Assembly: GCF_023161965.1 (NCBI RefSeq)
Contig: NZ_JALNTY010000001.1
Coordinates: 726,501 to 790,500, forward strand
Source of the DNA: Anaerosoma tenue
GTDB taxonomy: Bacteria; Actinomycetota; Coriobacteriia; Anaerosomatales; Anaerosomataceae
Direction: 5' to 3'
Length of the DNA stretch: 64,000 nt
In this document: positions 1 through 64,000 of the stretch, one piece after another
Position numbering within the stretch: position 1 is the first letter of the stretch
How the letters are laid out: every line of letters starts with the position of its first letter
Made by a program: the position numbers and the translations under genes
Notes under the pieces: model-generated
The model's database searches: none
The model's input: the letters and a program-made list of their open reading frames with translations, nothing else
What the model was told of the DNA's origin: nothing

Positions 1-496
1 CCCGATCCTGGCCATCGTGGCGGCGGGGTCGCTCTCCTACGGACTCGTGCAGATCGCGGGCAACGGCATCGCCCTTCACAAGAAATCCACCATCACCATG
101 ACCAACACGATGACCGCAGGCGTCTTCAACATCGTCACGAACATCGTCTTCGTCCCCCGCTTCGGCTATATGGCGGCGGCGTACACCACGCTCGCCTCGT
201 ACGCGCTGCTGCTCGCGCTCACGTGGTACCGGAGCAGGCCGTACATGGAGTGGGTCATCCCGTGGGCCGACCTCGCCCGGATCGCGGCCGTATGCGGCGC
301 GATGTGGGCGGCGATCGCCCTCACGCTCGGACGCGTACCGGGGAACATCGGCGTGCTGTTGGCCGAGGTGGCGCTCGGCGCGGCCGTCTACATCGCCGGC
401 ATCTTCATCACAGGCGCCGTGCGGGCCGACGAGAGAGCCTACGTGCGTGATCTCGCCGCCCGCGTATGGCGCCGGCTGACGGGACGCACACGATGA
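1..496 (+). CDS. Polysaccharide flippase, C-terminal fragment (5' end outside window)
   Basis: The reading frame is open to the left edge (codons in phase with base 2), so this is only the last ~165 residues of the protein. It shows at least four hydrophobic segments, including a stretch around PRFGYMAAAYTTLASYALLL and two near the C-terminus, and ends with a basic cytoplasmic tail. This matches the C-terminal half of Wzx/MATE-like oligosaccharide flippases, which move lipid-linked sugar repeats across the membrane. The 'FVPRFGYMAAAYTT' pattern is typical of that family. The stop codon overlaps the next glycosyltransferase start as ATGA, so the two are translationally coupled. Family assignment rests on the hydrophobic pattern and context, without the N-terminal half. 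Confidence 0.75.
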   Translation, partial: PILAIVAAGSLSYGLVQIAGNGIALHKKSTITMTNTMTAGVFNIVTNIVFVPRFGYMAAAYTTLASYALLLALTWYRSRPYMEWVIPWADLARIAAVCGAMWAAIALTLGRVPGNIGVLLAEVALGAAVYIAGIFITGAVRADERAYVRDLAARVWRRLTGRTR

Positions 497-1710
497 GCCT
501 TGCTGTCGCCATCCTCGGCCCCACGGTGAGGCAGGACAGGTCTGCGTCGGTGGGAGGCGTGGCGGTGCACACCGCTGCGCTTGCCGGGGCGCTACGCCAG
601 GCGGGAGCGCGCGTGGCGGTCCTCTCGGACAGCGAGTACGTCGAGGCAAGCGGATCCGGCACGTACGGCGTCAGGGGCGCCTCGGCTGTGTGGCTGCTGC
701 GCACGGCGGCGGCCCATCCGCTCACAGCCGCGGGCGTGCTGTGGCGCTCCGCCACCTCGGCCGAGAGGCGCCGGCTCGGACTGCCGCTCAGGCGCACGTT
801 CTCGCGCGCGCTGCTGATCCGCAGGGCGCTCGATGCGGAGCGGCCGGACGTGGTGCATGTGCAGCAGGCCGACTTCAGGCCGCTCTACCTGCGGCTGGCC
901 GGCGCAACGGCCCCGGTGGTGACTGTGGTGCACGGCCTGGGCGGCCTTGAGACCGGCGAGTACCCGGCGATGCGCACGCTCGTGCCCGAGCATCTCGCCG
1001 CAGCCGACGCGGTTACCGCTCCGTCGCAGGCGCTGCTCGATGAAGTCCGCGACCTGCAGCCCCACATACGTCGCGCACAGGTGATACCCAACGCCGTGGA
1101 CCATGAGCGGTTCGGTCCGCGTGACGCCGCCGAGGAGCGCATGGCTGTCGGACTCGGCGATCACACGGGGCCTGTACTGCTCTACGCGGGACGGATCACG
1201 GAGCACAAGGGGGCGGGCGATCTGCTCGAGGCCTTCGAGACGATCAGGCGCGAGCGCCCCGACACCTTGCTCGTGATGGTGGGCCCGTGGGGCCTCGATG
1301 CGCCGATGCCGGGACCGCACTCGGGCGTGATGGTCGTTGACGCCGTACCCCCCGACATTATGCCGCTGTGGTTCAGCGCCGCCACACTCACCGTGGTCCC
1401 CTCCCGCTACGAGGGCTTCGGCCTGGTCGCGCTCGAGTCGCTGGCGTGCGGCACGCCCGTGCTCGCCGCCGACACCGGCGGATTGCCCGAGGTGGTGGAT
1501 CCCCGCGCGGGAGCGCTGGCGCCTTCCCGCTCGCCCGAAGCGCTTGCGCAGGCAGCGCTCGAGCTCCTGGCCGACCCCCGCCGGCTCGAACGGATGTCGG
1601 CCGCGGGCCTCGAGGCTGCAGCGCGCTACTCGTGGAGCGCCACCGCTGCCGCCTACCTGAGCCTGTACGCCGAGGTCGTCGGACCGCACGCGCTCGGCCG
1701 TGAGTGCTGA
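493..1710 (+). CDS. Glycosyltransferase family 4
   Basis: This 405-residue protein has the two-domain GT-B layout. The N-terminal half contains a 'VVHVQQADF' and 'VVHGLGG' acceptor-side region. The C-terminal half contains 'LLYAGRITEHKGAGDLL' and the donor-binding signature 'PSRYEGFGLVALESLACG' followed by 'ADTGGLPEVV'. These are diagnostic of retaining GT4 enzymes that move a sugar from a nucleotide donor to a lipid-linked acceptor at the cytoplasmic membrane. I chose the ATG at 493 rather than the in-frame upstream ATG at 466, because it gives the usual ATGA overlap with the flippase stop. Specific donor and acceptor cannot be read from sequence. Context says envelope polysaccharide. Confidence 0.9.
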   Translation: MSLAVAILGPTVRQDRSASVGGVAVHTAALAGALRQAGARVAVLSDSEYVEASGSGTYGVRGASAVWLLRTAAAHPLTAAGVLWRSATSAERRRLGLPLRRTFSRALLIRRALDAERPDVVHVQQADFRPLYLRLAGATAPVVTVVHGLGGLETGEYPAMRTLVPEHLAAADAVTAPSQALLDEVRDLQPHIRRAQVIPNAVDHERFGPRDAAEERMAVGLGDHTGPVLLYAGRITEHKGAGDLLEAFETIRRERPDTLLVMVGPWGLDAPMPGPHSGVMVVDAVPPDIMPLWFSAATLTVVPSRYEGFGLVALESLACGTPVLAADTGGLPEVVDPRAGALAPSRSPEALAQAALELLADPRRLERMSAAGLEAAARYSWSATAAAYLSLYAEVVGPHALGREC

Positions 1711-1863
1711 CGTACCGGTAACGCCACCATCCGGCGAGGCCACCGTCGCGCGCGGCTATGCTACGCTTCGAGCCGGACACAGGCCACCCGGACCGCGCCT
1801 TCTCACCGCGCGCCCCGCGCCTCTCGCGTGTGTGGCCCCGCACTGCTGCCGAAGGGAACACCA

Positions 1864-3177
1864 ATGGCTGACGTTACCGTCATCGGTACCGGATACGTAG
1901 GTCTCATCCAGGGCGTGTGCCTCGCCGACGTGGGCCACGACGTGACGTGCGTCGACATCGACGAGGCGAAGATCGAGATGCTCCGCACGGGCACAAGCCC
2001 GATCTTCGAGCCCGGCCTGGAGGAGCTCCTCGCGAAGACGATCGCGTCGGGCCGCATAACGTTCGCCACACCTGACGACGGTTGGGCCGATCTCCTCGGC
2101 GACATCGTCTTCGTGGCCGTGGGCACCCCGCAGGCAGACAACGGCGCGGCCGACCTGCGCTTCGTGCGTTCGGTCACCTCGGCCATCGCCGCCGAGGCCA
2201 CCCACCCGTTCACGCTCGTGATGAAGTCCACGGTGCCCCCGGGGACGGGCCACGCACTGATCCGGCGCACACTCGCCGATGCGCCTGTGGACATCGCTTA
2301 CGTGTCGAACCCCGAGTTCCTGCGCGAGGGCAAGGCGCTCGAAGACTGGTACCGCACCGACCGCATCGTGATCGGCTCGGACACGCCGGACGCCGCCGAG
2401 GCGGTCTCGGCGCTGTACGAGGCGGTCGACGCCCCGCGTGTGATCACCGACATAGCGAGCGCCGAGACGATCAAGTACGCGTCCAATGCGTTCCTCTCCA
2501 CCAAGATCTCGTTCATCAACGAGATCGCCAATCTGTGCGACGTCATCGGTGCCGACATCGACGCGGTCTCACACGGCATCGGGATGGACACGCGCATCGG
2601 GCCCGATTTCCTGCGCGCCGGCATCGGTTACGGCGGTTCGTGCTTCCCCAAGGACACCCGCGCGCTCGACTTCATCGCCACCATCAACGGCTACGAGTTC
2701 TCGCTGCTGAAGTCCGTCATCGAGGTGAACAACCGCCAGCGTCTGCTGCCGGTGATCGCCCTGGTGCGGGCGCTTCCCCACCTCCACGAGCGCACGATCG
2801 CGGTGCTGGGACTGGCGTTCAAGCCCGACACCGACGACGTGCGCGAATCACCGGCTGTGGACATCGTGCCCCTGCTCGTGGAAGAGGGCTGCTCGGTAAA
2901 GGTCTACGACCCGATCGCCGCCGAGGTTGAGATTCCCGGCGCCACGCGTTGCGCCACGGTGTGGGAGGCGCTGGATGGCGTCTCCGCAGCGGTGGTCATC
3001 ACCGAGTGGGGCGAGTTCGCCACGCTCGACTGGGAGCGTGCAGCCGGCATGATGACGTCGCCCGCCGTGGTGTTCGACGGCAGGAACTGTCTCGATCCCT
3101 CCAAGGTGGAGGCGGCGGGGCTCTCCTATATGGCCGTGGGCCGTCCGGGCGCCCACAGGACGGGCAGGAGCGGCTAG
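1864..3177 (+). CDS. ugd: UDP-glucose 6-dehydrogenase
   Basis: Oxidises UDP-glucose to UDP-glucuronate with two NAD+. It starts with the Rossmann motif GTGYVGL, contains the middle-domain dimer region, and carries the catalytic cysteine motif 'GYGGSCFPKDTRAL'. The C-terminal 'GLAFKPDTDDVRESPA' is the family's UDP-binding domain. GGSCFPKD distinguishes glucose-type enzymes from the GGHCIPxDP type found at 9061. The length of 437 residues is normal. The ATG at 1864 has AAGGG upstream (around 1851-1856); the longer frame from 1828 has no support. It should supply glucuronic acid for the neighbouring glycosyltransferases. Confidence 0.93.
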   Translation: MADVTVIGTGYVGLIQGVCLADVGHDVTCVDIDEAKIEMLRTGTSPIFEPGLEELLAKTIASGRITFATPDDGWADLLGDIVFVAVGTPQADNGAADLRFVRSVTSAIAAEATHPFTLVMKSTVPPGTGHALIRRTLADAPVDIAYVSNPEFLREGKALEDWYRTDRIVIGSDTPDAAEAVSALYEAVDAPRVITDIASAETIKYASNAFLSTKISFINEIANLCDVIGADIDAVSHGIGMDTRIGPDFLRAGIGYGGSCFPKDTRALDFIATINGYEFSLLKSVIEVNNRQRLLPVIALVRALPHLHERTIAVLGLAFKPDTDDVRESPAVDIVPLLVEEGCSVKVYDPIAAEVEIPGATRCATVWEALDGVSAAVVITEWGEFATLDWERAAGMMTSPAVVFDGRNCLDPSKVEAAGLSYMAVGRPGAHRTGRSG

Positions 3178-3181
3178 ACCC

Positions 3182-4399
3182 GTGCGGATCCTGTACATCC
3201 ATCAGTTCTTCGCAACGCGCGGCTCGTCACTCGGCCTGATCCGTTCGTACGAGTTCTCCCGCAGATGGGTGGAGCAGGGACACAAGGTCACGGTGATCAC
3301 CAGCTCCTCCCGGCTGCCCGACGAGTACCAGCGGGCGCGCTACGTGGACGGCACGATCGACGGCATCTCGATCCGCTCGGTGCGCGTCGGCTACTCCAAC
3401 TACATGAGCTACGCCCGGCGGATGTGGTCGTTCCTGGCGTTCACCTTCGGTGCCACGCGCCGGGCGGCGACCGCCGGGAAGCACGATGTGGTGTTCGCCA
3501 CCTCCACCCCGCTCACTGTGGGGGTCCCCGGCTGGGTGGCGGCCCGGATCACCCGGACACCGTTCGTGTTCGAGGTGCGCGACCTCTGGCCGGAGGCGGC
3601 CATCCAGATGGGCGCGCTCAAGCGCAGCGGCCTCCTCGCACGTATCGCGAAGCGCCTGGAGCGCTTCCTGTACCGTCACGCCGAGCACGTAATCGCCCTC
3701 TCCCCCGGCATGGCCGAGGGCGTGATCGCCGAGGGCGTGGATCCGGATCGAGTTCACGTGATCCCCAACTGCTCGGACCTCGACCTCTTCCATCCCGGAG
3801 AGAAGGATCCGGAGATCGTCGATCGGTTCGGCCTCTCGGGGCGGCTCGTGGTCGGCTACACCGGCGCGATCGGCCCGTCCAACGGCCTCCACGACCAGAT
3901 CCCCGAGGCTGCGCGGATCCTTGAGGAGCGCGGCCGGAGCGACATCGTCTTCCTGATCGCGGGAGACGGCAAGAGCCTGCCCGCGCTTCGCGAGCGCACT
4001 GCCGGCCGCGCCAACGTGCTTCTCGTGGGATCGATGCCCAAGCAGGACGTGCCCGCCATTACGCGAACGGCGGACATACTGCTCACCCTCTTTGCCGACG
4101 TGCCGATCCTTGCCACCAACTCGCCCAACAAGTTCTTCGACGCGCTGGCCTCGGGACGTCCGGTCATCGTGAACCAGCCCGGCTGGACGCGCTCACTCGT
4201 GCTCGACAACGAGGCGGGGCTCGCGGTGAAGGCGGCCGACGGGGCCGCGCTGGCAGAAGCGATCATCGCCCTCGCCGACGACCCGGAGCGACGCGAGCGC
4301 ATGGGCTGCAACGCGCGAATGCTGGCAGAGCGGGAGTTCAGCCGAGACGAACAGGCCGACACGCTGCTGCGCGTTCTGGAAGACGCAGCAGGCCGGTAG
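3182..4399 (+). CDS. Glycosyltransferase family 4 (WbuB-like)
   Basis: 405 residues with GTG start 4 bases after ugd. The N-terminus 'MRILYIHQFFATRGSS' and the 'FEVRDLWPEAAIQMG' segment are characteristic of the WbuB/WcaI-like branch of GT4. The C-terminal donor domain has 'VVGYTGAIGPSNGL', 'IAGDGKSLPAL' and 'LATNSPNKFFDALASGRPVIV', where the family's E...E/P...F pattern is replaced by NSPNKFFD, as usual in this branch. It probably adds a sugar to an undecaprenyl-linked intermediate. It is the last plus-strand gene of the polysaccharide block and converges on the LCP gene with only 5 bases between stops, so any shared terminator must lie inside coding sequence. Confidence 0.9.
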   Translation: MRILYIHQFFATRGSSLGLIRSYEFSRRWVEQGHKVTVITSSSRLPDEYQRARYVDGTIDGISIRSVRVGYSNYMSYARRMWSFLAFTFGATRRAATAGKHDVVFATSTPLTVGVPGWVAARITRTPFVFEVRDLWPEAAIQMGALKRSGLLARIAKRLERFLYRHAEHVIALSPGMAEGVIAEGVDPDRVHVIPNCSDLDLFHPGEKDPEIVDRFGLSGRLVVGYTGAIGPSNGLHDQIPEAARILEERGRSDIVFLIAGDGKSLPALRERTAGRANVLLVGSMPKQDVPAITRTADILLTLFADVPILATNSPNKFFDALASGRPVIVNQPGWTRSLVLDNEAGLAVKAADGAALAEAIIALADDPERRERMGCNARMLAEREFSRDEQADTLLRVLEDAAGR

Positions 4400-4404
4400 G
4401 CGCG

Positions 4405-5799
4405 CTACTGCGGCGTTGCCGTGGCGGTATCCCAGGTGGCGTAGTCGTCGCCGACCACCACCAGGATGTCCGTGGAGAACGCGTACATGCCGCGGCTCTC
4501 CACGACCTTCGCCTTGGGCAGGTCGCTGGCAACCTGTACCGCCGCCGCATGGTCGGTGGAGTAGACCACCAACGTCTCCTCGTACACGAACTGATTGGCG
4601 TTGCCCACCTCGGTGATCGTGTAGCCGAGCGCGGCCAGGATGTCGCTCGTGGTACCGGCGCTGCCCTCGATGCCGGCGCCGTTCCGGACCGTGACGCTGA
4701 TGGTTGCCCGATCGATCTCCTCGGGCTCTTCCACTGCCGACTCATCGAAGCGGCGGCCCTCGAGCATGGCGCTGACGAGCAGCTCCTTCTTCTCCTCGTC
4801 CAGCCACACGTAGGGAGAACGCCACTCGCCCTCGAGCGTTGCCGTCTCGACGTTCGCACCGCCGATGTCCGCAAGGTCGATGGCCGACTCCACGAGCCGG
4901 GCAACGGTCATGTCGGTGGTAAGGTACCCCGCCACGTCTTTCACCATCGACGGGATCTTGAACACGCTGTCGATCTGGGTAGCCTGGTCGGCCAACGCCT
5001 TGAAGAAGGTCTGCTGGTGCCTCATGCGCGTGAAGTCAGCGTCGGGGAAGTCGCGGCTGCGCACGTACGTGAGGGCCTGCGGGCCGTTGAGTCGCTGGTA
5101 CCCGGGTTCTATATGCGGTTCCCGGTCGGCGAGCGGGAGGCCGCTGGCGGCTTTCCAGTCGTCGATCTCCACATCCACGTCGACCCATACCCCGCCGAGG
5201 GCATCCACCATCGCGGCGAAGCCCCGGAAGTCGATCTCCGCGTAATGGTTGATCGGCACGCCCGTGAGGGCTGTCACCGTCTCGGCCATGAGCTTGGGGC
5301 CGCCGTAGAAATGCGCGGCGTTGATCTTGTCCACGCCATATCCGGGGATCTCCACGCGGGTGTCGCGGGGGATGGAGAGCATCCATACCATGCCTTCCTC
5401 TGGATCGACCCGCGCGAGGATGATGGTGTCGGCTCGCGCCGCCTCTTCACCATCACGGAAATCGGTACCGAGGAGGAGGATCGTGTAGGGCTTCTTGGGC
5501 TCGCGCTCGGTAAGCGACTCGCCCATGTCGGCCGACTGGAGCGCATTCTCCTCCATGATCCGGCCTGCAGCAGCGAACTGCGAGTACACGTATGCGGCGC
5601 CGCAGCCCACGAGCACCAGTATGAGCAGCGCGAGACTGGCGACCGCCCGCTTGATCGCCCGGTTGCGCCGCTCGTGGTGGACACGCATCCGCGGCGCCGC
5701 CTCGACAGCATCCCCCGCCCGGCGCGATGTGCCGGGCTTGGGCGTGTCGAGCCGGCTACGCGTGTAGACGCGGCCCCGTTTGCGTGAGTGTCTTCCCAC
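4405..5799 (-). CDS. LytR-CpsA-Psr (LCP) family protein with LytR_C domain
   Basis: LCP enzymes transfer lipid-linked glycopolymers onto peptidoglycan at the outer face of the membrane. The 464-residue protein has a basic cytoplasmic N-terminus (~1-50) and a single membrane anchor (~51-73). The LCP catalytic domain follows, with 'TILLLGTDFRDG', 'ARADTIILARVD', 'MLSIPRDTRVEIPG' and 'KINAAHFYGGPKL'. The conserved Asp and Arg residues that bind the pyrophosphate lipid are present. The C-terminus (~350-455, 'ISVTVRNGAGIEGSAG') is a LytR_C domain. The GTG start at 5799 has GGGAG about 10 bases upstream. Its position between two sugar-biosynthesis blocks suggests it attaches the polymer made by them. 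Confidence 0.93.
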   Translation of the reverse strand: MGRHSRKRGRVYTRSRLDTPKPGTSRRAGDAVEAAPRMRVHHERRNRAIKRAVASLALLILVLVGCGAAYVYSQFAAAGRIMEENALQSADMGESLTEREPKKPYTILLLGTDFRDGEEAARADTIILARVDPEEGMVWMLSIPRDTRVEIPGYGVDKINAAHFYGGPKLMAETVTALTGVPINHYAEIDFRGFAAMVDALGGVWVDVDVEIDDWKAASGLPLADREPHIEPGYQRLNGPQALTYVRSRDFPDADFTRMRHQQTFFKALADQATQIDSVFKIPSMVKDVAGYLTTDMTVARLVESAIDLADIGGANVETATLEGEWRSPYVWLDEEKKELLVSAMLEGRRFDESAVEEPEEIDRATISVTVRNGAGIEGSAGTTSDILAALGYTITEVGNANQFVYEETLVVYSTDHAAAVQVASDLPKAKVVESRGMYAFSTDILVVVGDDYATWDTATATPQ

Positions 5800-6071
5800 T
5801 CGGTATGACTCCCTGTAGCTCAGTCTTCGTATCGTTGCTCGAACATCCGCCCGACGGCTGCGACCGTACAGCTGCCATCGTGACGCCTCGAGCAGTGTCC
5901 CGGCGTACTTGCGGATAGACGATCCGGATACCTGTATCGTTCACCGGCACCCGAACCGACGTACGGCGTGTCCGATGACCGTCTCCATGCGCATTGGGTA
6001 GCACGCATGATAGCACTCGCTCCCCGCGCGCCTACGGCCGTGAGCGCAGCCGTAGCCGGCGGGCGCACCTC
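5800..6071. other. Intergenic region upstream of the LCP gene
   Basis: 272 bases between the LCP start and the aminotransferase stop. It holds an inverted repeat, CTACGGC (6032-6038) and GCCGTAG (6049-6055), that could end the aminotransferase transcript, without a clear T-run. A minus-strand -10-like TATCAT (complement of 6007-6012) could start LCP transcription, but no good -35 hexamer is visible. No coding potential was seen beyond out-of-frame shadows. Confidence 0.35.
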
Positions 6072-7193
6072 TTACGCGCCAGCAAGCGCCCTTCTTACGA
6101 CCGCCACGACCTCTTCCTGCTGCTCCCGTGTGATGCCCGGGAAGCATGGCAACGCGAACGTGCGCGCATCGCATGACTCGGCCATCGGAAGCGATGGGCG
6201 CACGAAGCCGTCCACGTGATCGAACGCCTCCTGCTCGTGCAGGGCGAGCGGGTAGTAAAGCGCGGTACCGATACCCGCCTCCTTGAGCGCGCCCATGACC
6301 GTCTCGGCGGCCTCCGCGCTCTCCGTCTTCACGATGTAGAGGTGATAGACGGCGTCGCCGAAGTCACGCGCAACGGGAAGCTCCAAACCGTCCACGCCCG
6401 CAAGAAGCTCGCCGTAGACCGCTGCCGCCGCGCGACGCTCGCCATTCCAGCGATCGAGGTGCGGCAGCTTCACCAGCAGGATCGCCGCCTGGAGCGCATC
6501 GAGGCGCGAGTTGGTGCCGAACGCGTCGTGGAAGTACTTCTTGCTGGTGCCATGGCTCGCGAGCTTGCGGGCACGGGCTGCCAGATCGGCGTCATCGGTG
6601 GTGATCATCCCGCCGTCACCGGCCGCGCCGAGGTTCTTGCTCGGGAAGAAGGAGAACGCGGCGGCGTGCGCGAGCGATCCGGCGCGCTTGCCCTTGTAGG
6701 TTGCGCCGATCGCCTGGCAGGCGTCCTCGATCACGGCGATACCGTGACGCTCCGCGATCTCGAGCAGCGGGTCCATGTCAACGCACTGGCCGAAGATGTG
6801 TACCGGCAGGATGGCCTTGGTGCGCGGGGTGATAGCCGCCTCGATCTGCGAGACGTCCATGTTGTAGGTGCCGGGCTCGATGTCCACGAAGACCGGTGTT
6901 GCGCCCACATGGCGGATGCACTCGACCGTGGCCCAGAAGGTGAACGGCGTGGTGATGACCTCGTCGCCCTTGCCGATGCCCATCGCCGCCATGATCAGGA
7001 ACAGGGCGTCGGTGCCGTTGCCGCACGCCACCGCATACGTGGTGCCGCAGTACCCGGCGACAGCCTCCTCGAACCCCTTGACCTTGGGGCCGCCGATGAA
7101 CGCCGCGTTGGCCATCACGTCACCGATGGCGGCATCGAGTTCCGCCTGAAGCTCGCGGTACTGGGCCTTGAGATCGAGCAGGGGGACACCCAT
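6072..7193 (-). CDS. wbpE: DegT/DnrJ/EryC1/StrS aminotransferase (WbpE/WlbC-like)
   Basis: PLP-dependent sugar aminotransferase, predicted to make the 3-amino group on UDP-GlcNAc(3-keto)A. The N-terminus 'VPLLDLKAQYRELQAELD' and the 'GNGTDALFLIMAAMGI' and 'TPFTFWATVECI' segments are typical of the DegT family. The PLP lysine lies in 'FSFFPSKNLGAAGDGGM'. 'EDACQAIGATYKGKRAG' carries the aspartate that contacts the PLP ring nitrogen. I chose the ATG at 7193 because AAGGAGTG lies just upstream; the longer frame to 7277 lacks such a site. It follows the three pathway genes to its right after a 99-base gap and likely acts on the product of the 8030 dehydrogenase. Confidence 0.9.
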   Translation of the reverse strand: MGVPLLDLKAQYRELQAELDAAIGDVMANAAFIGGPKVKGFEEAVAGYCGTTYAVACGNGTDALFLIMAAMGIGKGDEVITTPFTFWATVECIRHVGATPVFVDIEPGTYNMDVSQIEAAITPRTKAILPVHIFGQCVDMDPLLEIAERHGIAVIEDACQAIGATYKGKRAGSLAHAAAFSFFPSKNLGAAGDGGMITTDDADLAARARKLASHGTSKKYFHDAFGTNSRLDALQAAILLVKLPHLDRWNGERRAAAAVYGELLAGVDGLELPVARDFGDAVYHLYIVKTESAEAAETVMGALKEAGIGTALYYPLALHEQEAFDHVDGFVRPSLPMAESCDARTFALPCFPGITREQQEEVVAVVRRALAGA

Positions 7194-7292
7194 CGCACAC
7201 TCCTTCATGACACGTCGTCTACCGGGATCCATCCGATTGTGACACGAGCTGCAGCCTGCGGGGCGCCCGGAGCCCATCCGTAACGCTGCCGT

Positions 7293-8033
7293 TCACTGGT
7301 TGCCGAGAAGCTCCTCAGCTGCCACATCGCGCACCGCGCGCGCCGGCACACCCATCACCACGGTGCGCGGTGGCACATCGCGGGTGACGACGGATCCGGT
7401 GGCCACGAACCCTTCCTCGCCTATCTCGATGCCGGGCAGGATGTGCGAGCCGCCTCCCACACGCGCGCCACGGCGGATCGTACAGCCGCGCATCTCCTTG
7501 AGGCGCTTCTCGGTGCGCCCCATGTAGTTGTCGTTGGTGGTGACCACCATCGGAGCGATGAACACGTCCTCCTCGATGGTCACGTACGCGGTGATGTACG
7601 CGCCGGTCTGGATGCGCGTGCGGCTGCCGATCGTGGTGTCGTTCTCTACCGTCACGTTGCGGCCGATCACGACACGATCGCCCACCGTACACCGCTCACG
7701 CACACCGGCGCCGTCGGCGATCACGCAGTCGCTGCCGAACGTGGAGCCGGCCATCAGGACCGCGTTGTTCCCTACGACACACCCGCTGCCGAGCACAAGC
7801 CCGTCGAGGTCGCCACCCTTGGCGGTGGACGACTTGGCGAGTTTGGGCGGCTTGCCCACCATCGCACCGTCACTGATGGTCACACCGTCACCGATCACGG
7901 CGCCGGGGAACACGTGGACGAACGAGCCGATGGTGACTTCGTTACCGATGACCACGTTCTCATCGATCACGCAGAACGGCGACGGCGAGAAGCCGCCTCC
8001 GACCTGTACCGAGGGATGCACATATGCGGTCAT
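7293..8033 (-). CDS. wbpD: Hexapeptide-repeat sugar N-acetyltransferase (WbpD/WlbB-like)
   Basis: 246-residue left-handed beta-helix acyltransferase. Many imperfect [LIV]-G-x4 hexads run through the protein, e.g. 'VVIGNEVTIGSFVHVFPG', 'VVIGRNVTVENDTTIGSR', 'IRRGARVGGGSHILPG'. This fold uses acetyl-CoA. In the WbpD/WlbB branch it acetylates the 3-amino group made by the adjacent aminotransferase. It is about 50 residues longer than typical WbpD because of an extra N-terminal run of hexads. The ATG at 8033 overlaps the stop of the oxidoreductase as ATGA. The exact substrate is inferred from gene neighbours. Confidence 0.85.
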   Translation of the reverse strand: MTAYVHPSVQVGGGFSPSPFCVIDENVVIGNEVTIGSFVHVFPGAVIGDGVTISDGAMVGKPPKLAKSSTAKGGDLDGLVLGSGCVVGNNAVLMAGSTFGSDCVIADGAGVRERCTVGDRVVIGRNVTVENDTTIGSRTRIQTGAYITAYVTIEEDVFIAPMVVTTNDNYMGRTEKRLKEMRGCTIRRGARVGGGSHILPGIEIGEEGFVATGSVVTRDVPPRTVVMGVPARAVRDVAAEELLGNQ

Positions 8034-9064
8034 GAGACCTCCAGGGCCGTGGCGACCGGCGCTCCGCCAGCGGCGATCGATTCGCTCACAGCCTCGAGCA
8101 CACGCACGACCTCGAGGCCGTCCCTGCCGCTCGACCGGGGCCGCTCTCCGCTCCTGCAGCAGTCGATGAAATGCTGCACTTCGAGCGAGAGCGGCTCGGC
8201 CATCTTGATGTACGGCACCGTGATATCGCCGAAGCGAAGCGTCAGGTCTTCCCGATATCCGAGCGCGTCGGCGGGTGCGCCGACGCCCTTGTCGTAGATC
8301 CAGATCTTCTCGGTGGCCTCCATGTCGTCGAACACGAGCATCTTCTTCGTGCCGACGATGGTGAACTTGCGCGTCTTGTGCGGATCGAGCCAGCTCACGT
8401 GGATGTTGGCCATCCGGCCCGACGCGAAGTGGAGGTTGGCGAACACGGTGTCCTCCACACCCGGGTTGAGGTACGCCGCCCCGGTTGCCGAGACGCTCTC
8501 GGGCGCCTCGCCGAGCAGGTAATTCACGATCGACACATCATGCGGAGCCAGCGACCAGAACGCGTTCTCCTCGGTACGCACCTTGCCCAGATTGAGACGT
8601 TGGGCGTACAGGTACATCACGTCGCCGAGTTCGCCCGAGTCGATCACGTCTTTGATGTGGTTCACCGCCGAGTGATAGACCATGAGGTGACCGACCATCA
8701 GGATCAGGTCACGTTCGTCGGCAAGCTTCACGAGATCGGCGGCATCTTCGCTGGTGAGCGTGAGCGGCTTCTCCACGAAGCAATGCTTGCCCGCCTCCAG
8801 AACGGCCCTGGCCACCGCGTGGTGGCTCGGCGCTGACGTGGCCACGACCACGGCGTCCACCTCGTGTGTGGCGAGCATCTCGTCGAGACTCGCGCACACG
8901 GGGACATCAGGATACGCCGATGAAAACTTGGCGAGGTTCGCCGGTGCGGCGTCGCAGACCGACACAAGATCCGAGTCCGCGAGCTTGTGGACGTTGCGCA
9001 CCAGGTTGGGGCCCCAGTAGCCGAAGCCGACGACGCCGATCCTCAACGGTGTCTGCTCGCTCAC
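8030..9064 (-). CDS. wbpB: Gfo/Idh/MocA-family oxidoreductase (WbpB/WlbA-like)
   Basis: NAD-dependent sugar dehydrogenase predicted to oxidise the C3 hydroxyl of UDP-GlcNAc uronic acid, giving the ketone used by the aminotransferase. The Rossmann motif 'GVVGFGYWGPNLVRN' is at the N-terminus. The family catalytic 'VEKPLTLTSEDA' (EKP) sits near residue 95. A C-terminal mixed beta-sheet domain is present, with the 'APHDVSIVNYLLG' motif whose histidine and aspartate are conserved in WlbA relatives. The length of 344 residues is normal. The GTG start overlaps the upstream dehydrogenase stop (GTGA), indicating translational coupling within a wbpA-B-D run. Confidence 0.88.
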   Translation of the reverse strand: MSEQTPLRIGVVGFGYWGPNLVRNVHKLADSDLVSVCDAAPANLAKFSSAYPDVPVCASLDEMLATHEVDAVVVATSAPSHHAVARAVLEAGKHCFVEKPLTLTSEDAADLVKLADERDLILMVGHLMVYHSAVNHIKDVIDSGELGDVMYLYAQRLNLGKVRTEENAFWSLAPHDVSIVNYLLGEAPESVSATGAAYLNPGVEDTVFANLHFASGRMANIHVSWLDPHKTRKFTIVGTKKMLVFDDMEATEKIWIYDKGVGAPADALGYREDLTLRFGDITVPYIKMAEPLSLEVQHFIDCCRSGERPRSSGRDGLEVVRVLEAVSESIAAGGAPVATALEVS

Positions 9065-10356
9065 AGCCGCACCACGTTCCCACCGTCGTACTGCTCGAGC
9101 GCGTTACGCGTGTCGAGCACGAGTGACGCCTCGCGCGCCACGAGGGCGTAGTCCACATCGCTGTGCGCGGTGATGATCAGCACCACGTCGGCTGCCGCGA
9201 CCGTCTCGGCGGTCAGGTCGACCGCGGGGATATCCGTCCCCGACACGGCGAAGCTCGGCACGAACGGGTCGTGGTACACCACGTCGGCTTCCTTCTCCAG
9301 GAGCAACTCGGCGATGCGGATGGCCGGCGACTCGCGCATGTCGTCGATGTCGGCCTTGTACGCCACGCCGAGCACGAGCACCTTCGAATCGGCGAGCGGC
9401 TTACGCTGCGCGTTCAGGGCATCCATGAGCCGATCGATCACGTAGTACGGCATGTTCTCGTTGATGCGGCCCGAGAGGTCGATGAACTCGGTGCGGAAGT
9501 CGAACTGCTTCGCCTTCCAGGAGAGGTAGAAGGGGTCGATCGGGATGCAGTGCCCGCCGAGTCCGGGACCGGGATAGAAGGCCATGTAGCCGAACGGCTT
9601 GGTCTTGGCCGCCTTGATGACCTCCCACAGGCTGATGCCCATGCGCTCGCAGAGCATCAGCAGCTCGTTCATCAGCGCGATGTTCACACCGCGGAAGGTG
9701 TTCTCGAGGAGCTTGGTCATCTCGGCCACGCGGGTGGAGCTCACCGGCACCACCGTATCGATGTAGCGGGCGTAGAGCGCCACTGCATTCTCGGTGCAGG
9801 CCGGCGTGACGCCGCCGATGACCTTGGGGGTGTTGCGGGTCTGGTAGACGGGGTTGCCGGGATCGACCCGCTCCGGCGAGAACGCCAGGTAGATGTCGGT
9901 TCCCACCTTGAGACCGCCCGACTCCAGGATGGGCTGGATGATCTCCTCGGTGGTGCCCGGATACGTGGTGGACTCCAGGGTGATCAGCATCTCGGGATGC
10001 AGGTACGGGGTGACCGAGCGCGCCGCGGACTCCATGTACGAGGTGTCCGGCTCCTTCATGTCATTGAGCGGCGTGGGGACGCAGATGGCGATCGCGTCCA
10101 CCTCACCGGCGCGTGAGAAATCGGTGGTCGCCGAGATGAGCCCGGCCTCCACGAGCGGGGCGAACTCCTCCTGCGGCACATCGGGGATGTAGCTCGTTCC
10201 CGCATTGACGAGGTCGGCCTTCTCGGCAGAGACCTCGAAGCCCACGACCTTGTGCCCGGCCTTGGCCATCTCCAGGGCAAGCGGCAGGCCCACATAGCCC
10301 AGCCCTACGACCCCGAGGACCGCTTCTCCGCTCTCGATCCGCTCCTTGAGTCCCAT
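9061..10356 (-). CDS. wbpA: UDP-N-acetylglucosamine 6-dehydrogenase (WbpA/WecC type)
   Basis: First enzyme of the UDP-diacetamido-uronate route: it oxidises the 6-hydroxyl of UDP-GlcNAc to a carboxylate with NAD+. The 431 residues include 'GVVGLGYVGLPLALEMAKAG', the middle-domain 'LLENTFRGVNIALMNELL', and the catalytic cysteine in 'GPGLGGHCIPIDPFYLSWK'. GGHCIPIDP marks N-acetylhexosamine dehydrogenases, unlike the GGSCFPKD of the ugd product at 1864. The C-terminal UDP-binding domain includes 'KADIDDMRESPAIRIAELL'. It is the first gene of the four-gene sugar set. Substrate GlcNAc versus ManNAc cannot be settled by motif alone; the wbpB/D/E neighbours favour GlcNAc. Confidence 0.88.
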   Translation of the reverse strand: MGLKERIESGEAVLGVVGLGYVGLPLALEMAKAGHKVVGFEVSAEKADLVNAGTSYIPDVPQEEFAPLVEAGLISATTDFSRAGEVDAIAICVPTPLNDMKEPDTSYMESAARSVTPYLHPEMLITLESTTYPGTTEEIIQPILESGGLKVGTDIYLAFSPERVDPGNPVYQTRNTPKVIGGVTPACTENAVALYARYIDTVVPVSSTRVAEMTKLLENTFRGVNIALMNELLMLCERMGISLWEVIKAAKTKPFGYMAFYPGPGLGGHCIPIDPFYLSWKAKQFDFRTEFIDLSGRINENMPYYVIDRLMDALNAQRKPLADSKVLVLGVAYKADIDDMRESPAIRIAELLLEKEADVVYHDPFVPSFAVSGTDIPAVDLTAETVAAADVVLIITAHSDVDYALVAREASLVLDTRNALEQYDGGNVVRL

Positions 10357-10407
10357 CTCATCCCTCTCGTGTATCGTGCCAGCCGCGCGACTCGCCGCCG
10401 GGCAACC

Positions 10408-10833
10408 CTATGATTCTATCGCGAACATCAGCGTGCCGGAGCATGCCAGCGCCTCGCCCACCAGAGCGCGCGCCTCGCCGAACCCGATCCTGCCGCGCGC
10501 CTTGGTGATGTCCACACGCATGGTGAGCGTGTCTCCGGGCACGACCTGACGCTTGAACCGCACCTGGTCGATCCCGGCGAAGAACGCGATCTTGCCCTGG
10601 CTCTCCGGGCGCGAGAGCAGCGCAACCGCCCCCACCTGCGCCATCGCCTCCACGATGAGCACGCCCGGCATCACCGGGTGCGACGGGAAGTGCCCGGGCA
10701 CCCAGAACGCGTCGGAGCGCACGTCGAGCTCACCTGTGGCGCTCACCCCCGGCTCCAGCTCGAGCACGCGATCTACGAGCAGGAACGGATGCCTGTGGGG
10801 GATGATCTTCTCGATCGCCTCTCGGTCGAGCAT
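10408..10833 (-). CDS. fabZ: (3R)-hydroxyacyl-ACP dehydratase FabZ
   Basis: 141-residue hotdog-fold dehydratase of type II fatty acid synthesis, removing water from 3-hydroxyacyl-ACP. The catalytic histidine lies in 'IIPHRHPFLLVDRVLEL', and the catalytic glutamate in 'GHFPSHPVMPGVLIVEAMAQ'. Both motifs are complete and the length is normal. It lies 9 bases downstream of murA, so the two probably share a transcript. fabZ next to lipid or envelope genes is common. AGGAG precedes the ATG at 10833. Confidence 0.95.
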   Translation of the reverse strand: MLDREAIEKIIPHRHPFLLVDRVLELEPGVSATGELDVRSDAFWVPGHFPSHPVMPGVLIVEAMAQVGAVALLSRPESQGKIAFFAGIDQVRFKRQVVPGDTLTMRVDITKARGRIGFGEARALVGEALACSGTLMFAIES

Positions 10834-10842
10834 CGCTGTCTC

Positions 10843-12099
10843 CTATTCCTCGCTCATACGCACATCGGCGCCCAAGGACGCCAGCTTGCCGGTGAAGTCT
10901 TCGTAGCCCCGCTCGATGTGATGGACCCCGGTGACGACCGTCTGCCCCTCGGCCACAAGCCCGGCGAGCACCAGCGCCGCGCCACCGCGGAGGTCCGGCG
11001 AACAGACAGGGGCGCCCTCGAGGCGGTCCACGCCGCGCACGAGAGCACGATGCCCCTCGATGTCGATGTCGGCGCCCATGCGCTTGATCTCGTCGGCGAA
11101 CATGAAGCGGTTCTCGAACACGTTCTCCGTGATCACTGAATCACCCTGCGCGAGCGCCATGAGCGCCATGAACTGCGCCTGCATGTCGGTGGGGAACCCC
11201 GGATGCGGCAGCGTCGCGATATCCACCGGCACGACCGGCTCGGTACGCGAGATCGTGACCGACTCACCAGCCACAACCATCTCGCACCCCGCAGCGCCGA
11301 GCTTGTTGAGCAGCATCTCCAGGTGTGAGGGATCGAAGCCCGTGACCGTGACGGGGCCGCCGGCGAGCGCCCCTGCCACCAGGAACGTCCCCGCCTCGAT
11401 GCGATCGCCGATCGTGGTGTGCTCGGCTGGTGTCAGCGTTCGCACGCCCTCGATCTCAAGCGTCGAGGAGCCGCGTCCCGAGATGCGGGCGCCCATCGAC
11501 GTGAGCATGTCCACCAGGTCGCCGATCTCGGGCTCCCGGGCGGCGTTGTCGATCACGGTCACACCCTCGGCCAGGACCGAAGCCATGAGCAGGTTCTCCG
11601 TGGCGCCTACGCTGGGGAAGTCGAGTATCACCTGCGCGCCCCGGAGGCCTTCCGGCGCCGCGGCGTCGATGAACCCGTGTTCGAACGACACGTCCACGCC
11701 GAGGTGCTCGAGACCGTGGACGTGCATGTCGATCTTCCGCGACCCGATGTTGCAGCCGCCCGGCATCGCCACGCGCGCATGCCCGAAGCGGGCGACGAGC
11801 GGGCCGAGCACGACGATCGAGGCCCGCATCTGGGCCACGAGCTCGTACGGGGTCTCCACCGAGGTGACGTCCGACGCATCGACGCGGACGGTGTGGTCTT
11901 CACGGGTCACGCGCGCACCGAGGCCTTCGAGCACGCGCGCCATCACGTCCACGTCGCTGATGGCCGGGACGTTGTGTATGACCGATTCCCCGGGCGCGAG
12001 CAACGCCGCCGCCATGAGCTTGAGCGCCGAATTCTTCGCGCCACCCGCACGGACCGACCCCGAGAGCGGGCGGCCGCCGGTGACGATGATTGACGGCAT
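10843..12099 (-). CDS. murA: UDP-N-acetylglucosamine 1-carboxyvinyltransferase MurA
   Basis: Commits UDP-GlcNAc to peptidoglycan by adding enolpyruvate from PEP. The 418-residue protein has the inside-out alpha/beta barrel repeats of the EPSP synthase family, with 'GGAKNSALKLMAAALLA' (substrate lysine and asparagine) near the N-terminus. The loop 'MPGGCNIGSRKIDMHVHGLE' carries the catalytic cysteine, so the enzyme should be the fosfomycin-sensitive Cys type. The C-terminal 'RGGAALVLAGLVAEGQT' is conserved. It shares the UDP-GlcNAc pool with the dehydrogenase at 9061. AAAGGATC lies upstream of the ATG. Confidence 0.95.
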   Translation of the reverse strand: MPSIIVTGGRPLSGSVRAGGAKNSALKLMAAALLAPGESVIHNVPAISDVDVMARVLEGLGARVTREDHTVRVDASDVTSVETPYELVAQMRASIVVLGPLVARFGHARVAMPGGCNIGSRKIDMHVHGLEHLGVDVSFEHGFIDAAAPEGLRGAQVILDFPSVGATENLLMASVLAEGVTVIDNAAREPEIGDLVDMLTSMGARISGRGSSTLEIEGVRTLTPAEHTTIGDRIEAGTFLVAGALAGGPVTVTGFDPSHLEMLLNKLGAAGCEMVVAGESVTISRTEPVVPVDIATLPHPGFPTDMQAQFMALMALAQGDSVITENVFENRFMFADEIKRMGADIDIEGHRALVRGVDRLEGAPVCSPDLRGGAALVLAGLVAEGQTVVTGVHHIERGYEDFTGKLASLGADVRMSEE

Positions 12100-12199
12100 C
12101 GGTGCGGATCCTTTCGATGGGTTCGTGCTTAGCAGGGTAACGGACGAGCCATGACAGCGCCAACGCGCCGGCGCTGCTGTTGCCGACCCGTGACGCGCT

Positions 12200-12231
12200 G
12201 CGTGGCGGGTCCGTCATCGGACCCGCCACGC
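12200..12231 (-). terminator. Strong hairpin after the atp operon
   Basis: A perfect 13-base inverted repeat, GCGTGGCGGGTCC (12200-12212) and its complement (12219-12231), encloses a 6-base loop. It lies 22 bases past the atpC stop in the 153-base gap before murA. No T-run follows on the minus strand, so it may act with Rho or as an mRNA-stabilising end rather than as a classical intrinsic terminator. The rest of the gap should hold the murA promoter, but no convincing hexamers were seen. Confidence 0.6.
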
Positions 12232-12253
12232 GTGAACTCGATCGAAAGCCGCG

Positions 12254-12688
12254 TCACGACCGCCGCTCGGCCACCTGCAGCTGGATCTCGCACCACTTCA
12301 GGTCGGCCTCGCACTCGTCGATCGCGGAGGGCTCGCGCTCCATGAGCGGCTTGGCCTTCATCTCGGCCATACGCTGCTCGGCGAGTTCCTTGGCGCGAGT
12401 TGCGCGCTCCACATCCACGCGTGACGCGTGCTCGGCGGCGTCGGCCAGCACGATCACCTTGTCCTGGTGCACCTGCAGGTACCCGCCGGAGACCGCGAAC
12501 CACTCCACGTCCTTGTTGTCGTTGTAGCGGACACGCAACTCGCCCGGCCGCAGAACGGTCACGAGCGGCGCGTGGAGCGGCATGATGCCGACCTCGCCGT
12601 CGAGCGTGGGAGCGATGACCATCTCCACCTCGTTGGTGTAGACGATCTTCTCCGGCGTGACGATCTCGCAGAGGAGGGTACGGGCCAT
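12254..12688 (-). CDS. atpC: ATP synthase F1 subunit epsilon
   Basis: 144 residues. The N-terminal beta-sandwich contains 'DGEVGIMPLHAPLVTVLRPG', the family hallmark, and the C-terminal part is a helical hairpin rich in Arg, Glu and Ala ('ERATRAKELAEQRMAEMKAK'). Epsilon sits on the central stalk and can inhibit ATP hydrolysis. It starts 2 bases after the atpD stop and is last in the operon. The C-terminus is slightly longer than usual. Confidence 0.95.
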   Translation of the reverse strand: MARTLLCEIVTPEKIVYTNEVEMVIAPTLDGEVGIMPLHAPLVTVLRPGELRVRYNDNKDVEWFAVSGGYLQVHQDKVIVLADAAEHASRVDVERATRAKELAEQRMAEMKAKPLMEREPSAIDECEADLKWCEIQLQVAERRS

Positions 12689-12690
12689 GG

Positions 12691-15028
<2,338 letters not shown>

Positions 15029-15029
15029 G

Positions 15030-16601
<1,572 letters not shown>

Positions 16602-17159
16602 TTACGCCTCACCTCCCTGACGTGTGGTAGTCAGCGCCTGGCGCACGCCATCGAGCTGGGACGTGATGGTCCCGTCGAGCACGCGGCCGGCTACATTGAT
16701 CCGGATGCCGCCGAGGATCGTCTCGTCCACCCGCTCGCGCAGGGTGACGGGACGCCCGAGGGCGGTGGAAATCTGCTTCACGAGCTTCGCCCGCAACGCA
16801 TCGTCGAGCTCGATGGCCGTGGTGACCTCGGCCACCACGATCCCACGCTCCGCCTCAGCGGTCTCAGTGAAAGCCCGGGCGAGATCGCCGAGGTTGTCAG
16901 TCATGCGTCGCTCGACCATGAGGGTCACGATCGCCAGGGTCTCGGGCGCCACCGACTCGCCGAAGATCTCGCGCAGGATGTCGCGCTTCTTCTCGGCGGG
17001 CAGGCTCGTGTCCGTGAGCGCCTGATGCAGGTCCACATGGCCGCGCACAGCCTTGACCACCGACGCGAGGTCGGCGTCGACGGCATCGACGGCATCGCTC
17101 AACGTGGCGAGCTCGAAGAGCACCCGGGCAAGGGTCTCGATCGTCTCGCTAGTTCTCAT
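16602..17159 (-). CDS. atpH: ATP synthase F1 subunit delta
   Basis: 185-residue peripheral-stalk protein that joins the F1 head to the b subunits. The N-terminal helical domain is followed by the C-terminal signature 'VAEVTTAIELDDALRAKL' and 'VTLRERVDETILGGIRINVA'. The latter contains the conserved D-x-x-I-x-G-G-x-x-I motif. The ATG at 17159 lies inside the end of atpF (11-base overlap), indicating translational coupling. Confidence 0.95.
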   Translation of the reverse strand: MRTSETIETLARVLFELATLSDAVDAVDADLASVVKAVRGHVDLHQALTDTSLPAEKKRDILREIFGESVAPETLAIVTLMVERRMTDNLGDLARAFTETAEAERGIVVAEVTTAIELDDALRAKLVKQISTALGRPVTLRERVDETILGGIRINVAGRVLDGTITSQLDGVRQALTTTRQGGEA

Positions 17160-17649
17160 TCAAGCTCCCCACTTCCGCGAGGTACTTGTCGATCAGCGCC
17201 TCGTGATCGGCCTTGGAGAGGCTCGAGCCGATGATCTTGCCAGCCACGGCAACGGAGAGGTCAGCGACCTCGCCCTTGAGCTCTGCCATGGCCGACTCCT
17301 TCTCCGCGGTGATGGCAGCCACTGCCTTGGCCTTCTCAGCCTCGGCCTCCTCGCGCGCCTTGGCGAGGATCTCGGCCTTCATCGACTCGGCCACCTTGCG
17401 GCCCTGCTCGATGACCTGCGCCGCTTCAGCACGCGCGTCGGCCATCTGCGTCTTGTACTCGTCCAGGAGCCGCTCGGCCTCGACACGCGTGTCTTCGGCC
17501 TTCTCGAGAGACTCTCTGATCTTGGTCGCACGCTCATCGAGCATCTTCGTGATCGGCGGGAACGCGAATTTCGCCAGGACGAAGAAGACGACGACGAACG
17601 CGACGATGTTCACCCACATCTCTGTGGTGTTAGGGATGATGATGTCCAC
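17149..17649 (-). CDS. atpF: ATP synthase Fo subunit b
   Basis: 166 residues. One N-terminal membrane helix ('MWVNIVAFVVVFFVLAKFAF') is followed by a long charged, Ala- and Glu-rich helix that should dimerise as the peripheral stalk. 'PPITKMLDERATKIRESLEK' is the classical boundary sequence. Only one b-type gene is present in the operon, so a homodimer is expected. It begins 31 bases after atpE. Confidence 0.95.
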   Translation of the reverse strand: MDIIIPNTTEMWVNIVAFVVVFFVLAKFAFPPITKMLDERATKIRESLEKAEDTRVEAERLLDEYKTQMADARAEAAQVIEQGRKVAESMKAEILAKAREEAEAEKAKAVAAITAEKESAMAELKGEVADLSVAVAGKIIGSSLSKADHEALIDKYLAEVGSLNEN

Positions 17650-17680
17650 GCTTGTCGCTCCTCCCGCTTTCGGTGGCCGC

Positions 17681-17893
17681 CTAGCCCGCGTTCAGAACGA
17701 AGGCGAGAACGAAACCGAGGAGACCGAGCGCCTCGATCATGCCAAGGGCGATGAACATGGTGGTCTGCAGGCGACCGGCCATCTCAGGCTGGCGAGCCAT
17801 AGACTCGATCGTCTTGGCGCCGACGATGGCCAGACCGATGGCGGCGCCGATGCCTCCGAGACCGAACGCGAGCGCAGCACCCAGAGCTTCCAT
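17681..17893 (-). CDS. atpE: ATP synthase Fo subunit c
   Basis: 70-residue hairpin of two membrane helices joined by the polar loop 'ARQPE'. The ion-binding glutamate is in the second helix ('LGMIEALGLLGFVLAF'). The residues that mark sodium-binding c rings are missing: the helix-1 Gln position is Leu, and the residue after the Glu is Ala rather than Ser/Thr. A proton-type ring is therefore predicted. The N-terminal helix is Gly/Ala rich ('GAALAFGLGGIGAAIGLAIV') as expected for tight packing. Confidence 0.96.
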   Translation of the reverse strand: MEALGAALAFGLGGIGAAIGLAIVGAKTIESMARQPEMAGRLQTTMFIALGMIEALGLLGFVLAFVLNAG

Positions 17894-17960
17894 AACTTCC
17901 TCCTTGTGGTTCCCACCCGTGGGTCCGTCCCCGGACGGGTGGCGCTTTCAATTCCCTTTA

Positions 17961-18028
17961 CGCCGCCATCGCGGCGCTCAAAACCTTCTCACGCGCCGCA
18001 TCGCGGCGCTCCGTGCCGGGCTGCCCGG
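17961..18028 (-). other. Cluster of small hairpins between atpB and atpE
   Basis: The 154-base atpB-atpE spacer is far longer than any other gap in the atp operon. It holds three short inverted repeats: CGCCGC-catc-GCGGCG (17961-17976), GCGCCGC-atc-GCGGCGC (17993-18009) and CCGGG-ctg-CCCGG (18016-18028). The first two look like a duplicated element. Stem-loops just upstream of atpE could stabilise the mRNA end or favour its translation, fitting the need for many c subunits. Function is inferred. Confidence 0.45.
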
Positions 18029-18047
18029 TGCGGCCGCCCGTGCCGCC

Positions 18048-18833
18048 CTAGTGCTCGCCCGCGTGCAGCGCGCCGTTGATATAGACGGCCGTCAGGATCG
18101 CGAAGATGTACGCCTGCAGTACCGCGACGAACAGCTCGAACGCCCTCAGGATGACCTGCATCAGGAACGAGAGGGGCAGCACGAGGGCGCTGGACACGGT
18201 GACGTGCTCGATCGCCAGCGCCATGAAGATCGCGAACACGCCGAGCATGATGTGGCCGGCGTACATGTTGGCGAAGAGTCGGATGCCCAGCGTGAACGGC
18301 CGCAGGAAGTGCGAGATGACCTCGATCACGAAGATCAGCGGCGCGAGCCAGAAGGGCGTACCGGAGGGCACGAAGCTCTTGATGTACTTGAAGAAGCCCC
18401 CGACCGCCTTCACGCCGATGGCGTTGTAGAAGATGAAGACGACGATCGCCCAGGTGAAGGTGGTGCCCACTGTCCCCGTGCCCGGAAGGGCAGGCGGGAT
18501 ATTACCGATGAGATTGTTGAAGAGCACGAAGAAGAACATCGTGCCGATGAACGGGAAGTACTTCTTGCCCTCGGGTCCCATGATGTCGACACAGACCCCG
18601 TTACGGACGAAGTCGACGCCCGCCTCGGCGAGGTTGCCGATGCCGCTCGGCACGAGCTTGGTCTTGCGGGACGCGACCACGAAGAACAGCAGCAACACCA
18701 CACATCCCACGATGAGCCAGAAGGTGTAGTTGGTCAGGCTGAAACCGGCCGCTTCGTGACCGTGTCCTCCGGACAGCGGCAGTACCGAGAGCTCGTGCAG
18801 AAGCTCTTCGATCTTGTGAGGCATCTGATCCAT
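18048..18833 (-). CDS. atpB: ATP synthase Fo subunit a
   Basis: 261-residue membrane subunit forming the two half-channels beside the c ring. Several transmembrane helices are evident. The essential arginine lies in 'RPFTLGIRLFANMYAGHIML', and the last helices include 'FELFVAVLQAYIFAILTAVY', both family signatures. 'FMFFFVLFNNLIGNIPPALPG'-like sequence (residues 91-115) marks the second helix. It follows the atpI-like gene by 17 bases. Confidence 0.96.
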   Translation of the reverse strand: MDQMPHKIEELLHELSVLPLSGGHGHEAAGFSLTNYTFWLIVGCVVLLLFFVVASRKTKLVPSGIGNLAEAGVDFVRNGVCVDIMGPEGKKYFPFIGTMFFFVLFNNLIGNIPPALPGTGTVGTTFTWAIVVFIFYNAIGVKAVGGFFKYIKSFVPSGTPFWLAPLIFVIEVISHFLRPFTLGIRLFANMYAGHIMLGVFAIFMALAIEHVTVSSALVLPLSFLMQVILRAFELFVAVLQAYIFAILTAVYINGALHAGEH

Positions 18834-18850
18834 ACTTCGAGCCTTCCTCC

Positions 18851-19153
18851 TTAGGCGGACGGGTGCGTCGTGTTGAGACGTGATGCTCTACCGGCCTCTA
18901 CCGCGAGACCAGCGATGAACGAGAGTCCAAGCGCGAGACCGAAGGGCGCAAGCCCGCCGGGAGCGAAGACGAAGTACGCCGCGAGGGCGGCGAGGGCGGC
19001 GATCATGCGCGCACCGGTGGCAAGAGCGACGACGGCGAAGCCGCGTGAGGGATTCTCAGGGGTCACGAACGATGCCGCTCTCTCCGCAACGAGCGTGAGA
19101 ACGACGCCGAGCAGCGCTCCAAGCGCCACGGCGACCACCGGGTGGCCCAACAC
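18851..19153 (-). CDS. AtpI-like small membrane protein
   Basis: 100 residues with about four predicted membrane segments ('VVAVALGALLGVVLTLVA', 'ATGARMIAALAALAAYFVF', 'FGLALGLSFIAGLAVEAG') and short charged loops. Its place as first gene before atpB is that of AtpI/AtpZ, which help assemble the c ring or carry Mg2+. Sequence in this family is poorly conserved, so position is the main evidence. The GTG start at 19153 has no clear Shine-Dalgarno site, and the exact N-terminus is uncertain. Confidence 0.6.
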   Translation of the reverse strand: MLGHPVVAVALGALLGVVLTLVAERAASFVTPENPSRGFAVVALATGARMIAALAALAAYFVFAPGGLAPFGLALGLSFIAGLAVEAGRASRLNTTHPSA

Positions 19154-19304
19154 GGAAGATGCGGTGGAAATCTCGCAGTCCCTTCACGCGATGCCCTCAT
19201 AGCAGGCGAGGTCACTCGACCGGGACAGGAGCGAACGCAGCAGGCGCGATGGGCGCGCTGTGCACGGGATCCGGGGCCCCGGGGGTGGCCTCGAAAGCGT
19301 GCCC

Positions 19305-19333
19305 ACTATACAACAACGACCTGGCCGCAACAA
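19305..19333 (-). promoter_or_regulatory. Sigma-70-type promoter for the atp operon
   Basis: Reading the minus strand, TTGTTG (complement of 19328-19333) is followed after exactly 17 bases by TATAGT (complement of 19305-19310). Both are close to TTGACA and TATAAT, and this AT-rich patch stands out in a GC-rich gap. Transcription would start near 19298 and give a ~145-base leader before the atpI-like gene. The rest of the 268-base gap (19154-19421) shows no coding signal; GGGGCCCC around 19274-19281 could fold in the leader. Confidence 0.65.
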
Positions 19334-19421
19334 CACGGAAATCCGAGGGAGACCCCTGCATGACGAGCGCTTCCAGCCGGGGCGCACGACCGGGGCGCAC
19401 GGGCCGCTCCGGAACCCTCCG

Positions 19422-20501
19422 CTACGAATCCTGGTCGTCGTGATGCGCGGCCTGGAACAGCCCCAACCAGGAGGCCATCAGCCCCGAGAGCACGGCAAGC
19501 ACGAGAAAGGTCAGCGACTTGTACAGCGTGGGCACCCAGCGCATCGCGTAGCCGCCGACAGCCAGGGCGGCGGACCACACGTAGATGATCAGCACTGTCT
19601 GCCGCTGACTGAACCCGCGCGCGAGAAGCCGGTGGTGGATGTGCCCCTTGTCGGCCCGTTGGATCGGCCGGCCGTGCCGCTTACGACGGATGATCGCCGA
19701 GAGGGTGTCGAACACCGGCACCCCGACGATGAGGATCGGCACCACGAGGGCGATCGCGGCGGTGGACTTCATCACGCCGGTAAGCGATATGCAGCCGAGG
19801 GAGAACCCGAGCAAGAGGGCGCCTGAGTCTCCCATGAACACCGAGGCAGGGTGGAAGTTGTAGCGCAGGAAACCGATACACATCCCGACGATAGCGACAG
19901 CGAGGAAAGCCGCCAGCGGCTGGTTCGACTCCAGGGCCAGAACGAACAGGCTCACCGCGGCGATAGCGGTGACCCCGGCCGCCAGGCCGTCCAGGCCGTC
20001 GATGAGGTTCACGATGTTCGCGAAGCTCACCAGCCATATGAGCGTGATCGGGATGGCCAGCACACCCAGCATGATGATGCCGCCGCTGAACGGATCGCCC
20101 ACGAATTCGATGCGGACCCCGCCCGCCACGGTGAGTCCGGCGGCGAGGATCTGACCGAGCATCTTACGGCCCGGGGGAAGATCCACGATGTCGTCCAGCA
20201 ATCCGATGGCGAACACCAGCCCGATGCCGCCGAGCACAGCGAGCGCGGCCCCGTCCGAAGCGGTGAGGATCTGCTGCCAGTCCCACTGGCGCTCGCCGAT
20301 CCACCGCACCGCAACCGCGGCGATGAGCCCGGCGAACATGCCCGCGCCGCCGATACGAGGAACCGTTCCGGTGTGGACGTGCCGCCCTCCCGCGCGGGCA
20401 ACGATCCCCCACCGCGCGCCCACAAGGCGGGCGACCGGCGTTATGAGGAGCGTGACACCGGCTGCGACCGCCAGGACGATCGCGTGCTCGACCCAGTTCA
20501 C
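19422..20501 (-). CDS. Polyprenyl-phosphate glycosyl-1-phosphate transferase (WecA/MraY family)
   Basis: Integral membrane enzyme that moves a sugar-1-phosphate from a UDP-sugar to undecaprenyl phosphate, starting polymer synthesis. The 359-residue protein has about ten membrane helices. It carries the catalytic motifs '[19 protein letters not shown]', '[16 protein letters not shown]' and '[12 protein letters not shown]'. It also has '[19 protein letters not shown]', the HIHH loop typical of WecA-like (GlcNAc-1-P) rather than MraY enzymes. It could prime the polysaccharide encoded at 1-10356. The start at 20501 overlaps the dCMP deaminase stop by 4 bases. Confidence 0.88.
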
Positions 20502-20956
20502 ACGCTGTCACCGCCAGCGTAGCGCACGACCTCCACGCCGGCCTCGTCGAGCATCTCGGCGGCGAGCGCGTCCGGGTACGACTCCCGGAACACGATGCGC
20601 AGAACGCCGGCGTTGATCAGGATCTTCGCGCAGAGCACGCACGGCTGGTGCGTGCAGTAGACTGTGGCTCCGTCGATCGCGGTGCCGTGCCGCGCCGCCT
20701 GGATGACCGCGTTCTGCTCGGCATGGATGCCCCGGCAGAGCTCATGCTGCGTGCCCGACGGGATCGCGCGCTGCTCGCGCAGGCATCCCACCACGTCGCA
20801 GTGAGGGAGTCCCGACGGCGCGCCGTTATACCCGGTTGCCAGGATGCGCTTGTCCTTCACGAGCACGGCGCCGATCTTCCGACGGGTACAGGTGGCCCGC
20901 TCGGCCACCTGGTCGGTGATCGCCATGAAGTACTCGTCCCACGACGGTCTCGGCAT
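20498..20956 (-). CDS. Deoxycytidylate (dCMP) deaminase
   Basis: 152-residue zinc deaminase that turns dCMP into dUMP. The zinc site is complete: histidine and catalytic glutamate in '[18 protein letters not shown]', and the two cysteines in '[18 protein letters not shown]'. The N-terminal '[19 protein letters not shown]' and '[13 protein letters not shown]' are typical of dCMP deaminases and their ComEB relatives. Together with thyX (27107) and tmk (56525) it provides a dCMP to dTDP route in this window. It sits between upp and the WecA-like gene. Confidence 0.9.
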
Positions 20957-20968
20957 GAAGGGCCCCGC

Positions 20969-21619
20969 TTACTTGGTGCCGAAGAGACGGTCGCCCGCAT
21001 CACCCAGGCCCGGCACGATGTAGCCGTGGTCGTTGAGGTGGCTGTCGATCGCGCACGTGTAGATCGTGACGTCACGGCACAGCCGGTTGACCTCCTCGAT
21101 CCCTTCGGGTGCGGCAAGGAGCACCAGCAGGTTGATCTCCCGGGCGCCACGGTCGCGCAGGAACTGCACGGCAGCCGCCGCGGAGCCTCCCGTGGCCAAC
21201 ATCGGGTCGACGATCAGAACGTCGCGCTCGCCGATGTCCTCGGGAAGCTTGCAGTAGTACTCCACGGGCTGCAGCGTCTCCGGATCACGGTACAGGCCGA
21301 TGTGGCCCACCTTGGCCGCGGGAATGAGCTCGATGATGCCCTCCACCATGCCGAGGCCGGCCCGCAGGATCGGGATGACCGCCACCTTCTTGCCCGCGAG
21401 CACGAAGGTCGTGGTCTGCGTGATCGGCGTTCGGACCACGGTCTCCAGCAGCTGGAAACTGCGGGTGGCCTCGTACGCCTCGAGCATCGCGAGCTCCTTG
21501 ACCAGCTCACGGAACTCCTTCGCGCCCGTCCCCACGTCGCGGAGGATCGAGAGCTTGTGCTGTACGAGCGGATGGTCGATCACGACCACGTTGTCCCAGC
21601 GCGGATCCTTCGCCATCAC
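20969..21619 (-). CDS. upp: Uracil phosphoribosyltransferase
   Basis: 216-residue salvage enzyme making UMP from uracil and PRPP. The PRPP-binding loop '[20 protein letters not shown]' and the uracil-binding '[17 protein letters not shown]' at the C-terminus are intact. The N-terminus '[19 protein letters not shown]' is a strong family signature. Two in-frame starts, ATG at 21619 and the next ATG codon, are equally usable. It is 12 bases downstream of glyA. Confidence 0.96.
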
Positions 21620-21631
21620 AGTCCTCCTCGC

Positions 21632-22876
<1,245 letters not shown>

Positions 22877-22891
22877 GAAAGGTCCTCTCTC

Positions 22892-23338
22892 CTACTCGTT
22901 GGACTGTTCGATCCGCCCGATCTTGTCGACCCGGCGCTGGTGGCGTCCTCCTTCGAAGGGCGTCTCGAGGAACGTCGAGAGCACCTCCGCCGCGCGATCG
23001 CGGTCGATGTAGCGCCCGGGAAGCGTGAGGATGTTGGCGTTATTGTGCAGGCGCGCCATGCGCGCCATCTCCGGATCGCTCGCCTGCACCGCGCGGATGC
23101 CCGGGACCTTGTTGGCCGCGATCTCCATCCCCAGCCCGGTTCCGCAGATCAGCACCCCGAACGGGGCCTTCCCCGCCGCGACCGCGCGAGCGACGATCTC
23201 CGCATAATCGGGGTAGTCGACCGAGTCCTCGGATGCGGTGCCAACGTCCACGACCTCGTGACCGAACCCCTCAAGAACCTCACGGACCTGCTCTTTGAGC
23301 TCGAATCCAGCGTGGTCCGAGCCGAGGTAGATGCGCAT
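22892..23338 (-). CDS. rpiB: Ribose 5-phosphate isomerase B
   Basis: 148-residue RpiB/LacAB-type isomerase, interconverting ribulose 5-phosphate and ribose 5-phosphate. The N-terminus 'MRIYLGSDHAGFELKEQVRE' and the active-site 'GVLICGTGLGMEIAANKVPG' (catalytic cysteine) are diagnostic. 'HNNANILTLPGRYID' completes the site. The ATG at 23338 has GGGGAGG upstream. The frame is open further to 23440, but that stretch has no family similarity and includes a strong hairpin, so I reject it. Confidence 0.95.
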   Translation of the reverse strand: MRIYLGSDHAGFELKEQVREVLEGFGHEVVDVGTASEDSVDYPDYAEIVARAVAAGKAPFGVLICGTGLGMEIAANKVPGIRAVQASDPEMARMARLHNNANILTLPGRYIDRDRAAEVLSTFLETPFEGGRHQRRVDKIGRIEQSNE

Positions 23339-23356
23339 AGCCTCCCCTTCAGCGTG

Positions 23357-23388
23357 GCCGGAGGCGACCCGCATGGGCCGCCTCCGGC
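23357..23388 (-). terminator. Hairpin between tsaC and rpiB
   Basis: GCCGGAGGCG (23357-23366) pairs perfectly with CGCCTCCGGC (23379-23388), and the loop can itself form CCC-gcat-GGG. It follows the tsaC stop by about 57 bases and precedes rpiB by 18. It may end part of the tsaC transcription or protect the rpiB message 5' end. No T-run follows. A TACAAT hexamer just upstream on the minus strand (complement of 23392-23397) could mark a local promoter, but the -35 spacing is poor. Confidence 0.45.
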
Positions 23389-23445
23389 AGATTGTACCGT
23401 ATGCCGGGCGTGACAACGCTCCGGATACCGCGAAGCGCAACCCCG

Positions 23446-24090
23446 TCAGTTGTCCTGACCCGCGGCGACCGCCCGGATCTCTTCCTCAGGAACCGGGCCC
23501 ACGCGTGTGACCACCGGCTCAGGGCCGGTACAGTCCACCACGGTCGAGGCCATCCGGTGGGGTGTCTCCCCGCCGTCCAGGACCACGTCGGCCGCGGCGA
23601 CGATCCGGTCCTCAAGCTCCTCGAACGAGCTCGCGGGCGGCTTGCCCGACGTGTTGGCCGAGGTGGTCACCACGGCCGCGCCGTTGGAGCGGATCAGTTC
23701 CTGGACGAGCCGGTGGTCGGGAGAGCGGAGCGCCACCGTGCCACGGTCGTCGCGGAACTCCTTGGCAACGACGTCCGCGGCCTTGACGACGATCGTGATC
23801 GGCCCGGGCCAGAACGCCCGCGCCAGCCGGTGTGCGTACTCGGGAACGTCCACGCCGTACGTATCGAGCGCCCCCTCGCCGTCCACGAGCCACGGCAGGG
23901 GCTTGTTCTTAGGTCTCATCTTGATGTCGATGATCTCCTGGGAGCCGATGCATGACGTAGCGGAAGCGCCGATCCCGTACACCGTCTCAGTGGGGAACAC
24001 GATGATGCCCCCGTCTCTGAGCATGGTGGCGGCGAGATTGACCACTTCCGCCGAGGGGTTTTCCGGGTCGACGTGTATCACCTTGTTCAT
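23446..24090 (-). CDS. tsaC: L-threonylcarbamoyladenylate synthase (TsaC/YwlC/Sua5 family)
   Basis: Makes threonylcarbamoyl-AMP for the t6A modification of ANN-decoding tRNAs. The 214-residue YrdC fold shows 'GGIIVFPTETVYGIGASA' and 'IDIKMRPKNKPLPWLVDG', the nucleotide- and threonine-binding signatures, plus 'AAVVTTSANTSGKPPASSFE'. It is YrdC-only, lacking the extra C-terminal Sua5 domain. The ATG overlaps the prmC stop by 4 bases, so the two are coupled. No other t6A gene is in the window. Confidence 0.92.
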   Translation of the reverse strand: MNKVIHVDPENPSAEVVNLAATMLRDGGIIVFPTETVYGIGASATSCIGSQEIIDIKMRPKNKPLPWLVDGEGALDTYGVDVPEYAHRLARAFWPGPITIVVKAADVVAKEFRDDRGTVALRSPDHRLVQELIRSNGAAVVTTSANTSGKPPASSFEELEDRIVAAADVVLDGGETPHRMASTVVDCTGPEPVVTRVGPVPEEEIRAVAAGQDN

Positions 24091-24968
24091 CGCTGCATCG
24101 ACCTACCTTTCTGCGCATAGACGATACGCTCACGGCCGGCGAGATCACGCCGGACCGTCACTCCCTCGAACCGACCTTCCAGGACACCCGCCGCATCCGA
24201 CACCCTGCCGCTGTCGAGTTCCACCGCGAGACCTCCGCCGGGAGCGAGCCACGCCCCGGCCGCATCGGCGATACGCCGGAACACATCGAGGCCATCGCGC
24301 CCTCCATCGAGCGCCGTGTGCGGCTCGAACCCGAGGATCTCGGCGGGGAGGTCGGGCAGGTCCCGGGACGGGATGTACGGTGGGTTGGACACGATGAGAT
24401 CGACCGTACCGGCGAGTTCGTGCGGCAGTGGATCGAAGAGGTCTCCATACAGTACTTGTACCCTGTCTTCGACGTTTGCGTGAAGACTGTTCCGACCAGC
24501 GGTCGAGATCGCGCGCTCATTGATGTCGGTGGCCCACACACGCGCCCCCGGATGCTCGCTTGCGATGGCCACCGCCACGCACCCTGAGCCGGTGCACAGG
24601 TCCACGACCACGGGTCGATCGAGGTCGCCGATGTGCTCAAGAGCGACGTCGACAAGGACCTCGGTCTCGGGCCTGGGGATGAAGACGCCGGGCTCCACAT
24701 GGACCACTAGATGGCGGAAGGGCATCTCGCCCGTGACGTACTGCAGCGGCATTCCGTCGGCGCGACGCGCCACCAGCTCACGATACCGCGCGCGCTCCTC
24801 CGGCGAGAGCGGACGGTCGTGGTACGCATAGAGCTCCACACGCGAGAGGCCCGTAGCGGAAGAGAGCAGCCACTCGGCGGAGCGGCGCGGATGATCGTCG
24901 CCCTTGCCGCCCAGATACTCACACGTCCACTCGAGCGCGTCCTTCACTGTCCAGACGCGCTCGGCCAC
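24087..24968 (-). CDS. prmC: Peptide chain release factor N5-glutamine methyltransferase
   Basis: Methylates the glutamine of the GGQ motif in release factors with S-adenosylmethionine. The SAM site 'VVDLCTGSGCVAVAIASEHP' and the catalytic 'DLIVSNPPYIPSRDLPDL' (NPPY) are intact. The N-terminal helical domain ('RRSAEWLLSSATGLSRVELY') binds the release factor. The length of 293 residues is normal. It sits directly after prfA, its substrate's gene, with no spacer: a classic pairing. Confidence 0.95.
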   Translation of the reverse strand: MAERVWTVKDALEWTCEYLGGKGDDHPRRSAEWLLSSATGLSRVELYAYHDRPLSPEERARYRELVARRADGMPLQYVTGEMPFRHLVVHVEPGVFIPRPETEVLVDVALEHIGDLDRPVVVDLCTGSGCVAVAIASEHPGARVWATDINERAISTAGRNSLHANVEDRVQVLYGDLFDPLPHELAGTVDLIVSNPPYIPSRDLPDLPAEILGFEPHTALDGGRDGLDVFRRIADAAGAWLAPGGGLAVELDSGRVSDAAGVLEGRFEGVTVRRDLAGRERIVYAQKGRSMQR

Positions 24969-26036
24969 CTACACCACCGCCGCCAGACGCTCGGCCCGGT
25001 CGGCGGCGGCCAGCGCCTCCAATATCGGGCCGATGTCTCCCATGAGCACCCCCGGCAGGTTGTGCACCGTGAGCCCGATCCTGTGGTCGGTGATGCGGTC
25101 CTGGGGCACGTTGTAGGTGCGGATCTTCTCCGAGCGGTCGCCCGAGCCGATCTGGCTCTTGCGCGCCGCGCCCAACTCGGCCTGCTGGCGCTCCATCTCG
25201 GCCTCGTACAGGCGGGCGCGGAGCACGCGGAGGGCCGCTTCCTTGTTCTGCAGCTGCGATTTCTGGTTCTGCGACTGCACCACCACGCCCGTGGGCAGGT
25301 GCGTGATACGCACCGCCGAGTCGGTGGTGTTCACGCTCTGGCCTCCCGGACCGCTCGAGCGGTACACATCGATGCGCAGATCCGACGGGTTGACCTCGAT
25401 CTCCACGTCCTCTGCCTCGGGCAGCACGGCGACGGTGGCGGTGGAGGTGTGGATGCGCCCCTGGCTCTCGGTGGCCGGCACGCGCTGGACGCGATGGACG
25501 CCGCTCTCGAACTTCATCTTGGAGTAGACGCCCTTCCCCTTGATGAGGAACGACACGTCCTTGTATCCGCCCACCTCGTTCTCCGAGGCGTCGATCTCCT
25601 CGACCTTCCAGCGCTGCGACTCGGCGTATCGCGTGTACATGCGGTACAGGTCGGCCGCGAACAGTCCCGCCTCGTCGCCGCCGGCGCCCGCTCGGATCTC
25701 CACGATGACGTTCTTGTCGTCGTTGGGGTCGGCGGGGAGCATCATGACCTTCAGTTCGTCCTCGAGCGGCTCCACGCGCTCCTCGAGCGCTTCGAGCTCG
25801 TCTTTCGCCAGGTCCTTCATCTCGGCGTCGGACTCGGTCTTGAGCATCTCCCTGGCGTCGGCGATCCCGTCGAGCACCATCGTGTACTCGCGGATCTTGT
25901 TGACGAGCGGCGTCATGGCCGAGTGCTCCTTGGCCAGACGCGCGTACTCCTTCTGGTCGCTCAGGACCGATTGGTCGGAGAGCTTCGCGGTGATCTCGTC
26001 GTACGACGAGAGGATCGACTGCAGTTTCTCACGCAT
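24969..26036 (-). CDS. prfA: Peptide chain release factor 1
   Basis: Reads UAA and UAG stop codons and releases the finished protein. The codon-recognition motif PAT lies in '[16 protein letters not shown]', which marks RF1 rather than RF2. The hydrolysis motif GGQ lies in '[20 protein letters not shown]'. The start is the ATG at 26036 ([15 protein letters not shown]), with GGAGG about 11 bases upstream. A GTG six codons earlier is possible. 355 residues is the normal size. Confidence 0.96.
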
Positions 26037-26114
26037 GCCGTGTACGTCCTCCACAACAGGTAGTCACAGCGTAGCACGCTGGAAGGTCCGCGCAGGCGCC
26101 GGACCGGTGGTCAT

Positions 26115-27104
26115 TCAGTCGAGCTCCGGCAACGGGGCGGGCTCGCACACGGCCTCGCCGCGCGCCGCGGCTTCCGCCTCCTCGCGCGCCACCACCAGGC
26201 TCATCGCCGCCACGGCGATCTCGATCATCGAGTCGTCGGGCTCCGCAGTGGTCATGCGCTGCAGCTGCAGTCCCGGCCAGAGCAGCACCTTCACGAGCGG
26301 GTTGTCGGGGCGCGAGCCCGCCCACTTCACCGTGATCTCGTAGGCGAGACCGGCGATGAGCGGCAGCAGCAGCAGCCGGATGCCGATGTTGAAGAGCAGG
26401 ACCCAGATCTTGGCGTCCACGCCCCACGCCGCGAGGATCGCCTTCCCGGGGACGAGCGAGAACACCACGATCGCCACGACCATCACCATGAGCAGGAACG
26501 ACGTGCCGCAGCGCACGTGCAGCGTCGTGTACCGCTGGATCACATCGGGCTCGAGCGGGAGCCGCCGCTCGTACGCGTGGATGGTCTTGTGTTCGGCGCC
26601 GTGGTACTCGAACACCCGGTGGATCTCCCGCATCCTGCTGATCGCCCAGATGTACACGAAGAACGCGCCGAGCCGCAGTACGCCGTCCACCACGTTCCAC
26701 ACCAGGGGCCGGTCGATCGAGCTGCCCACGAGCAGGTTGGTGACCACCGCGGGCAGGACGATGAAGAGGCCAACCGCCAGCAGCAGCCCGCCCACCATCG
26801 CCAGGGCGATCTCCTTGCCCTCGAGCTGCTCCTCCTCCGTTTCGCCGGAGTGCTCGGCGGAGATGGTGAACGCCTTGATCGCGAGCGCCATCGTCTCGTA
26901 GAAGCCCCACATCCCGCGGATGATGGGCCACCTGAGCCAGGCGTGCTTGTCCTTGGCCGAGACGAGGTCGTGTTCCTCGGTGTAGATCGCGCCGGACGGC
27001 TCGCGCACGGCGACCGCCCAGTTGTACCTGCCGCGCATCATGATGCCCTCAAGGAGAGCCTGCCCACCGATATGGGTGGGGTGGATCGTGCAGTCGTCGG
27101 ACAT
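26115..27104 (-). CDS. DUF1385 membrane protein (YqhQ family)
   Basis: 329-residue membrane protein of unknown biochemical function. The family signature 'HIGGQALLEGIMMRGRYNW' is at the N-terminus, and 'YHGAEHKTIHAYERRLPLE' supplies the conserved histidines and glutamate that led to its description as a predicted metal-dependent enzyme. Four to five membrane helices follow, e.g. 'IALAMVGGLLLAVGLFIVLP'. It is widely found beside prfA/prmC and rpmE in Firmicutes and Actinomycetota, as here. The C-terminal ~30 residues are Ala/Glu-rich. The ATG at 27104 has GGGAGTG upstream; the longer frame is rejected. Confidence 0.88.
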   Translation of the reverse strand: MSDDCTIHPTHIGGQALLEGIMMRGRYNWAVAVREPSGAIYTEEHDLVSAKDKHAWLRWPIIRGMWGFYETMALAIKAFTISAEHSGETEEEQLEGKEIALAMVGGLLLAVGLFIVLPAVVTNLLVGSSIDRPLVWNVVDGVLRLGAFFVYIWAISRMREIHRVFEYHGAEHKTIHAYERRLPLEPDVIQRYTTLHVRCGTSFLLMVMVVAIVVFSLVPGKAILAAWGVDAKIWVLLFNIGIRLLLLPLIAGLAYEITVKWAGSRPDNPLVKVLLWPGLQLQRMTTAEPDDSMIEIAVAAMSLVVAREEAEAAARGEAVCEPAPLPELD

Positions 27105-27106
27105 CG

Positions 27107-27790
27107 TCACTCCCGTTTCGGGGCTTTGGGGTACGGGTCGCCGCACGTCATCTTCCCCTCGCGGCACGGGCCGCGACGGCAGGACGCGCCGGCGTCCATG
27201 AAGATGTACGGTGCGGTGGGCTCGGCGAGCGCCAGCATGGCCAGCGCGAGCTCGCGGATCTCCCACTGAGCGCGCTTGCAGCACCGGAGTTCGAAGAAGT
27301 GCAGCAGCTCGCGGATGTTCATGGTGATGACGATCTTGGTCTCCATCGCGTTGGGCAGGAGATACCGCGCGTCCTCGGCCGGTATGCCGGCGTCCACGAG
27401 GGCGCGGTACGCGTCGAACGCCGCCCTGGTGGCGAGCGCGAACACCTCGGAGGCCGCAGGGTCGTCGGCCACTGACGGCGGGGTCACGAACGCCGGGGTC
27501 TGCGCGTACGTGACGTACCGCTGCGACTGCTGGTTGTAGCTCGCCAGGCGGTGCCGGACGAGCTGGTGCGTCATCGCGCGGCTCACGCCGTCCACGGCGA
27601 ACGTGTAGCTCGCGTGTTCCAGCGCCGAGGTATGGCCCGAGGTGATGATCGTCTTCAGCACGCGCCGGACGGCCTCATCCGACATCGTCTCGGTGAGCTC
27701 GGCGGCGCCCACCGGGGCATAGCACAGCCGCGCGGCGGCGGCGATGGCGCGCTCCGGATCGGGCGTGTGGTTGAGCAGCCTGACGTCCAC
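27107..27790 (-). CDS. thyX: Flavin-dependent thymidylate synthase ThyX
   Basis: Makes dTMP from dUMP using FAD, NAD(P)H and methylene-tetrahydrofolate. The ThyX motif RHRxxSxNxxSxR is present as 'RHRLASYNQQSQRYV', and 'METKIVITMNIRELLHFFEL' carries conserved FAD/dUMP contacts. 'ALEHASYTFAVDGVSRAMTH' is also typical. The start is the GTG at 27790 (MDVRLLNHTPDPERA) with GGAGG 7 bases upstream. 227 residues is normal. The gene ends 2 bases before the DUF1385 start. Confidence 0.95.
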   Translation of the reverse strand: MDVRLLNHTPDPERAIAAAARLCYAPVGAAELTETMSDEAVRRVLKTIITSGHTSALEHASYTFAVDGVSRAMTHQLVRHRLASYNQQSQRYVTYAQTPAFVTPPSVADDPAASEVFALATRAAFDAYRALVDAGIPAEDARYLLPNAMETKIVITMNIRELLHFFELRCCKRAQWEIRELALAMLALAEPTAPYIFMDAGASCRRGPCREGKMTCGDPYPKAPKRE

Positions 27791-27810
27791 GATGTGCCTC
27801 CGATAACACA

Positions 27811-27835
27811 GGAAGGCGGGTACTCCCCGCCTTCC
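27811..27835 (-). terminator. Hairpin after rpmE
   Basis: GGAAGGCGGG (27811-27820) and CCCGCCTTCC (27826-27835) form a perfect 10-base stem with a 5-base loop, in the 76-base gap after the rpmE stop. It is GC-rich and stable but is followed only by TGTGTTATC on the minus strand. It may only partly stop transcription, letting some continue into thyX. Confidence 0.6.
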
Positions 27836-27866
27836 CGATGATAACGCTTTGCGGCCCCGCGGGCGG

Positions 27867-28268
27867 CTACTCGCCCTCGGGAGCCTCTTCCACCACGTCG
27901 GCCACGGCCTCGCCGCTGTCGACGGCCTCGGCGACCTCGACCTTGGCGGCGCGCTCGGCCTTGACGGAGTCCTTCTTGGCCTTCTCCTCACGAGCGGCGA
28001 TCGCGGCCTCTTCGGCGGCCTTCTGGCGCGCCTCGCGGGCCGCCGCTTCCTTCTCGGCCACCGCAGCGGCGGCGTTGCCGAACTTATTGGAGAAGCGCTG
28101 CACGCGTCCGCCGGTGTCGACCAGCTTCTGCGTACCGGTGTAGAACGGATGGCACTTGGAGCAGAGCTCCACGCGCAACTCGGGCTTGGTGGAGCGCGTC
28201 ACGAAGGTCTCACCGCATGAACAGGTGACCTTCGATTCGACGTACTCGGGATGGATGCCACTACGCAC
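27867..28268 (-). CDS. rpmE: Ribosomal protein bL31 with a long charged C-terminal tail
   Basis: Residues 1-65 are a normal zinc-type bL31: '[19 protein letters not shown]', cysteines at 16, 18, 36 and 39 for one zinc, and '[20 protein letters not shown]'. Residues ~66-133 are an added tail, first Ala/Glu/Lys/Arg-rich and helical in look, then acidic ('[20 protein letters not shown]'). Usual bL31 is about 65-90 residues, so the tail doubles the protein. The GTG start has GGAGG 8 bases upstream. A strong promoter and a leader hairpin lie upstream, suggesting its own regulation. Confidence 0.93.
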
Positions 28269-28292
28269 TTTGGAGACCTCCGTATGTATGCA

Positions 28293-28309
28293 CCTGGTTT
28301 CCGACCAGG
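28293..28309 (-). promoter_or_regulatory. Leader hairpin of the rpmE transcript
   Basis: CCTGGT (28293-28298) and ACCAGG (28304-28309) pair around a 5-base loop in the ~55-base leader between the predicted rpmE transcription start and its start codon. Ribosomal-protein leaders often bind their own product. Whether this one binds bL31 is conjecture. The stem does not cover the ribosome binding site. Confidence 0.4.
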
Positions 28310-28327
28310 CGCGCGGACAGCCCGCGA

Positions 28328-28356
28328 ATCATAGCACGGGGCGGGCCGAGCGGCAA
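28328..28356 (-). promoter_or_regulatory. Sigma-70-type promoter for rpmE
   Basis: On the minus strand TTGCCG (complement of 28351-28356) and TATGAT (complement of 28328-28333) are separated by exactly 17 bases. It is the clearest promoter-like sequence in this part of the window. The region 28357-28495, between it and the rho stop, is GC-rich and has only a weak long-range inverted repeat that might serve rho. Confidence 0.7.
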
Positions 28357-28495
28357 CGGGCCGGGACCGGTGCGGCGGGTAGTCCACGCTTGCCGTCCTC
28401 GCCGCACAGGACGCGGCTGCGGAGGCTGCGCTCAGGACTCCCGCCACACCGTCTTGTCGTTATCCGCGCGCCCGTCGATGACCACGGCGGTGGAA

Positions 28496-29845
28496 CTAGA
28501 TATCGATGCCGTTGGTGGCGCGCTTGTCGCTCGCGCTCTTGGCCATCTTGGTGAGGAACTCCTGGTTCGACTTGGTCTGCTTGAGCCCCTTGATGAGCAT
28601 CTCCATGGCGCGCTCCGTGGAGTCCACGCCGTGCAGCACGCGGCGCAGGCCCCAGACGAATGGCGCCTCCATCTGCGTGAGGATGAGCTCCTCCTTGCGG
28701 GTGCCCGACGTGATGACGTCGATCGCCGGGAAGATACGCCGGTCGGCGAGCTTGCGGTCGAGCCTGAGCTCCATGTTGCCGGTGCCCTTGAACTCCTCGA
28801 AGATGACCTCGTCCATCTTGGAGCCCGTGTCCACGAGCGCGGTGGCGAGGATGGTGAGCGAGCCGCCGTTCTCGATGTTGCGGGCCGCGCCGAAGAACTT
28901 CTTGGGCGGATAGAGCGCCGTGGAGTCCACGCCGCCGGAGAGGATCCGGCCGCTCGCCGGAGTGGCGAGGTTGTACGCACGCGCAAGACGCGTGATCGAG
29001 TCGAGCAGGATCACCACGTCGAAGCCGCTCTCCACGAGCCGCTTCGCGCGCTCCATCACCAGCTCCGCTACGGCGATGTGGTTCTCGCTGGGCATGTCGA
29101 AGGTGGACGAGACGACCTCGCCCTTGATGGAACGCTCCATGTCGGTGACTTCCTCTGGCCGCTCGTCCACGAGCAGGCACATGAGGTACACCTCGGGGTT
29201 GTTCTCGCTGAGCGAGGCGGCGATGTCCTTGAGGACCGTCGTCTTGCCCGCCTTGGGCGGTGAGACGATGAGCCCGCGCTGGCCCTTGCCGATGGGGGCC
29301 ACCAGGTCGATCACCCGCGCCGTGATCGTCTTCTCCCCGTGCTCGAGCCGTAGGCGCTCGTCGGGGTAGACCGGCACGAGGTCGCGGAAGTTCTTGCGTC
29401 CGCGCGACTCCTCCACGTTCTGCCCGTTGACCGACGTCAGCTTGGTGAGCGCCGGGTACTTCTCTGACTCCTTGGGCGGGCGCACCTGGCCCCTGAGCAT
29501 GTCGCCCCGGCGGAGGTCGGACCTCCGGATCAGCGACATCGAGCAGTAGACGTCGTTGTCACCCGGCAGGTACCCGCTCGTGCGGATGAAGCCGTAGCCC
29601 TCGGGCAGGATGTCGAGGATGCCCTCGATCTCCACGAACCCTTCGGCCTTCACCTTCGCCTCGTACACGGCCGCGACGATCTCGTCCTTCTTCTTGAGCG
29701 CCTTGACGTCGAGCTCCAGCTCGGACGCCATCGTCCGCAGCTCGGCGACGGTCTTGGCGGCAAGTTCTTCGCGGGTCACCGAGGGCTGGACCTCTTTGGG
29801 CTGACCGCCTCCGCGACGGCCTCTCTTACGCGGTCGTGCACTCAC
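28496..29845 (-). CDS. rho: Transcription termination factor Rho
   Basis: Hexameric RNA helicase that ends transcription. The 449 residues comprise the Rho N domain (~15-55, '[20 protein letters not shown]') and an RNA-binding cold-shock-like domain ('[20 protein letters not shown]'). The ATPase core follows, with P-loop '[20 protein letters not shown]', '[13 protein letters not shown]' and '[16 protein letters not shown]'. It lacks the large insert common in many Actinobacteria such as Mycobacterium. Its GTG start overlaps the fsa stop (GTGA), so rho is the last gene of the cDPG operon and is coupled to it. Confidence 0.97.
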
Positions 29846-30504
29846 GCGTTCTTCACCTTCTCCCAGTCGGCCAGGAACGCTTCCAGGCCGCGATCGGTCA
29901 GGGGATGCTTCACGAGCTTCTGCAGCACCGCGAACGGCACCGTGGCGATGTCGGCGCCCATCAGCGCGGCCGCGACGACGTGCTGGTTGTGCCGCACGGA
30001 GGCGGCGATGACCTCCACCGGGTGGTGGAAGTCGTAGTTGTTCAGGGCGGCGATCATGTTGCCGAGGTGCTCAAGGCCGTCCTCGGAGATGTCATCGAAC
30101 CTGCCGATGAACGGACTCACGTACCGCGCGCCGGCGCGTGCCGCCATGAGCGCCTGAGGAACGGTGAAGCAGAGCGTCATGTTCACGTGGATGTTGCGCT
30201 CGGCGAGCGCCTTGGTGGCGGCGAGACCCTCCGGCATCACCGGAACCTTGACCACGACGTTGGGCGCGAGCTCGGCGAGCGTCTCCCCTTCGGCCACGAT
30301 CTCATCGCGCGTGAGGCTCACCGTCTCGGCCGACACGGGTCCGTCGCAGATCTCACAGATGCGCTGGATATGCGCGTGGAAGTCGGCGAGCGAGCCGCCT
30401 TCGCGGGCGTACAGCGACGGGTTGGTGGTGACACCCGCCAGCACTCCCCACGAAGCCGCCTCCTCGATCTCGGAAAGGTTCGCGGTGTCCAGGAAGAACT
30501 TCAT
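29842..30504 (-). CDS. fsa: Fructose-6-phosphate aldolase / transaldolase-like protein
   Basis: 220-residue small-type transaldolase (TalC/Fsa). The N-terminus 'MKFFLDTANLSEIEEAASWG' and 'GVTTNPSLYAREGG' are the family opening. The Schiff-base lysine lies in 'NVVVKVPVMPEGLAATKALA', and 'SPFIGRFDDISEDGLEHLGN' follows. Such proteins exchange dihydroxyacetone units (transaldolase) or cleave fructose 6-phosphate; sequence alone does not decide which. Its start codon directly abuts the 2-phosphoglycerate kinase stop, and it overlaps rho. Confidence 0.92.
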   Translation of the reverse strand: MKFFLDTANLSEIEEAASWGVLAGVTTNPSLYAREGGSLADFHAHIQRICEICDGPVSAETVSLTRDEIVAEGETLAELAPNVVVKVPVMPEGLAATKALAERNIHVNMTLCFTVPQALMAARAGARYVSPFIGRFDDISEDGLEHLGNMIAALNNYDFHHPVEVIAASVRHNQHVVAAALMGADIATVPFAVLQKLVKHPLTDRGLEAFLADWEKVKNA

Positions 30505-31458
30505 CTAGCGTGCATCCTCTCGTCCGGCGGGACGGTCATCCTCCCGCTCCTGCTCCTCGTCCTCACGGATCACCGCGTCGACGATCCGCTCCAGCACCTC
30601 GGCCACCGTGCGGTCGAGCTGATGGCTGTGAACCACTGGCACGTCGTGCTCACGCGCCAGGTCTTCAACGTAGTGTCCGAGCAGCCGGATGTTGTCGAAG
30701 TTGGCACGGTACCGCTCAAAGGGCCGCATCCCCTCGGTCTGCACCTCGCGGATGTAGAAATGGCTCCGATGGGCTTCCTCGTCGTCAACGCTGATGAGGA
30801 GCTGCACCACCGATGCGTCCTTGAACTGGGAAGGGTCTATATACCCTGGCGCCACATGGATGCCCTCGAGCACCATGCTCACGCCCTCCACCACCGCGCG
30901 TTCGATCAGCGACTTCACACCGGTGGCAACCACGGCCGCTTGCTCACGGAAACCCACGATCACAGGAGAAGCGCCTCGGGGAGCCGGGACCCGCAGCCCG
31001 CGCCATGCGTTGAACGAACTCTCGTAGATGGCTGGCATGAGGTCCCGTGAGAAGATACCACGCATCACCTCCCGAATGCTATCCGTTGAGACGATGCGGG
31101 TTATGCCGAGCCGGTGGGCGACCTCGGTGGCGATGGTGGACTTGCCTACGCCGGTGGTGCCGCCGATGAGCACGATCAGCGGCCGCTCGAGCCGCGAGAT
31201 CTCGTTCAGGCGCCGGTAGCGCTTGGCCACAGAGCCGTCGTCCTCCTCGGCGAGGATGCGGTACGACGCGTCGCGCACCTCGGCGAGCGTCACCTCCAGC
31301 TGACCCGCGTCGCGGAACCCGTCCTGTACGCGCTGGGCCGCCGTGTACGCGCGTGAAGGGCTCAGCCCCGCGGCCATGTAGGTCTGTGCGAGCAGACCCT
31401 TGCTCATCGGCAGTCCGTGCTTCTGATCCTTGATGATGACGGGGGGATTGCTGGGCAT
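30505..31458 (-). CDS. pgk2: 2-phosphoglycerate kinase
   Basis: Predicted to phosphorylate 2-phosphoglycerate to 2,3-diphosphoglycerate with ATP, the first step of cDPG synthesis. The 317 residues start with an ATP-cone-like domain (~7-85, 'IIKDQKHGLPMSKGLLAQTY'). A P-loop kinase domain follows, with 'LIVLIGGTTGVGKSTIATEV' (P-loop ~99-108) and 'RIVSTDSIREVMRGIFSRDL'. The cone-plus-kinase arrangement is that of the archaeal enzyme. The C-terminal ~20 residues are highly charged. The start overlaps the synthetase stop by one base (TGATG). Longer frames upstream run antisense to other genes and are rejected. Assignment is strengthened by the synthetase next door. Confidence 0.88.
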   Translation of the reverse strand: MPSNPPVIIKDQKHGLPMSKGLLAQTYMAAGLSPSRAYTAAQRVQDGFRDAGQLEVTLAEVRDASYRILAEEDDGSVAKRYRRLNEISRLERPLIVLIGGTTGVGKSTIATEVAHRLGITRIVSTDSIREVMRGIFSRDLMPAIYESSFNAWRGLRVPAPRGASPVIVGFREQAAVVATGVKSLIERAVVEGVSMVLEGIHVAPGYIDPSQFKDASVVQLLISVDDEEAHRSHFYIREVQTEGMRPFERYRANFDNIRLLGHYVEDLAREHDVPVVHSHQLDRTVAEVLERIVDAVIREDEEQEREDDRPAGREDAR

Positions 31459-32801
31459 CAGGGCCTCCCGGATCGGTGACGTTCGAGCGCAAGGGCATAC
31501 AGACGGTCGATCATCGCGTCGAGGCCGTCCCCGGAAAGCGAGACGGGCACGTTGTCGCAGAGCACGGTAGGCACGCCGGCCTCGGCCCCGGCGGCTGCCA
31601 CCACGTCGATCGCCGCCGCCTTCAGCTCGGTGAGCAGCACATCGAAGCGACCCGCGTGCGCACGCAGGTCGGCTCTCAGCGCGCCGCGGTCCGAAAGCGC
31701 GGTGCTCACCGCAACCACATCGCACCCGTGCTCGGACTCGAGATGGGCGCGCAGGCGGTCCACGAGGACGGGCGGGGCGGTTGTGGCGAACAGCACGCGC
31801 GCGCCGGAGACATCGGCAAGCGGCGTGGGACGGAACGTGGTGACCGCCACCGGCACGTCCTCCCGGACGCGCCGGATCGCGGCGACCAGCTCGCCAAGCG
31901 ACGCCTGTGTGGCGAGTGGGGCCTCGGCGCCGGCGATCACCACACCGTCGGCGCGAGCGAGGCGGTAGGGGCCGAAGTAGTCGCTCACGTACGACGAGCC
32001 CTGGGCGGCGCCCACCACGAGGAGCGTGGCGTCGGCACGTACCGGCGGGATCGCGGCGCCCGAACCCTCGAGCATCACCAGGTCGCGACCGAGCGAGTCC
32101 GCGAGGCGAGCCCCCTCGGGCACGTTGCTGAAGAACGTCTCCCCCGCCAGCCCCCCGCCGCACCGGCGGCAGCCCACGGTGGGCACCCTGCTCATCACGG
32201 CGTCCTCGTAGTTGTCCGAGGCGGCATGCACGCCGCGCTCCGCAAGCGCCAGCAGGTCCTCGGTGGTGAGCGCCACCTCGTCCCCCCGGATCAGCTCCGG
32301 CTCGGCGGGTCCTCCGCGACCCATCGCAAGCACGACCACGCGGTGGCCCCGAGCGTCGAGATGGCGCGCCACGTAAGCGGAGATCGACGTCTTGCCCACG
32401 CGCTTGCCCGTTCCGATGATCGCGAGCGCGGGCGTGTCGAGCGCCACCCTGGCGGCGGGAGGATCGAAGGCGAAATCGGCGCCCACGTAGCCCACGCCCA
32501 GCGCAAGCGCCTCGCTGGCGAGCCTGAAACGGTCTGCTGCCGAGACGATCGGCTCGTCGGAGAGGTCGATCATGGTATCGGGTCTGAACCGCTCGATCGC
32601 GCTGCGCAGCGCATCGGAGGCGTTCGAGCCGCGTACCACGGGCAGGCCGTAGACATCCTCGCCGCCCGCGGCGTCGACCTTCTCGGTGCCGCCGATGAAC
32701 GCTGCCGCGACCACCTCGTGCGTGCGCCGCAGCTCGTCGAGCGCGAACCGCACCACGGGCGGGTAGTGCTCCCCGTCGATGAGCGCGACGACCCTGCTCA
32801 T
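31458..32801 (-). CDS. cpgS: Cyclic 2,3-diphosphoglycerate synthetase
   Basis: Predicted to close the ring of 2,3-diphosphoglycerate at the cost of ATP, giving cDPG. The 447-residue protein begins 'MSRVVALIDGEHYPPVVRFA' and has a P-loop at ~130-139 in 'ALAIIGTGKRVGKTSISAYV'. It also has a Cys-x2-Cys pair in 'VGCRRCGGGLAGETFFSNVP' and the 'LVMLEGSGAAIPPVRADATL' segment. The overall pattern is that of the archaeal cpgS family, known from thermophilic methanogens, and the length matches. The ATG at 32801 overlaps the phosphoesterase stop (ATGA). It is coupled on both sides. Confidence 0.88.
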   Translation of the reverse strand: MSRVVALIDGEHYPPVVRFALDELRRTHEVVAAAFIGGTEKVDAAGGEDVYGLPVVRGSNASDALRSAIERFRPDTMIDLSDEPIVSAADRFRLASEALALGVGYVGADFAFDPPAARVALDTPALAIIGTGKRVGKTSISAYVARHLDARGHRVVVLAMGRGGPAEPELIRGDEVALTTEDLLALAERGVHAASDNYEDAVMSRVPTVGCRRCGGGLAGETFFSNVPEGARLADSLGRDLVMLEGSGAAIPPVRADATLLVVGAAQGSSYVSDYFGPYRLARADGVVIAGAEAPLATQASLGELVAAIRRVREDVPVAVTTFRPTPLADVSGARVLFATTAPPVLVDRLRAHLESEHGCDVVAVSTALSDRGALRADLRAHAGRFDVLLTELKAAAIDVVAAAGAEAGVPTVLCDNVPVSLSGDGLDAMIDRLYALALERHRSGRP

Positions 32802-33628
32802 CGCGAGCACTTCCCCGACGGCGGTTCGGCCGATGTGTCGGCGCCTTGATCGGTGTCGCTCGGCTGCCACACGCAGACCTTCCGCAAGTCGCGCGCGTAG
32901 TCGGCCACCGTCTCGGGCTCGGCGAACGGGTGCTTGAGGATGACCCGTACACGCTCGTCGGTCACCTCGAGGATGTTGTAGCTCGCCCGCGTCATGCCGC
33001 GGAGACGATGCGAGCACGCGGTACCGGCGTTGACCACGATCATGTCTTCGAGCCGCCATACGTGAGGGACGTGCTTGTGGCCGCAGAGGACCATGTCGCA
33101 GCCGCTGCCGGCGAGCACACGGAGCAGGTCGCCCGCGTCGTAGACGATGTTGCGCTCGCGCCCCGTGCCGGGAACCGGCAGCAGGTGGTGATGCAGCGCG
33201 ACGATCTTGAACTCGTCGGGATCCGAGAAGCGCTCCTCGATCCACCGGTAGCGGTTCCGGCCGATGCGTCCAGCATCCAGGTCCGGCTCGGAGGAGTCGA
33301 GCCCCAGCACGCGCACGCCACGGAACCTCAACTCGGTGGAGCGCGAGCCGAAGAGCTCCTCGAAGTGCAGGTCGCCCACGTTGCGGGCATCGTGATTGCC
33401 CGGCAGGACCAGAACGTTCTCCACCTCCATGCGGGAGATCAGCCGGTGCGCGACCTTGAACTCCTGGCGGAAACCCATGTCGGTGAGGTCGCCCGTGACG
33501 ATGAGCGCGTCGGGCGCGAGCTCGTTGATCTCATCGACGACCCGGGTCGCCAGGCTCGGGATATGGTACTGCGAGCCGCAGTGCAGGTCGGAGATCTGCG
33601 CGATGACGACGGGCTTCTTATCGCTCAT
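32798..33628 (-). CDS. Calcineurin-like metallophosphoesterase
   Basis: 276 residues with every dinuclear metal motif of the family: 'IAQISDLHCGSQYH' (DxH), 'IVTGDLTDMG' (GDxxD), 'LVLPGNHDARN' (GNHD), 'VALHHHLLPVPG' and 'VLCGHKHVPHVW' (GHxH). The class resembles Icc/CpdA-type cyclic-nucleotide and phosphodiester hydrolases. It lacks a signal peptide, so it is cytoplasmic. It is the first gene of the tight run with cpgS, pgk2, fsa and rho. A role in hydrolysing cDPG or a related phosphate compound is an inference from that coupling. The last ~25 residues are polar and poorly conserved in look. Confidence 0.85.
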   Translation of the reverse strand: MSDKKPVVIAQISDLHCGSQYHIPSLATRVVDEINELAPDALIVTGDLTDMGFRQEFKVAHRLISRMEVENVLVLPGNHDARNVGDLHFEELFGSRSTELRFRGVRVLGLDSSEPDLDAGRIGRNRYRWIEERFSDPDEFKIVALHHHLLPVPGTGRERNIVYDAGDLLRVLAGSGCDMVLCGHKHVPHVWRLEDMIVVNAGTACSHRLRGMTRASYNILEVTDERVRVILKHPFAEPETVADYARDLRKVCVWQPSDTDQGADTSAEPPSGKCSR

Positions 33629-33729
33629 GGGCGCTCCGGTCTCGATGGGGACAGCGGCCTGCGGACATACGAGTGGACCACGGGGATGTCTGGTTCATTC
33701 CCATTCCCGAAGCCTGCGCATCAGTGCCG

Positions 33730-34635
33730 TCAGACGATCCGCGCACCGTGGCGGTCCACGGGCACCGCCATGACCTGGCCTCTGCCGACCTCACCGAGCG
33801 CCGTACGGGCAACCTCGGCAAGATGGCGCGCCCGCTCAAGAGCACGCTCGTCGTTCTCGGCCTGCACCAGCGCAAGCATGCTCGGTCCGGCGCCGGAAAG
33901 CACCGCGGGACCGGCCCCGATGGCCTCGAACAGCTCACGGACCGTGACCATGTCGGGCACGAGCAACGCACGGTAGCGCTCGTGGATCGCGTCGAACATG
34001 CCTGCGGCGACGCACCCCGGCTGGCCGGTGGCGATGCCCACCGCGAGCAGCGCCGCGTGCGCCGCATTGGCGGCCGCGTCGCTGTGCGGGACGAACCCGG
34101 GCAGGACCGACCGCGCCTGGTGGGTGGAGAGCTCGCGTTCGCCCAGAACGACGATCGCCGCGATCCCACCCGCGGGATCGATGTGCGTGCACGCCGGGCC
34201 ATCGGACGTGATGACGAACCCTCCGTAGAGAGCGGCGGCGACGTTGTCTGCGTGACCCTCCAGGGCCGCCGCCATCTCGAAGATCGCGCGACGGTCGAGA
34301 TGCGAGCCCGCCAGCGCATCGGCGAGGACCAGGCCGCCCACGATCGCCGACGAGGACGAGCCCAGACCGCGACCCACCGGGATGCCGTTGTGGCACACGA
34401 CCTCGGCCCTGAGGTCCGGCCGTCCGGTTCGCTCGAAGAGGTGGGCCATGGCACGCAACACGTGGTTATCGGCATCGGCGCTCAGACTCCCCGCGCCCTC
34501 ACCGCTCACCTCGACACCCCACGCCGCGGCAAGCTCGCCCTCGAACTCGTTGTGGATCCCGAGCGCGAGCCCGAACGCGTCGTAGCCCGGACCGATGTTG
34601 GCCGAGGATGCCGGCACCACGACGCGGACGCCCAC
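33730..34635 (-). CDS. thrB: Homoserine kinase
   Basis: GHMP-family kinase that phosphorylates homoserine for threonine synthesis. The N-terminal 'VVVPASSANIGPGYDAFGLA' and the ATP loop 'GIPVGRGLGSSSSAIVGGLV' are diagnostic, as is 'VLSGAGPSMLALVQAEN' near the C-terminus. The length is 301 residues. It follows hom after 3 bases. Threonine synthase (thrC) is not in the window. The 101-base gap downstream leads to the phosphoesterase gene, which has its own ribosome site (GGAG). Confidence 0.95.
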   Translation of the reverse strand: MGVRVVVPASSANIGPGYDAFGLALGIHNEFEGELAAAWGVEVSGEGAGSLSADADNHVLRAMAHLFERTGRPDLRAEVVCHNGIPVGRGLGSSSSAIVGGLVLADALAGSHLDRRAIFEMAAALEGHADNVAAALYGGFVITSDGPACTHIDPAGGIAAIVVLGERELSTHQARSVLPGFVPHSDAAANAAHAALLAVGIATGQPGCVAAGMFDAIHERYRALLVPDMVTVRELFEAIGAGPAVLSGAGPSMLALVQAENDERALERARHLAEVARTALGEVGRGQVMAVPVDRHGARIV

Positions 34636-34638
34636 CGG

Positions 34639-35925
34639 TTACAGCTCCTCGACCCTGAGGACCGTTCCGATGCCGCGCGCGGCCTCAAGCGAGTCGATCG
34701 TGGCCAGCGCGGCCCGCACGTCCCGCTCGGCGGCCCGGTGGGTGATCCACACGATCTCCGCGCCGCTGTCGTCGGTCTGGCGCTGGATGACCGAGGCGAG
34801 CGACACGCCGTTGGTGGCGAACACCCCCGCTATGGCGGCAAGCACGCCGGGCTCGTCCGCCGCCGTGAGGCGGATGTAGTACGAGGTCTCCAGGTCGGCG
34901 ATGTCGCAGATGGGAAGGCTCTCGCTGCACGTGCAGCCCACGAGCCCGGCGCAGCCGCGCTCGATGTGCCGTGCGGCCTCGATGATGTCGCCCACCACTG
35001 CCGAGGCCGCGGGCAGCGAGCCCGCGCCTTCACCGAAGAACATCGTCTCGCCCACGGCGTCCCCGATCACGTAGATCGCGTTGTAGACGCCGTTGACGTT
35101 GGCGAGCGGGTGGCTCGCGCGGATCATCGTGGGCTGGACGCGCACGTCCACTCCGGTGGCGGCGCGCTTGGCGACCGCCACCAGCTTGATCTCGTAGCCG
35201 GTCTCGCGCGCGTACGCGATGTCGCCCGGCGTGATGGACTGGATGCCCTCAGCGGGCACATCGGCGAAGGTGACGCGAGAGTTGAAGGCGATCGACGCGA
35301 GGATGGCGATCTTGGCCGCCGCATCCAGACCGTCCACGTCGGCGGTGGGGTCCGCCTCGGCGAATCCGCGCTCCTGCGCTTCAGCCAGCGCGCTCGCGTA
35401 GTCGAGACCATCCTCGGCCATGCGGGTGAGCATGTAGTTGGTGGTGCCGTTGACGATGCCGTAGACCGCCTGGATCTCGTTGCTCACGAGGCTGTGCTTG
35501 AGCGGGTTGATGATGGGGATGCCGCCGCCCACGCTCGCCTCGAACAGGATGTCGACACCCTGATCGGCGGCCGCGTCCATCACCTCACGGCCGTGCGTGG
35601 CCATGAGCGCCTTGTTCGCGGTGACCACCGCCTTGCCGGCGCCGAGCGCGTCGAGCACGACCTCGCGCGCCACGCCCGTACCGCCGATGAGCTCCACTAC
35701 GATGTCGATGTCCGGATCCCGGATGATGTCCGCGGCCTCGATGGTGAAGCGCTCCGGCGCCAGGCCGAGATCCGCGGCGCGCGCTGGGTTGCGGTCGGCG
35801 CACTTCACGAGCGCGATGTCCACGCCGGTACGCGAACGGAACTGCTCGGCGTGGCGCTCGAAGATCTCCACGACGCCGCTGCCGACAGTCCCCAGGCCGA
35901 TCAGGCCGACGTTGATGGTGCGCAT
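34639..35925 (-). CDS. hom: Homoserine dehydrogenase
   Basis: Reduces aspartate semialdehyde to homoserine. The 428 residues contain the Rossmann motif 'NVGLIGLGTVGSGVVEIFER', the catalytic segment 'LAEAQERGFAEADPTADVDG' with its lysine region 'AAKIAILASIAF', and a C-terminal ACT domain ('YYIRLTAADEPGVLAAIAGV'). The ACT domain indicates threonine feedback control. The start is the ATG at 35925 with GGAGG upstream. The open frame to 35994 is rejected. It probably begins a transcription unit, because a hairpin and a TACAAT hexamer lie just upstream. Confidence 0.95.
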   Translation of the reverse strand: MRTINVGLIGLGTVGSGVVEIFERHAEQFRSRTGVDIALVKCADRNPARAADLGLAPERFTIEAADIIRDPDIDIVVELIGGTGVAREVVLDALGAGKAVVTANKALMATHGREVMDAAADQGVDILFEASVGGGIPIINPLKHSLVSNEIQAVYGIVNGTTNYMLTRMAEDGLDYASALAEAQERGFAEADPTADVDGLDAAAKIAILASIAFNSRVTFADVPAEGIQSITPGDIAYARETGYEIKLVAVAKRAATGVDVRVQPTMIRASHPLANVNGVYNAIYVIGDAVGETMFFGEGAGSLPAASAVVGDIIEAARHIERGCAGLVGCTCSESLPICDIADLETSYYIRLTAADEPGVLAAIAGVFATNGVSLASVIQRQTDDSGAEIVWITHRAAERDVRAALATIDSLEAARGIGTVLRVEEL

Positions 35926-35955
35926 GAGTCCTCCGCATCGCTCGAGTATGCGGTC

Positions 35956-35961
35956 ATTGTA
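35956..35961 (-). promoter_or_regulatory. Candidate -10 element for hom
   Basis: TACAAT on the minus strand lies 31 bases upstream of the hom start, between the hairpin at 35983-36005 and the gene. It matches five of six -10 consensus bases. No good -35 is seen at 16-18 bases, so the promoter would depend on an activator or an alternative sigma factor, or be weak. Confidence 0.35.
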
Positions 35962-35982
35962 GCCGAGTGACGCCCGCCGATG

Positions 35983-36005
35983 GCGCCCCGTCACGGCCGG
36001 GGCGC
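35983..36005 (-). terminator. Hairpin after the DUF454 gene
   Basis: GCGCCCCG (35983-35990) and CGGGGCGC (35998-36005) form an 8-base perfect stem with a 7-base loop, 10 bases beyond the DUF454 stop. It likely separates the argS-lysA-DUF454 transcript from hom. There is no T-run, as with the other hairpins of this genome segment. Confidence 0.5.
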
Positions 36006-36015
36006 GGCGATGCCG

Positions 36016-36444
36016 TCAGCCCTCTGCCTCCGGCAGCTCTTCAGAGCAGGCTTCGCGTGTGGGGATGTGGTAGCCGATGTAGTAGTGCACGGCGATGGCG
36101 ACCACGAAGAGCAGGACGGCGTACCCCACGGTCCACCCCCTCACGCCCACGTGAGCCATGATGACCATCCACGACGCCTGCGACGTGACCCACATGGTGC
36201 CGAGCGCCACCACCTTGGCCCTGCGCGGTATCCCGCGGCCCGACATGTAGTCGCGGACGTAGCAGCCGAGGCGCTCGTGCTCGATGAGCCACGTGTACAG
36301 CCGCTCGGAGCTGCGCACGAAGCAAGCCGCCGCGAGCAGCAGGAACGGCGTGGTGGGCCACATCGGCAGGAACATGCCGATGACGCCGAGTACCAGCGAC
36401 ACGGCGCCGACGACGAGACAGATGTATCTGACCGCTCTCTTCAT
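36016..36444 (-). CDS. DUF454 (YbaN-like) inner membrane protein
   Basis: 142 residues with an N-terminal hydrophobic pair including 'FLPMWPTTPFLLLAAACFVR', the family signature (PTTPF-LLA-CF-RSS), and two further C-terminal helices. The middle is a polar loop ('HERLGCYVRDYMSGRGIPRR'). Members are widespread but lack an assigned function. It lies 39 bases after lysA and is probably co-transcribed with it. Confidence 0.85.
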   Translation of the reverse strand: MKRAVRYICLVVGAVSLVLGVIGMFLPMWPTTPFLLLAAACFVRSSERLYTWLIEHERLGCYVRDYMSGRGIPRRAKVVALGTMWVTSQASWMVIMAHVGVRGWTVGYAVLLFVVAIAVHYYIGYHIPTREACSEELPEAEG

Positions 36445-36483
36445 GCCCGTTTCGCAGCAAACCCGGTGCCCCGGATGCGCCCC

Positions 36484-37845
36484 TCAGCCTTCGTCGGTCC
36501 GCAGAAGATCCTCGTACGTCTCCCGGCGCACGGCCCAGCGCCACTGTCCATCTCGCACGAACACAACGCCGGGGCGCACCTGCTTGTTGTAGTTGCTGCT
36601 CATCGACTGGCAGTACGCGCCGGTAGCGGCCACGCACACCACATCGCCCGGCTCGGGACACTGCAACGGCGCGTCGCGTACCACGATGTCTCCGCTCTCA
36701 CAGTGCTTGCCCGCGATGGTGCCCACCATCTCGCGCGGCTGTTCCGCCTTGTTGGCGATGAGCGCCTCGTAGTGGGCGTCGTAGAGCGAGGTGCGGATGT
36801 TGTCGGACATGCCGCCGTCGACGGCCACGTACGTGCGGATGCCCGGGATCTCCTTGACCGAGCCCACGGTGTAGAGCGTCACGCCGGCGCGCGCAACGAT
36901 CGAACGCCCGGGCTCCACGGCCATACGCGGGACCGCGATGCCGTGACGCTCGCACTCCTCCTTGATGCCGTCGACCACGACCTTGCCGAAGTCCTTCACC
37001 GTGGAGGGTTCGTCCGGCGCGCCGTAGGCCACGCCGAGGCCTCCGCCCACGTCGAGCATACGTACGGCGTGTCCCGTCTCGCTCTCGATCTCCCGCATGA
37101 AGGCGACCATCACCTCGATCGCCCGGGCGTAGCTGTGGAGCGCGAAGATCTGGCTGCCGATGTGCATGTGCAGACCATCGAACTCAAGGCCCGGCAGCGC
37201 GACGGCGCGCTTCACGGCCTCCATCGCGAGGCCCTGGTTCAGGCCGAAGCCGAACTTGGAGTCCTCGGCGCCGGTCATGATGAAGTCGTGCGTGTCGGCC
37301 TCCACACCCGGCGTCACGCGCACGAGCACCTTCTGAGTGACGCCGCGCTCCGCAGCCAGTGCCGAGAGACGCTCCATCTCCTCGAAGTTGTCCACCACCA
37401 CGCGCCCGATGCCGGCATCGAGGCACTCGGCGAGCTCGGCCGGCGTCTTGTTGTTGCCGTGCATCTGCACGCGCTCCATCGGGAAGCCCGCACGCACGGC
37501 GTAGGCGAGTTCGCCGCCGGACGCGCAGAGCAGGCAGCAGTCCTCCTCCTCGACGATCCGCACCATGGCGAGCGAGAGGAACGCCTTGCCCGCGTAGACG
37601 ACGTCCACGTCCTTCCAGTGGTAGCGCGTCCACTTCACGTACTCGGAGAGCTGGTGACGGATGGTCGTCTCGTCCATCACGTAGAGCGCCGTGCCGGCCT
37701 CGCGGGCCAGCTCCACCGTGTCCACACCGCCGATCCAGAGACGGCCGTCCTTGATCTCGGCGGTCATCGGAAGGACGGGCAACAGGTCGTGTCCGGTGCG
37801 CTGATCGGGCTGTGCCGGCGGACGAGGAGTCGAAGGCCGTGCCAT
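36484..37845 (-). CDS. lysA: Diaminopimelate decarboxylase
   Basis: Last step of lysine synthesis, decarboxylating meso-diaminopimelate with PLP. The 453 residues carry the PLP lysine in 'DVDVVYAGKAFLSLAMVRIV', 'HMHIGSQIFALHSY', 'MLDVGGGLGVAYG' and 'AGKHCESGDIVVRDAPL'. The last of these contains the CESGD signature with the catalytic cysteine. The N-terminal ~30 residues are Pro/Arg-rich and unlike the family, but the ATG at 37845 has GGGGAGG about 10 bases upstream; MTAEIKDG 26 residues later is an alternative start. It follows argS after 81 bases. Confidence 0.95.
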   Translation of the reverse strand: MARPSTPRPPAQPDQRTGHDLLPVLPMTAEIKDGRLWIGGVDTVELAREAGTALYVMDETTIRHQLSEYVKWTRYHWKDVDVVYAGKAFLSLAMVRIVEEEDCCLLCASGGELAYAVRAGFPMERVQMHGNNKTPAELAECLDAGIGRVVVDNFEEMERLSALAAERGVTQKVLVRVTPGVEADTHDFIMTGAEDSKFGFGLNQGLAMEAVKRAVALPGLEFDGLHMHIGSQIFALHSYARAIEVMVAFMREIESETGHAVRMLDVGGGLGVAYGAPDEPSTVKDFGKVVVDGIKEECERHGIAVPRMAVEPGRSIVARAGVTLYTVGSVKEIPGIRTYVAVDGGMSDNIRTSLYDAHYEALIANKAEQPREMVGTIAGKHCESGDIVVRDAPLQCPEPGDVVCVAATGAYCQSMSSNYNKQVRPGVVFVRDGQWRWAVRRETYEDLLRTDEG

Positions 37846-37926
37846 GGTGGTGTTCCTCCCCTTGGGGCGTCATCAGGTACGGGAGAGGATACACGACCCG
37901 GGACACGGAGGCGAAGCGACCCGTCG

Positions 37927-39657
37927 CTACATGCGCTGTGGAGCAGACACCCCGAGCAGGCCGAGGGCGCGGGCCAGCACGATGCGCGACGCGTCGGCGA
38001 GTGCCAGCCGGGCGCTCCTGAGCCGCGCGTCGTCGACCACGACCTGGCAGTGCGTATAGAACTGGTGGAACGCTGACGCGAGGTCTTCAGCGTAGGTGGT
38101 GAGCTTGTGCGGAGCTCGCTGGCGCGCCGTAAGCGCGACGATCTCCGGGAACTCGGCCAGTTTGCGGAGCAACCCGAGCTCAGCGTCACCGGCGAGGGTG
38201 TCGGGCTCGGAGCCGAGCAGGGCGAGCTCATCCGTGCCCGCCACTATGCCGGCGGCCACAGCCGCCACATCCACGCTCTCATCGGCGGTGTCGGCGCCTG
38301 ATGCCTTGCGCAGGATGCTGCAGATCCGCGCGTGCGCGTACTGCACGTAGTACACGGGGTTGTCGGCGGAGCGCTCCTTGGCGAGCGCGATGTCGAAGTC
38401 CACCGGCTGGTCGGTGGAGCGCCGCAGGAAGAAGTAGCGAGCGGCGTCGGTGCCGACCTCGTCGAGCAGGTCCTCGAAGGTGACCATCTCGCCGGTGCGC
38501 TTGCTCATCCGCACGACCTCGCCGTTGCGGAAGAGGTTCACCAGCTGCCCGATGATGACCTCGAGCTTGCCCGGGCGGCCGAGTGCGGCCACCGCCGACT
38601 CCATACGTTTCACGTAGCCGTGGTGGTCGGCCCCCCAGATATCGATCACGAGGTCGAAGCCACGGTCGAATTTGTCCGCGTGATAAGCGATGTCGGCGGC
38701 GAAGTAGGTGTAGGATCCGTCGGCCTTCTTGAGCACACGGTCCTTGTCGTCGCCGAAGTCCGTTGAGCGGAACCAGAGCGCGCCGTCCTGTTCGTACAGA
38801 TAGCCCGCCTCGCGCAACCGCCCGATCCCCCGCTCGATGGCGCTGACGCCGTCATCCCCGGATGCGTGCAGGGTGCGCTCCGAGAACCACACGTCGAAGT
38901 CCACGCCCATCCCGTGCAGGACCCGCTCGAGGTGCGCGAGGACGGCCGTGTACGCCTGCTCCCTGAAGTGCGTCTCGCGCTCGACGGCAGGCGCATCGGC
39001 CCAGCGCTCTCCCTCGGCCTCGAGGATCTCGCGCGCGATCTCGACGATGTACGCTCCGCGGTACCCGTCCTCGGGGAACTCGACCTGGCGGCCGCACAGT
39101 TCCAGATAGCGAGCGGAGACGCTCACGGCGAAGATGTCCATCTGGACGCCGGCGTCATTCACGTAGAACTCGCGCTGCACCTCGTCGCCCGCGAACGCCA
39201 GGATGCGGGCGATGCTGTCGCCAAGCGCGGCCCACCGGCCATGGCCCACGTGCATCGGACCCACGGGATTGGCCGAGACGAACTCCACCTGCACGCGCCG
39301 TCCCGTCGCCTCTCCGGCCCCGAACGCGTCGCCCTCCTCGCGGACACGCGTGACCACATCGGCCACCACGTCGCGCGCGAGACGGATGTTGATGAACCCG
39401 GGGCCGGCGATCTCGACCGCTTCGGCCACACCCGCAAGCCGTGCGCGCAGCTCGCCCGCGATGACCTCGGCGATCTCGCGCGGCGACATGCCCGCCGCCT
39501 TCGCCGAGACAAGCGCGACGTTCGTGGCCCAGTCGCCGTGGGACGGGTCACGGGGGCGCTCGACGTGCACGGCAGGCGGCTCGGCGAGCGGCAGACGCCC
39601 GTCGGCGATCGCAGCGGAAACGGCCTCGGAGATGATGGCGTTCACGGTATCACGCAC
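37927..39657 (-). CDS. argS: Arginyl-tRNA synthetase
   Basis: Class I synthetase of 576 residues. The HIGH motif appears as 'SANPVGPMHVGHGRWAALGD' (HVGH), and the KMSKS loop as 'NGEVVRMSKRTGEMVTFEDL' (RMSKR). The N-terminal Add-1 domain that binds the tRNA D loop and the C-terminal DALR anticodon domain ('LASAFHQFYTHCQVVVDDAR') are present. The start is the GTG at 39657 (MRDTVNAIISEAVS), with GGGAG upstream. The frame continues to 39750 but without family similarity and across a palindrome, so I reject the extension. Confidence 0.95.
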   Translation of the reverse strand: MRDTVNAIISEAVSAAIADGRLPLAEPPAVHVERPRDPSHGDWATNVALVSAKAAGMSPREIAEVIAGELRARLAGVAEAVEIAGPGFINIRLARDVVADVVTRVREEGDAFGAGEATGRRVQVEFVSANPVGPMHVGHGRWAALGDSIARILAFAGDEVQREFYVNDAGVQMDIFAVSVSARYLELCGRQVEFPEDGYRGAYIVEIAREILEAEGERWADAPAVERETHFREQAYTAVLAHLERVLHGMGVDFDVWFSERTLHASGDDGVSAIERGIGRLREAGYLYEQDGALWFRSTDFGDDKDRVLKKADGSYTYFAADIAYHADKFDRGFDLVIDIWGADHHGYVKRMESAVAALGRPGKLEVIIGQLVNLFRNGEVVRMSKRTGEMVTFEDLLDEVGTDAARYFFLRRSTDQPVDFDIALAKERSADNPVYYVQYAHARICSILRKASGADTADESVDVAAVAAGIVAGTDELALLGSEPDTLAGDAELGLLRKLAEFPEIVALTARQRAPHKLTTYAEDLASAFHQFYTHCQVVVDDARLRSARLALADASRIVLARALGLLGVSAPQRM

Positions 39658-39703
39658 GATAGCGGCTCCCGGATCTGTGGGTATCGGGCAATCAGGATAC
39701 ACT

Positions 39704-39726
39704 ATGAGTGGAGGCGCCCCACTCAT
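39704..39726. promoter_or_regulatory. Palindrome between argS and the 77-residue gene
   Basis: ATGAGTGG (39704-39711) and CCACTCAT (39719-39726) form an 8-base inverted repeat around a 7-base centre (AGGCGCC). It sits in the 105-base space between the divergent argS and small orphan gene, just after a plus-strand TACACT hexamer (39698-39703). It could be a protein-binding operator or a leader hairpin. No convincing -35 partner is seen. Confidence 0.4.
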
Positions 39727-39762
39727 GCGAGGCAGACACGCAACCGGCAAAGGAGATCAGAC

Positions 39763-39996
39763 ATGGGCATCCTCGACAGCTCCAACATCCCTACGGACGG
39801 CAGGAAGGTGGTACGCGTGCGCTGCGACCGCATCGGCAGCGCGGGCGGGCGGGAGCTCTGGTGGGTGGCGCTCGCCTTCGCGGACGACACCACCAAGCCG
39901 GCGGGCATGTTCGGCACGCTCACCGAGGCGCGCGAGCTTGCCGATGCGCTTGCCGCCGAGTGGGGTGTGGGGGTAGCGGTCACCGAAGTGGCCTGA
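39763..39996 (+). CDS. Small conserved-looking protein of unknown function (77 aa)
   Basis: The only plus-strand gene right of 4399. It has a near-ideal ribosome site (AAAGGAG 7 bases before ATG), coding-like third-position GC and a clean stop. The sequence starts 'MGILDSSNIPTDGRKVVRVR' and includes 'GGRELWWVALAFADD' and 'LTEARELADALAAEWGVGVA'. It appears to be a small soluble alpha/beta domain: two beta strands rich in Val/Arg/Trp, then a helix and a final strand. No signal peptide, membrane segment or metal motif is seen. I do not recognise the family. It diverges from argS and converges on the phospholipase-like gene. Confidence 0.75.
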   Translation: MGILDSSNIPTDGRKVVRVRCDRIGSAGGRELWWVALAFADDTTKPAGMFGTLTEARELADALAAEWGVGVAVTEVA

Positions 39997-40002
39997 CGCC
40001 CG

Positions 40003-40029
40003 GGGCCCGCCGGGGCGCCACGCGGGCCC
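40003..40029. terminator. Bidirectional hairpin between convergent genes
   Basis: GGGCCCGC (40003-40010) and GCGGGCCC (40022-40029) form an 8-base stem with an 11-base loop in the 45-base gap between the convergent small gene and the phospholipase-like gene. It could end transcription from both sides. Confidence 0.5.
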
Positions 40030-40041
40030 GCCTGTCAGTGT

Positions 40042-40452
40042 TCAGCACGTACCGGAGCGGTAGCGTCGCAGCCGCGAGCGCGTGACGCGCTCGATCCTCG
40101 TCCTCACGCCCCGGGGAGCCGCGTCCCACGAATCCGGCTCGCGTCGCAGTCCCGCGTACGCCAGCAGATGACCCTCGCCGAGTGTGCCGTGTGAGACGGC
40201 ATCCTGCGCGCAGTGGATCGCATAGCCGAGCCTCTCGAGGTCGCGGAAGCGACAGGCGAGCGTGAGGTAGCGTCGCGACCACAGCCAGGCGGTCGGGGCG
40301 AAATGGCGGGTGATGTTGGCCAGCGAGGCGCGAGCGGGGAACCGCGCGTCGAACGAGTAGTCGGCCTCGGCGATCGCCTCGGCCTCATCCTGCGGGTATC
40401 CCTCTTCTAGGCACCAGGCCCGCGTAAGGGTGAGATGCACCGTGGGACCCAT
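40042..40452 (-). CDS. Small zinc-dependent phospholipase C-like protein
   Basis: 136 residues. The central 'LGYAIHCAQDAVSHGTLGEG' gives H80-x3-D84-x3-H88 followed by H95, a pattern like the metal-binding core helix of zinc-dependent phospholipase C and P1 nuclease proteins. Other candidate ligands are H6, D31 and H50 ('ANITRHFAPTAWLWSR'). The protein is about half the size of bacterial phospholipase C and has no signal peptide, so it may be a cytoplasmic minimal member with an unknown substrate. The C-terminus is Arg-rich. It lies 4 bases downstream of... the rlmH start side is not shared: it follows its own ATG at 40452, just beyond the rlmH stop at 40457. Confidence 0.6.
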   Translation of the reverse strand: MGPTVHLTLTRAWCLEEGYPQDEAEAIAEADYSFDARFPARASLANITRHFAPTAWLWSRRYLTLACRFRDLERLGYAIHCAQDAVSHGTLGEGHLLAYAGLRREPDSWDAAPRGVRTRIERVTRSRLRRYRSGTC

Positions 40453-40456
40453 GGCG

Positions 40457-40921
40457 CTACCTGTGGTACGGCTCGCCGCGGCTGATCCGGAACGCGCGAT
40501 ACAGCTGCTCGAGGAGCACCACGCGCGCCATCTGATGCGGAAGCGTCATCGGGCCGAGCGAGAGCCGCTCGTCGACCTTCGCGTACACGTCGCCGTGGAG
40601 TCCGGCCGCGCCGCCGATGATGAACGAGACGTGGCTCTGCCCGCTCACGGCGCGGGCGTCAAGCCAGGAGGCGAATCTCTCGGAGGAGCGCGCCGTGCCG
40701 TCCACGTCGAGCGCGACGACCACAGCGCTTTCCGGTAGGGCGCGCAGGACGTCGGCCGCCTCGGCGGCGAGCGCCCGGCCTTCATCGGCGCTCACATCAC
40801 GATCCGCGATGTCCACGACGCGCACTCGCGCGTACGGCGTGAGCCTCTTGAGGTATTCGTCCGCCGCATCCCGCCAGTGACGCTCTTTGAGCCGACCCAC
40901 GCAGATCAGGTCCACACGCAT
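40457..40921 (-). CDS. rlmH: 23S rRNA (pseudouridine-1915-N3)-methyltransferase RlmH
   Basis: 154-residue SPOUT methyltransferase acting on helix 69 of 23S rRNA in assembled ribosomes. 'HVSFIIGGAAGLHGDVYAKV' is the SAM-binding trefoil knot and 'LSLGPMTLPHQMARVVLLEQ' with 'LYRAFRISRGEPYH' is the C-terminal signature. The ATG at 40921 overlaps the HtrA stop by one base; a GTG codon just before it is also possible. Its stop lies 4 bases upstream of the phospholipase-like gene's start, so the two may be co-transcribed. Confidence 0.95.
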   Translation of the reverse strand: MRVDLICVGRLKERHWRDAADEYLKRLTPYARVRVVDIADRDVSADEGRALAAEAADVLRALPESAVVVALDVDGTARSSERFASWLDARAVSGQSHVSFIIGGAAGLHGDVYAKVDERLSLGPMTLPHQMARVVLLEQLYRAFRISRGEPYHR

Positions 40922-42120
40922 CACCGCGCGCCGTCCGAGCCGAGCGTCACGTCGAGCGTGAGCGTCTCCTCGCCGCGAACGATACCCACCGTCACGTCAT
41001 CGCCGATCTGGTGGGAGCGGATCGCGAGGAACATGTCCTCCATGCTCGCGACCTGGCCGTCACCGATCCGCACGATGATGTCGCCTGCCTGGACGCCCGC
41101 CCGCTCGGCCGGCGAGCCCGGCGCCACCGAGTCGACCAACACCCCGGCATCGACAGGCAGCTCGTACCACGCCGCGATCTGCTCGCTGATCGTCATGCTC
41201 GACACACCCAGATAAGGATGCTCCGCCCTTCCGGTCTCGATCAGGTCGTCAGCCACGCTGATCGCGTAGTCCACGGGGATGGCGAACCCCACTCCCGCCG
41301 ACTGCGCCACGTACTCCGAACCCGTCTGGATCAGGGTGTTGATCCCGATCAGGCGACCCTCGGCATCGGTGAGCGCACCACCCGAGTTACCGGGATTGAT
41401 TGCCGCATCGGTCTGGATGAGGCTGGTGTACGCGGTCAGCTGGGCCTCGGCGCTCTCCATGTAGCTGGTACGTCCGAGTGCAGACACCACACCCGTTGTC
41501 AGCGACTGATCGAGTCCGAAGGGGCTGCCGATCGCCACCACCGGCTGACCGACACGCAGGTCGGCCGAGGAGCCGATCTCGATAGCCGGCAGTCCGGTGC
41601 GGTCGACCTTGAGAACGGCGAGATCGGAGGACGGATCGCGGCCCACGACCGTTGCCGGAAGCGTGTCGACCCCTATGGTCACGCTGATCGCGTCGGCGCC
41701 CGCCACGACATGGTCGTTGGTGACGATATAGCCGTCCGCGCGGATGATCACACCGCTCCCGTTGCCGACGACCTGGGTGGTGGTCCCACCCGTGAACGGG
41801 TCGTACACGGACTGCTCGATGGCCACGCTCACCACCGACGGCATCGCCTTCACGGCGACCGCCTCGGCGTATGACAGGTCGGCGTCGGGCACGTCGATGG
41901 TGACGCCCGGCTGTGGCGTCTGTGTCGCCGTGCCTGCCGGGGTATCCGCGTCCGTGTCGGAGAACGGCTGCCATATCACCGCCAGCACCGCCGCAGTGAC
42001 GACAGCGCCGATCAGACCGCCGATCACACCGGCGGCGAGTGCGGCAAGACACGAGCCGCCGCCACTGCGACGTGCCGACGCCGCGGGTGCCGGTCTGGGA
42101 TCGGGAGGGGTTTCATGCAT
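40921..42120 (-). CDS. HtrA/DegP-type serine protease with PDZ domain
   Basis: 399-residue membrane-anchored protease for envelope protein quality control. A Pro/Ala-rich cytoplasmic N-terminus is followed by one membrane helix (~25-50, 'ALAAGVIGGLIGAVVTAAVL') and a Thr/Asp/Pro linker. The trypsin-like domain has a complete triad: His137 in 'GYIVTNDHVVAGAD', Asp166 in 'DPSSDLAVLKVD' and Ser246 in 'INPGNSGGALTDAEG'. One PDZ domain closes the protein ('SVAPGSPAERAGVQAGDIIV'). The ATG at 42120 has GGAAGGGAAG upstream. It follows the nuo operon by 48 bases. Confidence 0.93.
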   Translation of the reverse strand: MHETPPDPRPAPAASARRSGGGSCLAALAAGVIGGLIGAVVTAAVLAVIWQPFSDTDADTPAGTATQTPQPGVTIDVPDADLSYAEAVAVKAMPSVVSVAIEQSVYDPFTGGTTTQVVGNGSGVIIRADGYIVTNDHVVAGADAISVTIGVDTLPATVVGRDPSSDLAVLKVDRTGLPAIEIGSSADLRVGQPVVAIGSPFGLDQSLTTGVVSALGRTSYMESAEAQLTAYTSLIQTDAAINPGNSGGALTDAEGRLIGINTLIQTGSEYVAQSAGVGFAIPVDYAISVADDLIETGRAEHPYLGVSSMTISEQIAAWYELPVDAGVLVDSVAPGSPAERAGVQAGDIIVRIGDGQVASMEDMFLAIRSHQIGDDVTVGIVRGEETLTLDVTLGSDGAR

Positions 42121-42137
42121 GGTTGATCACTTCCCTT

Positions 42138-42156
42138 CCGGGTGTCCTATACCCGG
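42138..42156 (-). terminator. Hairpin after nuoN
   Basis: CCGGGT (42138-42143) and ACCCGG (42151-42156) pair around a 7-base loop in the 48-base gap between nuoN and the HtrA gene. The stem is short and lacks a T-run. It may only attenuate readthrough from the nuo operon. Confidence 0.35.
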
Positions 42157-42168
42157 TCGGCGGCGATC

Positions 42169-43536
42169 CTAGAACCGCAGGCCGAACACGTCCATCACGC
42201 CGGATGCGAACACACCGAGCGCAAGGGTGGCCACGGTGAGCGCGCCGAACGCGATCGCCACGGCCGGCTTGCCCGCCACCGTGCCGGCATCCAGGCGCTC
42301 ACCGAAGAACAAGGCCCGCAGCACACGGAAGTAGTATCCGGCCGAGACCACGCTCATCGCCACCGCAACGAGCACAAGCCAGAGCAAGCCGCCTTCGACC
42401 GCAGCGGTGAACATCGACAGCTTACCGAAGAAGCCGACCATGGGCGGGATGCCCACGAGCGACAGCAGCCACGCAACGGCCGCCCACGCGATCGCCGGAC
42501 GCCTGGCTGCCAGGCCGCCCAGGTCGTCGAGCGCGGTACCCTCCTCGGCTCCGAGCAGCATCAGCGCCATCGACGGGACCGCGTACGCCACGGCGTAGAA
42601 GACCGCGGCGTGTCCGCCGGCTCCGCCAGCCGCGACGGCGAGCAGGATGTACCCGCTGTGCGCGACACCGGAGTAGGCCATGAGGCGACGCAGGTCGGTC
42701 TGCGGGTAGGCCGCCAGGTTCCCGATCGCCATCGAGAGCAGCGAGCCGGCCACGAGCACGCCCGTGACCGTGGCGCCGTTGGCGCCGAAGGCGGCGACGA
42801 GCTGCACGAGCGCCACGGTCCCGGCCACCTTGGGGACCGTTGAGACGTATGCCACCGACGATGCGGGAGCGCCGGCGTAGGCGTCGGGCGTCCAGTAATG
42901 GAACGGTGCGGCCGAGAGCTTGGCGAACAGCCCCACGAGCACGAACGCCACGGCCAGCTGGCCGAGCACGCCGCCGTCGAGCCGCCCCAGGTCGGCGTAG
43001 GACGTTGAGCCGGAGATGCCGTATGCGAAGGACAGGCCGTACAGCATCACAAGGCTCGTGAGCATCGAGAGCAGGAAGTACTTGAGGGCGCCCTCCAGCC
43101 CCCGCGCGTCAGCACGGCGGTAGCCCATGAGGATGTACGCGGGCATCGTGGAGAGCTCGAGCGAGATGTAGAATACGATCAGGTCCCTCGCCGAGACCAT
43201 CAGCATGCCGCCTACGGCCGACAGCATCGCAAAGGCGACCGCCTCGGCCGGACGCTCCGCCCCTGTGCCTCTGCCGGACACCCATCGCAGCCACACGGCG
43301 AGCAGCAGCGCGATCGCAACGCGCGAGAAGAGCGAGACGCTGTCGAGCGCGATCATCCCGCCGAGTATGCCGCCCCTCGTGCCGATCACCAGAGCGACGG
43401 CCGCGGCCACGACCGCAAGCGGCGCCCCGATGTGGGCCGGGGCACTCGGCCGGTGCGTCACCCTGTCGGCGAACAGCGCGAACAGGGCGCCGGCCAGCAC
43501 GATGATCTCGGGAGCGAGCAGCAGGAACTCGGACAT
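42169..43536 (-). CDS. nuoN: Complex I subunit NuoN
   Basis: 455-residue antiporter-like membrane subunit with about fourteen helices, one of three proton-pumping modules of complex I. 'ALKYFLLSMLTSLVMLYGLS' carries the conserved lysine region of helix 7-8, and 'YPQTDLRRLMAYSGVAHSGY' is the signature of the broken-helix region. 'APFHYWTPDAYAGAPASSVA' is also diagnostic. Last gene of the cluster, starting one base after nuoM. Confidence 0.95.
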   Translation of the reverse strand: MSEFLLLAPEIIVLAGALFALFADRVTHRPSAPAHIGAPLAVVAAAVALVIGTRGGILGGMIALDSVSLFSRVAIALLLAVWLRWVSGRGTGAERPAEAVAFAMLSAVGGMLMVSARDLIVFYISLELSTMPAYILMGYRRADARGLEGALKYFLLSMLTSLVMLYGLSFAYGISGSTSYADLGRLDGGVLGQLAVAFVLVGLFAKLSAAPFHYWTPDAYAGAPASSVAYVSTVPKVAGTVALVQLVAAFGANGATVTGVLVAGSLLSMAIGNLAAYPQTDLRRLMAYSGVAHSGYILLAVAAGGAGGHAAVFYAVAYAVPSMALMLLGAEEGTALDDLGGLAARRPAIAWAAVAWLLSLVGIPPMVGFFGKLSMFTAAVEGGLLWLVLVAVAMSVVSAGYYFRVLRALFFGERLDAGTVAGKPAVAIAFGALTVATLALGVFASGVMDVFGLRF

Positions 43537-43537
43537 G

Positions 43538-45001
43538 CTATGCGCCGCCCATCGTCACGAGGATGGCGCGCACCGCGGGATCGGTGAAGCGCAACAGCGA
43601 GTCCCAGTAGACGCCCACGATCAGCGTGAGCGCCACCAGCGGCACGAGCACAGCGATCTCACGCGCGCCGAGGTCGTCGATGCGGGCGACGGCGTCGCTG
43701 GGCGTTCCGAGAACGACCCGCTGCACGAGCCACAGCATGTACGCGGCCGCGAGGAGGACACCCACCGCCGAGACGATCACCCATCCGGCAGGGATCTCCG
43801 AGCCCCACGCGCCCACGAGGCTCAGGAACTCGCCGACGAACCCGGAGAGGCCCGGGAGCCCGAGCGAAGCGAACGAGGCGAACGCCATCAGTCCGGCCGC
43901 GACGGGCACCTTGGAAGAGAGGCCGGAGACCTCGGCGATCATGCGGGTGTGCGTGCGGTCGTAGACCATGCCCACCAGGAAGAAGAGCATGCCGGTGACC
44001 ACACCGTGGCTGAACATGACGGCAACGGCGCCGTTGAGTCCCTCGGGGGTCATCGACGCGATACCGAGCATGACGAAGCCCATGTGCGACACGGACGAGT
44101 AGGCGACGAGCTTCTTCATGTCGGTCTGCGCGAAGGCGACCGCCGCGCCGTAGACGATCGAGACGGCCGCAAGCGCCGCGATGAAGGTGCTCCACTCGGC
44201 GGCGGCATCCGGAAGGATCGGCAGCGAGATGCGCAGGAAGCCGTACGAGCCCATCTTGAGCAGCACGCCGGCGAGCAACACCGAGGCGGCGGTGGGCGCC
44301 TCGACGTGCGCGTCGGGGAGCCACGTGTGGAGCGGGAAGACCGGCACCTTCACGGCGAAGCCCAGGAAGAACGCTGCGAACACCCACCACTGGAACGACG
44401 GATCGAGCCCGGCGCCCGCCATCTCCAGGATGCCGAACGTACCGGTCTGGAGATAGAGCGCGATGATGCCCACGAGCATGAAGACGCTGCCGAAGAGCGT
44501 GTACAGGAAGAACTTCACGGCCGCGTACTGACGGCGCGGCCCACCCCATGTGGCGATGAGGAAGTACATCGGCACGAGGACGAGCTCCCAGAAGACGTAG
44601 AAGAGCACGAAGTCCATCGCGAGGAACACGCCGTTCATCCCCACCTCGAGCAGGAGCAGCATCGAGAACCAGAGCGCCGGGTTCCTGTCGGTCTTCCACG
44701 AGGCGACGATCGCGAGCAGCGTGAGCAGCGCCGAGAGCGCCACCATCGCGAGCGACATGCCGTCCACCGCGAGGTGGTACGTGATGCCGGCCTGCGGGAC
44801 CCACTCGGCAATCTCCGTGAACTGCATCCCGGCGGCGACGTCGAACCGCGCCGTGAGCCACGCGACGAGCCCCAGGTCCACGGCCGCGACGACTGCCGCG
44901 ACCGCGCGGCCGGCGGATGCGCGCGCGTTGCCGAGCAGCGCGACCGCGGCCGCGCCCAGAAGCGGCAGGAAGACGATGAGCGTGAGCAGTGGGAAGTCCA
45001 C
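43538..45001 (-). CDS. nuoM: Complex I subunit NuoM
   Basis: 487-residue antiporter-like subunit. 'FALYFVFWEL'-type sequence appears as 'DFVLFYVFWELVLVPMYFLI', carrying the key glutamate of helix 5. 'AVKFFLYTLFGSVFMLVGII' carries the helix 7 lysine, and 'FAQTDMKKLVAYSSVSHMGF' is the classic NuoM signature. 'FPLHTWLPDAHVEAPTAASV' is also present. All proton-path residues look intact. Confidence 0.96.
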   Translation of the reverse strand: MDFPLLTLIVFLPLLGAAAVALLGNARASAGRAVAAVVAAVDLGLVAWLTARFDVAAGMQFTEIAEWVPQAGITYHLAVDGMSLAMVALSALLTLLAIVASWKTDRNPALWFSMLLLLEVGMNGVFLAMDFVLFYVFWELVLVPMYFLIATWGGPRRQYAAVKFFLYTLFGSVFMLVGIIALYLQTGTFGILEMAGAGLDPSFQWWVFAAFFLGFAVKVPVFPLHTWLPDAHVEAPTAASVLLAGVLLKMGSYGFLRISLPILPDAAAEWSTFIAALAAVSIVYGAAVAFAQTDMKKLVAYSSVSHMGFVMLGIASMTPEGLNGAVAVMFSHGVVTGMLFFLVGMVYDRTHTRMIAEVSGLSSKVPVAAGLMAFASFASLGLPGLSGFVGEFLSLVGAWGSEIPAGWVIVSAVGVLLAAAYMLWLVQRVVLGTPSDAVARIDDLGAREIAVLVPLVALTLIVGVYWDSLLRFTDPAVRAILVTMGGA

Positions 45002-45004
45002 GCG

Positions 45005-46912
45005 TCAGACCCCTTTCACGAAGATCCAGATCACCAGGAGCACCACGGCCCCGGCGACGAGCGTCTGATAACCGCGCACACTGCCGGTCTGGAGCGTGCG
45101 TACACGGGCCCCGGCGGCCTTCACGACAGCGGCCGTGCCGTTGACGGCGCCGTCGACCACGCGCTGGTCGAACGTCCAGCCGCCGCCCGCCAGGCGCCGC
45201 CACGCGGCGGCCGCGCCGTTGACGACCCCGTCCACGACGCGCTCGTCGAAGACCGCGAGCGCCCGGGTGAGGGCGTCGTAGCCGCCCACCACGAAGTACC
45301 CGTAGGTGAGGTCGAAGTAGTACTTGTTGGCCAGCACGCCGTACGCGTGCGGGAACCGCTGCTTGATCGCCTGGGTGTTGACCACCGAGGTCCGCCGGCC
45401 GTACACCCACCAGCCGAGCGCCACACCCGCGCCGGCTGCCACGATGGAGATCGCCGCGGTCGCCAGCTGCGGCCACGGGATCTCGTGACCCAGGAACCCG
45501 CCGAGCGTTGGCCCGAAGAAGCCGAGGACCGCGGTGACCGACGCGAGCACCACCATGGGGGCAAGCATCGAACGGTGCCCCTCATGCAGCTCGGCCTGCT
45601 GCGGCGGAGCCGTGAACACCCGGAACCACAGCCGTGACACGTAGAACGCGGTGACCAGCGCGGCGAGAAGCGCGATGCCGAAGGCCACGTACTGATGCTC
45701 GTGCAGCAGCACGGTGAGGATCTCGTCTTTCGACCAGAACCCCGAGAACGGCACGATGCCCGCGAGCGCCAGCGAGCCCGACGCGAACGCGAGCGACGTG
45801 ACCGGCAGCTTACCTGCCAGCCCGCCCATCTCCCGCATGTCCTGCGTGTGCGCCGCATGGATGATCACCCCTGCGCCGAGGAAGAGCAGGCTCTTGAAAT
45901 ACGCGTGGGTCACGAGATGGTACAGGGCTGCGGTGGAACCGCCGGCGCCAAGCGCGATGAACATGAACCCGAGCTGCGAGATCGTGGAGTACGCGAGCAC
46001 CTTCTTGATGTCGTGCTGCACCATCGCGAGCAGCCCCGCCAGGAGCGCGGTGACCAACCCCACCCACAGGGTGACCGTGAGCGCCACGCCGCTCGCCTCG
46101 AAGATCGGGAACGCGCGGACCACCAGGAACACACCCGCCGCCACCATCGTGGCCGCGTGGATGAGCGCGGAGGCCGGCGTAGGGCCGGCCATGGCGTCGG
46201 GCAGCCAGACGTGCAGCGGGAACTGCGCGCTCTTGCCCATCGCGCCGAAGAGCAGCAGCAGCGCCACCGGCGTGGCCGATGCCGCCGTCCACTCGTGACC
46301 GAGCACCGCATGGAAGTCGAACGCTCCCACCTCGGCGTAGATGACGGCGAGCGCAAGCATGAACCCGAGGTCGCCCACCTTGGTGGTGAGGAACGCCTTG
46401 ATGCTCGCGAGCCTCGGCGGCTCCTGCTCGTGCCAGAAGCCGATGAGCAGGTACGAGCACAACCCCATGACCTCCCAGGCCATGAAGAGCCCAAGGAAGT
46501 TGTCCGAGAGCACGAGCGCCAGCATGGCGGCGGTGAAGAGCGACAGCGCGGCGTAGTACCAGCCGATCCGCTCCTCCCGATGCATGTAGCCGAGCGAATA
46601 CACCTGCACGGCCGCGCCCACGAGGCTCACCACGAGCAGCATGACGGCCGACACGGGCTCAAGCTGGAGGCCGAGGGAGAACGCACGATCGCCGATGTTC
46701 GCGATGGTGACCGCGCCCTGCCACACCGGTTCTCCCGCGTGGCCGCCCGGCCAGACCGCCAGGAACGCGGCGATGGAGAGTGCAAGCGACCCGAGCACGG
46801 CGCCCACCGCGAGCGGCACCGCGCGCGTACGCGCCGGGCGGGACAGCGGAGCGAGGATCGCGAACGCAAGCGCCGGGAGGAGCGGTATGAGGACGACGTA
46901 GCCCATGCTCAC
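45005..46912 (-). CDS. nuoL: Complex I subunit NuoL
   Basis: 635-residue distal antiporter-like subunit with the long lateral helix. 'LFMAWEVMGLCSYLLIGFWH' holds the helix-5 glutamate, 'SIKAFLTTKVGDLGFMLALA' the helix-7 lysine, and 'FPLHVWLPDAMAGPTPASAL' with 'VQHDIKKVLAYSTISQLGFM' are family signatures. The C-terminal ~130 residues form the amphipathic helix region plus one last membrane segment ('LVAGAVVLLVIWIFVKG'). It overlaps nuoK by 4 bases. Confidence 0.96.
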   Translation of the reverse strand: MSMGYVVLIPLLPALAFAILAPLSRPARTRAVPLAVGAVLGSLALSIAAFLAVWPGGHAGEPVWQGAVTIANIGDRAFSLGLQLEPVSAVMLLVVSLVGAAVQVYSLGYMHREERIGWYYAALSLFTAAMLALVLSDNFLGLFMAWEVMGLCSYLLIGFWHEQEPPRLASIKAFLTTKVGDLGFMLALAVIYAEVGAFDFHAVLGHEWTAASATPVALLLLFGAMGKSAQFPLHVWLPDAMAGPTPASALIHAATMVAAGVFLVVRAFPIFEASGVALTVTLWVGLVTALLAGLLAMVQHDIKKVLAYSTISQLGFMFIALGAGGSTAALYHLVTHAYFKSLLFLGAGVIIHAAHTQDMREMGGLAGKLPVTSLAFASGSLALAGIVPFSGFWSKDEILTVLLHEHQYVAFGIALLAALVTAFYVSRLWFRVFTAPPQQAELHEGHRSMLAPMVVLASVTAVLGFFGPTLGGFLGHEIPWPQLATAAISIVAAGAGVALGWWVYGRRTSVVNTQAIKQRFPHAYGVLANKYYFDLTYGYFVVGGYDALTRALAVFDERVVDGVVNGAAAAWRRLAGGGWTFDQRVVDGAVNGTAAVVKAAGARVRTLQTGSVRGYQTLVAGAVVLLVIWIFVKGV

Positions 46913-47220
46913 CCCTTCAACTCCTGGACGGCGTCAAGCTCGACGCTCTTCTTCCGGCGATAGATGGCGAGCACAAGCGCGAGACCGATCCCGATCTCGG
47001 CGGCGGATACGACCATCGAGAAGACGGCGAAGAACTGACCGGTCATCGCCTCGGGGGTGACGAACCGCGAGAACGCGACGAGGTTGATGTTCACGGCGTT
47101 GGCCATGAGTTCGAGCGACATCATCACGTGCACGGCGTTCTTGCGCGAGAGCGCGCCGTAGAGCCCGATGCCGAAGAGCATCGCGGCGAGACCGAGCAGC
47201 TGCGGGAGACCCACCGTCAC
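46909..47220 (-). CDS. nuoK: Complex I subunit NuoK
   Basis: 103 residues, three membrane helices. The conserved glutamates are in 'VHVMMSLELMANAVNINLVA' and 'MVVSAAEIGIGLALVLAIYR', both needed for the central proton axis. Length and order are normal. ATGA overlaps on both sides couple it to nuoJ and nuoL. Confidence 0.96.
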   Translation of the reverse strand: MTVGLPQLLGLAAMLFGIGLYGALSRKNAVHVMMSLELMANAVNINLVAFSRFVTPEAMTGQFFAVFSMVVSAAEIGIGLALVLAIYRRKKSVELDAVQELKG

Positions 47221-47717
47221 CGGTCGTCACCTCCCGTCCACCACACGGCGCCGATGAGAGCGACGAGCAGGACGAGGGAGGCGATCTCGAACGGCACCAT
47301 CCAGGTGGTGAACATCTCGGTACCGAACGCCTCGATCCCCGGCGCTTCCGCGGGCATCGCCGGCGCCACGGCGCAGAACGCCCTGATCGCCAGGAGGACG
47401 GCGCCGGTGAACAGCGAGGCCAGCGCGAGCGAGCCCCACGCCGGCGGGAACGGGCGTACCGCATCCTCGCGACGGCGCAGTGTGAGCATCACCGTGAACA
47501 GCGTGAGCACCGCCACGGCGCCTGCGTAGACCAGCACCTGCACCAGCGCCAGGAACTCGGCGCCGAGGAGCAGGTAGATCCCCGCGGTCGCCAGCATCAC
47601 CTCGAGGAGCCACACGGTGGCGTGCACCACGTTGCGCGTGGCCATCATGGAGACGGCGCCGCCGAGCGCCGCGAACGCGAGCAGGTAGAAGGCCACCGCC
47701 GGGATCGTCTCGCTCAT
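47217..47717 (-). CDS. nuoJ: Complex I subunit NuoJ
   Basis: 166-residue membrane subunit with five helices. 'RNVVHATVWLLEVMLATAGI' and 'LLLGAEFLALVQVLVYAGAV' are the signatures, the latter including the pi-bulge helix that changes shape during coupling. The C-terminus ends with a short polar tail. Overlaps nuoI and nuoK by 4 bases each. Confidence 0.95.
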   Translation of the reverse strand: MSETIPAVAFYLLAFAALGGAVSMMATRNVVHATVWLLEVMLATAGIYLLLGAEFLALVQVLVYAGAVAVLTLFTVMLTLRRREDAVRPFPPAWGSLALASLFTGAVLLAIRAFCAVAPAMPAEAPGIEAFGTEMFTTWMVPFEIASLVLLVALIGAVWWTGGDDR

Positions 47718-48199
47718 GAGGCTTCACCGCCCCCGGCGGGCTCGTCGGCCGGGTGCGCCGCCAGCTTCTCCTTCTCGGCCTTGTGGCGGGCGCTGGTGGC
47801 GGCATCGGTGTTCTCAAGCAGGTTCTCCGAGAGAGCCGCCGGATCCGTCACGGCAAGCTCGTACTCGTGGCTCATCAGGATCGCGTCGAACGGGCACGCC
47901 TCCACGCACAGGCCGCACATCATGCACGCGCCCACCTCGTACCCGAAGGCCTCGATGTGCTTGGTCTTGTCCTCGCGCGTCTCCACGTCAAGGGAGAGGA
48001 TGTGGTCGGGACACACGCGCACGCACGTCATGCACGCGGTGCACTTGGGAGAGCCGTCGTCGAAGAACTTGGGCCGCACCGCCCAGCGAGAGCGCTCGGG
48101 GATCTCGAGCTTCTCGTAGGGGTACTGCACCGTGATGGGACCGCGCATCGCGTTCTTGAGGCTCAGCCGCAGGCCGTTTATGAGTCCTTTGCCCCACAT
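47714..48199 (-). CDS. nuoI: Complex I subunit NuoI (2 x 4Fe-4S)
   Basis: 161-residue ferredoxin-like subunit carrying clusters N6a and N6b. The two motifs are 'CTACMTCVRVCP' (from Cys53) and 'CMMCGLCVEACP'. In this complex, lacking NuoEFG, it or a partner docked on it is the likely entry side for electrons. The C-terminal ~45 residues form a charged Ala/Glu/Lys tail ('ENTDAATSARHKAEKEKLAA') beyond the fold and could help bind an electron donor. The ATG at 48199 begins 'MWGKGLINGLRLSLKNAM', a normal N-terminal helix. Confidence 0.95.
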   Translation of the reverse strand: MWGKGLINGLRLSLKNAMRGPITVQYPYEKLEIPERSRWAVRPKFFDDGSPKCTACMTCVRVCPDHILSLDVETREDKTKHIEAFGYEVGACMMCGLCVEACPFDAILMSHEYELAVTDPAALSENLLENTDAATSARHKAEKEKLAAHPADEPAGGGEAS

Positions 48200-48201
48200 G
48201 C

Positions 48202-49236
48202 CTACCCCACCGTCCCGGTCACAAGCGGCACGATGAGCTTGTCCACCACGCCGGTGAGCACGATCATCACCAGCGCGGCGGGGATCAACCGCTTCCAGCC
48301 GAGGTCCATGAGCTGGTCGATCCGCACGCGCGGGTATGTGCCGCGGATCCACCACATGAACACGATCCCGAGATAGGTCTTGAGGATGAACACCGTGGGA
48401 GCGAGCACGGGCACCGCGTCGTACCAGGCCATCGGTATCCACGGCACCAGCCAGCCGCCGAAGAAGAGCGTCACGCCGATCGCCGAGACGATGAAGGTGT
48501 TGGAGAACTCGGAGAGGTAGATCAGACCGAACTTCATCGCCGTGTAGTCGGCGCCGAAGCCGGCCACGAGCTCCGACTCGGCCTCGGACATATCGAACGG
48601 CGTCTGGTTGACCTCGATGAGCGACGCGATGACGAAGATCACGAACGACGGCCACAGCAACGGGTTGGCGATGAACCATGCGGGGATGAACCCGAGGTGA
48701 AGGCCCGCCTGCGCCTCCACGATCCTGCCAAGGTCTGTGGTGCCCGCGAGCATCACCACCGGGAGGACCGAGAGCAGCAGCGGCACCTCGTAGGCGATCT
48801 GCATCGCCGCCGAGCGCATACCGCCCAACAGACCCCACTTGTTGCCCGACGACCAGCCGGCCAGCAGGATGCCGATGGGCACCACCGAGAGCGCCGCAAG
48901 CGTGAAGAGCAGTCCGGTCTCAAGCGAGGTGGCCTTCAGCGTGTCGGAGAACGGCAGCGCGAGGTACGCCATGAACGACGGCACGAACACGATCATCGGC
49001 GCCAGGTAGAAGAGCGCCTTGTCGGCCAGCCGCGGCGTGAGGTCCTCCTTGGTGAGGAGCTTGATCACGTCGTTCATCGTCTGCAGGATGCCGTGCGGCC
49101 CCACGTGCATCGGGCCGAGGCGGATGTGCAGGTGTCCGAGCACCTTGCGCAGCAGGTAGATCATGAACACGCCGTTGGTGAGCATCAGGCCGATGATCGA
49201 CACGAGCTTGACGACGACCTCGAGGGCGGGACTCAT
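48202..49236 (-). CDS. nuoH: Complex I subunit NuoH
   Basis: 344-residue membrane subunit that forms the quinone tunnel with NuoB and NuoD. 'LGHLHIRLGPMHVGPHGILQ' (RxGPxxVGPxG), 'SLIEVNQTPFDMSEAESELV' and 'GFGADYTAMKFGLIYLSEFS' are diagnostic; the acidic loop residues E and D of the funnel are kept. The ATG at 49236 has GGGGAGGTGG upstream and overlaps the nuoD stop as ATGA. The longer open frame to 49512 is rejected. Confidence 0.96.
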   Translation of the reverse strand: MSPALEVVVKLVSIIGLMLTNGVFMIYLLRKVLGHLHIRLGPMHVGPHGILQTMNDVIKLLTKEDLTPRLADKALFYLAPMIVFVPSFMAYLALPFSDTLKATSLETGLLFTLAALSVVPIGILLAGWSSGNKWGLLGGMRSAAMQIAYEVPLLLSVLPVVMLAGTTDLGRIVEAQAGLHLGFIPAWFIANPLLWPSFVIFVIASLIEVNQTPFDMSEAESELVAGFGADYTAMKFGLIYLSEFSNTFIVSAIGVTLFFGGWLVPWIPMAWYDAVPVLAPTVFILKTYLGIVFMWWIRGTYPRVRIDQLMDLGWKRLIPAALVMIVLTGVVDKLIVPLVTGTVG

Positions 49237-50438
49237 CGATCCACCTCCCCGAGCATGATGTCGGTGGAGCCGATCATCACGCAGCCATCGGCGATCAGAT
49301 GACCCGGGATGATGTCCTCGAGCGCCTGGAGCGCGTAAAGCGACGGGCCATGGTAGTGCATGCGGTACGGTGACATGCCGCCATCGGTGACGAGATGGAC
49401 CCCCACCTCGCCTCGTGCCGACTCCACCGACGCGTACACCTCTCCCGCAGGCGGTCGCAGGACCTTGGGCACCTTGGCGGTGTGCTCGCCCTCGGGCATG
49501 CCCTCGATGCACTGGCGGATGATGCGGTTGGACTGCCGCATCTCCTCCATCCGTACGGAGAACCGGTCCATCGCGTCACCCGTGGTGCCGAGCGGGACAT
49601 CGAAGTCCATCTCGTCGTAGGCGTCGTAGGGGCGCCGCTTCCGCAGATCGAAGTCCACGCCAGCGGCGCGAAGGTTGGGGCCCGTGAGGCCGAAGGCGAA
49701 CGCCTTCTCGGCGTCGATGACGCCGATGCCATTGAGGCGGGCCTGGAAGATCTCGTTGCCCGAGAGGATGGCGTCGTGCTCCTCGACGTACGTGTCGAAC
49801 GCGTCGCAGAACTCGCGGATCTTCGTGTCGATGCCCACGGGGAGGTCGGCCACCACGCCGCCGGGGCGCACGTAGTTGAACATCATGCGGGCGCCGCTCA
49901 CCGCCTCCAGGATGTCGAGGAGCGACTCGCGGTCGCGCATCGCATACAGGAACGGCCCCATGGCGCCGGTATCGAGCCCCATCGTGCCGTACCAGAGCAG
50001 GTGGGTGGCGATGCGGTTGATCTCGGCCATCATCACGCGTATCCACCGCGCGCGGCGTGGCACCTCTATCTCCATCAGCTGCTCCACGGCGAGCGCCACG
50101 GCGGTCTCACCCATGATGCCCGACACGTAGTCGCCGCGATCCATGAGGGTGCCGATGGCGTCGAACCGGCGGTGCTCGGCGAGCTTCTCGATCCCGCGAT
50201 GCAGATAGCCGAGCGTGACCTCGGCGTTCTTGATCTCCTCACCGTCGAGCTCCACGAGCAGGCGCAGCACGCCGTGGGTGGAGGGATGCTGGGGGCCCAT
50301 GTTGACGATCAGGTGCTCGGTGGCGAGGTCGTCGACGCCGGTGGGCGCCCGTCGGATACCCGCCGGTGGCGTTCCGGGATCGTGCGTGCCCTCGGCAAGA
50401 AGGCCGACGGTCACGATGTCGTCGCGCGCGTCGCTCAC
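49233..50438 (-). CDS. nuoD: Complex I subunit NuoD
   Basis: 401-residue 49-kDa-type subunit lining the quinone site. 'IVNMGPQHPSTHGVLRLLVE' contains the histidine loop, and 'LGYLHRGIEKLAEHRRFDAI' follows. The C-terminal end 'ALQALEDIIPGHLIADGCVM' and 'MLGEVDR' is typical. The CxxC pairs of NiFe hydrogenase large subunits are absent, so this is a true respiratory complex I and not a group 4 hydrogenase. The GTG start overlaps the nuoC stop (GTGA). The N-terminal ~35 residues are extra. Confidence 0.95.
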   Translation of the reverse strand: MSDARDDIVTVGLLAEGTHDPGTPPAGIRRAPTGVDDLATEHLIVNMGPQHPSTHGVLRLLVELDGEEIKNAEVTLGYLHRGIEKLAEHRRFDAIGTLMDRGDYVSGIMGETAVALAVEQLMEIEVPRRARWIRVMMAEINRIATHLLWYGTMGLDTGAMGPFLYAMRDRESLLDILEAVSGARMMFNYVRPGGVVADLPVGIDTKIREFCDAFDTYVEEHDAILSGNEIFQARLNGIGVIDAEKAFAFGLTGPNLRAAGVDFDLRKRRPYDAYDEMDFDVPLGTTGDAMDRFSVRMEEMRQSNRIIRQCIEGMPEGEHTAKVPKVLRPPAGEVYASVESARGEVGVHLVTDGGMSPYRMHYHGPSLYALQALEDIIPGHLIADGCVMIGSTDIMLGEVDR

Positions 50439-50887
50439 CGGTTCTTCACCTCCTCCTCGCTGCGGATGGCAACGTCCTTGCGCAGCAATGGAGGGATACC
50501 GTCGGTGGTGAAGAGCCGCTTGGGGTTAGGATGCCCCGCGAGACGGAGGCCGAGAAGCTCGGCGGTCTCCCGCTCGGGCATCAACGCCGAGGGGTAGACG
50601 TTCCAGGCGGAGTGGATCTCCGCGTCATACGCGACGGTGGTCTTGAGGTACGCCTCGCAGTCCATCGAGTAGGACCGCAATCGCCACGTGAGTTCGATCG
50701 CCTCACCGGTGTCGATACCGTCGAAGTCGACGAGCGACTCGTAGCCGCCCGCGCTGAACGCCGAGAGCGCATCGATCGCATCGTGAGCCGCCACGCGGGC
50801 CACGACGCCGAGAGCGGCGTCCTCCGCCTCGACCGCCACACCGGCCGCCGCGACAAGCGTCCGGATGTCATCGATGCCGGGCCGCAT
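50435..50887 (-). CDS. nuoC: Complex I subunit NuoC
   Basis: 150-residue 30-kDa-type subunit of the connecting module. The C-terminal signature is '[20 protein letters not shown]' followed by '[17 protein letters not shown]'. The N-terminal half is divergent and shorter than in E. coli-like proteins. The start is the ATG at 50887 inside the end of nuoB (20-base overlap). Gene order nuoB-C-D supports the call despite weak N-terminal conservation. Confidence 0.88.
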
Positions 50888-51365
50888 TGCGCTCCTCCGT
50901 CTTCGCTCTGATCTTCTTGCGCAGTTCGATGAAGGCGTACTGCACCGACTCCGGGCGCGGTGGGCATCCGGGGATGTAGACATCCACCGGGAGAACCTTG
51001 TCCACGCCCATCACCACGTTGGGGTACTCGCGGAAGGGGCCGCCGGTGGACGCGCACGCCCCCATCGCCACGACCCACTTCGGCTCGGGCATCTGTTCGT
51101 ACAGGCGGCGGACTGTTTCGGCCATCTTCACGTTCACGGTGCCGGCCACGATCATCACGTCGGCCTGACGCGGCGAGTTGCGGAAGAACACGCCCGAGCG
51201 GTCGAAATCGAACCGCGGGCCCGAGGCGCTCATGAGTCCTTCGATCGCGCAGCACGCGATGCCGAAGGAGATGTACCAGAGGCTGTTGGTGCGCGCGAGG
51301 TCGAAGAGCTGCTCGCTCTTGATGAACAGCAAGGAGTTCTCGCCCGTGAGACGGTCTAGCGCCAT
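50868..51365 (-). CDS. nuoB: Complex I subunit NuoB (cluster N2)
   Basis: 165 residues. The four N2 cluster ligands are Cys38 and Cys39 ('[10 protein letters not shown]'), Cys104 ('MGACASTGG') and Cys134 ('[10 protein letters not shown]'). N2 passes electrons to quinone. The ATG at 51365 lies within the end of nuoA (10-base overlap). A longer frame to 51584 is antisense-like and rejected. The C-terminus is basic. Confidence 0.96.
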
Positions 51366-51727
51366 CTGAGCGCGCCCTCCTTCCAGGCGTAGGCCAACCC
51401 GGCAGCGAGAATCGCGATGAAGACGACCATCTCCACAAGGATGAAGAGCGGGAGCTGGCCGTAGGCAACGGCCCACGGGTACAGGAAGACGGTCTCGATG
51501 TCGAAGACCACGAAGAGGAGCGCGTAGACGTAGTAGCCCACACGGAACTGCACCCACGATGGACCCACCGGCTCGGAGCCGCACTCATAGGGCTCGAGGC
51601 GGTCTGGCGCATCTGCTCCCTTTGGCGAGAGCAGGTTCGAGACCCATACGACGAGCACGACGAAGGCGACGCCGAACAAGAGGAACACACCCACCGCCAG
51701 ATGATCCAGCCCGGTGGCACCCGTCAA
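51356..51727 (-). CDS. nuoA: Complex I subunit NuoA
   Basis: 123 residues, three membrane helices, with the conserved loop '[20 protein letters not shown]' and the third-helix '[19 protein letters not shown]' (the acidic D-E-E pattern). First gene of the nuo cluster, preceded by a 169-base leader and promoter region with AAGGAGG close to the start. Confidence 0.95.
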
Positions 51728-51843
51728 CGTCCCGCCTCCTTCCCGCTCTCACACCCGGCACCCTGAGGTGGCAGGTGGCCCGTGGATACAGCGGCGCCCT
51801 CTCAACGGGCAGAGCATACATCCCGTCAGGGGCGCGTCGCGAC

Positions 51844-51872
51844 AAAGTAACACGAGTTACATTCTCGCGCAA
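51844..51872 (-). promoter_or_regulatory. Candidate nuo promoter with an embedded inverted repeat
   Basis: On the minus strand TTGCGC (complement of 51867-51872) and TACTTT (complement of 51844-51849) are 17 bases apart, upstream of nuoA. Between and overlapping them is a perfect inverted repeat GTAAC-N4-GTTAC (51847-51860), an AT-rich patch in a GC-rich gap. Its shape recalls sites of redox regulators such as Rex, which control nuo genes in other Actinomycetota, but the match is partial. The leader to nuoA would be about 110 bases. Confidence 0.45.
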
Positions 51873-51896
51873 GAGGCGTGTGTGAGGCGTTTGACG

Positions 51897-53972
51897 CTAG
51901 GGTACGAGGGCGCTCACCGTAGCGGGAATGGCAGCCGAGAGCGCGCTCGTACCGCCGAAGTACTCGACCTGCCGCACTGTCTCGCCGTTTGCCGCGATCA
52001 GCCCGGCAACAGGAGCCGAGAGAGCGCTCGGTGCCGTGAGCAGGAGCGGTCCGCCGCGGTGGGCCATGACAGCGCCACCCGCCAGCGCATCGGCGTAGCC
52101 GGCGCCCGAGGCGAGACCGATGTCGGCCATCGGGATATCCCACACCTCCATGGAACGGATCACGACGGTCACGCCGGTCGAGTACCGATCGCTCCCCGCC
52201 CATCGGACCACGGTGACGCCCGGGAGCGCGTCAACCGTCGCCTGCACCGCGGCTCCCACCGCAGCCGTACCGCCGGCGATGTACACGTCCCGGGTGCCTG
52301 CGTTCACGAGAAACGTCCTGGTCTCCGCGCTCAGAGCGTCCGATGGCGTGAGAAGGACGGGTACTTTCTCCTTGGCCGCGATCGATGAGACCGCGAGCGC
52401 GTCGGCGAAGTCATCCCCTCGCACCAGGAACGCCTGGCCCGTGACGGCGCCCAGGCTGACGGCTTTCTCGGCCACGGCGCGCGCGGTGGCGTAGCGGTCC
52501 CGTCCGGCGATCCGCTCGGCGACGATGCCCGAACCACACAGCCGCTCGAGCACGGCATCCGAGACGACGCTCCGGCCTCCCACCACGTACACCTTCTTCA
52601 CGCCGAGCGTTCGCAGCGCGGCGGAAGTCGCACCGGGCAGCACATCGGTGCCCGCGAGCAGGATGGGTCCGTCCACGGCGCCGGCGAGCGGCGCGGCGGC
52701 AAGCGCATCCGCGAACGAGCCCCCGCACGCGATCACGGCGGTCGACGCGCCATCCGAGAACGAGTCGATCGCCGCCTCCGCCGCAGTCTCATAGCGGTCG
52801 TCTCCCGCATACCGCGTGGAGATCGGGCCGGCAAGCGTGTCGCCAGGTGGGACCACCGGCGCCGCGAACGTCGTAGCCGGACCGGTCAACGCGCCGAAAC
52901 TCGTGCGGAAGACCACATCCACGGCGGCGCTTGTCCCCTCGGCGTAGATGTCGCCGGAGAGGCGGACGTCATACTGCTCCCCCGCCTGGAACTCGCACAG
53001 GTCGTCGGGGTCGGGGCGGAAGATGAACGCGTTGCGCGCGTCACCGTAGTAGCTGAAGTCTGTGGTGAAGAACTCGCCCCATATGTCGGTGTCGGACGCA
53101 TCGAACGTCCAGGTGCGCCCGTCCGAGACGCGCCTCAGCGTCACGACGTACGCGAGCCCGTCCCCGTTCTTGTCGGTCCAGTCGTACCGATCGGGGTTGA
53201 GCGTGATAGACCACGGCGTGACGCCAGACGAGCGGATCCCCTCGGCGAACTCCACCGGAAAGATGCCGGGGGACGGCCAGGCGATGAAGTCGTAGGAGAC
53301 GTCGTCAGCCCGGGAGCGGTCCGTGGCGTATGTGGTGATCCTGGTGGTGTAGCCGTCACCCGCGAAACCGATGCCGGTACGCATCATCGACGGGTTGAGC
53401 AACCACCGCCGGTGGCCGAGCGCGGGGATGTTGCTCGAGCTGGAGTCGTCGAGGCACGCACGCTCGAAACTCTCGGCGTCCGGGTAGCCCAGCCCGATGT
53501 TGCTCTTGGAGGTGGCCTGATAGCCGCGCTCGTAGAACTCGTCGCCCATATCGTCCGGCTGGGCCGGATAGTGCGTGAGGGACGTGCAGGTGGCCAGCAG
53601 CACGGCGCCGTACTGCCCGTCGAGGTTGAACGTCGGGTCGGCCACCACATCCGAGGGCAACCCGGCGAGGTAGCGCCCGTAGTTGATGATCCCGAGCCCG
53701 TCTTCCACGAACGCCTGCGTGGTCTCGCCGGGCGCGTACGGCGCCACTATAGACGGGACCCGCACGTACGGCGTCCCCTCGTACGTCGGCGCGAGCGCCT
53801 CCCAACGGGTCCGCAGATCCGCCTCCGTGCGCGCGTACGTGTCAACGGACCAGACGGCGGCGTGCGCCGCCGGCGCGAGGGCTGCGGGTGCGAAAAGCGA
53901 TGCAACGGTGACCGCAAGTGCCGCCAGACGCAGACGGCGCGGACCGAGGATGGGTCGGCTGTGCGAGATCAT
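51897..53972 (-). CDS. Secreted CAP-domain protein with three cell-wall-binding repeats
   Basis: 691 residues. A signal peptide (~1-38, ending 'APAAHA') is followed by a divergent CAP/SCP-like domain (~80-260) with 'NIPALGHRRWLLNPSMMRTG' as its clearest motif. A beta-rich linker follows, then three cell wall binding repeat 2 domains (~386-485, 487-580, 591-690), each with the pattern seen in 'IAGRDRYATARAVAEKAV' and 'VYVVGGRSVVSDAVLERL'. CWB2 triplets anchor proteins to wall polymers, as in clostridial surface proteins. The wall polymer could be the one made at 1-10356. The ATG at 53972 has GGGAGG 4-5 bases upstream. Function of the CAP domain is unknown. Confidence 0.88.
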   Translation of the reverse strand: MISHSRPILGPRRLRLAALAVTVASLFAPAALAPAAHAAVWSVDTYARTEADLRTRWEALAPTYEGTPYVRVPSIVAPYAPGETTQAFVEDGLGIINYGRYLAGLPSDVVADPTFNLDGQYGAVLLATCTSLTHYPAQPDDMGDEFYERGYQATSKSNIGLGYPDAESFERACLDDSSSSNIPALGHRRWLLNPSMMRTGIGFAGDGYTTRITTYATDRSRADDVSYDFIAWPSPGIFPVEFAEGIRSSGVTPWSITLNPDRYDWTDKNGDGLAYVVTLRRVSDGRTWTFDASDTDIWGEFFTTDFSYYGDARNAFIFRPDPDDLCEFQAGEQYDVRLSGDIYAEGTSAAVDVVFRTSFGALTGPATTFAAPVVPPGDTLAGPISTRYAGDDRYETAAEAAIDSFSDGASTAVIACGGSFADALAAAPLAGAVDGPILLAGTDVLPGATSAALRTLGVKKVYVVGGRSVVSDAVLERLCGSGIVAERIAGRDRYATARAVAEKAVSLGAVTGQAFLVRGDDFADALAVSSIAAKEKVPVLLTPSDALSAETRTFLVNAGTRDVYIAGGTAAVGAAVQATVDALPGVTVVRWAGSDRYSTGVTVVIRSMEVWDIPMADIGLASGAGYADALAGGAVMAHRGGPLLLTAPSALSAPVAGLIAANGETVRQVEYFGGTSALSAAIPATVSALVP

Positions 53973-54081
53973 GGACCTCCCGGGGGTCATCGCCGACAAG
54001 GGTAGCAAGGATAGTGCCGCCCGCGGGACCCAGGGGGCACCCATCCGACAGACGGTCGGAGCACGGGCAGGAAAACGAAGA

Positions 54082-54107
54082 CCCGCGGGAGGCGAACCTC
54101 CCGCGGG
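54082..54107 (-). terminator. Strong terminator after tRNA-Thr
   Basis: CCCGCGGGAGG (54082-54092) and CCTCCCGCGGG (54097-54107) form a perfect 11-base stem with a CGAA/TTCG tetraloop. The stem can be lengthened outward by GAAGAC/GTCTTC pairing across small bulges. Downstream on the minus strand comes a short T-run (GTTTTCC). It lies 15 bases beyond the tRNA 3' end and is the most classical intrinsic terminator in the window. Confidence 0.8.
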
Positions 54108-54121
54108 CCGGTCTTCTGTGG

Positions 54122-54194
54122 AGCCGACGAGCGGATTCGAACCGCTGACCTGCGCATTACGAGTGCGCTGCTCTACCAGCTGAGCTACGTCGGC
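54122..54194 (-). tRNA. tRNA-Thr (anticodon CGU)
   Basis: Minus-strand cloverleaf: acceptor GCCGACG/CGTCGGC, D arm 'GCTCAGCTGGTAGAGC', anticodon stem GCGCA/TGCGC with loop CTCGTAA giving anticodon CGT, and T arm 'CAGCGGTTCGAATCCGCTG'-like. It reads ACG threonine codons. The discriminator base is T, and CCA is not encoded. It lies 7 bases past the stop of the PSP1 gene and may be co-transcribed with it, then ended by the adjacent terminator. Confidence 0.95.
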
Positions 54195-54201
54195 ATGACG
54201 C

Positions 54202-55419
54202 CTATTCTGCCGGAGCGGACCCGCTCTCCGGACGCGGCCGGCGGCGTCTCCGCCTCCGCCCGCTACTGCTGGTGGTACCACCCTCCGTGGAGGGCGTCGT
54301 GCCCTGCTGCTTCTGCGAACGATCGGTCCGCTTCTGCGTATCCTGCCCGGACCGTCCGGACGACTTGCCGCTCTTCTTCTGACCGCCCTGCTTCTGCTGC
54401 CCGTCGCTCTTCTGGGCGTCCGGCTTCGACCCGGGCTGTTGGCCGCCGCTTTTCGAACTCCGCCGCTTCCGCCGAGACGACTTGGGGCGCTGGGAGGACT
54501 TCTCCTCCGTGATGCGCTCCGCCTCTCGCAAGGTCGGCGTCGTCCCACGAGCCACCGCAACGGCCGCTGCCTGCTGCTCCACTACCGCGGTGTCGAGCTT
54601 GCACGGACATCCTCGCCCGGCGCTGCAGTCGAGCGCCGTGAGCGGGACCGTCAGCTCCGGTCCGCCCTGCTGCCGGACCGTCAGCGTCTCCCTGGGTACG
54701 TTCATCGACGAGATCTTGCCGAACGTACCGTCGGAGAAGTCCACCTGCGTGCCACACTTGGGCGCCCGCTGCTTGAAGTCCTTGTACGCCTCGTACTCGT
54801 ACCGCAAACAGCACATGAGTCTGCCACACAGCCCGCTGATTTTCAACGGGTTGAGCGGCAGGTCCTGTTCCTTGGCCATGCGGATCGAGACCGGCTGGAA
54901 CTCGCCGCCGAAACGCACGCAGCATAGCTGCTGACCGCAGTGGCCCAGACCGCCCACCATGCGCGCCTCGTCGCGCACGCCCACCTGCCGCATGTCGATC
55001 CGATTGTGTATCTCGGATGCGAGCTCGCGTACGAGCTCGCGGAAGTCGACCCGCTCCTCCGCGGCGAAGTAGAAGATCACCTTGGAGTCGTCGAAAAGGT
55101 GCTCCACGCCGATGGGCTTCATGTCGAGGCCGTGCTTGCGCACGAGTTCGCGGAACCGCTCGAACTCCTCGGCCTCACGTGCCCGGTGGCCCTCCTCCGT
55201 CGCGTCGTCCTCGGCCGTGGCGATGCGAAGCACAGGCTTCAGCGCCGCGGGGACGTCCTCGTCGTCGACGTCGCGCGGCGGGAGGACCACCTCCCCGTAC
55301 TCCTGGCCTCGCTCGGTGGTGACTATGACGTTGTCGCCCTCTTCGGGCTGCGTACCGGCCGGGTCGAAGTACAAGACCTTGCCGGCGTATCTCAAGCGGA
55401 CTCCCACTACCGTGGGCAT
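54202..55419 (-). CDS. PSP1-domain protein (RicT/YaaT-like) with disordered tail
   Basis: 405 residues. The PSP1 domain (~1-280) has 'VVGVRLRYAGKVLYFDPAG' and the cysteine-rich signature 'GGLGHCGQQLCCVRFGG' and 'ISGLCGRLMCCLRYEYEAY', as in Bacillus YaaT/RicT, an iron-sulfur protein of the RNA-processing Y-complex. A further pair is in 'CSAGRGCPCKLD'. The last ~110 residues are low-complexity Ser/Gln/Lys/Gly ending in an Arg run, likely disordered and RNA-binding. The order tmk-holB-PSP1 is the same as in Bacillus (tmk-yaaQR-holB-yaaT). The start overlaps holB by 13 bases. Confidence 0.9.
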   Translation of the reverse strand: MPTVVGVRLRYAGKVLYFDPAGTQPEEGDNVIVTTERGQEYGEVVLPPRDVDDEDVPAALKPVLRIATAEDDATEEGHRAREAEEFERFRELVRKHGLDMKPIGVEHLFDDSKVIFYFAAEERVDFRELVRELASEIHNRIDMRQVGVRDEARMVGGLGHCGQQLCCVRFGGEFQPVSIRMAKEQDLPLNPLKISGLCGRLMCCLRYEYEAYKDFKQRAPKCGTQVDFSDGTFGKISSMNVPRETLTVRQQGGPELTVPLTALDCSAGRGCPCKLDTAVVEQQAAAVAVARGTTPTLREAERITEEKSSQRPKSSRRKRRSSKSGGQQPGSKPDAQKSDGQQKQGGQKKSGKSSGRSGQDTQKRTDRSQKQQGTTPSTEGGTTSSSGRRRRRRRPRPESGSAPAE

Positions 55420-56528
55420 CGTAGAACCTCCTGTATGTCGAACAGCATGGCCTCGACGGCCAGCTGGGGGCTCACATTATAGGCCATGCGCTGTCGCGCG
55501 CGACCCACCGCATCCAGCGCGCGCAGCGCGGCGGGCGTGCTCAGCACCCGCGCCACCTCGGCGGTAGCGTCCGCGGCATCCACGTTGTCTACCAGCTCAG
55601 CCGCGCCCCGCGCCATCACCAGGCAGTCGCGCACCCAGCTCTCGGTGACGCTCATGATCTCGGTGACGCCTTCTCGCTCACGTGCCGTGAGCTCACGCTT
55701 CTGACGCTTCTCGAGATCGCTCATCACGCCCCGGGAGAGGAACTCGCGGACGCGCTCCGCCTCCTCGGCCTGAGCCGACTTCATCTCCTCCACAGGCGCA
55801 CGCACCGCACCAAGCAATTCCCGGGCCGCCATGAGCACGTCGTGCCCATCCATCACCGCGAGCCGCTTGAGGATGCCGAGTATCGTGGAGCGCGCGTTGC
55901 GCCTGCCCGGGGAACCGAGGAACTCGATCGCCCGCGGGATCACACCGTCCGATGCCGCCAGCGCGGCCTGCGCCTCGGTCTCGCCGGCTCCGCTTCGCTC
56001 CATCACGAGGGCCCGCGCCACCGATGGCGGCACCGGCGCGAACCGCACGATGCGGCACCGCGAGGCGATCGTCGGCAGCACGTCCTCGAACTCCCGGGCG
56101 ATAAGCACCATCACCACGTCGGCGGGCGGCTCCTCCAGCGTCTTGAGGAACGCGCTCGCGCTCGCGTCGTTGAAGCGGTCGGCGCCCTCGATGATGTACA
56201 CCTTTCGAGACGCCTCGGCGGGCCTGAGGTGCACGTCGCGCACGATGTCGCGGATCTGCCCCACCACGTAGGTGACGCCCTCGGGGGCGAAGATGTGGAG
56301 GTCGGGGTGCGACCCGGCGCGCACACGCCGGCAGTCGCCGCACGAACCGCATCCGCCGTCGTCGCAGAAGAGCGTGCATGCCAACGCTCGCGCCGCGCTC
56401 TTCTTCCCGGCGCCGGTGGGCCCGACGAAGAGGTACGCGTGGGCGACCGTGCCGCTCTCGGCGGCCCCTCTCAGGTGCGACACGACCCGCTCCTGGCCGA
56501 TCAGCCCGTCCCAGACGCAGCGCGTCAT
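55407..56528 (-). CDS. holB: DNA polymerase III delta' subunit
   Basis: 373-residue clamp-loader subunit. The N-terminal 'VWDGLIGQERVVSHLRGAAE' is followed by the P-loop 'AYLFVGPTGAGKKSAARALA' and a zinc module with four cysteines in 'CTLFCDDGGCGSCGDCRRV'. 'VYIIEGADRFNDASASAFLK' and 'TLEEPPADVVMVLIAREFED' complete the AAA+ core. The second half is helical and divergent. The P-loop is fuller than in many delta' proteins, so it could be confused with DnaX, but the length and tmk/PSP1 context favour HolB. Confidence 0.9.
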   Translation of the reverse strand: MTRCVWDGLIGQERVVSHLRGAAESGTVAHAYLFVGPTGAGKKSAARALACTLFCDDGGCGSCGDCRRVRAGSHPDLHIFAPEGVTYVVGQIRDIVRDVHLRPAEASRKVYIIEGADRFNDASASAFLKTLEEPPADVVMVLIAREFEDVLPTIASRCRIVRFAPVPPSVARALVMERSGAGETEAQAALAASDGVIPRAIEFLGSPGRRNARSTILGILKRLAVMDGHDVLMAARELLGAVRAPVEEMKSAQAEEAERVREFLSRGVMSDLEKRQKRELTAREREGVTEIMSVTESWVRDCLVMARGAAELVDNVDAADATAEVARVLSTPAALRALDAVGRARQRMAYNVSPQLAVEAMLFDIQEVLRCPR

Positions 56529-57163
56529 GGCGTCAGCCTCGCGAGCAAGGGCTCGACATGCCGCCACACGACCTCGGCCACCGATGCCTCCGAGCTGCGC
56601 GGAACGACCTTCACACGCCCGGGCTCCGCCTCGGCGATGCGCAGATAGCCTACGCGCACGCGCTCGTGGAAGTCGAGCCCTGCGGCCTCCAGGCGATCCA
56701 TGCCTGCCAGGGCCGCCTGCGCGAGACCAGCGGCCGGGTCCACATCGAGCAGCAGCGTGAGGTCGGGCACGAGCCCGCCGGTGGCGATCCGGTTGAGCTC
56801 GTGCACCTCCTCGACCGACAAGACGGCACGGCCGTACCCCTGGTAGGCCACGCTGGAGTCGGCGTACCTGTCGCAGAGCACGATCGCGCCCGCCTCAAGG
56901 GCCGGACGATAGTGTGCCGCAACGAGCTGCGCCCGGCTCGCCTCGTACAGCAGCAGTTCGGCGCGAACGCCAAGCTCGACATGCACCGGATCGAGGAGGA
57001 TGTCGCGGATGCGCTCGCCGGGATCGCCCGGGGCCACGCCGCCGGGCTCGCGGTACGTGCGCACCTCATGGCCGAGCGACCTGAGACGCCCGGCGAGCAG
57101 GGCGATCTGGGTCGACTTGCCCGAGCCGTCGCCGCCCTCGAAGGTGATCATCAGTCCGCTCAC
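56525..57163 (-). CDS. tmk: Thymidylate kinase
   Basis: 212 residues. The P-loop 'MITFEGGDGSGKSTQIALLA', the 'YREPGGVAPGDPGERIRDIL' loop and 'VLCDRYADSSVAYQGYGRAV' (DRY-x-DSS-AYQG) are all diagnostic. It makes dTDP from dTMP produced by ThyX. It overlaps holB and the fumarase beta gene by 4 bases at each end. Confidence 0.96.
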   Translation of the reverse strand: MSGLMITFEGGDGSGKSTQIALLAGRLRSLGHEVRTYREPGGVAPGDPGERIRDILLDPVHVELGVRAELLLYEASRAQLVAAHYRPALEAGAIVLCDRYADSSVAYQGYGRAVLSVEEVHELNRIATGGLVPDLTLLLDVDPAAGLAQAALAGMDRLEAAGLDFHERVRVGYLRIAEAEPGRVKVVPRSSEASVAEVVWRHVEPLLARLTP

Positions 57164-57759
57164 TGGTCGTCCACCCCCTCTCCGGTGGTTGCCGGTCGTT
57201 CAGCCGCGCCGTTCGAGCCGATGCGCGCCTCCTCGTACAGGTCGTTCCCGGCTGCGTCGAGCGCCACCCACGCCGGGAGCTCCTCGAGCTCCATCCTGAC
57301 GAGCGCCTCGGTGCCGAGGTCGCCGTAGGCGACCGTCTCGGCGGAGACGACCTTCGTGGCGAGCAGGGCGGCGACACCGCCCACGGTGGCGAGATACACC
57401 GCGCCATGCTCCATGCACGCCCGTCTCACCTCGGCTGAGCGTGTCCCCTTGCCGATCGTGGCAGCGATGCCCGCCTCCAGCAGACGGGGCGTCCATGCGT
57501 CCATGCGGCTCGCCGTCGTGGGCCCCACGGCGCCCGCGGAACGCCCCGCAGACGGCGGGGTGGGACCCGCGTAGAAGAGCACCTGGCCTTCGAGCCCGAA
57601 CGGCAGCGTACCCGCCGCCCCGAGGTCCTCGATGAGCCGTACATGTGTCGCGTCACGGGCCGTGTACACGGGTCCCGAGAGCAGCACGCGGGTCCCCGCA
57701 CGCAGGGTTCTCAGGCGGCCGGCGTCGTCCGGCAGCCGTATGCGGACCGCCTCACTCAT
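57160..57759 (-). CDS. Class I fumarate hydratase, beta subunit
   Basis: 199-residue subunit corresponding to the C-terminal half of class I fumarases and L-tartrate dehydratases. 'LRAGTRVLLSGPVYTARDAT' begins the swivelling domain, 'VGPTTASRMDAWTPRLLEAG' (GPTTxxRM) and 'ATIGKGTRSAEVRRACMEHG' are the active-site signatures. Pairs with the alpha subunit at 59216. The two genes are separated here by an MFS gene, which is unusual. A ~15-residue polar tail follows the fold. Fumarase versus tartrate dehydratase is decided by the malic enzyme neighbour and is an inference. Confidence 0.88.
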   Translation of the reverse strand: MSEAVRIRLPDDAGRLRTLRAGTRVLLSGPVYTARDATHVRLIEDLGAAGTLPFGLEGQVLFYAGPTPPSAGRSAGAVGPTTASRMDAWTPRLLEAGIAATIGKGTRSAEVRRACMEHGAVYLATVGGVAALLATKVVSAETVAYGDLGTEALVRMELEELPAWVALDAAGNDLYEEARIGSNGAAERPATTGEGVDDQ

Positions 57760-59215
57760 CGGCGATCGTCCTCTCCTCGTCTCCGGCCGTCGACGTACGC
57801 CAGTCGAGCGTCCGGTACGCATAGTATGCCGCGCCGAGGACGATCAGTGACGCGAGCTGAAGCGTGACACGGGGCCCGCTGAACCATGACGGATCGGCCA
57901 TGCCTTCACTCAGACCGCCGATCAATGCGGCAAGCAGGTCGGCAAGGGGGGCCACGACCACCATCGACAGGAGAAGCGAGACCCTGATCACCGACTCCAT
58001 CGCAGTGAACACGCGGCCCCGGAGCTCGCCGGTGACGGTACGGGCCACATAGGTGTTCCCGGCGACCGTGAGCGAAGCGATGCAGAAGCCCGCCGTGATG
58101 GCGAAGAGCAGCGATACCCAGTACAGGCTCACGCTCGCGAACACGAACATCCCCACCCCGAAGACGGCCACCGCCCCGAGGAACAGCAGCTGCAGCGACA
58201 CCCGATCGGCGATCTTCGGCGCTATCACGGCGCCGGCAGCCATCCCCACGGCCATCAGCACCAACACGAAGGTCTGCGGCGCGGCCACCAGTCGCTGTAT
58301 CGCCTCGAACTGCTCGAGGATCGGCACGCCGCGGGCAAGGATGTCCTGTACGTACGCGAGACCGACGGTGATGATCGAGCCGCCGCCGAGTATCGCTGTC
58401 GCGATCGTGATGAGCAGACCGCGGAACTCGCGGTGCTCGCCCATGAACCTGAACGACTCCAGCATATCCTTGCCGATGAGCGAGAACTGAAAGCGCCCGG
58501 TTGCGTCCCGCCGGGCTCGCGCATCCACCTTGATCCTGCGCAGAAGCAGCGCCGAGGCGACAAAGGTGAGGCTGTTGAGGATCACGCCCGCACGCGGCCC
58601 GAGGAGCGCGGGAGTGAACGGTCCGACGAACACGTCCACCAGCGGGAATCCGCTCTCCAGGATCCACCGCACGAGCGCCTCGAAACCGGCAAGGATACCG
58701 CCGGACATCGTGAGCCCGATGAGCATGCTCGCCTGCTGTGTCGTGTACGCAAGTCCGTTCGCGACAGCCACCTCATGATCGGCGACGAGATCCGGGATCA
58801 GCGCATTGCGCGCCGGCGAGAAGAACAGCGAAGCCACCTCCATGAGCAACACCACGAGGTAGATGACGGCCAGGCTGTTGGTGGTGAGCAGCAACAGCGT
58901 GAGCAACGCGCGGATGATGTCGCAGGCGATCATCAGACGCCGTCGGTCGAAATGGTCCACCAGAGCGCCGATGACCGAAGAGAACAGCAGCGACGGGATT
59001 ATCTTGGCGATCATGATGCCCGCCACCGCGAACGCCGACCCGCCGGAGAGCGTGGTCACGAGCGGGATCAGAAGTCCCACGACCAGCCAGTCGCCCAACC
59101 CGCTCACGAACTGCGACAGCCAGAGCATGCGGAAGCGTTTGTTGCGCAGGACCGCTGTGTACGGCACCTTACCGGGCCGCACCGCGCCTCCGACGCCTGT
59201 TGACGTGGCGGCCAC
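57752..59215 (-). CDS. MFS transporter
   Basis: 487 residues with about twelve membrane helices. The N-terminal 'FRMLWLSQFVSGLGDWLVVG' and 'GALVDHFDRRRLMIACDIIR' (the loop 2-3 motif A) place it in the MFS_3/EntS-like drug and siderophore exporter group. 'LFFSPARNALIPDLVADHEV' is typical of that group. It lies between the fumarase alpha and beta genes, overlapping beta by 8 bases and abutting alpha, so it must be co-expressed. Nothing in its sequence marks it as a dicarboxylate carrier. Confidence 0.88.
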   Translation of the reverse strand: MAATSTGVGGAVRPGKVPYTAVLRNKRFRMLWLSQFVSGLGDWLVVGLLIPLVTTLSGGSAFAVAGIMIAKIIPSLLFSSVIGALVDHFDRRRLMIACDIIRALLTLLLLTTNSLAVIYLVVLLMEVASLFFSPARNALIPDLVADHEVAVANGLAYTTQQASMLIGLTMSGGILAGFEALVRWILESGFPLVDVFVGPFTPALLGPRAGVILNSLTFVASALLLRRIKVDARARRDATGRFQFSLIGKDMLESFRFMGEHREFRGLLITIATAILGGGSIITVGLAYVQDILARGVPILEQFEAIQRLVAAPQTFVLVLMAVGMAAGAVIAPKIADRVSLQLLFLGAVAVFGVGMFVFASVSLYWVSLLFAITAGFCIASLTVAGNTYVARTVTGELRGRVFTAMESVIRVSLLLSMVVVAPLADLLAALIGGLSEGMADPSWFSGPRVTLQLASLIVLGAAYYAYRTLDWRTSTAGDEERTIADE

Positions 59216-60061
59216 TCAGCCGATCTCCACGGTCACGGTGCGCAGCGATGAACAGCCGAGGTTCACCGCGACCGGCAGCGCGGCGATATGGCACGGCGCG
59301 GTGACCACGTGCACGGCGAGCGCCGTCGTTGCCCCACCGAGACCGGCCGGACCGATGCCGAGCGCGTTCACGTCGGCCAGGAGCGCGGCTTCCAGCGATT
59401 CGGTCTGCTCGTCCAGTGAAGCGGAGCCCACCTCACGGAGCAGCGCCTTCTTGGCAAGCTTGCCCACCGAGTCGAACGTCCCTCCCACACCCACGCCCAC
59501 CACCAGCGGCGGACAGGCGCTCGCTCCCTTGGCGGACACCGTGTCGAGCACGAGACGGCGCACGCCCTCGATTCCTGCCGAGGGCTCGAGCATACGCACC
59601 ACGCTCGCGTTGTCTGATCCGCCCCCCTTGAGCATCACGTGCACGGTAGCTCCCGTGCCCGGTCGAAGCGTCACGTCCAGGAACGCAGGCGTGTTGTCGC
59701 CGGTGTTGCGCCGGTCGAAGATCGCGTCTCTCACAACGCTCATCCGCAGAGCGCCCTCGCGGTACGCGGTACGCACGGCCTCATCCACGGCGGCGGCAAG
59801 ATCGCCGCCCAGCCGCTCCTCGAGACTGAGCTCCACCCACACCCAGGTGGCACCCGTGTCCTGGCACAGCGGCACGCCATCGCGCTCGGCTATGGCTGCA
59901 TTCTCCAGCATCTGGGAGAGCACCTCGCGACCACGGGCGGACGATTCCGAGACAGCCGCCCGCTCGATCGCCGAGCGCACGTCGGCGCGGAGCGACGTGG
60001 CGGCGATGCCGATGGCGCTGCGGACAGCCTCCCCTATGTCCCGCGAGGAGATCACGCTCAT
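59216..60061 (-). CDS. Class I fumarate hydratase, alpha subunit
   Basis: 281-residue iron-sulfur subunit. The three cluster cysteines are visible in 'GVPLCQDTGATWVWVELSLE', 'AKGASACPPLVVGVGVGGTF' and 'VTAPCHIAALPVAVNLGCSS'. The central 'MLKGGGSDNASVVRMLEPSA' is a strong family signature. With the beta subunit it hydrates fumarate to malate. An oxygen-sensitive class I enzyme suits an anaerobe. The ATG overlaps the malic enzyme stop by 4 bases. Confidence 0.92.
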   Translation of the reverse strand: MSVISSRDIGEAVRSAIGIAATSLRADVRSAIERAAVSESSARGREVLSQMLENAAIAERDGVPLCQDTGATWVWVELSLEERLGGDLAAAVDEAVRTAYREGALRMSVVRDAIFDRRNTGDNTPAFLDVTLRPGTGATVHVMLKGGGSDNASVVRMLEPSAGIEGVRRLVLDTVSAKGASACPPLVVGVGVGGTFDSVGKLAKKALLREVGSASLDEQTESLEAALLADVNALGIGPAGLGGATTALAVHVVTAPCHIAALPVAVNLGCSSLRTVTVEIG

Positions 60062-61197
60062 CCCTCGGCGCGGCCGACGGCGTCGGCGATAGCGGGCACC
60101 ACGCGCTCGTCGAAGATCGAGGGGACGATGCGATCGGGCGATGGATCCTCGATGAGAGTCGCGAGCGCCCGGGCAGCCGCGAGCTTCACTGCGGTGGTCA
60201 CGTGCGACACGCGATGGTCGAGCAGGCCGCGGAACAGGCCCGGGAAGACCAGCGCGTTGTTGATCTGGTTGGGGAAGTCCGACCTGCCCGTAGCTACCAC
60301 GGCAGCGCCTCCGGCGCGAGCCTCATCGGGCATGATCTCCGGCACGGGGTTGGCGAGCGCGAACACGACCGGCTCCGACCTCATGCGGCCGATGTCCTCA
60401 GCGTTGAACAGGCCGGCTTTCGACACTCCGATGAAGACGTCGGCGCCATCCAGCACGGTGCGCCCCTGCTCCCACGTCTGGTCGGCGGAACTGAGCGCCA
60501 GCACCTCGCGCTGGTCGGGATTGATGTTCTCCCGGTCGGACGTGAGCACGCCCTTGCTGTCGCTTATCCTGATGCACGTCATTCCGTACGCCACCAGCAA
60601 GTGCGCGATCGCCAGACCGGCCGCCCCCGCTCCCGATATCGCTATGCGGACATCGGAACCCTTGCCGGTCACCTTGAGCGCGTTGATCAGTCCTGCCAGG
60701 ACCACGATCGCCGTACCGTGCTGGTCGTCGTGGAACACGGGGATATCGAGCTCGGCGGTGAGCCGCCGCTCGATCTCGAAGCAGCGGGGGGCCGAGATGT
60801 CCTCCAGGTTGATGCCGCCGAAACCCGGGGCGAGATAACGCACGGTGTCGACGATGGCCTGAGGATCCTTCGTGTCCAGGCAGATCGGCACGGCGCTCAC
60901 ACCAGCGAACTCGGAGAAGATGGCGGCCTTGCCCTCCATCACCGGCAGTGCTGCCTCCGGACCGATGTCACCCAGACCGAGGACGGCCGAGCCGTCGGTC
61001 ACGATGGCGACCATGTTCTGCTTGCCGGTGAGGTCGCGCACCGTGCTGCGATCCTCTGCGATGACCCGCGACACCTCTCCTACGCCTGGCGTGTACACGA
61101 TGCTCAGGTTGTCGCTGGTGAGTGTGAGCGTGGACACCATGGCGACCTTGCCATGGGCATGCCGGTGGAACGCGATCGGGTCGGACGGCTGGACCAT
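60058..61197 (-). CDS. Malic enzyme (malate dehydrogenase, decarboxylating)
   Basis: 379-residue short bacterial form that makes pyruvate and CO2 from malate with NAD(P)+. The catalytic tyrosine lies in 'LSIVYTPGVGEVSRVIAEDR', the lysine in 'LPVMEGKAAIFSEFAGV', and metal ligands in 'DIPVFHDDQHGTAIVVLAGL'. The nucleotide loop is 'IAISGAGAAGLAIAHLLVAY'. There is no phosphotransacetylase domain. The ATG at 61197 has GGGAG upstream. It leads the fumarase operon and likely works with it on C4 acids. Coenzyme preference is not readable. Confidence 0.94.
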   Translation of the reverse strand: MVQPSDPIAFHRHAHGKVAMVSTLTLTSDNLSIVYTPGVGEVSRVIAEDRSTVRDLTGKQNMVAIVTDGSAVLGLGDIGPEAALPVMEGKAAIFSEFAGVSAVPICLDTKDPQAIVDTVRYLAPGFGGINLEDISAPRCFEIERRLTAELDIPVFHDDQHGTAIVVLAGLINALKVTGKGSDVRIAISGAGAAGLAIAHLLVAYGMTCIRISDSKGVLTSDRENINPDQREVLALSSADQTWEQGRTVLDGADVFIGVSKAGLFNAEDIGRMRSEPVVFALANPVPEIMPDEARAGGAAVVATGRSDFPNQINNALVFPGLFRGLLDHRVSHVTTAVKLAAARALATLIEDPSPDRIVPSIFDERVVPAIADAVGRAEG

Positions 61198-61267
61198 TGA
61201 TCTCCCTCTTCTGACGACGCCCGTCCCCGGTGGGATGAGCAGGATGCGACGTGGAACGACCCCCGCG

Positions 61268-61273
61268 ATTCTA
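61268..61273 (-). promoter_or_regulatory. Candidate -10 element for the malic enzyme operon
   Basis: TAGAAT on the minus strand, 71 bases upstream of the malic enzyme start, in the 98-base gap after the nitrilase-like gene. It matches the -10 consensus at five of six positions. No clear -35 is found 16-18 bases upstream, so confidence is limited. Confidence 0.35.
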
Positions 61274-61295
61274 CCATCCGCCCGCGTGCGCCGAT

Positions 61296-61976
61296 TCAGC
61301 CGAGATCGGCGGGGTAATCCACCTCGAGCTTCCGTCCCTGATGGGATGCCACACGCTGCGCCAGCAGCGGCGGAACCTGGGGCATGGGGTCGGGAGACTC
61401 GGGCGGTCCCACGGGACGATCCACATCCGCATACAGAACGTCGTCGCCGGTGAGCGCCTCGGCCAGCACCTCGCCCAGATAGACGGCCGCCGAGCCGCCG
61501 TGGCCCGGCTCGCCGGGGTCGGCGCCGTCGGTGCCTACCACGATCACCAGCGATGCGAGCGATGTGCTGAGCGCGATGGCGAACTCGAGCGTCGCCTCGG
61601 CCTGGATGTCCGACTCGGCATGCGGCGCGAGCACGAGCACACCGGGGGCATGGGCACGCGCGCATGCCAACGCCTCGGGGGTGAAGCATGAGTCGCCGGT
61701 GAGTATCGCAGTGACTCCCGGGGTGTCCTGATCATCGAGGGCCGAGCACGACTCTCCCGGCTCGACGTATGCGGCGGTGACCGCCACCCGCGGCGCATCC
61801 TCTTCGAGCCGCCGCCAGAGTTCGTCGTTGAGCGGACTTTCGGCGACCGCCGGGACCTCGGGTAGCACTACCCACTCCGCACCCCTTGCCCCGGCCCGGA
61901 CCACGGCGCCAACCAGCGCCTCGAGGTCCTGGGCGGGCGCCGGACGTACAGCGTGTTGCACGACCGCGATCCTCAC
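61296..61976 (-). CDS. Degenerate nitrilase-superfamily (carbon-nitrogen hydrolase-like) protein
   Basis: 226 residues with the outline of the nitrilase fold: 'MRIAVVQHAVRPAPAQDLEA', a Glu40 in 'AEWVVLPEVPAVAESP', and a Cys97 in 'VTAILTGDSCFTPEALACAR' where the nucleophile elbow sits. The catalytic lysine normally found between them is missing; no lysine occurs before about residue 214. The protein is also ~40 residues shorter than active amidases. It is probably a non-catalytic or altered member. The GTG start has GGAAGGAG upstream. Ends 98 bases before malic enzyme. Confidence 0.7.
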   Translation of the reverse strand: MRIAVVQHAVRPAPAQDLEALVGAVVRAGARGAEWVVLPEVPAVAESPLNDELWRRLEEDAPRVAVTAAYVEPGESCSALDDQDTPGVTAILTGDSCFTPEALACARAHAPGVLVLAPHAESDIQAEATLEFAIALSTSLASLVIVVGTDGADPGEPGHGGSAAVYLGEVLAEALTGDDVLYADVDRPVGPPESPDPMPQVPPLLAQRVASHQGRKLEVDYPADLG

Positions 61977-62033
61977 GTCACGCTCCTTCCGGTTCGGCCA
62001 CCATGGGGTTCATCCCCCGGCCGGGCCATCGGG

Positions 62034-64000
62034 TCACGCGTCGGACGGCTTCTTACGTGCAGCCCGCTTGGCGCCGGTGGTCTTCTTCGCGTCCGCGGAC
62101 GATTTCTTCCCCGCCGAGGACTTCCTGCCGCCCGAGCCCCGCTTGCCCGACGAGGAGGAACCCTTGCCGCCGCGAGCGCCGCGGGAGCGCTCCGGCTTGA
62201 GCGGGCAATCAGGATCGACACAGATCTTCCACGGGCCCTTGCGGGTATGGACGATGACTTTGGGCGAGCCGCACTCGCACCGCTCCTCGGTGGCTTCGAT
62301 CTCGCCCTGCTGCGGCAACGGGTACGCCGTCTTGCACTCCTCGTAGTTCGTGCACCGGACGTACCGGCTCCCCACCTGCGAGTACGCGACCTTGAGATCC
62401 CCGCCGCACGTGGGACATCCTCCGGGCGCCACCATGATCTCGGGGCCCTTCTTGGTGGGGCAATCGGGATTGAGGCACATGATCCTCGGCCGCTTCTTGA
62501 ACTGGATGACACGCACCTGGGGCGTGCCGCACACCTCGCACAGCTCGTCCACCGCCTGGTACTTGGCGTTCTTCGGCAGCGGGTAGGTGACGGCGCATTC
62601 GGGATAGCCTGAGCACCCGACGAAGTAGTTGCGGTTGCGGGGCGAGTACTTGATCAGCAGGTCGTGCCCCGACTCGGGGCACTTCCCCACCTTGGCATCC
62701 TCGTCGACGGCGCCCTTCAGCAGCTCGGCGATCGCCTCGACGTTCTCGAGCAGTTCGTCCACAACCGTGGCGAGCGCGTTCTGGGAGTGCCCCACAACGA
62801 CCGGAAGCGAGGAGCGGCCGTTGGCGATCGCGTCCATCTCACGCTCGAGCGATCCGGTCATCTCCGGGGTGGTGATCTCCACCGCGTACGTGGACAGCGC
62901 CTCGATCACGGTGCGCCCCTTGTTGGTGGGCTCGATGGGGTCGTTCTGCACATACTTGCGGTCGTAGAGTGTCTGGATGGCGTCGTGTCGTGTCGCCTTG
63001 GTGCCCAGGCCCAGCTTCTCCATCTCCTGGATGAGCTTGCCCTGCGAGTACCGGGCGGGAGGCTGGGTCTGCTTGCCTTCCATCTCCGCTCCACGGAACT
63101 CGATCTCGTCGCCCTCGGCGATCGTGGGAAGATTCTCGTCCTTGCGCGACCCATACGGGTAGATCGCCCGGAAGCCCGGTGAGACGACGACGTCGCCCTT
63201 GGTCTTGAACTGCTCCCCTGCCACGTCGAGCGTGACCTTGGTGCTCTCTACGACGGCAGCGTCGGAGAGCGTCGCCATGAACCGCCGGGCCACGAGGTTG
63301 TAGAGTTTCCACGCACGAGGCTCGAGCTTGTCGGGATCCGGCGCGCCTGTGGGATGGATCGGTGGATGGTCGGTCGACTCCTTGGAGCCCTTCGTCGGCT
63401 CCAGCTTGCCCTTGGCGAGCAGCCGCTGGGCGTGCTCATGGTAGAAGGGCACATCGGACAGCGTCTTGAGGATGCCGCGCAGATCGAGGCTCGGTGGATA
63501 GACGGTGTTGTCCACGCGTGGATACGACATGTAGCCGCTCATGTACAGAGACTCGGCGATGCGCATCGTCTGCGCGGGCGTGATGCCTTCCGAGGCCGCG
63601 GCGGCCATGAGCGCGGTGGTGTTGAATGGCGCCGGAGGCTGCACCTTGCGCCGCGAGCGGTCGACCCCGGTGACCTGCGCAGTGGAGGCGCCCGCGATGG
63701 CGTCCATCACAGCCCTGGCGGCGGCCTCCTTCTTGAACTTCTCGGTCGCATGTCCGGCAAGGAACTCCTCGTCGGCAGCGGCGAACGCACCGCGCACCAC
63801 CCAGTAGTCCTCGGGAACGAAGGCGTCGCGCTCCTTCTCCCGGTCGACGATCAGCTTCAGCGTGGGCGTCTGCACACGTCCTGACGACAGCACATCGCCG
63901 AACGGCTTGCGGGTCTTCGTCTGGAGCGCGAGCGTCAGGTACCGCGTGAGCACGGCGCCCCAGATGAGGTCGATATCCTGGCGCGTCTCACCCGCCTGCG
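62034..64000 (-). CDS. topA: Type IA DNA topoisomerase, archaeal-like (5' end outside window)
   Basis: The frame is open to the right edge, so at least 655 residues are seen and the N-terminal Toprim domain lies outside. 'ETRQDIDLIWGAVLTRYLTL' and 'VLSSGRVQTPTLKLIVDRE' match the type IA core. The active tyrosine is in 'LYMSGYMSYPRVDNTVYPPS'. The C-terminal third holds about five cysteine zinc motifs, such as 'CEVCGTPQVRVIQFK', 'CPTCGGDLKVAYSQ' and 'CTNYEECKTAYPLPQ'. A Lys/Ser/Gly-rich basic tail follows. The 'RQDIDLIWGA' and YPRVDNTVYP forms resemble archaeal topoisomerase I more than the usual actinobacterial TopA. Confidence 0.88.
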   Translation of the reverse strand, partial: QAGETRQDIDLIWGAVLTRYLTLALQTKTRKPFGDVLSSGRVQTPTLKLIVDREKERDAFVPEDYWVVRGAFAAADEEFLAGHATEKFKKEAAARAVMDAIAGASTAQVTGVDRSRRKVQPPAPFNTTALMAAAASEGITPAQTMRIAESLYMSGYMSYPRVDNTVYPPSLDLRGILKTLSDVPFYHEHAQRLLAKGKLEPTKGSKESTDHPPIHPTGAPDPDKLEPRAWKLYNLVARRFMATLSDAAVVESTKVTLDVAGEQFKTKGDVVVSPGFRAIYPYGSRKDENLPTIAEGDEIEFRGAEMEGKQTQPPARYSQGKLIQEMEKLGLGTKATRHDAIQTLYDRKYVQNDPIEPTNKGRTVIEALSTYAVEITTPEMTGSLEREMDAIANGRSSLPVVVGHSQNALATVVDELLENVEAIAELLKGAVDEDAKVGKCPESGHDLLIKYSPRNRNYFVGCSGYPECAVTYPLPKNAKYQAVDELCEVCGTPQVRVIQFKKRPRIMCLNPDCPTKKGPEIMVAPGGCPTCGGDLKVAYSQVGSRYVRCTNYEECKTAYPLPQQGEIEATEERCECGSPKVIVHTRKGPWKICVDPDCPLKPERSRGARGGKGSSSSGKRGSGGRKSSAGKKSSADAKKTTGAKRAARKKPSDA

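Follow-up and report, generated by a model that had tools for sequence, protein, structure and literature searches.

A metallophosphoesterase gene coupled to cpgS as a candidate cyclic 2,3-diphosphoglycerate hydrolase gene in Actinomycetota

The cpgS locus

The window analysed here is a stretch of 64,000 nucleotides from Anaerosoma tenue. On its minus strand lie, in order, hom, thrB, a metallophosphoesterase gene (MPE), cpgS, the gene for 2-phosphoglycerate kinase (2PGK), a talC-like gene and rho. The features are as follows.

28496..29845, minus strand: rho, transcription termination factor; shares GTGA with talC; conserved gene flanking the module
29842..30504, minus strand: talC-like transaldolase/fructose-6-phosphate aldolase, named by sequence recognition; starts directly after the 2PGK stop
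30505..31458, minus strand: 2-phosphoglycerate kinase (2PGK); 1-nt overlap with the cpgS stop; best NCBIfam matches are 2PGK models, below their cut-offs
31458..32801, minus strand: cpgS, cyclic 2,3-diphosphoglycerate (cDPG) synthetase, 447 aa
32798..32801, minus strand: ATGA shared by the MPE stop and the cpgS start, GCTCGCGATGAGCAGG
32798..33628, minus strand: metallophosphoesterase (MPE), candidate cDPG hydrolase, 276 aa; first gene of the close-packed run
33730..34635, minus strand: thrB, homoserine kinase, named by sequence recognition; conserved upstream flank, about 100 nt from MPE

From MPE onward all junctions overlap or abut (ATGA, TGATG, TAGATG and GTGA in turn), and the overlap of the phosphoesterase stop with the cpgS start, pointed out by the sequence-only reading, is confirmed. 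At the talC/rho start a 4-nt overlap recurs in 44 of 51 distinct loci; genes of central carbon metabolism are thus coupled to the gene of a transcription terminator. Positions 28000-37000 contain no Rfam match, and a promoter/terminator scan produced no informative site, with one promoter-like match (28356-28328) and fewer terminators than in shuffled sequences.

The known route to cDPG runs from 2-phosphoglycerate through 2,3-diphosphoglycerate (2,3-DPG) to cDPG (PMC1224877). The window CpgS matches the solved cDPG synthetase of Methanothermus fervidus (8oru/8ork) over residues 3-440 with 46% identity (phmmer E 9e-124). In the M. fervidus enzyme residues E45, K46, K145 and R146 contact 2,3-DPG or its site (PMC10690619); they correspond to E40, K41, K133 and R134 of the window protein and are invariant in an alignment of 16 sequences that includes M. 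fervidus. With its full-length match and conserved substrate-contacting residues, the window cpgS is a genuine cDPG synthetase gene. The best matches of the kinase are NF003259 (308.8 bits, cut-off 343) and NF008994 (324.5 bits, cut-off 603), both below cut-off. With cpgS followed by a 2PGK gene, both enzymes known for cDPG synthesis would be encoded in the window.

The metallophosphoesterase

The MPE reading frame is intact. A profile search gives 65.2 bits against Metallophos PF00149 (cut-off 21.5), and the protein carries the complete set of metal-ligand motifs: D14-x-H16, G46-D47, G77-N-H-D80, H146-H-H148 and G183-H-x-H186. The full calcineurin-like set claimed by the earlier reading is therefore borne out, and the pattern DxH / GD / GNH[DE] / H / GHxH together with PF00149 places MPE in the calcineurin-like metallophosphoesterase superfamily. 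All of these motifs are invariant in 32 aligned orthologues, and MPE orthologues with 80-89% identity to the window protein exist. Besides the metal ligands, R157, E158, R159, K185, W191 and R210 are fixed in the orthologues linked to cpgS; a polyanionic substrate would suit the many fixed basic residues. Four further positions (S19, Y21, E114 and R121) show almost no variation in cpgS-linked proteins and are mostly replaced in unlinked homologues from Actinomycetota, and they mark the linked against the unlinked forms. No membrane segment is evident in the MPE sequence.

An AlphaFold2 model built from the 32 orthologues (mean pLDDT 82) was used for fold comparison alone. Its best fold matches are GpdQ, Rv0805 and purple acid phosphatases, with Z of 22-24, and it has the class III phosphodiesterase fold of GpdQ and Rv0805 (VIA Z 22.3-23.4, 209-227 residues aligned, 2.6-3.0 A). 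The fold that the model predicts to be common to MPE and these enzymes shows no function. In a tree of MPE proteins one well-supported clade takes in most of the unlinked homologues, and the methanogen proteins make up another. The tree has long branches, its linked proteins do not form a single clade, and a few of the unlinked copies are placed among them. Within its well-known superfamily MPE represents a new subfamily, for which a new role is proposed.

Conservation and coupling

The earlier reading had named absence of the phosphoesterase beside cpgS in related genomes as one result that would speak against it, and the pair is in fact kept. Within the window's order cpgS is present in 57 of 61 genomes, and in 51 of the 57 MPE lies immediately upstream on the same strand. 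In three of the six remaining genomes (G023, G034 and G048) cpgS stands at a contig end; the other three (G039, and G041 and G050 from one genus) have real cpgS loci in which cpgS-2PGK is kept without MPE. Elsewhere in the phylum MPE adjoins cpgS, again upstream on its strand and usually with an overlap, in 121 of 146 cases among the cpgS genes listed outside the window's own family, across 26 families. A phylum sample of 296 genomes comprises 156 with both genes, four with cpgS alone, six with an MPE match alone and 130 with neither, some of the MPE matches being paralogues. The Fisher value for this co-occurrence is 1e-70, a figure that overstates the case since relatedness is uncorrected.

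The gene order MPE-cpgS-2PGK-talC-rho recurs across loci, and MPE-cpgS is its tightest pair. The two genes overlap in 53 of 68 distinct loci, by exactly 4 nt in 41, and are separated by more than 30 nt in only two; their coupling therefore exceeds chance. No MPE-CpgS fusion was conspicuous among the loci handled. Membership of MPE in a hom-thrB operon was considered and rejected, as the thrB-MPE gap is never shorter than 31 nt in relatives and MPE and cpgS usually overlap. In two records with the GenBank titles Aeromicrobium sp. and Slackia heliotrinireducens (L102 and L127) the module genes stand in their usual order, and the titles seem to be wrong; within the stretch tested, the L127 MPE is interrupted by an in-frame stop.

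The pairing has exceptions beyond the order. In family f20 (15 genomes among those listed) cpgS-2PGK is kept, and the MPE homologue is at best distant and unlinked. A few other families also have cpgS and 2PGK without MPE. Some genomes that carry cpgS can dispense with MPE. The f20 homologue (L152-L155) lies near GpsA-like and acyltransferase-like genes.

Loss of the module

Four genomes of the order have no cpgS (G036, G038, G049 and G051), and none of them has a 2PGK gene or an MPE orthologue; the sole MPE relative in G038 is an unlinked homologue. Both hom-thrB and talC-rho are retained in G049 with the three module genes missing in between, G051 retains hom and talC-rho, and G036 retains talC-rho. 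Families f2, f11 and f15 are each mixed, some of their genomes having the module and others not, so that no fewer than three losses seem to be independent. Adjacent genes can go in a single deletion, and such block loss therefore shows a module rather than three genes lost separately. Adjacency and block loss together show linkage, not a reaction. Given the conserved position upstream of cpgS and the joint loss with cpgS and 2PGK, MPE very probably belongs functionally to the cDPG module of Actinomycetota, in a judgement (not a computed value) that counts in variants where it is a regulatory neighbour. The part of the earlier cDPG-enzyme idea that rested on context is strongly supported, for across Actinomycetota MPE keeps its place immediately before cpgS and disappears together with cpgS and 2PGK; the part on the substrate stays a hypothesis.

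Homologs outside Actinomycetota

No MPE was found at the cpgS loci of Bacillota, Bipolaricaulota and one Thorarchaeon, and a Bacillota background of 299 genomes, a set without a positive control, gave no MPE at E 1e-30. Several of these cpgS genes (L132, L136, L138, L142 and L117) run with ABC-transporter-like genes, recognised by sequence as a substrate-binding protein, a permease and an ATPase. Such neighbours may mean that uptake is linked to cDPG chemistry. A protein that is possibly phosphoglycerate-mutase-like, again by sequence recognition, is encoded near cpgS in L117, L132 and L136.

Methanobacteriota possess an MPE homologue of about 45% identity. It is found between NAC and NYN-nuclease genes and not beside cpgS; a NAC-like gene adjoins it in L171, L173, L181, L183, L165, L166 and L192, with an NYN-nuclease-like gene where the flank reaches. 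Several Methanobacteriota genomes have two copies. The homologue is present in 10 of 24 Methanobacteriota genomes that lack cpgS, and its association with cpgS is moderate (111/15/10/14, Fisher p 3e-6, relatedness uncorrected). It may be an uncharacterised counterpart. Given the moderate association and the NAC and NYN-nuclease neighbours, the methanogen homologues were not counted as direct support.

Proposed function

The context fits cDPG hydrolysis best as the role of MPE. In the proposed scheme a three-gene cDPG module (MPE, cpgS and 2PGK) is set in non-Actinomycetia Actinomycetota. 2PGK would convert 2-phosphoglycerate to 2,3-DPG, and CpgS would close the ring with ATP to give cDPG. MPE, which we infer to be a soluble two-metal hydrolase, would most likely open the ring phosphoanhydride and return 2,3-DPG. 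Opening cDPG amounts to cutting a phosphoanhydride, and the superfamily members LpxH and ApaH make such cuts. Being translationally coupled to cpgS would keep breakdown in step with synthesis, and cDPG could serve the cell as a turning-over store of carbon or phosphate or as an osmolyte store. We assign a probability of roughly 0.42 to MPE being the hydrolytic member of this module that opens cDPG to 2,3-DPG.

The main rival makes MPE a 2,3-DPG phosphatase that yields 2- or 3-phosphoglycerate and sets the supply of 2,3-DPG to CpgS, with cDPG degraded by CpgS running in reverse or by a different enzyme. The CpgS of M. fervidus is indeed reversible (PMC1224877), and the fold relatives of MPE include phosphomonoesterases, e.g., the purple acid phosphatases. 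One genome, G247, has MPE followed directly by 2PGK (L156, 5120-6977), and cpgS was not found in it, an arrangement that favours 2,3-DPG as the substrate or else a recent loss of cpgS; it is, however, a single genome and incomplete (92%). In almost every locus the partner to which MPE is coupled is cpgS and not 2PGK, and the enzymes closest to MPE by sequence, GpdQ and Rv0805, are both phosphodiesterases. That MPE is coupled almost exclusively to cpgS makes cDPG a likelier substrate than 2,3-DPG, although G247 points the other way, and a 2,3-DPG phosphatase is considered unlikely. Possible, if still on the improbable side, is a different substrate altogether (a cyclic nucleotide, a cyclic dinucleotide, or a glycero- or other phosphodiester), MPE being beside cpgS through regulation or through a stable hom-rho neighbourhood. 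MPE is after all remotely related to the class III phosphodiesterases; homologs exist in methanogens that lack cpgS, in a different gene context, and unlinked ones in the cpgS-less genomes G038 and G127. The flanks, however, outlast MPE, cpgS and 2PGK in G049 and G051, so stability of the neighbourhood is alone insufficient, the linked proteins have residues that are not fixed in the unlinked homologues, and the CpdA, SpdA and YfcE models all score MPE below cut-off.

Genes of house-cleaning enzymes are often found next to that of the enzyme whose mistakes they repair, and MPE might accordingly be a repair phosphatase that removes damaged products or by-products of 2PGK or CpgS (e.g., an over-phosphorylated glycerate), outside cDPG turnover. 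Its dispensability in some cpgS genomes agrees with such a role. We know of no side product of 2PGK or CpgS, however, and a pairing that is nearly universal and translationally coupled is more what one expects of a stoichiometric partner, which makes repair quite improbable.

In some methanogens cDPG accumulates to high concentrations and has a rapid turnover. A search of the freely accessible literature, subscription literature lying outside it, revealed no gene assigned to cDPG hydrolysis. As a hydrolase candidate that is translationally coupled and can be recognised by its subfamily residues, MPE makes this gap testable, and synthesis genes in many Actinomycetota predict cDPG as a bacterial metabolite. 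The wider claim, that the MPE subfamily is a cDPG hydrolase and that much of the non-Actinomycetia Actinomycetota (sediment and groundwater lineages included) makes and turns over cDPG, is tentative and rather doubtful.

Relation to known systems

MPE shares its metal-ligand motifs and overall fold with Rv0805, GpdQ and CpdA/Icc, that is, with class III cyclic-nucleotide phosphodiesterases and glycerophosphodiesterases, at 21-25% identity. It differs from the class III enzymes in its fixed genetic partner, cpgS, and in the invariant residues R157, E158, R159, K185 and R210, which are largely absent from two outgroup proteins. The relationship to Icc/CpdA proposed earlier thus stands at the level of fold and superfamily but not for the 3′,5′-cAMP phosphodiesterase CpdA itself, whose model (NF008359) gives 41.3 bits against an equivalog cut-off of 225. 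The model for SpdA, a 2′,3′-cyclic nucleotide phosphodiesterase (NF050112), gives 36.4 bits against a cut-off of 400. The best NCBIfam match of MPE is the anti-phage phosphoesterase DS9_1 (NF053862), at 71.5 bits against a cut-off of 420, and in contrast to DS9_1 the gene context of MPE is a housekeeping one. An anti-phage role was rejected, with DS9_1 far below cut-off, weak PADLOC matches (E 2e-7 and 5e-6) and no defence context. A phage origin was likewise discarded, as 50,697 phage records yielded one weak tblastn match (30% identity over half the protein).

In Methanothermobacter thermautotrophicus the activity that hydrolyses cDPG is bound to the membrane, and K+ and phosphate inhibit it (PMC1224877). 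The reaction proposed for MPE, cDPG to 2,3-DPG, is the same, whereas MPE by its sequence is without an evident membrane segment. cDPG was termed exclusive to hyperthermophilic methanogens in a 2023 structure paper (PMC10690619) and has also been reported in Methanobrevibacter smithii (PMC1224877). Unlike the CpgS of M. fervidus, the window CpgS is bacterial and is encoded in an operon with MPE and 2PGK.
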